Below, piece by piece: positions 1 through 37,246 of a stretch of DNA of 37,246 nucleotides. The DNA is taken from contig JAGXNQ010000002.1 in assembly GCA_019894955.1 (NCBI GenBank), positions 1-37,246 of the forward strand. Reading direction: 5' to 3'. The stretch's first letter is position 1, and every line of letters begins with the position of its first letter. A program made the position numbers and the translations under genes. The stretch is from Promethearchaeota archaeon. GTDB lineage: Archaea > Asgardarchaeota > Lokiarchaeia > Sigyniarchaeales > SOKP01. The notes below the pieces were generated by a model. That model worked only from the letters and a program-made list of their open reading frames with translations, was not told the origin of the DNA and made no database searches.

Positions 1-537
1 ATTTATTACAGTACCCATGAAAAATAGAAGAGCTTCTCTTTTTATCAAAAATGGAGCATTCAACCAAGTTTTTGACCCCCAATAAAATGATGCACTACCA
101 ACAAAGAATATGAAAAACGAACCCAACAATTCATATAATCCATTCCAATTTACACTTAAATAACCTCCCTCAAATTCGAATGCAACAACTCCGGGTTGAA
201 ATGCGAGGTAATAATATAATACACCCAAACCAACTGCAACAAGTAAGAAAGGGGAATTATATGTCTCTTTAATCGTATAATTGATCCCAATCGCAAAAAA
301 CACAGCACTAGGAAATAGCATGAGGCCACTAATCCGAGAAAGTAATGAATTCAAGAAAAGATTCGCGATCAAGTCTAATGTAAAGAGCATACCCATAAAA
401 AAGAGACCTAATCTTATGTAAGAGAGGGATTTTATGTTTTTAGTTCTTGGTGTTATGAACATTAACAGTGTAGCTGTTAAAATAAATGTACTAGTGAAAA
501 TTTCAACAATTACATCGGGCGTCCAATTCAATACCAT
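1..537 (-). CDS. Multi-pass membrane protein, C-terminus cut off by window edge
   Basis: An open frame on the minus strand starts at ATG 537 (MVLNWTPDVIV) and runs without a stop to base 1, giving 179 residues. It is strongly hydrophobic: I count about six membrane spans, around residues 8-28, 40-60, 68-86, 97-113, 136-150 and 171 onward, with short polar or basic loops such as TPRTKNIK and KETYNS between them. There is no cleavable signal peptide. The layout resembles the membrane-sensor front ends of archaeal signalling proteins, but no signature residues are visible, so the family is not identified and a cytoplasmic output domain may lie beyond the window. It follows the winged-helix gene on the same strand 32 bases downstream and could be co-transcribed with it. 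Confidence 0.7.
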   Translation of the reverse strand, partial: MVLNWTPDVIVEIFTSTFILTATLLMFITPRTKNIKSLSYIRLGLFFMGMLFTLDLIANLFLNSLLSRISGLMLFPSAVFFAIGINYTIKETYNSPFLLVAVGLGVLYYYLAFQPGVVAFEFEGGYLSVNWNGLYELLGSFFIFFVGSASFYWGSKTWLNAPFLIKREALLFFMGTVIN

Positions 538-569
538 TTTTCCTTACCATTTAATTTAAATTATCTTTT

Positions 570-1529
570 TCATAAATTATTTTTGAATTTATTTAATATA
601 TTACAAACATCTTCTTTTTTATCAGGATTTAAGTAGACTTCCTTACTTGGATCTTCTTCAGAGTAAATTATATCGTAATCAATTAAATTCTTTAGTCTAT
701 AATTGACTTTTCCTCTGTTTTCATCTAATTTTTTAAATATTTCAGTACTTTTTATTGAATTTTGGGTCAGCAATAAGTCTATTATTTTCCTATTTATCTT
801 ATCTCTTAATAGAAAATTAATTATTCCCAATTCAGCTTCTATTTCAATGGGAAGAAACACCGTGTTGTTTCCTACTTTTATCTTTCTGATATAATTAAAT
901 TTCAATAACATCTCTAAATGCCATACTAACTGTCCAGAGCTTCCAAGATTTTCATCTCGCCCGGATACAACCTCGTTCCTTAGAATTGAAAAGTGAGCAC
1001 ATCCGTTGAGACGAATATACTCTAATATATTTTTTCTCAAATAATTCTCAATCACTGTTTCTCTTGAAAATTTGGAACCTTCAAGTAATATGTGGTTATT
1101 GATTAAAAAATGAATGATTGAAATTAGACCATTTCGGGGTATTTTTAAAATCTTTTTTGAAACATTATACAACCTTTCTATAGTGAGGGTCTTATTCTGA
1201 TTCATCATATCTTCCGCTATGGCAATCATACGCTGTACAGACGGATGATCTAAACTTAAAGGTGGAGCCATAATTTTTTCTTTCATGATGTCCCAGAATT
1301 TATTGATCTCGTTCCAAATTACCAGATTTTCATTAATTTCTGAAATATCTTTAAATATCTGTTTCAATTCAGGATGCATTTCTATCAAAAATAAAAATTT
1401 GTTGAAGTCAGTCCTTAAGATTGCTTCTTTAATTATATCCCAAAAATTACTTCCTATTGTAAATCTACTAACTTTAGTATATAGATAGAACCTTAACAAA
1501 TAAAAAGCTATTTCACTTTGAAGTATCAT
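570..1529 (-). CDS. Tandem winged-helix transcriptional regulator
   Basis: A 319-residue protein. Two winged-helix DNA-binding segments are recognisable in its second half. One is near residues 165-228, with a recognition-helix stretch SSGQLVWHLEMLLKFNYIRK followed by a beta wing. The other is near residues 236-300, with STEIFKKLDENRGKVNYRLK and then DYDIIYSEE. The 'xxVxxHLxxLxxxxxI' spacing matches the ArsR/MarR-like helix-turn-helix common in archaeal regulators. Residues 1-160 are helical without a recognised ligand domain. There is no membrane segment. It is followed by the membrane protein at 1-537, a plausible co-regulated partner. The effector and targets are unknown. Confidence 0.7.
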   Translation of the reverse strand: MILQSEIAFYLLRFYLYTKVSRFTIGSNFWDIIKEAILRTDFNKFLFLIEMHPELKQIFKDISEINENLVIWNEINKFWDIMKEKIMAPPLSLDHPSVQRMIAIAEDMMNQNKTLTIERLYNVSKKILKIPRNGLISIIHFLINNHILLEGSKFSRETVIENYLRKNILEYIRLNGCAHFSILRNEVVSGRDENLGSSGQLVWHLEMLLKFNYIRKIKVGNNTVFLPIEIEAELGIINFLLRDKINRKIIDLLLTQNSIKSTEIFKKLDENRGKVNYRLKNLIDYDIIYSEEDPSKEVYLNPDKKEDVCNILNKFKNNL

Positions 1530-1708
1530 TTCCTATCAAACGATCCTGTGTTGAAAGAAAAATATGGATAAATTAAGAATAGGTAAACCATTCTCAATGA
1601 TATCCTTTGTTAGTTTAATTCTCTTTCCTGCCAAGCAAACACTGGATTTCACCCAAATCTCTAACTTATTGTAAAAAAGAATTAATCCATGCTAATTAAG
1701 AAAGAGAG

Positions 1709-1723
1709 ATATATAAATAAATT
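1709..1723. promoter_or_regulatory. Strong TATA-like element, usable in both directions
   Basis: ATATATAAAT on the plus strand is identical to the TATA box of the CYTH gene, and its reverse contains the consensus TTTATATA. Read on the minus strand it would start transcription near 1685. That would leave a leader of about 155 bases, richer in G and C than nearby spacers, before the winged-helix gene at 1529. A plus-strand transcript would run antisense into the methyltransferase gene. Confidence 0.35.
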
Positions 1724-1763
1724 AGGACCAATTTTCTACAAAAATTTCATTTTTAATATCATT

Positions 1764-2669
1764 TCATTTATTTTTTTGAATTAAACATACAAAAAAACCA
1801 ATCGTATCGTGTATGTGAGGATAGAATCTCTGAGAATTTATAAGATCATCTCTAAGCTTTTTATTGAAAACTTCTACCAATCCTTTTATACCATACATTT
1901 TTGGAAGTCTAACAATAGAGAACTCAGAATTTTCTCTTAGCACATCATTTATAACCAATTCGTTTTCTTCTGGTGCTATAGAACATGTACTATATAGTAA
2001 TTGTCCACCAGGATTTAATGAATCTAAACCTGTTGCCAATAACTTTTTTTGAATAATGTTTAATTTATTGATATCTTTCATGGTTTTACTTTTCTTTCTA
2101 CTGGCATCTTGTCTGATTAATCCCTCTCCAGTGCAAGGAGCATCTAATAAAATCTTATTAGCCTTTATATTTAATTTTGATAGGTTTACAGAATCTTCAT
2201 TAATAACTATCGAATTGGAAACTCCCATTCTTCGAAGATTTATTTCTAATGCCGGTATCCTATTTCTATTTCTTTCTATTAAAATTAATTTTCCCTCATT
2301 ATTCATGATTTGAGCTAGATGTGTTGCTTTCCCTCCTGGAGCTGCGCACATATCAATCACGACATCATTTGGATTAGGTTCGAGAATAATTGAAGGTAAC
2401 ATTGGAGCAACACTCTGAATATAATAAAATCCTTGAAGATATTCATGAGTTGATCCCAAATTAAAAGGAGAGTTTTTAATTTTTAATCCTTCTGATATCC
2501 AATCAATTGGTTCTAAATTAAAACCCTTGTTTTCTAATTTCTCCTTTAAGGAATATTTAGTGATTTTAAGGGTGTTTACTCTGATAGAGGGTGTTAGTGG
2601 TTTTTCATTTGCCTTTAATAATTGGATTGATTGATCCTCTCCTAAAAACTGAAAATACCTTTCAATCAT
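1764..2669 (-). CDS. tRNA/rRNA cytosine-C5 methyltransferase (RsmB/NOP2/Sun family)
   Basis: A 301-residue SAM-dependent RNA methyltransferase that makes 5-methylcytosine. The SAM-binding motif DMCAAPGGK is at residues 106-114. The two family cysteines are C179 in DAPCTGEG (motif IV, which helps release product) and C229 in YSTCS (motif VI, the nucleophile that attacks cytosine C6). The N-terminus (MIERYFQFLGEDQ, then PSIRVNTLKI) matches the RNA-recognition region of short archaeal Trm4-like enzymes, and no PUA domain is present. The archaeal tRNA enzyme acting near positions 48-49 is the best comparison, but the substrate cannot be read from sequence. It diverges from the CYTH gene across a 263-base control region. 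Start: ATG at 2669. Confidence 0.9.
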   Translation of the reverse strand: MIERYFQFLGEDQSIQLLKANEKPLTPSIRVNTLKITKYSLKEKLENKGFNLEPIDWISEGLKIKNSPFNLGSTHEYLQGFYYIQSVAPMLPSIILEPNPNDVVIDMCAAPGGKATHLAQIMNNEGKLILIERNRNRIPALEINLRRMGVSNSIVINEDSVNLSKLNIKANKILLDAPCTGEGLIRQDASRKKSKTMKDINKLNIIQKKLLATGLDSLNPGGQLLYSTCSIAPEENELVINDVLRENSEFSIVRLPKMYGIKGLVEVFNKKLRDDLINSQRFYPHIHDTIGFFVCLIQKNK

Positions 2670-2775
2670 GTAGGGTAAATAACCATAATCTTTTGCGAGT
2701 TTAAGGATACAATTATTAAGAGATATTGAAAATCAACTCTAACTCATTAGTAGTGCCTAATCAATTACTGATCTC

Positions 2776-2791
2776 ATTCTTTATAAAGAAT
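2776..2791. promoter_or_regulatory. Perfect 16-bp palindrome with central TTTATAAA
   Basis: ATTCTTTATAAAGAAT is its own reverse complement. It lies in the divergent spacer, 107 bases from the methyltransferase start and 142 from the CYTH start. It could be a symmetric TATA element or an operator. The first fits the minus-strand gene with a leader of about 80 bases. Confidence 0.35.
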
Positions 2792-2858
2792 TATATCTGC
2801 GAATTAAAAATTTTTGGATGATAATTATTAGACTTTTTGGTGTTTATTATTTTTTCTT

Positions 2859-2876
2859 ATGTATACATATATAAAT
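2859..2876 (+). promoter_or_regulatory. TATA promoter of the CYTH gene with adjoining palindrome
   Basis: The TATA element ATATATAAAT (2867-2876) should give a transcript start near 2900, about 30 bases before ATG 2933. A 10-bp palindrome, ATGTATACAT (2859-2868), abuts it on the upstream side, where the BRE lies. No convincing ribosome binding site follows. Confidence 0.6.
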
Positions 2877-2932
2877 TTAGTAACTGATTATATTGAAATT
2901 GAAATATCTAAAAAGATCAATCATATAGAAAA

Positions 2933-3562
2933 ATGTATGAAGTAGAAATTAAAGTCAGAATTCAAGATCTTGAAGAATTAAGAGAGCAAATCCGCTATAA
3001 TGGAGGATCCTATAAAATTAGTCTTCTTCATGAAGATGTTTATTATAACATGCCTAAAGAATTAAGAGATTTCAAGAAAACGGATGAGGCACTTCGGCTT
3101 AGGAAATCTGAAGAATTTGATAAAAATAATAACGATTTTTTCCTCAAATCTAAAAGTTACTTGACCTACAAAGGAAAAAAAATAGATTCTATCACAAAAA
3201 CTCGGGAAGAAATTGAAGTAAAAGTTGATAACATCGATAATATGAAAGCAATCTTGAAAGTGCTTGGTTTCCAAGAGGTTATAATAGTTCAAAAAGAAAG
3301 AGAATTGTTTGAACTTATTTATCAAGATGAGAAAATTGAAATATTATTAGATTATATACCTCTATTAAATCAGTATTTTATGGAATTAGAGATGGTTGTT
3401 TCCTTACCTCAAAATATTGATGAAGCTCAAGGTATTTTATTCAAACTTTTAAAAATCTTCAATATTGAAAAAGACGAATCTATTAGAAAATCATATCTTG
3501 AATTGATCATCGAAAATCAAAAAATAAGACAAAAAAAGAGTGAAAAGTTAGAAAAAGAATAA
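2933..3562 (+). CDS. CYTH-domain phosphohydrolase/cyclase (CyaB/ThTPase class)
   Basis: A 209-residue CYTH (triphosphate tunnel metalloenzyme) protein. The defining ExExK motif is at the N-terminus as E3-V-E5-I-K7. Further tunnel residues are in place: R55/R57 in ALRLRK, R91-E92-E93, K121/R123 in KEREL, E136 and D140 in KIEILLDY, and E151/E153 in MELEM. Family members hydrolyse triphosphates such as thiamine triphosphate or tripolyphosphate, and some make cAMP (class IV adenylate cyclase). Archaeal members are usually annotated CyaB, but most archaeal activities are unproven. The last ~30 residues are a charged helix rich in lysine. The gene has its own TATA promoter and converges on the small unknown gene 4 bases beyond its stop. 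Confidence 0.85.
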   Translation: MYEVEIKVRIQDLEELREQIRYNGGSYKISLLHEDVYYNMPKELRDFKKTDEALRLRKSEEFDKNNNDFFLKSKSYLTYKGKKIDSITKTREEIEVKVDNIDNMKAILKVLGFQEVIIVQKERELFELIYQDEKIEILLDYIPLLNQYFMELEMVVSLPQNIDEAQGILFKLLKIFNIEKDESIRKSYLELIIENQKIRQKKSEKLEKE

Positions 3563-3566
3563 AACG

Positions 3567-3782
3567 CTATGAATAACCCCTATTTTCAATGGCTTGATCA
3601 TTTAGCAATTCCTCAATCAATTCCAATTCTTTATCTAATTCTTCTTTGCATGTTTTTATATTAAAATTTTTATAAATGAGTTGAACTTGGTCTTTCTGTA
3701 TTAAATTAATCTTACTACAAAGCTTTTGGACGAGATCTAGATATTCATAATAATCCGAACCATATCTAACTTGAGTGGCCAT
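3567..3782 (-). CDS. Small helical protein of unknown function
   Basis: A 71-residue, charged, mostly helical protein (MATQVRYGSDYYEYLD, then KEELDKELELIEELLND) with no recognised domain, signal or membrane segment. It has two cysteines, in LCSKI and TCKEE. Support for it being real: an ATG preceded by GAGTGAGGAAA on the minus strand, coding-like composition, and tight tail-to-tail packing with the CYTH gene (4 bases between stops). It lies upstream of the start-distal end of no other gene on its strand, so it is probably monocistronic. The two-helix hairpin shape suggests a small adaptor, but this is only an impression. Confidence 0.55.
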   Translation of the reverse strand: MATQVRYGSDYYEYLDLVQKLCSKINLIQKDQVQLIYKNFNIKTCKEELDKELELIEELLNDQAIENRGYS

Positions 3783-3909
3783 TTTTTTTTCCTCACTCTT
3801 TTATTTATTTTGTTTAATTAAATAATAAAAGAGTCACCTAATAAAAGAATTGGAGTCCAGTATTATGTCTATAGATATTAAATAGAATAAGAAATAATTT
3901 GAAAATTCA

Positions 3910-5400
3910 TTAAATTTCGATTTTTACTTCTCCTAAAATTTGCCCACTTACTTTTTTCTTTTTAGAGGGTAATATGTTCTGAAGATCAATTAGGGTCTTG
4001 GAAAATTTAGAACCTCTATCTAATCTTCCAAATGAGTTTTGTTTTTCTTTAGAAAATAACTGAAAATCAAAATTCATGAGATTTTTGGCTTGCTCGTTTT
4101 TAAATTGCATTAACCAAGAAAACTCGTCAAGATGCAATGATATTTCATCTAAGAGAGAAATTTTCTTTAATTCCATGGTAAAGTACGTGTCCCTAACTTG
4201 CACTGGTATAGGACGCCCCCATTCTTGGAGTTCATCAATTAACATCAGAAAAAAAGTAAGCGGTTGAGTGTCAAAATTATGATCTGGTAATTTGTCCTTA
4301 AAATTATGTAAGGCTATTGATTTTGCAGCAAAGATATACCCTTGATATTCATCATTCGATCTGATCTCTTCGGGAGTACCAAGACCTTTCAATAAAGATA
4401 ATGCTGAAAGAACTCCATGATCTAAATTAAAAGTTGGAGTATATTTATATTCTGGGTGTCCAGAACTTTGTTGTAAATAGGTATTTGGTAATTGAGATTT
4501 CAATACTGGATTGAGAATTCCTGATCCTTTTCTTATCAGAGTCTTCGCTTCCATAGAAAGACCTTCTTCGATAATCTTTAGATATTCTACTTGATTTGAT
4601 TTCCATGATAAGTTTATTTCAAAAGGAATAAAATCTAAATCTAATGAAGGATAACATTTCAGAAGTTGATTTAGCAAAGAAAAATTAACTGCTGTTGACA
4701 TCTTTCCCAATGGGTATCCAATGTCATGCAATAAGCTCGTGATCCACCATATTTTCTCTTTCAACTGCTTTTCATCTACTTCTAATAATTCAGAGATGAT
4801 CCCTGACATTTTACCTTGTCCGATATCTTGCTCTAATAGAAAATCCCCCAAAACTGAAACTCTGAGAGTATGTTCCGTATGATCTCTATAATATTTTTGT
4901 ACGCTTGTACTATACAGGAAAGCTTCGAGGTCTGGTAATGATTTTATCAGATATAGCAATCCTTCGTTATCAATTCCTCTCTCTTTAGAAACATCGAGCA
5001 ACGCAGAAGATAAAGTTCTTCTTTTACCCGTTATAAAATCTAAATCAAGGTCAAAATCAGCTCCAATTTCTTCTAATTCAGGTTGAGATTGTTGCATTTC
5101 TTTTTCAAGAAGTTTAGTAACCCATTTTGCAGTTTTTCCTGCAATTTTGGCTCCAAATGATCCATTATCTAAATTAGCTAATTTTTTTTTGGCATCTGCT
5201 AACTGAACTTTAGCTTGTACAATTTCATCTTCAGTATTCTTAAGTTCACTAAGTCCCATCAGAGATGTATCAATCCCATCAATAGCTTTTTCAACTGTTT
5301 TAAATAATCCGGTCATCCAATTACTAAAACTTGAACTTTGAGAAGATATTCTGTCCATTATCCATTTATCGTTGATTATATGATCTAGCAAATTTATCAA
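3910..5400 (-). CDS. HD-domain metal-dependent phosphohydrolase with coiled-coil N-terminus
   Basis: A 496-residue protein. The HD signature is spread over the middle: H174 and H177 in YRDHTEHTLRV, H225-D226 in SLLHDIGYPLGK, H328 in NLDHG, H365 in ALHN, and D389 in LIDELQEWGRP. This is the metal-ligand pattern of HD phosphohydrolases, which typically cleave nucleotides or cyclic dinucleotides. Residues about 40-80 form a predicted coiled coil (SELKNTEDEIVQAKVQLADA), and residues 400-496 form an unassigned C-terminal domain. No membrane segment. The frame opens with TTG at 5400; the first ATG is at residue 15 (5358), so the exact start is uncertain. It diverges from the membrane-protein gene at 5533. 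The substrate is unknown. Confidence 0.75.
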   Translation of the reverse strand: MINLLDHIINDKWIMDRISSQSSSFSNWMTGLFKTVEKAIDGIDTSLMGLSELKNTEDEIVQAKVQLADAKKKLANLDNGSFGAKIAGKTAKWVTKLLEKEMQQSQPELEEIGADFDLDLDFITGKRRTLSSALLDVSKERGIDNEGLLYLIKSLPDLEAFLYSTSVQKYYRDHTEHTLRVSVLGDFLLEQDIGQGKMSGIISELLEVDEKQLKEKIWWITSLLHDIGYPLGKMSTAVNFSLLNQLLKCYPSLDLDFIPFEINLSWKSNQVEYLKIIEEGLSMEAKTLIRKGSGILNPVLKSQLPNTYLQQSSGHPEYKYTPTFNLDHGVLSALSLLKGLGTPEEIRSNDEYQGYIFAAKSIALHNFKDKLPDHNFDTQPLTFFLMLIDELQEWGRPIPVQVRDTYFTMELKKISLLDEISLHLDEFSWLMQFKNEQAKNLMNFDFQLFSKEKQNSFGRLDRGSKFSKTLIDLQNILPSKKKKVSGQILGEVKIEI

Positions 5401-5532
5401 ACACTGACTTTTACAATTAATTAGATTAGTTTCTTAAAGAATATAATACTTTTTCAGTATTTACGATTAATTTTTTCTTGTTATCAGCAAAGAATAAGAT
5501 TTAAAAAAGATTCGCTGTTTTGAATAAGTAAT

Positions 5533-6096
5533 TTGATTGATTTTCTTACAAGTAATTTTTACTGGATAGACTTTACCATTGCGGTATTTATTTTTGTAAT
5601 AGTAGTCCTATTGTATAAATTTAAAAAGATTGACAAGTATTTTTGGTACTTATATTGGTTGGGTGTCTTGATAGGATTAACTTGGGAACTCCCAATGTCA
5701 ATTGCAAATGAAATAGGAATCTATCCCCCAGCACATTTCATTGTTCCATTACCAACTCATTTCTCAGTTATAGTAATAACTCACAGTCTTTGGGATGGGG
5801 GATTATTTTTATTTGGGGTGTGGCTAGTCTTGATAGTGTGTAAGAAGTCACAATTTGAGAAATTTAGTTATCGAGAATTAATAGTGATGCTAATCTGGGG
5901 TCAATTATCCGAATTATCCGTGGAACTAATAAGTACGTTTAGTAATGCTTGGGAATTTATTAAATATTGGTGGAATCCTGTCTTGTTTGTATTCAACGGA
6001 CATAATATTACGTTATTACCACAATTAATATGGTTATTTGCTCCAATAGTATTTTACATTATAGCTATAAAAATTAAGAGAAGAGTCGCTCATTAG
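5533..6096 (+). CDS. Small integral membrane protein, unknown family
   Basis: A 187-residue protein with about five hydrophobic spans (near residues 10-29, 38-56, 72-104, 112-130 and 157-180), a basic C-terminus (KIKRRVAH) and no signal peptide. The loop PPAHFIVPLPTHFSV contributes conserved-looking prolines and histidines near the membrane, possibly a metal or haem site, though nothing proves it. The first usable codon is TTG at 5533. An in-frame TGA lies at 5521 and the first ATG is only at residue 55, inside the second span, so TTG is preferred. A TATA-like ATTTAAAAAAG at 5499-5509 would give a nearly leaderless message. No function can be assigned. Confidence 0.6.
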   Translation: MIDFLTSNFYWIDFTIAVFIFVIVVLLYKFKKIDKYFWYLYWLGVLIGLTWELPMSIANEIGIYPPAHFIVPLPTHFSVIVITHSLWDGGLFLFGVWLVLIVCKKSQFEKFSYRELIVMLIWGQLSELSVELISTFSNAWEFIKYWWNPVLFVFNGHNITLLPQLIWLFAPIVFYIIAIKIKRRVAH

Positions 6097-6155
6097 AACA
6101 AAAGTTATATTTTACTATCGAAATAGTTTTAATTCTTTTCATATTCAGTCTTATT

Positions 6156-7019
6156 ATGAAGTTCTCAAAACCAATAACAGATATTATTAGGGAACGCACG
6201 TCATGGAGAACCTATTATCCAGAATTACTTAAAGAAGACATCAAGGCTGATATAAAGAAAATACTGGAACAAGGTAACCTCATTAGTCCCTTTAGTTCAA
6301 AAACGGGAAATTGCCGATTTGAGCTAGTAAGCGTCCTTGAATTTGATCCGAATGAACAAAAAAAACTTGGAACCTATGGAATGATATCCGGCGTACAAGA
6401 ATTTATTGTTGGTGCATCAGAAAAATCAAAATATAACAAACTCAATTTTGGATTTTTAATGGAATTAATCATCCTTAAAGCAACAGACTTGGGGCTAGGT
6501 ACTTGCTGGCTTGGTGGAACGTTCAATCGAACAATTTTTTCCAAGAAAGTAAATTGTACAACAGAAGAGATTATTCCTGCAATCACACCAATTGGATACC
6601 CTGCAAAAAGAAGATCTCGAGAAAAAATTATCCGTAGTATGATTAAAGCAAAGAAAAGAAAACCTTGGGAGGAAATATTTTTCAATGCCAATTTTCAAAA
6701 TCCTCTATCCAATGATAATCTGAACGAATATTCAACAGTTTTAGAAATGGTTCGCTTAGGGCCCTCTGCGGGAAATGGGCAGCCTTGGAGAATTCTAAAA
6801 GAAGAAAATAAAAATACATTTCATTTTTATGTTGAAAATCCAAAAGGGAAGTTAGCCGCGAGTTATAGACCATTTGTTAAACTTGATATGGGGATAGCAG
6901 CATGCCATTTTGATTTAACTGCCAAAGAATATGGTTTAAAAGGAGGATGGCATTTTACTAATCCAGATATTCCATTACAGGAAAATTTAGAGTATATCAC
7001 TTCTTGGAAGAGTGAATAA
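6156..7019 (+). CDS. Nitroreductase-family flavoprotein (TM1586-like)
   Basis: A 287-residue protein of the putative TM-nitroreductase type, in which two nitroreductase-like halves lie in one chain. The N-terminal half starts IRERTSWRTYYPE, the usual FMN-phosphate region, and contains the stretch LGLGTCWLGGTF. The C-terminal half carries GPSAGNGQPWR at residues 202-212, a near-perfect copy of the APSAGNxQPW motif. Such proteins bind FMN and reduce nitro groups, quinones or other small electrophiles with NAD(P)H; the natural substrate is unknown. It is soluble, with ATG at 6156. It lies 60 bases after the membrane-protein gene and may be read with it, and it converges on the 104-residue gene 5 bases past its stop. 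Confidence 0.8.
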   Translation: MKFSKPITDIIRERTSWRTYYPELLKEDIKADIKKILEQGNLISPFSSKTGNCRFELVSVLEFDPNEQKKLGTYGMISGVQEFIVGASEKSKYNKLNFGFLMELIILKATDLGLGTCWLGGTFNRTIFSKKVNCTTEEIIPAITPIGYPAKRRSREKIIRSMIKAKKRKPWEEIFFNANFQNPLSNDNLNEYSTVLEMVRLGPSAGNGQPWRILKEENKNTFHFYVENPKGKLAASYRPFVKLDMGIAACHFDLTAKEYGLKGGWHFTNPDIPLQENLEYITSWKSE

Positions 7020-7024
7020 AATTT

Positions 7025-7339
7025 TTATTCTTTTTCTTTTTTCAAATCTATAAAATCACCATCCATGATCCGTGCGAGATAACGACTTCCCTTTAGAATC
7101 CACATGATTTGGTGCCCTTGCCTTGCTTTTTTTCCCCATTCTGATTTTTTATTATGATTCTGTTGGATGAATCTGTATCCAGAGAAATCAACGTATTTAA
7201 TCCCGCTCGAGAATCTCTGAATAGAATATTCAATTTCATCAATTATTATGTTTTTCTTCTTATTGAAGATTGCGTTATATATTTTCAGACCAATAGATTT
7301 AATATCACTAACGTTAAATTCATTCAATTGAATTCCCAT
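7025..7339 (-). CDS. Conserved-looking 104-residue protein, unknown function
   Basis: MGIQLNEFNVSDIKSIGLKI opens a 104-residue protein of mixed alpha/beta character, with an aromatic core segment (GIKYVDFSGYRFIQQN) and a very basic middle (KKSEWGKKARQ) ahead of HQIMWILKGSRYLARIMDG. No domain, cysteines or membrane span are seen. The amino-acid composition is that of a folded protein, and the frame fills the gap between the nitroreductase and LigA exactly. Its start lies 45 bases beyond the LigA stop, so it may be carried on the ligA transcript in reverse order, but the genes run the same way: LigA first, then this gene. The basic patch would suit nucleic-acid binding, which is a guess. Confidence 0.55.
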   Translation of the reverse strand: MGIQLNEFNVSDIKSIGLKIYNAIFNKKKNIIIDEIEYSIQRFSSGIKYVDFSGYRFIQQNHNKKSEWGKKARQGHQIMWILKGSRYLARIMDGDFIDLKKEKE

Positions 7340-7384
7340 ATATTTATAGTAGATTAAATATGTTAATCATGATTTTTAAATCTG

Positions 7385-9352
7385 TTACTCTGAGATCATT
7401 TCGAGGAATTCATTTTCTGTAATAATTTTTGTGCCTTGATCTTGAGCTTTTAAATATTTGGATGTAGGTGTAGTTTCATTGGTGACCAAATAACTTAGGT
7501 TTTTAATAACACTTTTTTTTGGTTCTCCACCAAGTTGTAAAACAAGATCTTCCGCTTCGGACCTTGAAATTTCGTTGAGTTTGCCCGTGAAACAAAAAGT
7601 TAAACCTTTTAACTTCCCCTCTTGAACTGATTTTGTTATAGAAATTTTTTTAGTATCCAGAACTTCGATCATTTGTGGATATAATTTATTGATTCCATTC
7701 AAGAGATTTTCTGCGGTTATTTCAGCATATCCATCTATCATCGCTAATTGTTCCATTTTCGCGCTTTTAATTTTTTCGAGCGTATCATATCCCGCATCAA
7801 CAACTTTTTTAACGAGTACTTCAGCTATATTTTCAATGTTAAATCCCCCGATAAATTTTGCTAATGAAATTTCTTTTATAGCAAATAAGTTATCCAATGC
7901 CTTTTTAGCAGATGTTTCCTTAACTCCTTCAAATTGGGTTAAATCTGATATACTAAGTTGATACAAGTCGGCAATTTGTTTTATTTTCCCAGTTTTAAAA
8001 AGTTGTTGCAACATCAGTTTATCACTGAAATGCTTAACACCTAGGACCTGAATCCATCTTATTAACCGTTGATAATTTCTCTTTGGGCAGGCTTCATTAG
8101 GACAGTATAAACTAGTGCCCTCGTTTATTAAATTTGCATGACATTCCTCACACATGTCGGGAATAATTATTTCCTTTGCATCTTGAGGGATTTTTAAAAC
8201 TCGTTCAATTTTAGGAATTATATCTCCTCTTTTAGATACAATCACTTTTGCACCTATTTTTATCCCCATATTTTTCATTATATTAGGATTAGCTAAACTA
8301 GCTCTACTTACTGTAGTACCCATCAACCGAACCGGTTCAATAATAGCAACAGGAGTATAGTGATGACCACTTATTGTCCATTCGACATTAAGTAATGTAC
8401 TTTCAATTTCTTCAGCTTGAAATTTGAATGCTATCTGTTTCATTGGTTTTGAACGTCGCATATCTTCTAGATCTATTTCTTTACCTTTGATAACAAGACC
8501 ATCAATATCAAATTCTAGTGAATCACGAAAATTCTTCATAACATCTTCTCGGAAATCAATTACTTCCTTTATAGTTTTAACGATTTTAGTTTTAATAACA
8601 GGTAAGTTTTCGCTTTTCATCCATTTTAATTTTTGTATCTCGTTAGTAAAATAAACATCTTCTGTTAAGCTGATAGCATCATAGAATATTAAATTGAGAT
8701 CTTCAGATCCTTTTCCATCTTTGCGTCTAACTATACCTGCAGCTGTATTCCGACAATTTTGGTTATCTGTGTATTTTTTCTCAAAAATATCATGAAAAAG
8801 TATTACTTCAGCACGAATTCCCCCTGTAAATCTTGCTGATAATCTTGGTACAAATCCTTTCATTTTCATTACATTTTTAGTTACATCATCCCCTATAATT
8901 CCGTTACCTCGAGTTACTCCACATTGAAAAACACCATTCTTAAATTGAAGCTCAAGGCTTATCCCATCAAGTTTATACTGAATTAAAAATGTTCTATAAC
9001 CACGATCTTCTGCCCATTTTTTAAATTCATTAGGAGATGATACTTTATCTTGGGAACCCATAGGAATCAAATGTTCCTTCTTAGTAAATATTTTAGAAGA
9101 ATCTGCTCCTACAGAATATAAAATTGGATTATTAGGGTCCAGTTTTCTTAGTTCGTCTTCAAGTTCATCATAATTGGCATCAGTAATTTCTGGAGTCGCA
9201 TTATAATATAAATCTCGGTGTCTTTCTATTTCTTGAACAAGAAATCTAATTTTTTCCTTATTGATTTGATTTTTTAAATGTTCTTCTGATTCTTTGGATT
9301 TATTCTGTTTGGGATTCAGTATATCATCCAAGTTTTTTTGTCTTTTTGACAT
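7385..9352 (-). CDS. ligA: NAD-dependent DNA ligase
   Basis: A complete 655-residue LigA that seals nicks using NAD+. Domains in order: NMN-binding Ia (residues ~30-75, with HRDLYYNATPEITDANYDEL); nucleotidyltransferase with adenylation lysine K127 in YKLDG, then GVTRGNGIIGDDVT; OB fold with GTTVSRASLANP near 345-357; a four-cysteine zinc site at C401, C404, C417 and C422; helix-hairpin-helix repeats (about 430-560); and a C-terminal BRCT domain (about 580-655, LKGLTFCFTGKL). All motifs look intact, and the length is normal for the family (650-700). Archaea normally use ATP-dependent ligases, so this is probably an old transfer from bacteria. Base composition does not differ visibly from the neighbours, so any transfer is not recent. 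Confidence 0.95.
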   Translation of the reverse strand: MSKRQKNLDDILNPKQNKSKESEEHLKNQINKEKIRFLVQEIERHRDLYYNATPEITDANYDELEDELRKLDPNNPILYSVGADSSKIFTKKEHLIPMGSQDKVSSPNEFKKWAEDRGYRTFLIQYKLDGISLELQFKNGVFQCGVTRGNGIIGDDVTKNVMKMKGFVPRLSARFTGGIRAEVILFHDIFEKKYTDNQNCRNTAAGIVRRKDGKGSEDLNLIFYDAISLTEDVYFTNEIQKLKWMKSENLPVIKTKIVKTIKEVIDFREDVMKNFRDSLEFDIDGLVIKGKEIDLEDMRRSKPMKQIAFKFQAEEIESTLLNVEWTISGHHYTPVAIIEPVRLMGTTVSRASLANPNIMKNMGIKIGAKVIVSKRGDIIPKIERVLKIPQDAKEIIIPDMCEECHANLINEGTSLYCPNEACPKRNYQRLIRWIQVLGVKHFSDKLMLQQLFKTGKIKQIADLYQLSISDLTQFEGVKETSAKKALDNLFAIKEISLAKFIGGFNIENIAEVLVKKVVDAGYDTLEKIKSAKMEQLAMIDGYAEITAENLLNGINKLYPQMIEVLDTKKISITKSVQEGKLKGLTFCFTGKLNEISRSEAEDLVLQLGGEPKKSVIKNLSYLVTNETTPTSKYLKAQDQGTKIITENEFLEMISE

Positions 9353-9448
9353 GATTATAAAAAATTCATGTGATTCTATGATAACTATTATTATTCAGAA
9401 TAATTTAAAATATCCGTCTTTAGAGATTTATTATAAAATAGATTTAAG

Positions 9449-10792
9449 TTAAAGTTTCAATGGTTTAAAACCTTTTAATTCGTTAGGTAAATTCTCAATA
9501 ACATTTCCTGAAAGATTAAATACTTTTAAATTAGTAAGTAAATTGATTGATTGAGGTATTCTTTTAATAACATTTTTGTTATCACTCCGTAAATCAAAAT
9601 GTTCAAGATTATTTAAAAACTCGATATTCTCAGGTAAGTTTTCAATATTATTAAATGATAAATTCAAAATTTTCAAATTCTTCAGATTTATGATGCATTT
9701 CGGAATGTTGGAGATATTTTGTCTAACTAAGTGTAATTCTTCAAGACGTTTTAAATTACATAATTGGTGAGGAATTATTCCTATCTTAATCCTATCATTT
9801 GTGATATATATTCCTGTAATGTGACCCAATTCATTTATCTTGTAATAATGAGCTTTTTTTAAGCGTGGTTTTTCAAATTTCTTGATTAAATCTAGTGCCT
9901 TACCTGTCAATATCTCAATTAATGCTAATTTAGGTGCTTCTGAAAAAACTACGCCATTTTTAATAAATTTATTGAACGCTTTTTTATTATTTGCGAACTT
10001 CCAGACCCAATCGGGTAAATTTTCTATATTATTATTTGTAAATATTAACTGATTAATATCTGGGAAATTAAGTCCGTTAATGAGTTTATTTTTTAGCGTA
10101 CAATGATCGATTGTAAGTGAATTAAGATTTGGTAAAGAATTTATTGAGAGGGGTATATGGTTCAGCTCTTTTAACGTTAGCTTAATAATATGACCGTCGA
10201 TACTAGCATTTATTCGAGCCAATCCCTTATTGCTAATACTTGTATTTTCCTTTATTAGTTCTAGTCTATAATCTTCCTGGATTCCAAATTTTTTCGTAAA
10301 ATCATCCAATCCGCTCAAAAATTTATGAGCTTCTATATAATCTACATCTATAATAAATTTCATATCAGGATATTGAAGATTATATATTTGAGTTAGTTTA
10401 TTAATAGTTTTATCTTTTAATTCATTCAAGGAGGGTTTATCATCCTCCTCAAATAAATCGAGTAGTGGTTTAAAAAAAAGAACTGAGTCTTCATTTTCTA
10501 TTGCCCAAAGAAGAGGATTTTTTTCAAGATTGGAGAAATTTTGCATTAAAATTTGAGCTGCTGAGACTCTGACTAAAGGAGACTCATCTGAAATTAAACT
10601 TTTTTCAAGTAATTCATATGATTTGCTTGTATTAAGGTTTAGATACCCTACTGTTTCAATTGCACTTAATCTTTCTTTATTGTCCTCACTCTCACTAAGG
10701 ATTGATTCTAAAAGATTTATTGATTCTTCTTTAGTAATAAGTCCATTGTTAAAATCAATAAGTATCTTCTCAGGAGTGATTAATTTCTTCAT
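9449..10792 (-). CDS. HEAT-repeat plus leucine-rich-repeat protein
   Basis: A 447-residue protein. Residues ~15-110 look like HEAT repeats (for example SPLVRVSAAQILMQNF). Leucine-rich repeats follow in two blocks: about residues 205-265 (LNHIPLSINSLPNLNSLTI, ENLPDWVW) and about 340-447, with regular LxxLxxLxLxxNxIxxLP units such as LKILNLSFNNIENLPENI. A long non-repeat insert separates the blocks. The protein ends in a repeat without an obvious capping motif. There is no signal peptide, so it is probably cytoplasmic and serves protein-protein binding. It is the last gene of a compact operon, 14 bases after the ParB-like gene. The partner is unknown. LRR proteins are frequent in Asgard genomes. 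Confidence 0.8.
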   Translation of the reverse strand: MKKLITPEKILIDFNNGLITKEESINLLESILSESEDNKERLSAIETVGYLNLNTSKSYELLEKSLISDESPLVRVSAAQILMQNFSNLEKNPLLWAIENEDSVLFFKPLLDLFEEDDKPSLNELKDKTINKLTQIYNLQYPDMKFIIDVDYIEAHKFLSGLDDFTKKFGIQEDYRLELIKENTSISNKGLARINASIDGHIIKLTLKELNHIPLSINSLPNLNSLTIDHCTLKNKLINGLNFPDINQLIFTNNNIENLPDWVWKFANNKKAFNKFIKNGVVFSEAPKLALIEILTGKALDLIKKFEKPRLKKAHYYKINELGHITGIYITNDRIKIGIIPHQLCNLKRLEELHLVRQNISNIPKCIINLKNLKILNLSFNNIENLPENIEFLNNLEHFDLRSDNKNVIKRIPQSINLLTNLKVFNLSGNVIENLPNELKGFKPLKL

Positions 10793-10806
10793 TTTTTTAG
10801 AACCCT

Positions 10807-11208
10807 TTAAATTTCTTCCTTACTTACACGCTCATGCATATTTTTACATCTATTCAACCATAATTCCTCATATTCTTCATTATCAATAATTCTATCCTTG
10901 AGATCAGATATATTGAATATTCCTTCTTCTTCACACCATTTCACACATATTCTGTAAAGTTCCCAATCCAAATCTTCATCTTCCCATTCGATACGCACCT
11001 TCCTTTCACCTCTTTGCCATAATATAAATGCTCTATGATGGCCATCTGTTGCTACATATTTCTGATTCAATATTTTAATAGGAATAGGTTCAAAAGAATT
11101 AAGATCTTTTAATTCAAAATTTTTTAATGTGGAATTAAGTTTATTTTTGCTCAGATATAATTGACTTGGCTGGATCTTATCAAGTTCTAAAAGAAAAATC
11201 TTATTCAT
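10807..11208 (-). CDS. ParB/sulfiredoxin-fold domain protein, stand-alone
   Basis: A 133-residue protein. Residues 1-75 match the ParB N-terminal fold: LELDKIQPSQLYLS, then IPIKILNQKYVATDGHHRAF, where the D-G-H-H-R box is the nucleotide-binding signature. A second conserved block, DLDWELYRICVKWCEEEGI followed by EEYEELWLNRC, is typical of a family of small prokaryotic proteins sometimes mis-annotated as histone acetyltransferases. There is no helix-turn-helix domain, so it is not a chromosome-partition ParB. ParB-fold proteins hydrolyse CTP or ATP or act as kinases and nucleases; the activity here is not known. It sits 15 bases after the NDP-sugar pyrophosphorylase and 14 bases before the LRR gene. 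Confidence 0.75.
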   Translation of the reverse strand: MNKIFLLELDKIQPSQLYLSKNKLNSTLKNFELKDLNSFEPIPIKILNQKYVATDGHHRAFILWQRGERKVRIEWEDEDLDWELYRICVKWCEEEGIFNISDLKDRIIDNEEYEELWLNRCKNMHERVSKEEI

Positions 11209-11223
11209 AATTATATCAATAGA

Positions 11224-12363
11224 TCACTTTTTCAAACTCTCGCTAACTACTTCATGATGACAGACTGAATAATAATCGTTAAAGTCGTTGATGATTTTAA
11301 CACCTTTCATTACTTTAACATATGACGATAAGAGTATTAATTTATCTTCAATACCTTTCAAATGAGCATTATCTCCTATAGCACAATTATCGGAAATTAT
11401 AGCGTTTTCAATCTCTACATTGTTTGAAATGTAAGATTCATTATAGATGATAGAATTTTTTAATACGCAATTATCATCAATGAATACATTATCTCCAATA
11501 ATTGCATTTGGACCAATAATGCAATTTTGCCTAATGATAGTTTTTTCTCCAATAACACAAGGATGAATAATTTTTGATGTTGGATTAATTTGAGCACTAT
11601 AATCAACAAGGCTTTTATGTTCTTCACTGAGATTTTGAATCAGATCATTCATCAGAGAAATATTTCCTTGCAATAAATCATAAGGTTTTCCTATGTCTTT
11701 CCATATACCTTCAATTGGATAATGATAAACCTCACGCTCTTCAGTAATTTTAGGGAAAACTTCTCTTTCTATGGAAACTTTTTTATTTGAGGGGATGTAG
11801 GACAAAATTTCCGGTTCAAGTAAGTAAACTCCTGAATTAATTGGCATCGGTACAAACCCTCCCGTTGGGGGTTTATATTCTTCTTTTTCTAAAAATTTCT
11901 CAATCTTATTAGTGTTCTGGTTTGCTATAATAACACCATAGTGAGAAGGATCTTCTATAATTTTACTTGCAATCGTCCCAAATGCTTTTGATTTGATGTG
12001 AAATTGAAGCATCCTACTAAAATCGAAATTTAAAATGACATCACCGTTAAGCATAAAAAAATTGTCATCTTTTAATATATCTTCTGCTAACTTTATAGCA
12101 CCAGCTGTTCCCGCGGGGAAAATTTCGTCAGTATAAGAGATTTTTATTCCTAGTTTTTCGCCTTCTTTAAAATAATCTTTTATCACATCAGCCATAACAC
12201 TAACTGCGAGTACAATTTCAGTTACACCCGCAGCTTTTAATAATAATATCTGTCTTTCCATGACAGGTTTATTGCATATAGGAATTAATGTTTTAGGAAT
12301 TGTGCATGTTAATGGTCGTAATCTTGTACCCCAACCACCAGATAAAATTATAGCTTTAGGCAT
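11224..12363 (-). CDS. NDP-sugar pyrophosphorylase (nucleotidyltransferase plus left-handed beta-helix)
   Basis: A sugar-1-phosphate nucleotidyltransferase. The signature GGWGTRLRPLT near residue 7 is followed by PKTLIPICNKPVMERQI, and the metal-binding LNGDVILNFD is near residue 105. Residues ~255-345 form a hexapeptide-repeat beta helix (IGEKTIIRQNCIIGPNAIIG). This two-domain layout is shared by mannose-1-phosphate guanylyltransferases and glucose-1-phosphate uridylyl/thymidylyltransferases, and the base and sugar cannot be decided by eye. The product would be an activated sugar for glycan, lipid or protein glycosylation. The frame opens with TTG at 12369, but ATG 12363 (MPKAIILSGG) fits family N-termini, giving 379 residues. 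It is first in an operon with the ParB-like and LRR genes. Confidence 0.88.
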   Translation of the reverse strand: MPKAIILSGGWGTRLRPLTCTIPKTLIPICNKPVMERQILLLKAAGVTEIVLAVSVMADVIKDYFKEGEKLGIKISYTDEIFPAGTAGAIKLAEDILKDDNFFMLNGDVILNFDFSRMLQFHIKSKAFGTIASKIIEDPSHYGVIIANQNTNKIEKFLEKEEYKPPTGGFVPMPINSGVYLLEPEILSYIPSNKKVSIEREVFPKITEEREVYHYPIEGIWKDIGKPYDLLQGNISLMNDLIQNLSEEHKSLVDYSAQINPTSKIIHPCVIGEKTIIRQNCIIGPNAIIGDNVFIDDNCVLKNSIIYNESYISNNVEIENAIISDNCAIGDNAHLKGIEDKLILLSSYVKVMKGVKIINDFNDYYSVCHHEVVSESLKK

Positions 12364-12492
12364 AATCAATAACTCTTGTTAGATTGGAAATTAATGTTCA
12401 TCTATTTGATGAAAAGAATCTAATTAATAATTAAAACTTAATCTACTATTACAAAAGAAAAATCTTTATGCTCTATTTCAATTTATATAAAA

Positions 12493-13755
12493 TTAATTAT
12501 TGAATTCTTCAGTTTTTGAGATTGCTAACTCATCATAATCTATTCTTGCAACATTGGAAAAAATCCAAATTAATATAACAATGATCATGTCAATTACCGC
12601 TGCACTAACAAATAAAGGAACGATTCCCATTATATCTGCTAAAGGTCCAGAAATTATCATCGCGATCGGGGACACAGCAGTTGCAATAGTTATGACAATT
12701 GACATGACTCTTCCTTGTTTCTCAAGGGGGATTGTTTTTTGTAAAATTGTCAAAAACATCGTGTTCACGAATGGAACTATAAAAGCAAAAACAAAGCCTC
12801 CTATCCCAATTATGATAAATTGTCCTGTAGGTGCAAGCGCTAGAACTAGGTGCCCTAAATCTCCAATAATTAATCCTAAAAAGATAATTATTGCTTTATG
12901 TTTCCAATTTTTCTTTATTGTTATAATTATGGCGCCTATAAACATTCCTCCTTGTATTAGGGCCATTACAAACCCTAAATCTAATTTATTTCCAGAGTGG
13001 GTAACGTTTACAAAATAAGCGATGAGCGTATTGAAGGGTTGCCCAAAGAAATTTATCATAGTAGCTATATATAATAAAAGTAGAAGTCCTGGTATACTTC
13101 TGATAACTTTAATGCCCTCTGCTAAATCTTTAAAAAATGGTTTTTTGACTTTGTCTAATGTGGTTTTAACTACATTTGGGATTTTTATTATCAATAATGG
13201 AGCAATAGCGATTAGAAAGGTAATTACATCTATCCATAGGACTTGTTCGATTGTAAGAATAGCCAAAAGGGTTGCAGCGATCACGGGACCAATTGTGCGA
13301 ACCATACCTGTGAAAAAAAAGTTTAATCCATTTAATCTACTCAAATGTTCCTTAGGTACCATTATAGGTATTATTGCATTCGTTGCGGGCCAGTGAAACG
13401 CTTGACAGAGTCCTCGAACACTGTTAATAATGATAATAGCCCACACGGTTTCAACATTTAAAAAAAAAAGCATTATTATGATAAATGTGGTAAATGCTTG
13501 AAAGAAATCAGATAAAGCTATAATCAATTTCCTATTCCAACGGTCTATATAAACTCCAACCAAAGGTCCTAATATCCATTGAGGAAGGAACGCAAAAAAA
13601 GTAGCAATTGATAAGTATACAGCACTTTTGGTAATCTGTAAGATCCAGAAAATAATAACAAATTGGACAACTGAAGAACCTAATAACGAGAACATTTGGC
13701 CAGACCAAAATGCAATGTAGCTTTTAAACGTTTTAGGATTTGCGATTTCACTCAA
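12493..13755 (-). CDS. MFS transporter, second of a tandem pair
   Basis: A 420-residue major facilitator with about twelve membrane spans. The loop 2-3 motif appears as GVYIDRWNRKL (the family's GxxxDRxGRR), with a matching QGRVMS in the second half. The fold and sequence resemble the MFS_3 group of drug or siderophore exporters (macrolide-efflux type). The start is TTG at 13755, inside the last codons of the upstream MFS gene: ATTGAGTGA supplies both the TTG start and the TGA stop, an 8-base overlap that implies translational coupling. The two proteins align over their full length and keep the same motifs, so they arose by tandem duplication. They may function singly or as a pair. Substrate unknown. 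Confidence 0.85.
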   Translation of the reverse strand: MSEIANPKTFKSYIAFWSGQMFSLLGSSVVQFVIIFWILQITKSAVYLSIATFFAFLPQWILGPLVGVYIDRWNRKLIIALSDFFQAFTTFIIIMLFFLNVETVWAIIIINSVRGLCQAFHWPATNAIIPIMVPKEHLSRLNGLNFFFTGMVRTIGPVIAATLLAILTIEQVLWIDVITFLIAIAPLLIIKIPNVVKTTLDKVKKPFFKDLAEGIKVIRSIPGLLLLLYIATMINFFGQPFNTLIAYFVNVTHSGNKLDLGFVMALIQGGMFIGAIIITIKKNWKHKAIIIFLGLIIGDLGHLVLALAPTGQFIIIGIGGFVFAFIVPFVNTMFLTILQKTIPLEKQGRVMSIVITIATAVSPIAMIISGPLADIMGIVPLFVSAAVIDMIIVILIWIFSNVARIDYDELAISKTEEFNN

Positions 13756-15028
13756 TGGGCTCTAGCTCTATATTTTTACGATTACTTTTAGATTCATATA
13801 TGGTTTCATATCTTACTTCACGAACATTTGTAGTTAATAATACAATTATTACAGTGACTATTTCTAAAATGGCGAATGTTAAATAGAGAGGTACGATTCC
13901 TATGGCTTCAGCGATGGGACCTGATATTAAACTTCCCAATGGAATCACGGCCCAAGCTAATGATAAAACTATTGACATTACTTTTCCTTGTTTTTCTGAT
14001 GGTACATGTAATTGAATTATTGTTAGAAAATTTGTATTAATCAGGGGAACCATTCCAGCTCTGATCATCCCACCTATACCTATCAAAATAAAATTACCGG
14101 GCGGAGAGAGTGCTGAAAGAACATAACCTATGACAGAAATCGAAATACAACTTGATATTACCTTGACTCTATTATTCCAATCTTTTTTAGAAGATGCGAC
14201 TATCGCGCCTATGATCATGCCAATTTGCATTAAGACCATGACAACTGCAAGATCACTCGCTTCTCCTGAATGGTTTGACTCAATAAATAATGGTAAAAGC
14301 GTTCCGAAAGGTTGACCAAGGAAATTTATCACGGATATTAATACCAATAAAATTACCAGTCCAGGAACTTGTTTAAGTCCATCTAATCCCAAGCTGAAGT
14401 CTTTCAAAAAGGAAAATTGCTTTTCTTCTACTTTTTCTTTGATAATTGTTGGAATTTTAATGATTAATAGGGGTATAATCGCAACTGTGAATGTTAAAAT
14501 GTCAGCCCAAAGAATAATCTCAATTGGTAAATAAGCCAATAAAATAGCTGCAATAACAGGTCCAGCAATATGCACAATTCCATTAAATAAATAATCAATA
14601 GCATTCATTCTACTTAACTTATCTTTTGGTACCATTATTGGAATAATTGCTTTAATAGTTGGAAAATGAAAAGCTTGACAGACTCCTCGAAGGCTATTAA
14701 TAAAAATGATAGGGATGACAGCTTCTATTCCTAAGAAAAAGAGCATTATAATCCAAAACGTTATGAGAGCTTGACAAAAATCAGCGATAGCGATAATAAT
14801 CTTTCTATTCCACTTGTCTATAAAAACACCAAAAATAGGGGTCAACACAATTAAGGGTAACATCCCCATAAAATTAGCGACACCAAGTAACACCGCATTT
14901 CCTGTAACTACTGTTATCCACCATACTATGACAAAATGAATAATGGATGATCCAAGAATAGAAAATAATTGACCAATCCAAAAAAGCAGATATCGAGAGA
15001 ATGTCTTATTTGATGCTATAGAATCCAT
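13748..15028 (-). CDS. MFS transporter, first of a tandem pair
   Basis: A 426-residue major facilitator with about twelve spans, clearly paralogous to the next gene: it shares FSRYLLFWIGQLFSILGSSI, GVFIDKWNRKI, NSLRGVCQAFHFPTIKAIIP and IPGLVILL-like stretches at the same positions. Family knowledge suggests proton-driven export of a small lipophilic compound. The C-terminal tail is charged (ESKSNRKNIELEPIE) and lies in the cytoplasm. ATG at 15028. It is the promoter-proximal gene of the pair and may be read from a control region holding the palindrome at 15097-15111, or be carried over from the SIS gene 111 bases upstream. Confidence 0.85.
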   Translation of the reverse strand: MDSIASNKTFSRYLLFWIGQLFSILGSSIIHFVIVWWITVVTGNAVLLGVANFMGMLPLIVLTPIFGVFIDKWNRKIIIAIADFCQALITFWIIMLFFLGIEAVIPIIFINSLRGVCQAFHFPTIKAIIPIMVPKDKLSRMNAIDYLFNGIVHIAGPVIAAILLAYLPIEIILWADILTFTVAIIPLLIIKIPTIIKEKVEEKQFSFLKDFSLGLDGLKQVPGLVILLVLISVINFLGQPFGTLLPLFIESNHSGEASDLAVVMVLMQIGMIIGAIVASSKKDWNNRVKVISSCISISVIGYVLSALSPPGNFILIGIGGMIRAGMVPLINTNFLTIIQLHVPSEKQGKVMSIVLSLAWAVIPLGSLISGPIAEAIGIVPLYLTFAILEIVTVIIVLLTTNVREVRYETIYESKSNRKNIELEPIE

Positions 15029-15096
15029 AATAACTTTATAAATTTTAAATAATAAGGATAAAAATTAGTTTTAGTATAACTAGTTTTCGAGCTTGA

Positions 15097-15111
15097 AGTA
15101 TTATTAATACT
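15097..15111. promoter_or_regulatory. 15-bp palindrome upstream of the MFS pair
   Basis: AGTATTA-T-TAATACT is a perfect inverted repeat around one base, extended by TTG and CAA arms across one bulged A. It lies 69-83 bases before the first MFS start, just upstream of a TATA-like GTTATACTAAA on the minus strand. This is a plausible operator, as exporters are often controlled by local regulators, but no regulator gene is adjacent. Confidence 0.35.
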
Positions 15112-15139
15112 CAAATTTGAATATAAAAAAATTGTAAAG

Positions 15140-16264
15140 TTATAAATCTCGGGTGATTTTATGTGAATACAAGAAAGTCCCAGGGACAATTCCTTTTTCC
15201 TCCGCCATCTTGTAAAATAACAACTGTAGAATGACTATCTCATATAATGGGGCTAAAAACGGATCTTTAATGTCATGTTGATAAAGAATTATTTTTGGAT
15301 TTTTATGAATTTTTTCTAATTTATTATTGAGTTGTTGATTGGTGATATGCAGTAATTTACCAAATGTCCATTCAGAGGTTAACTTTTCAATAAAATTTCC
15401 ATTAAATTCAAGGTTTTTAGCATCTGAAGTGAGTATAATGAGATTTGATTTATCATTCAAACATTCTATACCCCCATGTCGAAAGGTTGAGATTGGAGTT
15501 GCTTCTGAATATGATCTTACAATCTCTTTAAAATTCAATGCAGCTTGATGAGCTGTAACCATTGAGGACCCTCTTGATAATATTTCCAAAAATTCTATCT
15601 TTTTACCAAATTTAGGTAGCAATTTTTCCCAAATATATTTGATTTTCTGCTTATTATTTAATAATTCTTCAATCTCTTTAATTAGTGACCAAACTTCTTG
15701 AATGTATTCCTCCTCAGTAAAGAATTCTCCTATGATCGTTTTTGCCATGACATATAATATCAATAATGTACATAGGTATGTTTTACTAGTCACTGTAGCT
15801 TCTTTTTCAATGTTCATGAAGATTTGCAATTCTGTCATGTATGCTAAATAACTATCTGGATTATTTGTAATTCCTATTGTTAGCGGTTTTACATCAATAT
15901 CATTGATATTTTTCAATAATTCCCTAATTTCTCCAGATTCTCCTGATTGGGAGATAATGACAATTCCAGTATCCTTAAAAGAATCTTGTCTTATCTTTGG
16001 GAAGGTATTAAATAAGAATTCTCCAGCTTCACGGATTTCAATCGTTATTCCATATTGATTTAATAGATAATATGGTAGATAAGATGCTATGTAGCTAGAA
16101 CCCATTCCAGTAAAAATTAACTTTGAAATACCTCCTCTTTTTATAAAATCTTTCACTTGCAAGAATTGAGGCTTGCTTTCAGATAAAATATGTTCAAAAG
16201 TGCTTTTAAGAGCATCTGGTTGCGAATAAATCTCCGAAAGAAAGACATTATTTGTTTCATTCAT
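15140..16264 (-). CDS. Double-SIS-domain sugar-phosphate isomerase/deaminase (GlmS-C/AgaS-like)
   Basis: A 374-residue protein with two SIS domains and no glutaminase domain. SIS 1 has TGMGSSYIASY near residue 53 and IISQSGESGEIRELL near residue 104, the sugar-phosphate-binding loop. SIS 2 has SRGSSMVTAHQAALNFKEI and the EATPISTFRHGG segment that in GlmS carries active-site residues. The C-terminus PGTFLYSHKIT is typical of AgaS and of archaeal GlmD-type glucosamine-6-phosphate deaminases. It probably interconverts an amino-sugar phosphate and a ketose phosphate, releasing or fixing ammonia. Which direction and which sugar are unresolved. Its start faces the small zinc-knuckle gene at 16341 across 76 bases. 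Confidence 0.8.
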   Translation of the reverse strand: MNETNNVFLSEIYSQPDALKSTFEHILSESKPQFLQVKDFIKRGGISKLIFTGMGSSYIASYLPYYLLNQYGITIEIREAGEFLFNTFPKIRQDSFKDTGIVIISQSGESGEIRELLKNINDIDVKPLTIGITNNPDSYLAYMTELQIFMNIEKEATVTSKTYLCTLLILYVMAKTIIGEFFTEEEYIQEVWSLIKEIEELLNNKQKIKYIWEKLLPKFGKKIEFLEILSRGSSMVTAHQAALNFKEIVRSYSEATPISTFRHGGIECLNDKSNLIILTSDAKNLEFNGNFIEKLTSEWTFGKLLHITNQQLNNKLEKIHKNPKIILYQHDIKDPFLAPLYEIVILQLLFYKMAEEKGIVPGTFLYSHKITRDL

Positions 16265-16340
16265 AAATTATTATAAAAAGAAATAAAAGATAAAATTAAT
16301 TTAAAGAACACAGAATAGTAACATTATAAGAGTAAATAAA

Positions 16341-16712
16341 ATGACTTGCATGCATGGTCTTGATGATAATAATTGTCCAACATGTCGTATGGCTCGTTCA
16401 ACCTTCCCGATAAATCCCATTAATAAAAAAAATGTGAAGAAAAACGATTTAAATTCATTTAATCATTTCTTCAATAATAAACTTTCTGGAAATATAGCCT
16501 TTGAAGATGATGTTTCAATATCTAAAAGTAATATTAAGCCAAACTTAATTAATGATTTTCCTAAACCATATCTTATAAATTCAATTCCCAGTTTCGAAAA
16601 TAAGCTCTTTCTTGAAAGAATTAATAGTTTAAGCATAGAAAAACCCAATGATTTAAAGATATCTAAGAAAACCTCATTGGAAAATCCAGAATTAAATATG
16701 GAAGAAGAATAG
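16341..16712 (+). CDS. Small protein with N-terminal zinc knuckle and disordered tail
   Basis: A 123-residue protein. The first 16 residues are MTCMHGLDDNNCPTCR, with C3, H5, C12 and C15 forming a compact CxH-x6-CxxC metal site. The remainder is asparagine- and serine-rich, low in hydrophobics and probably disordered, with repeated short lysine/leucine motifs and an acidic end (NMEEE). I know no named family. The sharp contrast between a fixed Cys/His head and a loose tail suggests a tethered adaptor. It starts at ATG 16341, diverges from the SIS isomerase gene and precedes the MBL-fold gene by 108 bases. Confidence 0.6.
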   Translation: MTCMHGLDDNNCPTCRMARSTFPINPINKKNVKKNDLNSFNHFFNNKLSGNIAFEDDVSISKSNIKPNLINDFPKPYLINSIPSFENKLFLERINSLSIEKPNDLKISKKTSLENPELNMEEE

Positions 16713-16820
16713 ATCTATATTAATTATACTTCCTAGTTCATAATTTCTCAAGATAGTCTTAAAAAGGTTAGAATCATATTTTGAGATATGTTTTACATAA
16801 AATATGAAAGAGTGATTTAA

Positions 16821-17468
16821 ATGGATGCACAAATGGAAATTTATTGGTTGGGTCATGCCTGTTTTAAGATTGTAATGCATAGTGGTCGAATCATTTACCT
16901 AGACCCATATAAAGTAAGTAAAGATGAAGAAAAGGCCGATATCATTGTTTCATCTCATACTCACGGAGATCATTTCTCAAAATCAGATATCAAAAAATTA
17001 TGGCGGGAAGAAACCATTTTACTAGGACCAGAGAGTATTGAAAATAGCTTGAAAATTTTTAATGGGCAATCTTTAAAGATTGGTGAGGTATTTGCTTATA
17101 AAGATTTGTCAATCGAATTATTTCCAGCTTATACAATAAAGAAACCAACTCATCCCAAAAGTAGTGGTTGGACAGGAACGATTATAGAATCAGCAGGTAA
17201 GAGTATATATCATGCAGGAGATACAGAAAGAATCCCTGAGATGAAAACTTTAGCAAATCGAAAAATAACTGTTGCTCTACTTCCTTGTGGAGGAACATAT
17301 ACAATGGATTTTGAAGAAGCTTCGGATTCTGCGATGGACATTCAACCTGAAATTGTAGTTCCAATGCATAATTGGGATAAAAGTTTAAAAGAATTTGAAG
17401 TAATTATGAATAGAAAAGATCCTAAAATAAAAGTAGAGATATTAGAGAATAAAACATTGACCATATAA
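16821..17468 (+). CDS. Metallo-beta-lactamase-fold hydrolase (UlaG-like)
   Basis: A 215-residue metal-dependent hydrolase. The signature IYWLGHACFKI opens the protein. Metal ligands follow in order: H46-x-H48-x-D50-H51 in SSHTHGDHFS, H111 in THPKSSGW, H131/D134 in IYHAGDT, and H183 in VVPMHN. This short layout is that of the UlaG/YtkL-like group, which includes the L-ascorbate-6-phosphate lactonase, though most members are uncharacterised. It is cytoplasmic. AAAGAGTGATTTAAATG gives a weak ribosome site for ATG 16821. A possible inverted repeat, CATATTTT/AAAATATG (16775-16782 and 16799-16806), straddles the leader. It lies upstream of the glucan phosphorylase, which has its own promoter. Confidence 0.82.
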   Translation: MDAQMEIYWLGHACFKIVMHSGRIIYLDPYKVSKDEEKADIIVSSHTHGDHFSKSDIKKLWREETILLGPESIENSLKIFNGQSLKIGEVFAYKDLSIELFPAYTIKKPTHPKSSGWTGTIIESAGKSIYHAGDTERIPEMKTLANRKITVALLPCGGTYTMDFEEASDSAMDIQPEIVVPMHNWDKSLKEFEVIMNRKDPKIKVEILENKTLTI

Positions 17469-17478
17469 TTAGGATTTA

Positions 17479-17502
17479 TTTTAACAATATATAATGTTAA
17501 AA
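17479..17502 (+). promoter_or_regulatory. TATA box of glgP centred in an 8-bp inverted repeat
   Basis: TTTTAACA (17479-17486) and TGTTAAAA (17495-17502) are perfect mirror arms. The 8 bases between them, ATATATAA, are the TATA box itself. A transcript would start near 17515, about 38 bases before ATG 17553. A repressor bound to the arms would block TBP, much as sugar-responsive archaeal regulators do, although the arm sequence differs from the TrmB motif. Confidence 0.5.
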
Positions 17503-17552
17503 ACCAGAAATAACATATTCAAATTAAATATATTAAGAAAGATTTGATTTAT

Positions 17553-19271
17553 ATGGAAATTAATGAAGAACTTAAGGATAACACGCTCGTAGCATATATT
17601 TCTATGGAGATCGGGATTGATTCAAGTATTCCAACTTATAGTGGCGGTTTAGGGGTCTTATCTGGAGATACCGTTAGGTCTGCAGCAGATTTGGAAATTC
17701 CAATGGTTGCTGTATGTCTTTGCTATAGTTCTGGTTATTTCTACCAGTTGTTCAATGAAAAAGGTGAACAGAAGGAAAAAGAGATAGAATGGAATTACTT
17801 TTACGAATTTGAAAAGATATCTAAACCGATCACCATAAAGATTGAAAATAAAGAAATATTAGTCACCGCTTGGCTTTATAGAGTAATTGGTCAATCAGGT
17901 CATATTATCCCTGTTTATCTCCTTACAACAGATGTTGAAGGAAATGAAGATTGGATGAAAAAAATGACAGGTTCTTTATATGATTCCACCTCAAGATGGA
18001 ACCGAATTGTCCAAGAACAAATTTTGGGAATTGGAGCAGTTAAATTATTGGAGTCACAGGGATATAAAAATCTTGAAGTTTATCATCTTAATGAAGGACA
18101 CGGTTCCTTTTCTATAGTAGAACTTTATAACAAATTAGGAGATTTAGAAAAAGTAAAAGATAAGGTAGTATTCACAACCCATACTCCCGTACCCGCTGGA
18201 CATGATAAATTTGATCAAAAATTAGTAGAAAAGGTATTTGAAAACAGGTTTCCCTCTGAAATAAGAAAGCTCGCAGATGATAAAGGATCTCTCAATATGA
18301 CTTTCTTAGGAATGATTGGTTCTCGCTACCAAAATGGTGTGGCAAAAAAGCATGGTGAAATCTCTCGGAAAATGTTCCCAAATGCCAACATCGATTATAT
18401 TACAAACGGGATCCACTTACCTTTTTGGATTTCAAAACCAATAAGGAAATTATTCGATCGGAAATGGCCGAATTGGAAATCAAATCCAAAAATGTTACAA
18501 AGTGCAATCGAATTGGATGATTTAGAGTTATTTGATGCTCGGATCGAGAATAAATTTAACTTGATAAATTATCAGAAAGGTCATTCTTGGAATCTATTAG
18601 ATGAAGAACTCATTACTATTGGTTTTGCGAGAAGATTTGCTACATACAAAAGAGCAACATTGATCTTTCATGATATTGATAGGCTAGGTAAATTATGCCA
18701 GGGAAAAGTTCAGTTTATTTTTGCCGGTAAAGCACACCCCAAAGATATGATGGGGAAGGAATATATTAAAGAAATATTTGAATCCGCTGAATATCTTTAT
18801 GATAATTTTAAAGTTAAAGTTGTTTTGATGGAGAATTACAACATGGATTTAGCTCACCTGTTAGTTTCAGGTGTTGATATTTGGATGAACACGCCAGAAC
18901 GTTATCGAGAAGCAAGTGGGACCAGTGGTATGAAAGCGGCATTGAATGGAACACTAAATTTGAGTGTACTCGATGGTTGGTGGCTTGAAGGATATAAAAG
19001 AGCCCCAATGGCAGGATGGGCAATCGGTCCAGATGATTCTAATCCCAAAGATCCCGGAGTTTCTAACAGTTGGGACATCGATTCAAATGCTATTTATGAG
19101 ATATTAGAGAATGAAGTTATTCCTACATATATGAATCATGATGAATGGCTATTAAGAAGTAAATATGCAATATCATTAGCGGCTTTTTTTAATACACATC
19201 GCATGGTAGAGGAATATGCAGATAAAGCATATCGATTAAAAAGGCAGAAACCATGGAAGTTTGCATCTTAA
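17553..19271 (+). CDS. glgP: Alpha-glucan phosphorylase, short archaeal/bacterial form (GT35)
   Basis: A 572-residue phosphorylase that releases glucose-1-phosphate from glycogen-like glucan. The N-terminus VAYISMEIGIDSSIPTYSGG and HLNEGHGSF are family hallmarks. The pyridoxal-phosphate lysine is K461 in EASGTSGMKAALNG, followed by LDGWWLEGY. It is much shorter than the ~800-residue glycogen phosphorylases and lacks their regulatory N-terminal region; it belongs to the compact alpha-glucan phosphorylase type. The frame opens with TTG at 17544, but ATG 17553 (MEINEELKDN) is the likelier start. The TATA-in-inverted-repeat promoter just upstream suggests substrate-responsive repression. Glucose-1-phosphate could feed the NDP-sugar pyrophosphorylase encoded at 11224-12363. 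Confidence 0.92.
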   Translation: MEINEELKDNTLVAYISMEIGIDSSIPTYSGGLGVLSGDTVRSAADLEIPMVAVCLCYSSGYFYQLFNEKGEQKEKEIEWNYFYEFEKISKPITIKIENKEILVTAWLYRVIGQSGHIIPVYLLTTDVEGNEDWMKKMTGSLYDSTSRWNRIVQEQILGIGAVKLLESQGYKNLEVYHLNEGHGSFSIVELYNKLGDLEKVKDKVVFTTHTPVPAGHDKFDQKLVEKVFENRFPSEIRKLADDKGSLNMTFLGMIGSRYQNGVAKKHGEISRKMFPNANIDYITNGIHLPFWISKPIRKLFDRKWPNWKSNPKMLQSAIELDDLELFDARIENKFNLINYQKGHSWNLLDEELITIGFARRFATYKRATLIFHDIDRLGKLCQGKVQFIFAGKAHPKDMMGKEYIKEIFESAEYLYDNFKVKVVLMENYNMDLAHLLVSGVDIWMNTPERYREASGTSGMKAALNGTLNLSVLDGWWLEGYKRAPMAGWAIGPDDSNPKDPGVSNSWDIDSNAIYEILENEVIPTYMNHDEWLLRSKYAISLAAFFNTHRMVEEYADKAYRLKRQKPWKFAS

Positions 19272-19333
19272 TTTTTACTTTTAAATTATTCCTTTACTCT
19301 TTTTAGTTAAAAATGAAGATAATGAGATTATAT

Positions 19334-19831
19334 CTAATTACTATATATTTCAAATGGTCTTATTTTCACATATTCTTCAGGGTTATTAACTTTTAAATAA
19401 TGTTCAAACGCTTGAGTAAATATTGATGCTAAAGTATTGATACCAGTGATTAAACCAGCCATATCTTTACTCAATAATAGAATATAATTTGATGTAGACT
19501 CTAAATAATAATATCCCGCTTCAAAAGATAAATTTTTCTTAGGTTCAATAAATTTAGTAGCATCTTTTACAGTATCATTAGTTGCAAAGAAAATTATTAA
19601 AAAATCTTCAGAAATATCTTCCTTGAGATAAGAATCTCTTATCCCTGAAGCCACTAAAGAATCTCCCGTATAGTCTCGAAATAAAAATTGAAGCTTATTT
19701 AATTCTTTTCTAAACTTGTTTTTGTTATGAAAAAAATTAAAATCATTACTAAGTTCCAATGATTCACCTTCTTTATATGAAATTTTAGTTGAATCGTTAT
19801 TTAATTCAAATTCTTTAAGATGATTTGTCAT
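19334..19831 (-). CDS. Stand-alone glycosidase accessory domain (GH20b-like), possible enzyme remnant
   Basis: A 165-residue protein. Its second half, EDFLIIFFATND through SFEAGYYYLESTSNYILLLS and DMAGLITGINTLASIF to the end KIRPFEIYSN, follows the pattern of the N-terminal domain found before the catalytic barrel in GH20, GH67 and GH84 glycosidases: a 'GYxLxxxxxxIxIxxxDxxGLxxGIxTLxQL' stretch, then a proline-containing strand just where the barrel would begin. The catalytic domain is absent: the gene stops at 19334, and glgP ends at 19271 on the other strand. Either the domain now acts alone, for example in glycan binding, or it is what is left of a larger enzyme. No signal peptide. The assignment rests on pattern only. 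Confidence 0.5.
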   Translation of the reverse strand: MTNHLKEFELNNDSTKISYKEGESLELSNDFNFFHNKNKFRKELNKLQFLFRDYTGDSLVASGIRDSYLKEDISEDFLIIFFATNDTVKDATKFIEPKKNLSFEAGYYYLESTSNYILLLSKDMAGLITGINTLASIFTQAFEHYLKVNNPEEYVKIRPFEIYSN

Positions 19832-19950
19832 AATAAAATTTTTTTCTCTTGTACATTTTTTGAATAATTAATGTATTTAATTAAACTAAAAGTCAGTTTT
19901 TATTAAAATTTCTTCTTTATACTTTATAGTTTAATAACAAGAAGGCTTAT

Positions 19951-20970
19951 ATGAGTAAAGAAAAAATGAAGTTAGGTAGGATTGCATTAAACAATCATTT
20001 AATTCTTGCTCCCATGCAAAATGTCAGTTCTGCGCCATATCGCAGATTTTGCCGGAAAGTATCTGATAATGTGGGATTAGTCATTGTGCCGATGTTATAT
20101 ACTAAAAGACTCGAAAAAAATCCTTCCTCTGTTGAGTTAGAGTTATACCGAATTAAAGAAGAACGACCAATTGGTGTTCAATTAATTGGGTCAAGTATGG
20201 ATTCTTTAAAAAAATCCATTATATTCCTAGAGAGCTATGAATTTGATTTCCTTGATTTAAACGCAGGTTGTCCCTCAAAGAGAGCAATAAAAGCAAAAGA
20301 AGGAGGATATTTAATGAGTGATTTGGAAACTCTACGTCAATTGATCCAAACAGCTTTAAAATATTCATCTCGACCAGTATCCTTAAAAATTAGAACGGGT
20401 TATGAAAAAACGGTTGAAATTGATAAATTTATAAATATGATTGATAATCTTGGTTTAGAATTTATTACTATTCACGGTAGAACTGTTAAGGATAGATTTA
20501 AAGATACTAAAATTGATTTAGATACAATCAAAAAGATAAAGAAAAACATATCCATACCCGTTATTGGAAATGGCGATCTTGTTGATCACAATTCAGCAAA
20601 ACATTTCTTAGAACATACTAATGTGGATGGTTTAATGATCGGACGTGGTAGCATTGGTAACCCAGAAATATTCACCCAAATTGACAAATTTCTTAACGAT
20701 GGTACTGAAATATCAATCAAAAATGATATAAATAAATGGCAGCATCTAATTAAACTTTATGAAGATTGTATTGATGATTTTTTAGATGAAAATAGTCCCA
20801 TTAAATATGAGAAAGAGATTTTCAAATTTGGAGAACTTTATCGAAATTCTATATGGTTAACAAAAAATATAAAAGAATCGACAAGTATTAGGAGAAATAT
20901 ATCTAAAGCGAAAAATTTAATACAATTAAAAGGCATTTTTGAAAGAATTATTCAATCTTTCAATTCCTAA
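19951..20970 (+). CDS. dus: tRNA-dihydrouridine synthase
   Basis: A 339-residue FMN enzyme that reduces uridine to dihydrouridine in tRNA with NAD(P)H. The N-terminal strand LILAPMQNVSSAPYRRFC is the flavin-binding start. The catalytic acid is C107 in NAGCPSK. K146 (SLKIRTGYE) and H175 (TIHGRT) fall at the expected substrate/FMN positions, and IGNGDL and MIGRGSIGNPEIF close the barrel at the FMN phosphate site. The C-terminal helical domain is present (residues ~255-339), so the protein is full length. ATG 19951 is preceded by AAGAAGGC. Its stop overlaps that of the small membrane-protein gene by 4 bases. Which tRNA position it modifies is not visible. Confidence 0.93.
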   Translation: MSKEKMKLGRIALNNHLILAPMQNVSSAPYRRFCRKVSDNVGLVIVPMLYTKRLEKNPSSVELELYRIKEERPIGVQLIGSSMDSLKKSIIFLESYEFDFLDLNAGCPSKRAIKAKEGGYLMSDLETLRQLIQTALKYSSRPVSLKIRTGYEKTVEIDKFINMIDNLGLEFITIHGRTVKDRFKDTKIDLDTIKKIKKNISIPVIGNGDLVDHNSAKHFLEHTNVDGLMIGRGSIGNPEIFTQIDKFLNDGTEISIKNDINKWQHLIKLYEDCIDDFLDENSPIKYEKEIFKFGELYRNSIWLTKNIKESTSIRRNISKAKNLIQLKGIFERIIQSFNS

Positions 20971-21230
20971 TCAGAATGCGTAACATTTAAAAGAATGTAA
21001 ATGATGAATTGAATAGCTACAACAAATCCAAAAATAGCTGCAATTAACATTATTGTTTGAATTGCCATTCCTGCTGCCGTTGATGTCAACCGTTCAACAG
21101 TCCAGTTGAAACTTCCCTCTAATCCTGATATTATGATATAAAAATTGAAGCAAATAACTTCGACCATTCCATAGATGAAAATTTTATATAACGATTGCTT
21201 TTTCGTTGATTTATGACCTACTAATCTCAT
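20967..21230 (-). CDS. Small two-span membrane protein
   Basis: An 87-residue protein starting at ATG 21230 (MRLVGHKSTKKQSLYK); a TTG six codons earlier is possible. A basic N-terminus is followed by two hydrophobic spans (near residues 17-36 and 58-81) joined by a loop containing EGSFNWTVERLTS. No motif is recognised. The positive N-terminus predicts that both ends face the cytoplasm. It lies 46 bases after the mtnA start-side region and on the opposite strand to dus, whose stop codon it overlaps. No function can be assigned. Confidence 0.55.
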   Translation of the reverse strand: MRLVGHKSTKKQSLYKIFIYGMVEVICFNFYIIISGLEGSFNWTVERLTSTAAGMAIQTIMLIAAIFGFVVAIQFIIYILLNVTHSD

Positions 21231-21276
21231 CGCCTTACTAGTAATCAATAAAGATCAAAAGTTAAAGTTCTTTAAA

Positions 21277-22302
21277 TTATTTCTTATATTTTGAAAGCAT
21301 TTCTTCAGGGGTGAAAACACCATCTTCCGTTATTATTCCACTCACCAAGCGAAATGGAGTGAAGTCAAAAGCATAATTTAAGCATTCTACACCTTCTGGA
21401 ACGATTTGAACTTTACCTAGGATATTACTTACTTCTGTAGCATCTCGTTGTTCAATTATTACATCATCTATGGTATCCTGAAGAGAAAGAGTTGAGGTTG
21501 GAGCTGCAACATAGAAAGGAATATCATTATCTTTCGCAGCTAAAGCAACTAAATACGTACCAATTTTATTAAACACAGCGTCAGATGATACTCTATCTGT
21601 TCCTACAATTACTTTATCAACTTTTCCAAGACGCATTAATAAACCAGACGAAGTATCAGAGATAACTTTCACGGGTATTTTATCATATTGCAGTTCGTAG
21701 GCAGTTAATCTCGCACCTTGTAATCTTGGTCTAGTTTCATCAGCAATTACAGTTATTTTCTTCCCCTCTTCAATAGCTGCTCTAATGGGGGCTAAAGCAG
21801 TCCCATATTGGACAGTAGCTAACGATCCCGCATTACAATGAGTTAAAACGACGTCTCCATCATTTAAAAGCTTCGCACCATTTATTCCGATATTTTTGTT
21901 CACATTGATATCTTCTTGGGCCATTATTTTTGCTTCTTCAACTACTAGATCTGATAAGGTTAGAGGATTGTCTGGAAATTCTTTGACTATTTTCCATACT
22001 CTATCTACTGCCCAGAATAAATTTGAAGCGGTAGGTCTTGTACTTTTAATGATCTCTGCTGCTTCTTTCATTGATGAGAGAAATTTATCTTTTGATAGAG
22101 ATTTAAATTCAATCGTGGCCAAAGCCATTCCAAAAGCAGCAGCTACACCTATAGCTGGAGCACCACGTATGTTCATGACTTTAATTGAAGTGGCTACATC
22201 TCTATAATCTGTAAATTCTAAGAACTTTAATTCATGAGGTAATATCGTTTGATCAATCATCTTGACTTTATTATCCTCAGTCCATTCAATCGTTGGAATC
22301 AT
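21277..22302 (-). CDS. mtnA: S-methyl-5-thioribose-1-phosphate isomerase family (eIF2B-like)
   Basis: A 341-residue aldose-ketose isomerase that opens methylthioribose-1-phosphate to the ribulose form in methionine salvage. Family markers are RGAPAIGVAAA at residues 46-56, catalytic C156 in THCNAGSLAT, RPRLQGARLTAYEL at 191-204, catalytic D236 in VGTDRV, and NKIGTY at 245-250. The usual GADR motif is GTDR here, a mild change. Archaeal relatives include ribose-1,5-bisphosphate isomerase and eIF2B-alpha-like proteins, but the extended MtnA N-terminus and C156 context fit MtnA best. In anaerobic archaea it may work in an alternative salvage route. Its ATG lies 20-29 bases from a TTTAAATA box, so its message is probably leaderless. 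Confidence 0.9.
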   Translation of the reverse strand: MIPTIEWTEDNKVKMIDQTILPHELKFLEFTDYRDVATSIKVMNIRGAPAIGVAAAFGMALATIEFKSLSKDKFLSSMKEAAEIIKSTRPTASNLFWAVDRVWKIVKEFPDNPLTLSDLVVEEAKIMAQEDINVNKNIGINGAKLLNDGDVVLTHCNAGSLATVQYGTALAPIRAAIEEGKKITVIADETRPRLQGARLTAYELQYDKIPVKVISDTSSGLLMRLGKVDKVIVGTDRVSSDAVFNKIGTYLVALAAKDNDIPFYVAAPTSTLSLQDTIDDVIIEQRDATEVSNILGKVQIVPEGVECLNYAFDFTPFRLVSGIITEDGVFTPEEMLSKYKK

Positions 22303-22321
22303 AGAATATTTAATTTAGCAC

Positions 22322-22331
22322 TATTTAAAAA
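22322..22331. promoter_or_regulatory. Shared TATA element between mtnA and the GlcD-like gene
   Basis: The minus strand reads TTTTTAAATA with consensus TTTAAATA, 20-29 bases before the mtnA ATG, which implies a leaderless message. On the plus strand the same bases (TATTTAAAAA) could start transcription near 22350. That lies downstream of the first TTG of the flavoprotein frame and so supports ATG 22371 as its true start. Confidence 0.45.
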
Positions 22332-22370
22332 TTGTTTTTAATAGTAAATGCTTATTTTTATTTAGAATAT

Positions 22371-23981
22371 ATGATGATTCGTGGTGAATTAGTTTTAAAA
22401 CTGAATAATAAAATTTGTTGGGCTGACTTTATCAACGAAATGGAAACGCTCGGTTTCCTAAAGCAAAAATCTGTTTTCACCACATTATTAAATCGTCAAA
22501 AAATGCCAAATGATTCTGGAAATATTATGTTAATCAATAACATAATAGAAGGAGGTGCCATTAAAGATACTTCTTTACTTCATATTAGTCCTTATATCAT
22601 TTTTCGACCTTTAACTGAATATCAGTTGCGTCATATTGTAGAAGGTTCTAGAAAATATGAAATACCCATAACTTTTGCAGGGGGTAAAACCGGTTTATCA
22701 GGAGCTTACGCTAATTTTGGAATAATAGTTGACCTCGCTGATCTTCATTCAAGTAAGCAGCAATTTTATATAGATTTAGAAAATAGATTAGTTCATGTTG
22801 AACAAAGTGTTTTAGTTTCTGACTTAATTAAATATATCCCTCATTTGAGTAAAGGTAAATATATTTTTCCAATTCAACCCGCAAGCTCTTTTAAGTTACC
22901 AGTAAGAATTGGAGGCATTATTTCAACTGATGCAAGTGGTGTAACATCTGGAAAACTTGGTTCTGTATCAGATTGGTTGGATAGCATTCGTATAATGACT
23001 CCGAATGGAAAAATAACTAATTTAACCAAAGAAAATCCCGATTTCACTAAAATTGTAAGAGGTAACGGCTATTTTGGTATTGTATTAAACGCAACATTTA
23101 AATTGTATCAACCAGAGGAAAATCTTAAACAAGCAATTATCTTCGGTAATGACGTAAATTCAGCATTTTATGGGCTACAACAAGTATTAGATGATAAAAT
23201 ATTTCCATTGGTTAGTGAATTTGTGATTTCTCCATTTAAACTACCAGGAAAATTCGCAAATTTGAGTGAAACTATAAAATGGGCAACACTTATACAAGGT
23301 TCATCTAGTGAGGTTGAATCATTTGTAAAAGTTATGGAAAGTTTTACATATTGTTCACATAAATGGTTAAATGATGATGAATTTGATGATTTTCTCAAAG
23401 AACGTTCTACATTCGCTTTATTAGTCCAGACTTCAGATAAATCAACTGATTATATCGCATTTCCGGGGTTTGAGGATGTATTAAGTCCTCCTAAACACTT
23501 ACCAGAAATTTTATCATCAATTAATAGTATTTTTGAAAAGAATGGGTTCCAAAAAATTATATTTGGCTATGGTCATATTAATTTTAGGCGAGGAATGGGA
23601 TTATTATTACACATTCGTCTCCCAGTTCCAATAGATTATTTATATAAAGAGAATAGAGCTAAGATTAATATCATATGTGAAACGATTTATGAAGTTATAC
23701 AAACATTAAAGAGTCAATTCAACATTAAGCATAAAGCAGAACATAGTCCAGGTCCTTTTAGGATCTGGCTTGAACCTGAATTCAGAGAACTCCTTAGGGA
23801 AGAAATTGAGTTAGGGAAGGCTTTTAATAATCCACATTTAGTTATTTATCGAGAATTGCTACAAAATAAATTTAAAAATGAAATTTCAAGTGAACAAGAT
23901 CTAAACAGAATTGATAAGAATCTTCCACTGGAGAATCAACAAGAATTTTTTATTGAATCAATGAAGTTTTATATCTCATAA
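22371..23981 (+). CDS. FAD-linked oxidase of the GlcD/D-lactate dehydrogenase type
   Basis: A ~536-residue flavoprotein. The PCMH-type FAD-binding domain shows FRPLTEYQLRHIV, ITFAGGKTGLSGAY (pyrophosphate loop) and FPIQPASSFKLPVRIGGII, with VRGNGYFGIVLNATFKLY at its end. The C-terminal oxidase domain ends with YGHINFRRGMGLLLHIRLP. Relatives oxidise 2-hydroxy acids such as glycolate or D-lactate and pass electrons to an Fe-S partner; none is fused or adjacent here. The frame begins at TTG 22332, but ATG 22371 (MMIRGELVLKL) fits the promoter. The C-terminal third carries an unusual extra tail (IDKNLPLENQQEF). It is followed after 12 bases by the DUF1848 gene, forming a two-gene unit. Confidence 0.82.
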   Translation: MMIRGELVLKLNNKICWADFINEMETLGFLKQKSVFTTLLNRQKMPNDSGNIMLINNIIEGGAIKDTSLLHISPYIIFRPLTEYQLRHIVEGSRKYEIPITFAGGKTGLSGAYANFGIIVDLADLHSSKQQFYIDLENRLVHVEQSVLVSDLIKYIPHLSKGKYIFPIQPASSFKLPVRIGGIISTDASGVTSGKLGSVSDWLDSIRIMTPNGKITNLTKENPDFTKIVRGNGYFGIVLNATFKLYQPEENLKQAIIFGNDVNSAFYGLQQVLDDKIFPLVSEFVISPFKLPGKFANLSETIKWATLIQGSSSEVESFVKVMESFTYCSHKWLNDDEFDDFLKERSTFALLVQTSDKSTDYIAFPGFEDVLSPPKHLPEILSSINSIFEKNGFQKIIFGYGHINFRRGMGLLLHIRLPVPIDYLYKENRAKINIICETIYEVIQTLKSQFNIKHKAEHSPGPFRIWLEPEFRELLREEIELGKAFNNPHLVIYRELLQNKFKNEISSEQDLNRIDKNLPLENQQEFFIESMKFYIS

Positions 23982-23993
23982 AAAGAGAATAAG

Positions 23994-24887
23994 ATGTTAT
24001 TTATGAATTCAACAACTATAACTAAACTTGTAAAGTCACAAATCATTTCTTGTTCTCGTAGAACAGATATTCCCGCTTTTTTAATGGATTGGGTCATTGA
24101 TAGAATTCAGATCGGTTATGTGGATGTTGCTAATCCATTTTATCCATCTCAAGTATCCCGAATTTCGCTAAAACCTGAAGATGTTAAATGTTGGATGTGG
24201 TGGTCCAAAAACTTTGATAATTGGATTCAATTATATCAGAATAAACCGGAAGTTTTCAATATCTATAAAGGACATTGTTTTCAATTTACGATTAATTCAC
24301 CATCAGAATTAGAAAAAAATGTAGAAATCTCATTGGATGATAGGTTAAAACAATTAAAATGGCTTATAGACGAGTTTGACGCTTCAGCTGTAAACTATAG
24401 ATATGATCCTATTATATTTTATAAATCAAAAAATTCAGATAAAATCAAGAATAACCTTAACAAATTTGAATATATTATTGAAAAAGTTTCCTCACTTGGA
24501 TTAAACGAAATGATTTTTTCCTTTGCAACGATGTATTCAAAAGTAGAAAAGAGGATGAAAGCAAGGAGTCATATTCCAATAATCCCTAATTTCGAAAAAA
24601 AGAAAGAAATTCTCAAGAAATTAATAAAGATATGCAATAAGAATAGTATTGTAATGAAAGCATGTTGTCAACCTGATTTACTTGCACTACAAGGGATAGA
24701 ACAAGCTCATTGTATTGATGGAAAAAAAATAGAAAGAATTATTGGAGAACCTATATCACAAGTTAGAGATACAGGGCAGAGAAAAGAATGTTCCTGTACA
24801 AAATCAAGGGATATTGGAGGTTATACAGGGATTTTTAGATGTAAACATAATTGTGATTATTGCTATGCTTCACCAGCAAAGAATTAG
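23994..24887 (+). CDS. DUF1848 family protein with C-terminal CxxxCxxC cluster
   Basis: A 297-residue member of DUF1848. Family stretches: IISCSRRTDIPAFLMDWVID, DVANPFYPSQVSRISL, MWWSKN, VNYRYDPIIFYKS and the closing CTKSRDIGGYTG. The C-terminus holds C266, C268, C283, C287 and C290; C283-x3-C287-x2-C290 copies the [4Fe-4S] motif of radical-SAM enzymes, but at the end of the chain rather than near the start. The biochemical role of the family is not established. It is probably a cytoplasmic Fe-S protein. Start at ATG 23994, or at ATG 24003 nine bases on. It is the second gene after the GlcD-like oxidase, 12 bases apart, so the two may act together. Confidence 0.85.
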   Translation: MLFMNSTTITKLVKSQIISCSRRTDIPAFLMDWVIDRIQIGYVDVANPFYPSQVSRISLKPEDVKCWMWWSKNFDNWIQLYQNKPEVFNIYKGHCFQFTINSPSELEKNVEISLDDRLKQLKWLIDEFDASAVNYRYDPIIFYKSKNSDKIKNNLNKFEYIIEKVSSLGLNEMIFSFATMYSKVEKRMKARSHIPIIPNFEKKKEILKKLIKICNKNSIVMKACCQPDLLALQGIEQAHCIDGKKIERIIGEPISQVRDTGQRKECSCTKSRDIGGYTGIFRCKHNCDYCYASPAKN

Positions 24888-24901
24888 ATTTCAGTAATAT
24901 T

Positions 24902-24909
24902 TTTATATA
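24902..24909 (+). promoter_or_regulatory. TATA box for the 108-residue gene
   Basis: TTTATATA fully matches the archaeal consensus and would start transcription near 24933, at the edge of the hairpin described next. A weaker ATATAATAAAA follows at about 24919. Confidence 0.5.
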
Positions 24910-24931
24910 CCCGTTCGATATAATAAAATTG

Positions 24932-24951
24932 TCATTTTTGTCAAAAAATGA
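24932..24951 (+). promoter_or_regulatory. Inverted repeat at the expected transcript start
   Basis: TCATTTTT and AAAAATGA, 8 bp each, are separated by GTCA. If transcribed, this would form a hairpin at the 5' end of the leader, possibly stabilising the message; as DNA it could be an operator at the start site. Confidence 0.3.
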
Positions 24952-24979
24952 TGCGAATCTAATAAAATATAAGCTATTT

Positions 24980-24987
24980 AAGGTGAT
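24980..24987 (+). promoter_or_regulatory. Strong ribosome binding site AAGGTGAT
   Basis: This is the best Shine-Dalgarno match in the window (pairs with the archaeal 16S end AUCACCUCC). It is placed 4 bases from ATG 24992 (GGTG-to-start gap of 6 bases) and predicts high translation of the small protein. Confidence 0.7.
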
Positions 24988-24991
24988 ATAG

Positions 24992-25318
24992 ATGGTAATA
25001 GTTATGGTTACAGTATGGTTTCCTCATGCTAAAGCCTCTGAAGCAGGGAAAATGGCCATTGAAGCTTCAAAAAAGTTTCCAGAGGATAAATCCCTTTCTA
25101 AAAAGCTCCTAAATAATGCTATCTCTGCAACTAAAGAAGGTTACAAAGTAATAAGCGCATTTGAAGTTAAAGAAGGCAAACTTAAAGAATATACTGCCCA
25201 ATTGCATAAATTCCTAATTTTTGTAGCACAAAGTCTTGAAGGCTATAAATATGAGGTTGAAACGATGTCTTCATTTGTCGAAGCAATGGATATTTTAGGA
25301 CTCAAACCACCAGAGTAA
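24992..25318 (+). CDS. Small alpha/beta protein preceding the Fe-S paralogs
   Basis: A 108-residue protein (MVIVMVTVWFPHAKASEAG). Predicted order strand-helix-helix-strand-helix: VIVMVTVWF, a helix with KASEAGKMAIEASKKF, then GYKVISAFEVKEGKLKEY and YKYEVETMSSF. This is the pattern of a ferredoxin-like, dimeric alpha-beta-barrel fold, as in small antibiotic-monooxygenase-like or ligand-sensing proteins; no family is certain. The TATA box, 5' hairpin, AAGGTGAT site and downstream T12 terminator mark it as an independently transcribed, highly expressed gene. Its position before two QueG/RdhA-like Fe-S proteins suggests a partner or carrier role, which is inference only. Confidence 0.65.
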   Translation: MVIVMVTVWFPHAKASEAGKMAIEASKKFPEDKSLSKKLLNNAISATKEGYKVISAFEVKEGKLKEYTAQLHKFLIFVAQSLEGYKYEVETMSSFVEAMDILGLKPPE

Positions 25319-25337
25319 ATTAAAAATAAAGCAAATC

Positions 25338-25349
25338 TTTTTTTTTTTT
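25338..25349 (+). terminator. Poly-T terminator after the 108-residue gene
   Basis: Twelve T residues in a row start 20 bases after the stop codon at 25318. A T-rich tract without a stem is the normal archaeal intrinsic termination signal. Confidence 0.65.
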
Positions 25350-25423
25350 ATTCATTTTTATGTTTTGTCACAAAATAATTTAATTTAGGCTAAGAATTAT
25401 TGAAATTTTTTAGGTGATTAATT

Positions 25424-25609
25424 ATAAATTTAGAAAAAAAAATTGAAGAAATGTTGCTTCTATGTATTGGAGAATTTATTTCAAACAGGGTCAGGTCAAG
25501 GTTTAAAGTTTCCTTTAAGGCAAATTCTTCCAAAATTGGACGAAAATTTGCTCCTGGTTTCCGGTACATGCGAGAAGTAATAGATAAAAAAATGAATGAA
25601 ACAAAATGA
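25424..25609 (+). pseudogene. Short frame resembling the 5' end of the next gene; possible remnant
   Basis: The 345-base gap 25319-25663 holds the T12 terminator and this frame, open from 25418 to stop TGA 25607. It begins at ribosome site TTAGGTGAT (25410-25418), then ATA AAT TTA GAA AAA AAA ATT GAA GAA, which lines up codon by codon with TTG TCA TTA GAA GAA GAA ATT GAG AAG of the gene at 25664, itself preceded by TTAGGTG. After nine codons the resemblance fades into a basic sequence (SFKANSSKIGRKFAPGFRYM). No ATG, GTG or TTG stands at the right distance; the first ATG is 25451. It may be a decayed duplicate of the paralog's start, or a 61-residue protein with a rare AUA/AUU start. Nothing else was found in the gap. 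Confidence 0.35.
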
Positions 25610-25663
25610 ATACTTTTTGTTTTATATAAAATTTGAAAATAAAGAAAAATTTAGGTGTGAAGA

Positions 25664-26716
25664 TTGTCATTAGAAGAAGAAATTGAGAAGTTTTTAAAGG
25701 ATAGAGGAGCTATTAAGGTAGGTTTTGCCAATAAAGAAACATTAGCCGGACCACCTAATGCTGATATTACATACATAATTCCTGAGGCTAAATCAGCGAT
25801 TAGCTATGCTTTACTTTTTGATAAAGATATTGTTAGAGATTATTTGAGTAAAAAGGATTTTCCTAACCATGAAGGAAATCGATTTGATTTAAATTATAGA
25901 TCTGTAAAAATCTCGAAAGAATTATCTAATTGGTTAAGCGAGAAAGGTTATGAATCAAAAAGGATAATTTCGAATAATAATTACAAGAAAGAAATAAAAG
26001 GATGGAAAGTTAATATGCCTCCAAGACTTTCTCATCGCTATGTGGCAGTAGCATCGGGTGTGGGGTCATTCGGTTGGTCGGGAAATGTTGGCATGAAAGA
26101 TATTGGAACAACAATTCTGCTTGGGACAGTTGTTACAACAGCAGAACTTGAACCTACTAAGCCAATACCTCCGGAAGAATCATTTTGTACAAAGTGTAAG
26201 CTTTGCACACAAGTATGTTCAGCGAGTATGTTCTCAAAAGAAGAGGAGGTTAAATTTACACTTGGTGGCATCGAGTATTCTCATGCTGCTCGAAATGGTT
26301 ATGTTCGTTGCCAATATGTGTGCGGTGGTTTTACAGGATTACATCCGAGTGGTAAGTTTTCCACATGGTCTCCAGGGCGATTTGAAATTCCAGAAACTAA
26401 TGCTGAAATTTATAAAATGATGGGGAAGGCCTTGAGGAGATATCCCACCTGGCCTAAACGAACTGATTGTGATGGAGGATATATTAATGAATCAGCCCCA
26501 GGAATAAATATAAGGCTTACTTGTGGATTCTGCCAAAATATCTGCTGGGGAAATCCAAAAGAGACTGCTGAAAATTATCGTTTATTAACGAATTCAGGTT
26601 GTATCATCCAAAATATTGATGGGTCAATAGTTGTTTTTCCACCCGAGGAAGCTGAGCAATATTTTAAATCACTTCCAAAAGAACATAAGAGTAAATATTG
26701 TATTATGAAAGATTAA
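25664..26716 (+). CDS. QueG/reductive-dehalogenase-like Fe-S protein, copy 1
   Basis: A 350-residue cytoplasmic protein related to epoxyqueuosine reductase and reductive dehalogenases. The shared core is HRYVAVASGVGSFGWSGN at residues ~124-141, ending in ILLGTVVTTAELEP. Two [4Fe-4S] clusters are predicted from C175, C178, C181, C185 (FCTKCKLCTQVC) and C287, C290, C294 (TCGFCQNICWG), with C216/C220 extra. The usual proline after the fourth cysteine is missing. There is no Tat signal, unlike respiratory dehalogenases. Relatives bind cobalamin; whether this one does is not visible. The start is TTG 25664, placed by AGGTG six bases before it. A paralog follows at 26838. The substrate is unknown; tRNA queuosine reduction is unlikely for both copies. 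Confidence 0.8.
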   Translation: MSLEEEIEKFLKDRGAIKVGFANKETLAGPPNADITYIIPEAKSAISYALLFDKDIVRDYLSKKDFPNHEGNRFDLNYRSVKISKELSNWLSEKGYESKRIISNNNYKKEIKGWKVNMPPRLSHRYVAVASGVGSFGWSGNVGMKDIGTTILLGTVVTTAELEPTKPIPPEESFCTKCKLCTQVCSASMFSKEEEVKFTLGGIEYSHAARNGYVRCQYVCGGFTGLHPSGKFSTWSPGRFEIPETNAEIYKMMGKALRRYPTWPKRTDCDGGYINESAPGINIRLTCGFCQNICWGNPKETAENYRLLTNSGCIIQNIDGSIVVFPPEEAEQYFKSLPKEHKSKYCIMKD

Positions 26717-26783
26717 ATAAACATAATTTATTTTTTTATACTAATTCTTTAAAAAAATCTTAGAGAAAAGGAGCTTTAGTGAA

Positions 26784-26825
26784 ATGAGCGAAAAAATGAA
26801 CGTATTGTTCATTTTAAATAAATAA
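26784..26825 (+). other. Candidate 13-codon leader ORF before Fe-S copy 2
   Basis: ATG 26784 follows a good ribosome site AAGGAG (26768-26773) and encodes MSEKMNVLFILNK, then TAA. It is in the same frame as the next gene, whose ATG lies 12 bases after the TAA, and that gene has no ribosome site of its own. It could couple translation to the downstream start, or be a relic of an N-terminal extension closed by a stop. Confidence 0.35.
26793..26815 (+). promoter_or_regulatory. 9-bp hairpin inside the leader ORF
   Basis: AAAATGAAC-GTATT-GTTCATTTT is a perfect 9-bp stem with a 5-base loop. It lies within the leader ORF, 23 bases before ATG 26838. Ribosomes translating the leader ORF would melt it, so it could gate expression of the next gene; as DNA it could be an operator. 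Confidence 0.35.
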
Positions 26826-26837
26826 CGGTTCGAAAAA

Positions 26838-27959
26838 ATGAAGGAAAATAATTTAGAACAACAAATTAAGAAGCTTGCTATTGATGAAGGAGCAGATTTA
26901 GTTGGAATCTGCTCAGCAGATAGTATAAAGGATAAAGAGTTCTCAGATCCAAATTTTTTGATGCCTGGAGCTCAATCTGTAATTAGTATTGCGGTAAAAT
27001 TAGATGATGATATAGTAAATAAATACTTATCAAAAGAAGACTATTTAGCCCTTTGTTATGAAGAAGGTTATATAACTAAGGAATTACTAAAAATTGGGGA
27101 TAAAATCAAACAATTCTTAGAAGAAAATGGATTTAAAGCATATAGATGTAATATAAATTTTAACTATCGAAATATTAACACTACAAGCAAGTCGGTTGTC
27201 TCAGCTTTAAAGAATCTCATAGATTTAATCAATAAAGATAATGACCAGAATTTAGAACTAACTGAAAAGGAACAAAATACTTTAAATATGTTAAAGAAAT
27301 TGATCTTAGGGGGATTTAGGAAGTCTCCAATGAAATTAGTTCCTAACTTCTCTCATAGATGTGCTGCGGTAGCTGCCGGATTAGGAAGAGTTGGATGGAG
27401 TGGGAATATTATTACTGAAGAATATGGCGCACGTGTGCTTTTTGGCTCAATCATCACAGATGCTGAGCTAAAGCCAGATAATGTTTTAGCGAATAATCCT
27501 TGTATTGGATGCAAGATCTGTGAAAAATCTTGTCAAGGTGGTCTTTTTCAGAAAGAAGAACATGAGGTGATTACTATAGGAAATTTGGAAGAGAAGATTG
27601 CTAAACGTAATAGTTATGCATATTGCATAGCAGTTTGCAGTGGTATGGTTGGACAAAATAAATTTAAAGAATGGTCGACATGGTCACCTTTTAGATTCGA
27701 CGAAATTGATCATCTTCCCTTAGATGAATCCGTTGATCAATATGTGAGCAATATGTATGCTAGAGCTATAGAAAAGGGAGGAAAAGAAGCTGAAAATGTA
27801 TTAAGATTAATAGAGAATACCTTTTTGGGACGAAATGATAAACCTGCTGAGGATTTCAGACCTACATGTGGATTCTGTCAACTAGTGTGTGGCCCGACTC
27901 TGCAGAATAAAAAAGAAAGTTATGAATCAATTATAAATTCAGGTTGTATAGACAGTTAA
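26838..27959 (+). CDS. QueG/reductive-dehalogenase-like Fe-S protein, copy 2
   Basis: A 373-residue paralog of the preceding gene. The core HRCAAVAAGLGRVGWSGN (residues ~173-190) is followed by GARVLFGSIITDAELKPD, very close to the QueG/RdhA consensus. Cluster cysteines are C222, C225, C228, C232 and C344, C347, C351, with C263/C267 matching copy 1's C216/C220. Relative to copy 1 it has about 50 extra residues (roughly 113-165, lysine- and asparagine-rich helices) before the core and lacks copy 1's C-terminal tail. No Tat signal or membrane anchor. ATG 26838 lies 121 bases after copy 1, behind a leader ORF and hairpin. A T9 tract at 27970 ends the unit. Confidence 0.8.
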   Translation: MKENNLEQQIKKLAIDEGADLVGICSADSIKDKEFSDPNFLMPGAQSVISIAVKLDDDIVNKYLSKEDYLALCYEEGYITKELLKIGDKIKQFLEENGFKAYRCNINFNYRNINTTSKSVVSALKNLIDLINKDNDQNLELTEKEQNTLNMLKKLILGGFRKSPMKLVPNFSHRCAAVAAGLGRVGWSGNIITEEYGARVLFGSIITDAELKPDNVLANNPCIGCKICEKSCQGGLFQKEEHEVITIGNLEEKIAKRNSYAYCIAVCSGMVGQNKFKEWSTWSPFRFDEIDHLPLDESVDQYVSNMYARAIEKGGKEAENVLRLIENTFLGRNDKPAEDFRPTCGFCQLVCGPTLQNKKESYESIINSGCIDS

Positions 27960-27966
27960 TACTATT

Positions 27967-28425
27967 TTATTTTTTTTTATAGTTAGAAAGATACTTGTGT
28001 AAATCCCAAAATGGTGGTACAACCCCTAAATCAGCAAATATATCATAAAAACAATATGCTTCCCATAAATCTTTTACTTTCCCTTCTTGACTGATGTATA
28101 ATATTGATGCCCCCTCAAATTCCATAGATTTATTAGTTGGAGCAAAACCCCAACCATTTCCCTCATGAGTTCCCTTACCTTTATACCTAACCCAGATTTT
28201 TTCTTTTTCTGTTATTATGTCTACTATTTCATAATCTAAATCCGGGAAAATTGAGCGAAAATACTTGATTTCATGTTTTAATAATTCAGGACCTTTCTTA
28301 TCCATTAGGATCCATTCAGGATTATATTCAGGATCAACAATTTCATTAGCCAGATTTAAATCTGGTTTGCTCCACATAATTTCAAACCATTTTTTAGCTA
28401 ATTTAATCAATTCTTCTTTCTGCAT
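27967..28425 (-). CDS. SnoaL-like/ester-cyclase-fold protein
   Basis: A 152-residue protein of the NTF2-like SnoaL group. It has the expected helical start (LIKLAKKWFEIMWSKPDLNL), then YFRSIFPDLDYEIVDIITE, WVRYKGKGTHEG (the conserved GTH strand turn), and GASILYISQEGKVKDLWEAY, a near-perfect match to the family ending. Members include polyketide cyclases and many small-molecule-binding proteins, so the role is open; hydrophobic ligands are common. It converges on Fe-S copy 2 and diverges from the AOR gene across a 183-base spacer that contains two inverted repeats, so it may share control with the AOR. ATG 28425 has no ribosome site, fitting a short leader. Confidence 0.82.
   Translation of the reverse strand: MQKEELIKLAKKWFEIMWSKPDLNLANEIVDPEYNPEWILMDKKGPELLKHEIKYFRSIFPDLDYEIVDIITEKEKIWVRYKGKGTHEGNGWGFAPTNKSMEFEGASILYISQEGKVKDLWEAYCFYDIFADLGVVPPFWDLHKYLSNYKKK
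27970..27978 (+). terminator. T9 tract ending Fe-S copy 2
   Basis: Nine T residues 10 bases after the stop at 27959, lying within the last codons of the opposing SnoaL gene, where the minus strand reads as lysine codons. A typical archaeal T-rich terminator. Confidence 0.45.
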
Positions 28426-28435
28426 TATACAACCT

Positions 28436-28456
28436 CTTGATAATTATAATATCAAG
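28436..28456. promoter_or_regulatory. 21-bp dyad next to the SnoaL start
   Basis: CTTGATA (28436-28442) and TATCAAG (28450-28456) are perfect arms around ATTATAA, 11-31 bases before the SnoaL ATG. The central TTATAA is TATA-like, so a protein bound here would cover the promoter. Confidence 0.4.
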
Positions 28457-28512
28457 ATATAGAGTATAATTTAAAATTAATTAAAAAAACTGAAGGATTT
28501 AGTAAGCTTATT

Positions 28513-28548
28513 CTTACTGTAGGTCAATATTTATGAACGTACAGTAAG
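28513..28548. promoter_or_regulatory. Inverted repeat CTTACTGTA/TACAGTAAG upstream of the AOR
   Basis: Two perfect 9-bp arms (28513-28521 and 28540-28548) lie 18 bases apart, with centres 27 bases apart, and end 13 bases before the AOR TATA box. The arms are less AT-only than most chance repeats here. A dimeric activator or repressor site is plausible. Confidence 0.45.
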
Positions 28549-28561
28549 CACGATGAAAACC

Positions 28562-28569
28562 TATAAATA
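28562..28569 (+). promoter_or_regulatory. TATA box of the AOR gene
   Basis: TATAAATA, with a predicted transcript start near 28590. This leaves roughly 20-28 bases before the start codon and places the inverted repeat directly upstream, over the BRE region and beyond. Confidence 0.55.
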
Positions 28570-28608
28570 CTATGAAAATGGAACTAATTATAATAAAAGT
28601 AAAAATGG

Positions 28609-30402
28609 GTGTTAATTATCGCAAAAATTTTAAGAATAGATTTGGAAACAAAAAAAATAGACCATGTAGATTACACTAATGAAGATGAAGTGAATTTAAT
28701 CGGAGGTATGGGTTTAGCAACTGCAATTTTCACACGAGAAGTAGAACCGGATGTTGATCCATTTGATGGGGATAATCTTTTGATTTTTTCAGTGGGCCCA
28801 TTTTGTGGTACAGCTATTCCTTTCTGTGGTAGATACTTTGTTACATCAAAATCACCGCTTACAAAAATTCTCGGGGATGCATCTTCAGGAGGTTTCTTCG
28901 GTAAGGAACTTAAATTTGCGGGTTATGATCTAGTAATCATTAAGGGTAAAAGTCCAAATCCAGTTTATCTGTGGATAAATGACGGAGTAATAGAAATAAA
29001 GGACGCTTCTGAATTGTGGGGAAAAGGAACTCAAGAAACTGATGAAAAATTAAAAGTCATGCTTGGAAACGATAAAATAAAAGTAGCTACTATTGGACCA
29101 GCAGGAGAAAATTTAGTCAAGTACGCATGTATTATTAATGATAAGCATCACGCTGCTGGACGTTGTGGAATGGGAGCAGTAATGGGCAGCAAGAACTTAA
29201 AAGCTATTGCTGTTCTTGGGAGTGGTAAAGTTCCCGTTCAAGATAAGGATAAAGTAAATGATTCCGCTAAAGAACTTAGAGAATTACTAAAAAAATCGGC
29301 ATTAGGAATGGTAATGGCTGATTCAGGGACACCTATTCACATTGATTCTATGTATAGTGTAGGAGATGTAATTATCAAGAATTATACAGAAGGAAGATGG
29401 ATTGGGATTAAAAAACTCGGAGCAAAAGCAATGCAGGCTAGGGGAGAAGTGAAAATGCATGGTTGTTTTAATTGCCCAACCGCTTGTAGGGGTTTTTTGG
29501 AGTATGAGGGAAAATGGGTAACTCGCCCAGAATATGAAACTTTAGGAATGTTAGGTTCTAATTTGTTAGTTGATGACTTAGAAGCAATAATTAAATGGAA
29601 TTTAATAGTTAACGATCTTGGATTAGATTCAATTACTCTTGGGGCAACTATTGGATGTTTTCTAGAATCTATTGAAAGAAAACTAATAGATGTTGATTCA
29701 GATGATTTTAAATTTACCGAAGAAAATATTTGGGGTAATATTGAATCAATTGAAAAACTTTTCACAAAAATTGCTTATAGAGAAGGAGTTGGTAACGATT
29801 TAGCTGAAGGAGTAAGGTCTTTTTGTGAGGTAAAGGGTTTACCAGACGAACTTTCAATGCATGGAAAAGGACTTGAGATTCCAGCGCATGAACCACGAGC
29901 TAATAATCTCACGGCATTAGATTATGCTACAACCCCTCGAGGAGGATATCATTGTTATGAACCGATGCATTTATCCTCCTACATGAATCAAAAGGAAGAA
30001 ATTGGATTAACTGAACAAGTAGAACGTTTTAGCACGGGTGATGATGTTGCTGAAGCAGTCATAAAGATTCAAGATGCTAGTGAAGCTTACTCCGCATCCG
30101 GTGGATGTATATTTGGATTCTGGTTCATTCACAAACTCACACCTTGGATAAATGGACTTAACGGAATTACTGGTAGAACCTATACTGTTGATGACTTTAT
30201 GAAAGCAGGACGAGAAATCGTTAAAATGAAAAGATTTTTTAATGTTAAGTGTGGAATAACCAAAGCAGATGATAATTTTGGAAAGAGATTTTATACCCCC
30301 CTTGAAAAAGGCGGATCAAAACGTAATACTCCTCCATTAGAAGGATTATTAGAAAAATATTACCAAATTAGAGGATGGGATGCCCAAGGCAAACCAATTT
30401 AA
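28609..30402 (+). CDS. Aldehyde:ferredoxin oxidoreductase (tungsten-pterin enzyme)
   Basis: A 597-residue, full-length AOR-family enzyme that oxidises an aldehyde to its acid while reducing ferredoxin. The N-terminal domain has AKILRIDLETKK, GGMGLATAIF and DASSGGFFGKELKFAGYD. The [4Fe-4S] ligands are C286, C289, C293 (GCFNCPTACRG) and C500 in SGGCIFGF. RCGMGAVMGSKNLKAI and the SMHGKGLEIPAHEPR stretch match the pterin-binding regions. The frame starts at GTG 28609, but GGTG (28608-28611) overlaps it and stands six bases from AUC 28618, which would give the family-typical N-terminus (AKILRIDL); the start is therefore open. Its end overlaps the opposing activase by 4 bases. The substrate is unknown; an aldehyde made by the neighbouring glycyl radical enzyme is a reasonable guess. 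Confidence 0.92.
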   Translation: MLIIAKILRIDLETKKIDHVDYTNEDEVNLIGGMGLATAIFTREVEPDVDPFDGDNLLIFSVGPFCGTAIPFCGRYFVTSKSPLTKILGDASSGGFFGKELKFAGYDLVIIKGKSPNPVYLWINDGVIEIKDASELWGKGTQETDEKLKVMLGNDKIKVATIGPAGENLVKYACIINDKHHAAGRCGMGAVMGSKNLKAIAVLGSGKVPVQDKDKVNDSAKELRELLKKSALGMVMADSGTPIHIDSMYSVGDVIIKNYTEGRWIGIKKLGAKAMQARGEVKMHGCFNCPTACRGFLEYEGKWVTRPEYETLGMLGSNLLVDDLEAIIKWNLIVNDLGLDSITLGATIGCFLESIERKLIDVDSDDFKFTEENIWGNIESIEKLFTKIAYREGVGNDLAEGVRSFCEVKGLPDELSMHGKGLEIPAHEPRANNLTALDYATTPRGGYHCYEPMHLSSYMNQKEEIGLTEQVERFSTGDDVAEAVIKIQDASEAYSASGGCIFGFWFIHKLTPWINGLNGITGRTYTVDDFMKAGREIVKMKRFFNVKCGITKADDNFGKRFYTPLEKGGSKRNTPPLEGLLEKYYQIRGWDAQGKPI

Positions 30403-31298
30403 AAATCTTTAAATGTAAAATTTGAGAAGATCTCTTTAATTTCTTTTTTTTTTTCTTTACTTAACCATTCAGAATGAAAATATTTGTGTTCAATCCCGAT
30501 TTTTTCAGATTTAGAAAGCCAAAGAGGATTATAAGATAATAATCCTATTTTTTTGACGTTTAATATGTTTAAATATTCTGCTAATGCACGCAGGTTCTCT
30601 TTTGTATCTGTTATTGATGGAATTAATGGTATTCTTGGTAATATTTCTATTACACCTTGCTTTATGAGACTTTCAAAATTTTCTAAAATTCGTTCATTTG
30701 AAACCTTGCAATAATAAGCATGAAGTTTGGGATTAAATATTTTTAAATCAAAATATATGAGATCAACATGGGGTCTTATATATTCCTCAAATTTTTCCCG
30801 ATTATAGAGCCCTGCTGTTTCAATGCAACTATGAATATTAGCTTTCCTTAATTCCTTTAATAAATTATGAACATAATTTACATGGTATAGTGGTTCACCA
30901 CCTGAGAGGGTTACGCCTCCTTTAGAGTTATCATAGAATATTTTATCTTTCAATATAATTTCCATTAATTCTTTAATTGAATATGATTTACCTACTAATG
31001 TTAAAGCGGAATTTGGGCAATTTTCAACGCAAATACCGCATAAATTACACTTACTTCGATCAATGCGAAATTTATACTCAAAATCAATAGCATCTTGGGT
31101 ACAGAAAGCTATACAACTCCCACATTCGGAACACATCTGTTTGTCAAATGATAATTCCAAATAGGGAGATTTTGCTTCCGGATTTTGGCACCAAACACAA
31201 GAAAGTGGGCATCCTTTAAAAAATATTAAGGTTCTTATACCTGGACCATCATCTAATGCGTTTCTTTTAATATCAACTATTAATGTTTTATCTATCAT
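30399..31298 (-). CDS. Glycyl-radical-enzyme activating protein (radical SAM)
   Basis: A 299-residue radical-SAM activase that abstracts hydrogen from a glycine of its partner enzyme. DGPGIRT at residues 17-23 precedes the radical-SAM cluster C30-x3-C34-x2-C37 (GCPLSCVWC). Two further [4Fe-4S] sites follow, C56/C59/C62/C66 and C84/C87/C90/C94, the ferredoxin-like insert typical of activases for dehydratases and decarboxylases rather than pyruvate formate-lyase. GGVTLSGGEPL at 127-137 binds SAM. It begins 34 bases after the glycyl radical enzyme on the same strand, a clear operon pair, and ends in a 4-base overlap with the AOR stop. Confidence 0.94.
   Translation of the reverse strand: MIDKTLIVDIKRNALDDGPGIRTLIFFKGCPLSCVWCQNPEAKSPYLELSFDKQMCSECGSCIAFCTQDAIDFEYKFRIDRSKCNLCGICVENCPNSALTLVGKSYSIKELMEIILKDKIFYDNSKGGVTLSGGEPLYHVNYVHNLLKELRKANIHSCIETAGLYNREKFEEYIRPHVDLIYFDLKIFNPKLHAYYCKVSNERILENFESLIKQGVIEILPRIPLIPSITDTKENLRALAEYLNILNVKKIGLLSYNPLWLSKSEKIGIEHKYFHSEWLSKEKKKEIKEIFSNFTFKDF
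30444..30454 (+). terminator. T11 tract downstream of the AOR
   Basis: Eleven T residues 42 bases past the AOR stop, within the 3' end of the opposing activase gene, where they encode lysines (KEKKKE). This is probably the plus-strand termination site. Confidence 0.4.
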
Positions 31299-31332
31299 TA
31301 CTTTAAATTATAAAAATAAAAAAAAGAATAAA

Positions 31333-34296
31333 TTATCTTGCTTGATATTCGTGTCGTTCGATAATTTCTATTTGCATATTTTCATTTAATTTCGTAAAAT
31401 ATGCATTATAACCTGAAACTCTGACTAATAACCATCTATAATCTATTGGATTGGTCATTGCATCTTTTAGAGTATCAGATGATACCACATTAAATTGCCA
31501 TTGCATTCCATTCAAATCAAAAAAGCTCTGAACATAACTAGTAAATAAATCTAATGTCTCTTCATGACTATCTCCTGCGTGCGGTACCAGTTTTACGTTA
31601 TATGAAGCGTTGTTAGCCATTTTTAAATAATCTAAAGCCGCTACGCTCTGAATGCTTGGTAGTAATATATCTGTAGTACCCGGAGCTGGAGTTAAACCAG
31701 GTGTTAATGCCTTTCCTTTTTTTCTACCTGAAGGTAATGCACCAGTCAGCATGCCAAAACCGGTGTGATAACTAATCGACCAGTATCCTATCAGATATTT
31801 ACCGTTTCTATAATTTTCTGCAGAATTGTATATCTCATAACAGTAATTAATTATCTCTTGAGCCAATTCAACTGTACCATCTTCTCCTGAGCCAAATTTA
31901 GGAACTTGTTCTATTTTATGTAGAATAGATTCGTAACCTTCGAAATTGTTATCAATAGCATCCATTAATGTCGCAAAATCAAATTCTTTTTTATTATAGA
32001 CTAGATCTCTGATAACTAATAAACTATCGATTACATCCGATAAAGCTACGAGAGCAACTCCAGAAGTATTATAAACGGCGCCTCCTTGGATGAGATCTTT
32101 TCCTTTTTCTAAAGGTCCTTCGAAAAAGCTTGATAAAAGTGGCGTTGGATGGATATATTTGTGCGATTCCCCAAGAAAATTATTTATTTCAATAGATTGC
32201 TCTGCTAAATATTTAAGTTGAGCTTTATAGGCATTTAGAAAATCATCGAATTTAACAAAATTGGATCTAGTATCACCAGTTTCAAGACCCATTAGATCCC
32301 CAGTTAATGGAATGACACCGTTATTTAATGCCATTTCCAAAGGAGCGACCAAGTTCAAGAGCATGCAATTAGTATGACCATAATGTTTTCCTACAATTGT
32401 TGGTTCAACACAACCAGTTACCCCCCAATTTCTGGCATCTTCAATAGAAAAGCCTTCATGAACTAATGCTTCAATCATTGTTTTATCGTTGTGAATACTA
32501 GGAGAAGCTCCCATATTCACATTAACTTCGGTCAAGCGTCGTAAATATTCTTTTGAATTAATCCCAGAATAATATCGAGCGTTCATATTGGGATCTTGAA
32601 ATCCTAGCATTTCATTTGTCTTTAAAATTATGAAAGTCATATCATTTACAGCATTATTTCCATCTCTATCTACTCCTCCAACTGTTACAGTGTCATCAGA
32701 AGAGCTCCCACCGAATAATTTCCAACCTACATTTGGCATTAATGGATCATGGTCATTAATCCGGATAAATAACGATCCTACCAATTCAATAGCATTTTTT
32801 ATGATCTCTTCCTTTTCAGAGTCATTTCTGGCTTTTTCAGTCTCTTTCAAAAAGAATGGTTGGAGCATTTGATCTAACCGACCAATTGACAAAGCAGAAT
32901 TAGCATTTTCACAATGTAAACACACAAAACTAGTCCAAATAGATTGAATTGCTTCTTGAAGCGTTTCTGCAGGATTCGCTGGAACTTTTGCACATATTCT
33001 AGAAATTTCTTTTAATTCTTCTATTCTTTTCGCTTGAGATGGTTCACTTGAGTCCAAAGTCTCAGAAATTCTAATAGCTTCTTCACTCAAATTTTGAGCA
33101 TATGTTAAGACTCCATTTATTGCTATTTGAATAGCTTTATAGAAATTGACTTTCTCTTCAGAATCTGCTTCTTTTTCCAGTTTTTCAGCTTTATTCTTTA
33201 CACTCTCCAATCCCTCGTTTATAATCATCGGAAAACCAGGAACAGTATGACTAATGGCATTGGTCTTCATCATAAAATAGAATAACCATCCCTCTTCTAA
33301 TGCTTGAGATTTTGGATTATTAAATTTTGTACGACAATACTCTCTCACGTTGCGCTCCATCCAATACGGAAAGACTTCTAAGCTCAGAATATCAGCATCC
33401 TTATCAGAGATATCATTAGGATTTAATTCTCTCTCTCCAATAGTCTTCAATTCTGGCCAAATTGCAGTAGCAATTAGTTCAGGATACATCGGAATTCCGA
33501 CTTCTTTTGAAGTTGTGGAACCAGCAATGAGATGCTTATCATGGATGATTGGCTTTTTGTGAGACATTATATAGTTCACAGCTCCAGCTTGTCGTAATTC
33601 AGGATCAAAAGGATTTCCAGAGTTATCGACTTCAAAACCATTTTCTTTATGATATTCAGTTACCAACTTTGCTCTTTCTACACAAATTGCGGGTTTTAAG
33701 GAAAATCTTCTGTTTTTTAAATATTTAATCCGAGGAAAATCATCTATAGAATATTTAGCTAAATAAGGATCCTCTAAGATTTCTACCTTATCAACTTTGT
33801 AATTCAAACTTTCATTTTTGAGTTTTCTACTCTTTTCTCCTCTATCAATATCATCAATTGGATATTGCACCCGGTTTTCAGGACCCTTATAATCCTTAAT
33901 TTTAGCACCCATTATGAGTGATGTTAGATATGAGAATTTCGTAAGGTAACTCATATTTCCAATATAACCCATTTCATTAGTTAGAAGGTAATCAAGCGAT
34001 TCTTCAGCGCTTTTACTGTAGAGATTAGCCAAAGTCTCTTTATCTTTATAATATATTGTTATATTTGGATTTTCTACTTTTCCATCAACAACAGTCATCT
34101 TTCCATCTTGAAAAATCACGTGAACATTAAACGCATCATCTTTAGTTGTGAATTGATATTTGGCATTGAAAATAAAACCTGTTTTTTCATTATAAATCTC
34201 TCTACGCATTTTTCGACGAGTATCGAATATCATAGCCAATAAATTTAGCTGACCTTTAAAATTTTCAAGTTCTTTTTCTACATCTAATACTTGCAT
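31333..34296 (-). CDS. Glycyl radical enzyme with N-terminal SCP2-like lipid-binding domain
   Basis: A 987-residue glycyl radical enzyme, 130-190 residues longer than usual. The catalytic thiyl residue is C629 in TGCVEPTI; the following E631 is the base of the dehydratase/lyase/decarboxylase group (GCVEP), whereas pyruvate formate-lyase has a CC pair. The radical glycine is G962 in RVSGYNAYF, 25 residues from the end. Residues ~40-130 resemble an SCP2 sterol-carrier fold (FNVHVIFQDGKMTVVDG, ENPNITIYYKDKETL, and the final helix YIGNMSYLTKFSYL). The linker 135-175 is charged. TATA-like ACTATAAAAT (34351-34360) precedes it by 55 bases. With its activase it forms an operon. The substrate is unknown; the SCP2 domain hints at something hydrophobic. 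The GRE call is firm, the SCP2 call fairly good. Confidence 0.92.
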   Translation of the reverse strand: MQVLDVEKELENFKGQLNLLAMIFDTRRKMRREIYNEKTGFIFNAKYQFTTKDDAFNVHVIFQDGKMTVVDGKVENPNITIYYKDKETLANLYSKSAEESLDYLLTNEMGYIGNMSYLTKFSYLTSLIMGAKIKDYKGPENRVQYPIDDIDRGEKSRKLKNESLNYKVDKVEILEDPYLAKYSIDDFPRIKYLKNRRFSLKPAICVERAKLVTEYHKENGFEVDNSGNPFDPELRQAGAVNYIMSHKKPIIHDKHLIAGSTTSKEVGIPMYPELIATAIWPELKTIGERELNPNDISDKDADILSLEVFPYWMERNVREYCRTKFNNPKSQALEEGWLFYFMMKTNAISHTVPGFPMIINEGLESVKNKAEKLEKEADSEEKVNFYKAIQIAINGVLTYAQNLSEEAIRISETLDSSEPSQAKRIEELKEISRICAKVPANPAETLQEAIQSIWTSFVCLHCENANSALSIGRLDQMLQPFFLKETEKARNDSEKEEIIKNAIELVGSLFIRINDHDPLMPNVGWKLFGGSSSDDTVTVGGVDRDGNNAVNDMTFIILKTNEMLGFQDPNMNARYYSGINSKEYLRRLTEVNVNMGASPSIHNDKTMIEALVHEGFSIEDARNWGVTGCVEPTIVGKHYGHTNCMLLNLVAPLEMALNNGVIPLTGDLMGLETGDTRSNFVKFDDFLNAYKAQLKYLAEQSIEINNFLGESHKYIHPTPLLSSFFEGPLEKGKDLIQGGAVYNTSGVALVALSDVIDSLLVIRDLVYNKKEFDFATLMDAIDNNFEGYESILHKIEQVPKFGSGEDGTVELAQEIINYCYEIYNSAENYRNGKYLIGYWSISYHTGFGMLTGALPSGRKKGKALTPGLTPAPGTTDILLPSIQSVAALDYLKMANNASYNVKLVPHAGDSHEETLDLFTSYVQSFFDLNGMQWQFNVVSSDTLKDAMTNPIDYRWLLVRVSGYNAYFTKLNENMQIEIIERHEYQAR

Positions 34297-34666
34297 AAGT
34301 AAATTTCCTAAAAATTATACTAGTTAATGATTAATTTTGTAATTATTAAAATTTTATAGTAAAAAGTACTAAAGAAATTAAATATAACTATACTAATGGT
34401 TTTGAATATAGTTGTTTCTTCCATTTTTTTCAGATTTTAAGACATTTCTTCTTTTTCTTTGTAAATTTTGAGAAAATTATTGGATTTTTACAAAAAATAA
34501 AATTAAAGATCATAATTTGTGTTCCAAAATATCTAATTTGTTAACTCTATTTTTCAATCATTATATTCAAATTAGAATGTCAAACATTATCAAAAAAGAG
34601 TCAATAAATTTAAATATTTTTATGACAAAATTTGTTTAATAGATTTTAGTTGAAATATATCGCATA
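34297..34666. promoter_or_regulatory. Control region between the GRE operon and the 92-residue gene
   Basis: A 370-base gap with no gene. On the minus strand a TATA-like ACTATAAAAT (34351-34360) serves the glycyl radical operon. Upstream of it, AACTATA (34386-34392) and TATAGTT (34407-34413) form an inverted repeat with centres 21 bases apart, two DNA turns. On the plus strand TTTAAATAT (34609-34617) is a good TATA box for the gene at 34679. The rest is very AT-rich spacer; no RNA gene or repeat array was recognised. Confidence 0.45.
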
Positions 34667-34678
34667 TTGTGGGATATT

Positions 34679-34954
34679 ATGGATGATAAGGAAAGGGTAA
34701 GTGCAGAATTAAATAAACAATATTATTTGATTAATAAAATTCTAGAGGATGTTCATCAAATATTTACCTTGATTCAACCATCAATTATTCGAATGGTAGA
34801 GTTGAAGGACTCAATATTATTAGATCACTCAGAGAACTTTAGGAGAGCGGCATTAAAATTTATCGAGATATCAAAATTAAGCAAAGAAATCGAAGATAAG
34901 AAATCTCTTTTTGATCTAAGAAATAAGTTAGAAATAGCAGGCTATTTTAGCTAA
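34679..34954 (+). CDS. Small helical protein of unknown function
   Basis: A 92-residue protein starting at ATG 34679 (MDDKERVSAELNKQYYLINK); the frame also has an unlikely TTG four codons earlier. It is predicted to be all-helical and amphipathic, with two or three long helices (ILEDVHQIFTLIQPSI, ENFRRAALKFIEISKLSKEI), the look of a helical bundle or coiled coil. No cysteines, membrane span or known motif. A TATA box at 34609-34617 gives a leader of ~35-40 bases. It precedes the flavoprotein pair by 152 bases on the same strand. No function can be assigned. Confidence 0.5.
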   Translation: MDDKERVSAELNKQYYLINKILEDVHQIFTLIQPSIIRMVELKDSILLDHSENFRRAALKFIEISKLSKEIEDKKSLFDLRNKLEIAGYFS

Positions 34955-35106
34955 ATTCTAGTTCTACTTCTCATTACTTACCTAATTCTTACCTTCACCT
35001 AACTAGACCAAGTCTTTTCTAAAAAATTTACAAGGAATTGTAAAATTCAAAATAAATCAAGAATTATGAATTAATAATTTAAAAAAATAAAAAAGAGAAA
35101 GAGATT

Positions 35107-36672
35107 ATGAGTGAGAGTGAAGAACAAAAAATTGAAGACTCATATGATGTTGTAATTATAGGAGCGGGAAATGGTGGTCTTTCTGCAACCGCGTTTCTTG
35201 CTCAAAAAGGTTTAAAAGTATTAATGTTAGAACAACATAATTTACCGGGAGGAGTTGCGACGAGTTTTGTACGAGGACGATTTGAATTCGAAACTTCATT
35301 ACACGAACTTGCTAGTTATGGTCCTGAAACGAATAAGGGTAGTGTTAGAAGGATGTTCGAGAGATTTAATATAGATACAGAATTCGTTCAGGTTCCTGAG
35401 GCTTATCGGTTAATAGTGACTGATCCTGAAGAAAAAATGGATGTTACAATGCCATTTGGAGTCGAGAATATTATCGACGCTATTGAAAAAGAAGTCCCAG
35501 ATAGTAAGGATTCAGTCAAAAACTTTTTTGATTTAGCAGAGGAAATAGGAAATGCTTTTGGATATATTGGATCAACAGGGGGAAAGCCTGATCAAGGAGT
35601 ATTAATGAAAGAACATATGAATTTTCTTAAGACCGCAGCATATTCAGCCCAAGAAGTTGAGGATGCGTTGGGTATTCCAAAAAAAGCTCAAGACATTCTA
35701 AATGGATATTGGGCGTATTTAGGGCTCCCTATAAGCAGAATAAATTTCACAATTTTTTGTACGATGGTACAAAATTATGCTGAGGTAGGAGGATGGATAC
35801 CCACAGATCGATCCCATGGTTTTACAACTGCGTTTGATGAGAGTATTAGGAATTTCGGAGGGAGAATAGAATACAATACAAGAGTAGAAAAGATACTAGC
35901 TGAAAATGGTAAAATAACGGGAGTGGAAACTGTGAATGGAGATAAAATTAAGACAAATTATGTAATCTGTAATGCGTCTCCAACATTAACGTATAATAAA
36001 CTTATCTATCCAAAATCAGAAGTACCAGAAATAGCATATAAAGATGTAAACGCACGTATTCATGGATTAACAGGTTTTGTAGTATATGCAGGATTAGATG
36101 CTTCAGCTGAAGAGTTAGGTTTAACGGAATATGGTTACTTTATCATGGACACTATGAATACTGAAGAAGTATATGATTCATGGACCATCCTTCAGCCTCC
36201 TAAGGGATTAGCTTGTGTAGTTCTTAATAGCTCACTTCCAGATGCTTCACCTCCAGGGACATGTATATTAGATATAACAACACTTTTTAGACCAGAAGCT
36301 TGGGAAAAAGTAAAACCAGAGGATTACTATGAGATTAAAACAAAAATAGCAGAAGAACTATTGATAAAATTTGAAAAAGCTACAGGGACCTCTATAAGAG
36401 ATCATGTTGAGGAAATTGAAATAGCGACCCCTGCTACCTTCGCACGTTATACAAGGCATTATAAAGGGATATTTTATGGATATGAACCAGAAGCGTGGGA
36501 TTCTATTGTGCCTCGATTAATGAACATGGGAAAAGATGTATATATTGAAGGTCTAGAATTCGCAGGCGGATTTAACAGACGATTGCATGGATACAGTAGC
36601 GCATTGGGTGATGGATTAATCTCAGCTCAACTAACATATGCTAAAATAATGGAGGAGCGTGGAAAAGCATGA
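35107..36672 (+). CDS. Phytoene-desaturase/retinol-saturase-like FAD oxidoreductase
   Basis: A 521-residue flavoprotein. The dinucleotide-binding start VVIIGAGNGGLSATAFLAQK lies near residue 15, followed by LEQHNLPGGVATSF, as in CrtI-type desaturases, CrtISO and retinol 13,14-reductase. The middle domain holds WIPTDRSHGFTTAFDESI and the FAD domain returns in GGRIEYNTRVEKILAENG. The C-terminus EFAGGFNRRLHGYSSALGDG is the FAD-closing motif. Relatives insert, isomerise or reduce C=C bonds of isoprenoids; an archaeon could use it on polyprenyl lipids or quinones. The stop overlaps the next gene's ATG (ATGA), so it is translationally coupled to a reductase that could supply electrons, favouring a saturase role. 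Substrate unknown. Confidence 0.85.
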   Translation: MSESEEQKIEDSYDVVIIGAGNGGLSATAFLAQKGLKVLMLEQHNLPGGVATSFVRGRFEFETSLHELASYGPETNKGSVRRMFERFNIDTEFVQVPEAYRLIVTDPEEKMDVTMPFGVENIIDAIEKEVPDSKDSVKNFFDLAEEIGNAFGYIGSTGGKPDQGVLMKEHMNFLKTAAYSAQEVEDALGIPKKAQDILNGYWAYLGLPISRINFTIFCTMVQNYAEVGGWIPTDRSHGFTTAFDESIRNFGGRIEYNTRVEKILAENGKITGVETVNGDKIKTNYVICNASPTLTYNKLIYPKSEVPEIAYKDVNARIHGLTGFVVYAGLDASAEELGLTEYGYFIMDTMNTEEVYDSWTILQPPKGLACVVLNSSLPDASPPGTCILDITTLFRPEAWEKVKPEDYYEIKTKIAEELLIKFEKATGTSIRDHVEEIEIATPATFARYTRHYKGIFYGYEPEAWDSIVPRLMNMGKDVYIEGLEFAGGFNRRLHGYSSALGDGLISAQLTYAKIMEERGKA

Positions 36673-37246
36673 ATGAAGAAAATAAAGAAAAATTAAATGT
36701 CACTGTTAGAAGTAATACAAAAGATTTGTTTGCTTTTACTAAACTGGTTCCTAATAGAATGAAACGGATTGAACGCGCATCAAGTGAGCCGCTTACAGAA
36801 GATCCAATAAATGACCTTGCGAGAAAATTACATCCTGAAAGTCAATTTTTAATAATTAAAAGTATCAAAGAAGAGACTAAATCTACTAAAACATTCAAGT
36901 TAGTTCCCGATCCTAAATCAGAAACTAAAGAACTATCGTATTTTAGACCCGGTCAATATCTCAGTTTAAAAGTTGATGTTAATGGTATTCGAATTACTAG
37001 ACCATATTCAATTGCTTCTTCACCAACAGATGTAGCTAAGGGATTTTACGAGATAACGATCAAAAAAGAAGAAAATGGATTCTTAACTCATTATCTTTGG
37101 GATAATTGGAAAGTGGGCACTAAAATTGAAAGTTCAGGTCCGGAAGGATTCTTCTTTTTTGAGAGATTAAGAGATGTAAAAAACATTGTTGGAATTGCTG
37201 GTGGCTCAGGAATTACCCCCTTTAGATCTATTGCAAAAGCAATACT
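36669..37246 (+). CDS. Ferredoxin-NAD(P)H reductase-like flavoprotein, cut off by window edge
   Basis: The frame begins at ATG 36669 in a 4-base ATGA overlap with the saturase-like gene and is open to the window end (192 codons). After ~55 variable residues the FAD-binding beta barrel begins: FLIIKSIKEET, YFRPGQYLSLKV, then RPYSIASSP, the RxYS flavin motif, near residue 118. VGIAGGSGITPFRSI near residue 180 is the start of the NAD(P)-binding domain. It belongs to the FNR/phthalate-dioxygenase-reductase superfamily; a C-terminal [2Fe-2S] domain may follow outside the window. It is likely to pass electrons from NAD(P)H to the coupled flavoprotein, which is inferred from gene overlap. Confidence 0.85.
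   Translation, partial: MNEENKEKLNVTVRSNTKDLFAFTKLVPNRMKRIERASSEPLTEDPINDLARKLHPESQFLIIKSIKEETKSTKTFKLVPDPKSETKELSYFRPGQYLSLKVDVNGIRITRPYSIASSPTDVAKGFYEITIKKEENGFLTHYLWDNWKVGTKIESSGPEGFFFFERLRDVKNIVGIAGGSGITPFRSIAKAI

Follow-up and report, generated by a model that had tools for sequence, protein, structure and literature searches.

A clade of glycyl radical enzymes coupled to an SCP2-fold domain in Asgard archaea and Desulfobacteria

The Fusion Gene and Its Glycyl Radical Enzyme Part

The window analyzed here is a stretch of 37,246 nucleotides from contig JAGXNQ010000002.1 of a Promethearchaeota archaeon. The genome, an assembly of 244 contigs, is Lokiarchaeal, since the closest relatives are 89 per cent identical orthologs in Candidatus Lokiarchaeia/Lokiarchaeota metagenome-assembled genomes (MAGs). 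On the minus strand, positions 31333..34296 encode a protein of 987 amino acids (aa), counted from an ATG, in which an SCP2-fold domain is fused to a glycyl radical enzyme (GRE), as assigned from the translation, Pfam and orthologs; the plus strand of the same interval is full of stops. Pfam recognizes a PFL-like GRE barrel (PF02901; residues 189–848, 31753..33732, E = 7e-161) and a glycine radical domain (PF01228; residues 865–968, 31393..31704, E = 1e-22), both on the minus strand.

The first-pass annotation of this DNA had reported intact GRE motifs, and both are in place in the translation: the C629-V630-E631 stretch of the GCVEP motif (32404..32412), comprising the thiyl radical cysteine and the adjacent glutamate, and G962, the glycyl radical site, in RVSGYNAYF (31411..31413). 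A conserved histidine, H350 (33247..33249), aligns with H160 of HypD and with the histidine of GRE diol and glycerol dehydratases. With the PFL-like barrel, the glycine radical domain, the barrel cysteine, the RVxGY loop and a cognate activase all present, the open reading frame (ORF) is, judged from sequence, an intact glycyl radical enzyme. Its approximately 190 extra N-terminal residues are real and conserved among archaeal and bacterial relatives; they consist of the SCP2-fold domain (residues 1–130, 33907..34296) and a linker (residues 131–188, 33733..33906) that is of low confidence in structural models. All of these features lie on the minus strand.

Gene Neighborhood in Lokiarchaea

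Directly downstream of the GRE gene, on the same strand, lies a gene for a radical SAM glycyl-radical activating enzyme (30399..31298) with a CPLSCVWC motif and two 4Fe-4S motifs. The product matches the PFLE_PFLC family above the Pfam and NCBIfam cut-offs (TIGR02494, 288 bits against a cut-off of 174). An activase gene is adjacent in most related loci, as read from sequence clusters and ORF lists.

Next to it, a gene for an aldehyde ferredoxin oxidoreductase (AOR) is encoded convergently (28609..30402, plus strand). Because there are 12 AOR-encoding places in the window genome, a single AOR neighbor is weak evidence of a functional link. AOR is, however, a recurrent neighbor of the GRE and follows the activase on the same strand in loci L001, L003, L006 and L013; such recurrence in several arrangements is better evidence than one neighbor, yet the loci are related. 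On the other side, a CrtISO/phytoene-desaturase-like FAD oxidoreductase (35107..36672, plus strand) is divergently encoded and conserved as a neighbor in related Lokiarchaea. Its partner, a ferredoxin-NAD(P) reductase-like protein (36669..37244, plus strand), runs off the window; the ortholog at L006:5016-6248 has FAD_binding_6, NAD_binding_1 and Fer2 domains. Further neighbors of the Lokiarchaeal GREs are a malate/L-lactate-type dehydrogenase and a cation efflux gene. Two adjacent homologous Fe-S proteins with weak Fer4 matches are encoded near the GRE cluster (window positions 25664-26716 and 26838-27959) and by eye resemble reductive-dehalogenase/QueG-like proteins.

The N-Terminal Domain

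We identified the N-terminal domain by fold and by profile–profile comparison, in place of single-sequence searches of Pfam and PDB. In an AlphaFold2 model computed from a 16-sequence alignment (pLDDT 81), its PDB matches by Foldseek are SCP2-fold proteins at all of ranks 1–39; the best is UbiJ-SCP2 (E = 3e-6), and the others include AF1534, SdsA1/Pisa1, the SCP2 domain of MFE-2, and rabbit and human SCP2. An hhalign comparison of the N-domain profile with a profile of Asgard SCP2 proteins gave Prob 97.5 (E = 6e-12). The SCP2 side of that comparison was built from OYE-SCP2 fusions and stand-alone SCP2 proteins of Asgard archaea that Pfam recognizes (1e-8 to 1e-13), together with three neighboring relatives, so that most, not all, of its sequences pass Pfam.

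In direct Pfam searches, the SCP2 model gave sub-threshold matches to the whole protein (E = 0.15) and to residues 1–148 (E = 0.018), and the 12.8–15.8 bits scored by the window domain do not reach the curated cut-off of PF02036 (21.3 bits). The weak match is co-linear (domain residues 44–122 on positions 20–97 of the 101-position model), and 8 of 20 family members have SCP2 Pfam matches, the best at E = 5e-4. The resemblance of the N-terminal ~135 residues to SCP2 domains, which the first-pass annotation had pointed out, is thus upheld by the Foldseek and hhalign results at the level of the fold, whereas the Pfam profile search that it had proposed stays below the curated cut-off. Residues 1–130 are predicted to adopt an SCP2 fold, and we file them as an SCP2-fold domain, not as a member of Pfam SCP2. 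The full-length chain was modeled at pLDDT 61, too low a confidence to tell whether the SCP2 cavity opens toward the barrel.

The UbiJ SCP2 domain (6h6p; E = 3e-6) and archaeal AF1534 (3bn8; E = 1e-5) share the predicted fold, but they have only 12–13 per cent identity to the N-domain and are not attached to GREs. The alkylsulfatases SdsA1/Pisa1 (structural match at E = 5e-5) are likewise enzymes with a fused SCP2-fold domain, but in these the domain is C-terminal, the catalytic part has a metallo-beta-lactamase fold and the reaction is hydrolysis, not radical chemistry.

OYE-like flavin oxidoreductases in other Asgard genomes carry C-terminal SCP2 domains (L079:2862-5237, L080:4673-7048 and L081:5190-7550; Pfam SCP2 E-values of 1e-12 to 2e-8), and an Asgard AOR-like protein has a weak match to the SCP2 profile. 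Fusion of SCP2 to redox enzymes may therefore be a wider Asgard habit.

A Clade Coupled to SCP2

In searches with a profile of the domain, 36 of 228 Asgard-phylum genomes yielded strong matches (E<1e-20); among 291 Desulfobacteria genomes, 65 had matches at E<1e-6. To place the associated enzymes, we reconstructed a maximum likelihood tree (quick search; support values are SH-aLRT) of 84 GRE domains, including the references pflB, ybiW, hypD, cutC, AfPflD and diol dehydratase. All SCP2-linked GREs form one group together with the GREs of loci L108 and L110 (support of 99), within which the fused forms and L110 are again one group (support of 100). The domain, which might have been a common N-terminal extension of GREs, instead marks a single clade, spread over Lokiarchaeia, other Asgard archaea and Desulfobacterota. 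Fusions from Desulfobacteria (L014, L171-L174) branch beside Asgard sequences that include the window protein, which implies inter-domain transfer in either direction.

The coupling takes several forms. Thirty-nine rows of the tree have the fused SCP2-GRE form, and 14 rows, L083 included, have a separate SCP2 gene directly downstream of the GRE gene. A single-contig genome carries a fusion (L183). The separate genes encode ~135–190 aa and stand in the order GRE-SCP2, usually followed by the activase. At L083, the SCP2 domain is the C-terminal part of a transmembrane (TM) protein encoded between the GRE and activase genes, and at L084 it is the C-terminal part of a multi-pass membrane protein encoded before an activase gene. 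In Desulfobacterium MAGs, as many as three fusion genes stand in tandem, accompanied by a single activase gene and a gene for a TetR-type regulator (L151:5573-15541); the fusions are probably paralogs for different substrates. At L167:6997-11581, the SCP2-GRE is split into an N-terminal piece of 850 aa and a 191-aa C-terminal GRE piece, separated by ~1.5 kb that holds another ORF, and looks like a disrupted gene.

To avoid circularity, we also searched with the GRE part alone. Among the 291 Desulfobacteria genomes, this query returned ~92 near-full-length matches of ~610 to 1285 bits, and the next full-length GREs score 424 bits or less (34 per cent identity). By a hand count from the listing, in which the fused-length ORFs were only partly examined one by one, ~69 of the matches are fused-length ORFs of ~988 aa or more; ~22, one of them cut by a contig end, are ORFs of ~814–854 aa with an SCP2 match adjacent or in the same genome. 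All 10 further members that we examined individually, most of them chosen because they were absent from the Desulfobacteria domain-profile list, carry the SCP2 domain, fused or adjacent. A similar gap exists in Asgard archaea, where clade members score ~548 bits and above and unlinked GREs 470 or less. There are two exceptions: the GRE gene of L108 lacks an adjacent SCP2 gene, although its genome encodes TM-SCP2 and an activase on a different contig (L082), and L110 is truncated by a contig end. Nearly every complete clade member examined is coupled to an SCP2 domain. The fusion that the first-pass annotation had proposed to look for in other genomes recurs in Asgard archaea and Desulfobacteria, fused or as separate genes, and the window protein represents an SCP2-coupled GRE clade in its fused form, not a one-off. 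A plasmid search found no SCP2 fusions among the 40 matches listed, in which the GRE match starts at residue ~176–201. Our literature search returned nothing relevant on GRE-SCP2 coupling (one fungal genome paper contains both words), and this branch of GREs is apparently undescribed so far.

Two Lokiarchaeal GREs with KVGGY glycine loops, L036:1253-3853 from the window genome and L119:3890-6313, are long-branched in the tree; the former has an unusual active-site motif, GCVDM, with Asp in the place of Glu. In-frame TAA codons were flagged in many unlinked Lokiarchaeal GREs, probably reflecting alignments that overrun the real stop.

Active Site and Relationship to Known GREs

Residues C629, E631, H350, N705 and W839 are kept across the clade, as is D568 with two Glu exceptions. 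The cysteine motif is GCVE or GCLE. The clade resembles dehydratase-type GREs (AfPflD, 2f3o; HypD, 6vxc; diol dehydratase, 5i2a; glycerol dehydratase, 1r8w) and CutC, at ~30–35 per cent identity, in its barrel, GCVE-type Cys-x-Glu motif, glycine-radical loop and PFLE-type activase. It differs from them in forming a separate clade, in its SCP2 coupling, in the signature of D568, N705 and W839, and in having VSG/ISG at the glycine (loop R[VI]SG) where VAG (RVAG) is usual. The position of H350 is also His in PflD, HypD and diol dehydratase, whereas CutC has Asp. The best NCBIfam match of the window protein is the general PFL2-3 subfamily model, at 532 bits below its cut-off of 678; the models for HypD, CutC and indoleacetate decarboxylase (IAD) give 440, 425 and 279 bits (IAD cut-off 1100); the equivalog models for choline TMA-lyase, HypD, HpsG/HpfG, IAD and HPAD are all far below their cut-offs.

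In glycerol dehydratase, the residues that we take to have roles are H164, E435, D447 and H281/S282. H350 and E631 are retained in the window GRE, but the equivalent of D447 is N643 and those of H281/S282 are S467/A468. As these glycerol-dehydratase-specific residues are replaced, we rejected assignment as a plain glycerol/1,2-diol dehydratase.

Genomic Context in Desulfobacteria

Neighbors in Desulfobacteria include DUF6765 and TetR_C_33 proteins, OleD/HpnA-like reductases, short-chain dehydrogenases/reductases (SDRs), thiolase, a ChsH2-OB protein, enoyl-CoA hydratase, acyl-CoA dehydrogenase and CoA ligases. Together they suggest a metabolism of lipophilic acyl or alcohol compounds (lipids) and do not name the substrate. 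What the neighbors do differs from clade to clade, and the only constant elements are the GRE, SCP2 and, in most cases, the activase. The DUF6765 protein (E = 4e-107) often neighbors the separate-subunit form (L029:6716-7828 and eight other loci) and might belong to the same pathway. In two loci, 176-aa proteins with no Pfam match (L029:2598-3128 and L028:3072-3602) are encoded upstream of the GRE-SCP2-activase operon, adjoining two alcohol-dehydrogenase-like genes; by eye, they are possibly another lipid-carrier-like protein.

Proposed Function and Alternatives

The substrates known for GCVE-type GREs are small and polar. The first-pass annotation had nevertheless suggested a hydrophobic or lipid-tethered substrate, and this suggestion is strengthened by the lipid/acyl-CoA neighbors and by a coupling that is conserved whether SCP2 is fused, encoded in the operon or part of a membrane protein; as with lipid binding and elimination chemistry, it is something that we infer. 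On balance, we favor as reasonably probable that the window protein is a GRE of the eliminase type and that its SCP2 domain binds the substrate by a hydrophobic tail. The downstream activase would install the radical on G962, from which it would pass to C629; the thiyl radical would then abstract hydrogen from a substrate that is hydrophobic except for one polar, oxygenated end, where the abstraction would take place. E631 and H350 could provide the acid/base chemistry for an elimination of the dehydratase (or C-X lyase) type. Its product, which would be an aldehyde, a ketone or an unsaturated compound, might be taken up by neighboring aldehyde oxidoreductase, SDR or acyl-CoA enzymes. By analogy with UbiJ and SdsA1, the SCP2 domain may bind the greasy tail and present the head to the barrel: the SCP2 domain of UbiJ is proposed to present a lipid-tailed intermediate to soluble enzymes in ubiquinone synthesis, and the same tail-binding role is proposed for the C-terminal SCP2-like domain of SdsA1.

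An unlikely but serious alternative gives the SCP2-fold domain a structural or regulatory role in place of lipid carriage: it would cover or gate the barrel or aid activation, much as small subunits do in benzylsuccinate synthase or hydroxyphenylacetate decarboxylase, and the substrate may be small and polar. The separate SCP2 gene does lie between the GRE and activase genes, a frequent position for accessory subunits, and the SCP2 sequence signal of the domain has eroded below the Pfam cut-off. Yet the hydrophobic positions of the domain are conserved across the set (on its own no proof of a cavity), the domain of L083/L084 is tethered to a multi-pass membrane protein and the neighbors favor lipid/acyl-CoA metabolism.

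It is rather improbable that the enzyme is a decarboxylase of lipophilic or aromatic acids with SCP2 binding a fatty or aryl acid. GCVE is common also to the arylacetate-type decarboxylases (those of hydroxyphenylacetate, indoleacetate and phenylacetate), and the weak IAD match points the same way, but the dehydratase- and lyase-type models HypD and CutC score better and no arylacetate-pathway neighbors were seen.

Least probable is an archaeal alkylsuccinate/benzylsuccinate synthase that adds hydrocarbons to fumarate with SCP2 delivering alkanes, because true X-succinate synthases have LCMSPG and no His at position 350. A hydrophobic substrate and a nearby activase gene would be shared with such GREs, the clade has members in Desulfobacterota, a group with hydrocarbon degraders, and archaeal GREs with a 'GC' motif, some of them Lokiarchaeal, have been annotated in print as of this type (PMC8163825). 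Our controls, encoded beside BssD-like activases in Desulfobacteria (L195-L197), have no Glu after the Cys, whereas the SCP2 clade has GCVE/GCLE and His, and the window GRE, with GCVEP, lacks the LCMSP-type motif. The known synthases also have small subunits in place of SCP2, and in PDB comparisons the window GRE scores 350–388 bits with dehydratase-type GREs, far more than with MasD (212) or TutD (173). Archaeal 'GC-motif' GREs should thus not be taken for hydrocarbon-activating succinate synthases.

What is new here is not the single fusion but the breadth of the GRE clade and its near-constant pairing with SCP2, and the separate-subunit form permits a direct test of the domain's role. More tentatively, and with more doubt than assent, we can envisage a whole undescribed GRE family, exchanged between Asgard archaea and sulfate reducers, that uses a dedicated lipid-carrier domain or subunit for radical eliminations on lipids that are long-chain or derived from membranes. 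If so, the family could open an anaerobic route by which ether lipids or the head groups of lipids are degraded in sediments. Retention of SCP2 through fusion, separation and membrane tethering implies that GRE chemistry may extend to lipophilic substrates in anoxic sediments.
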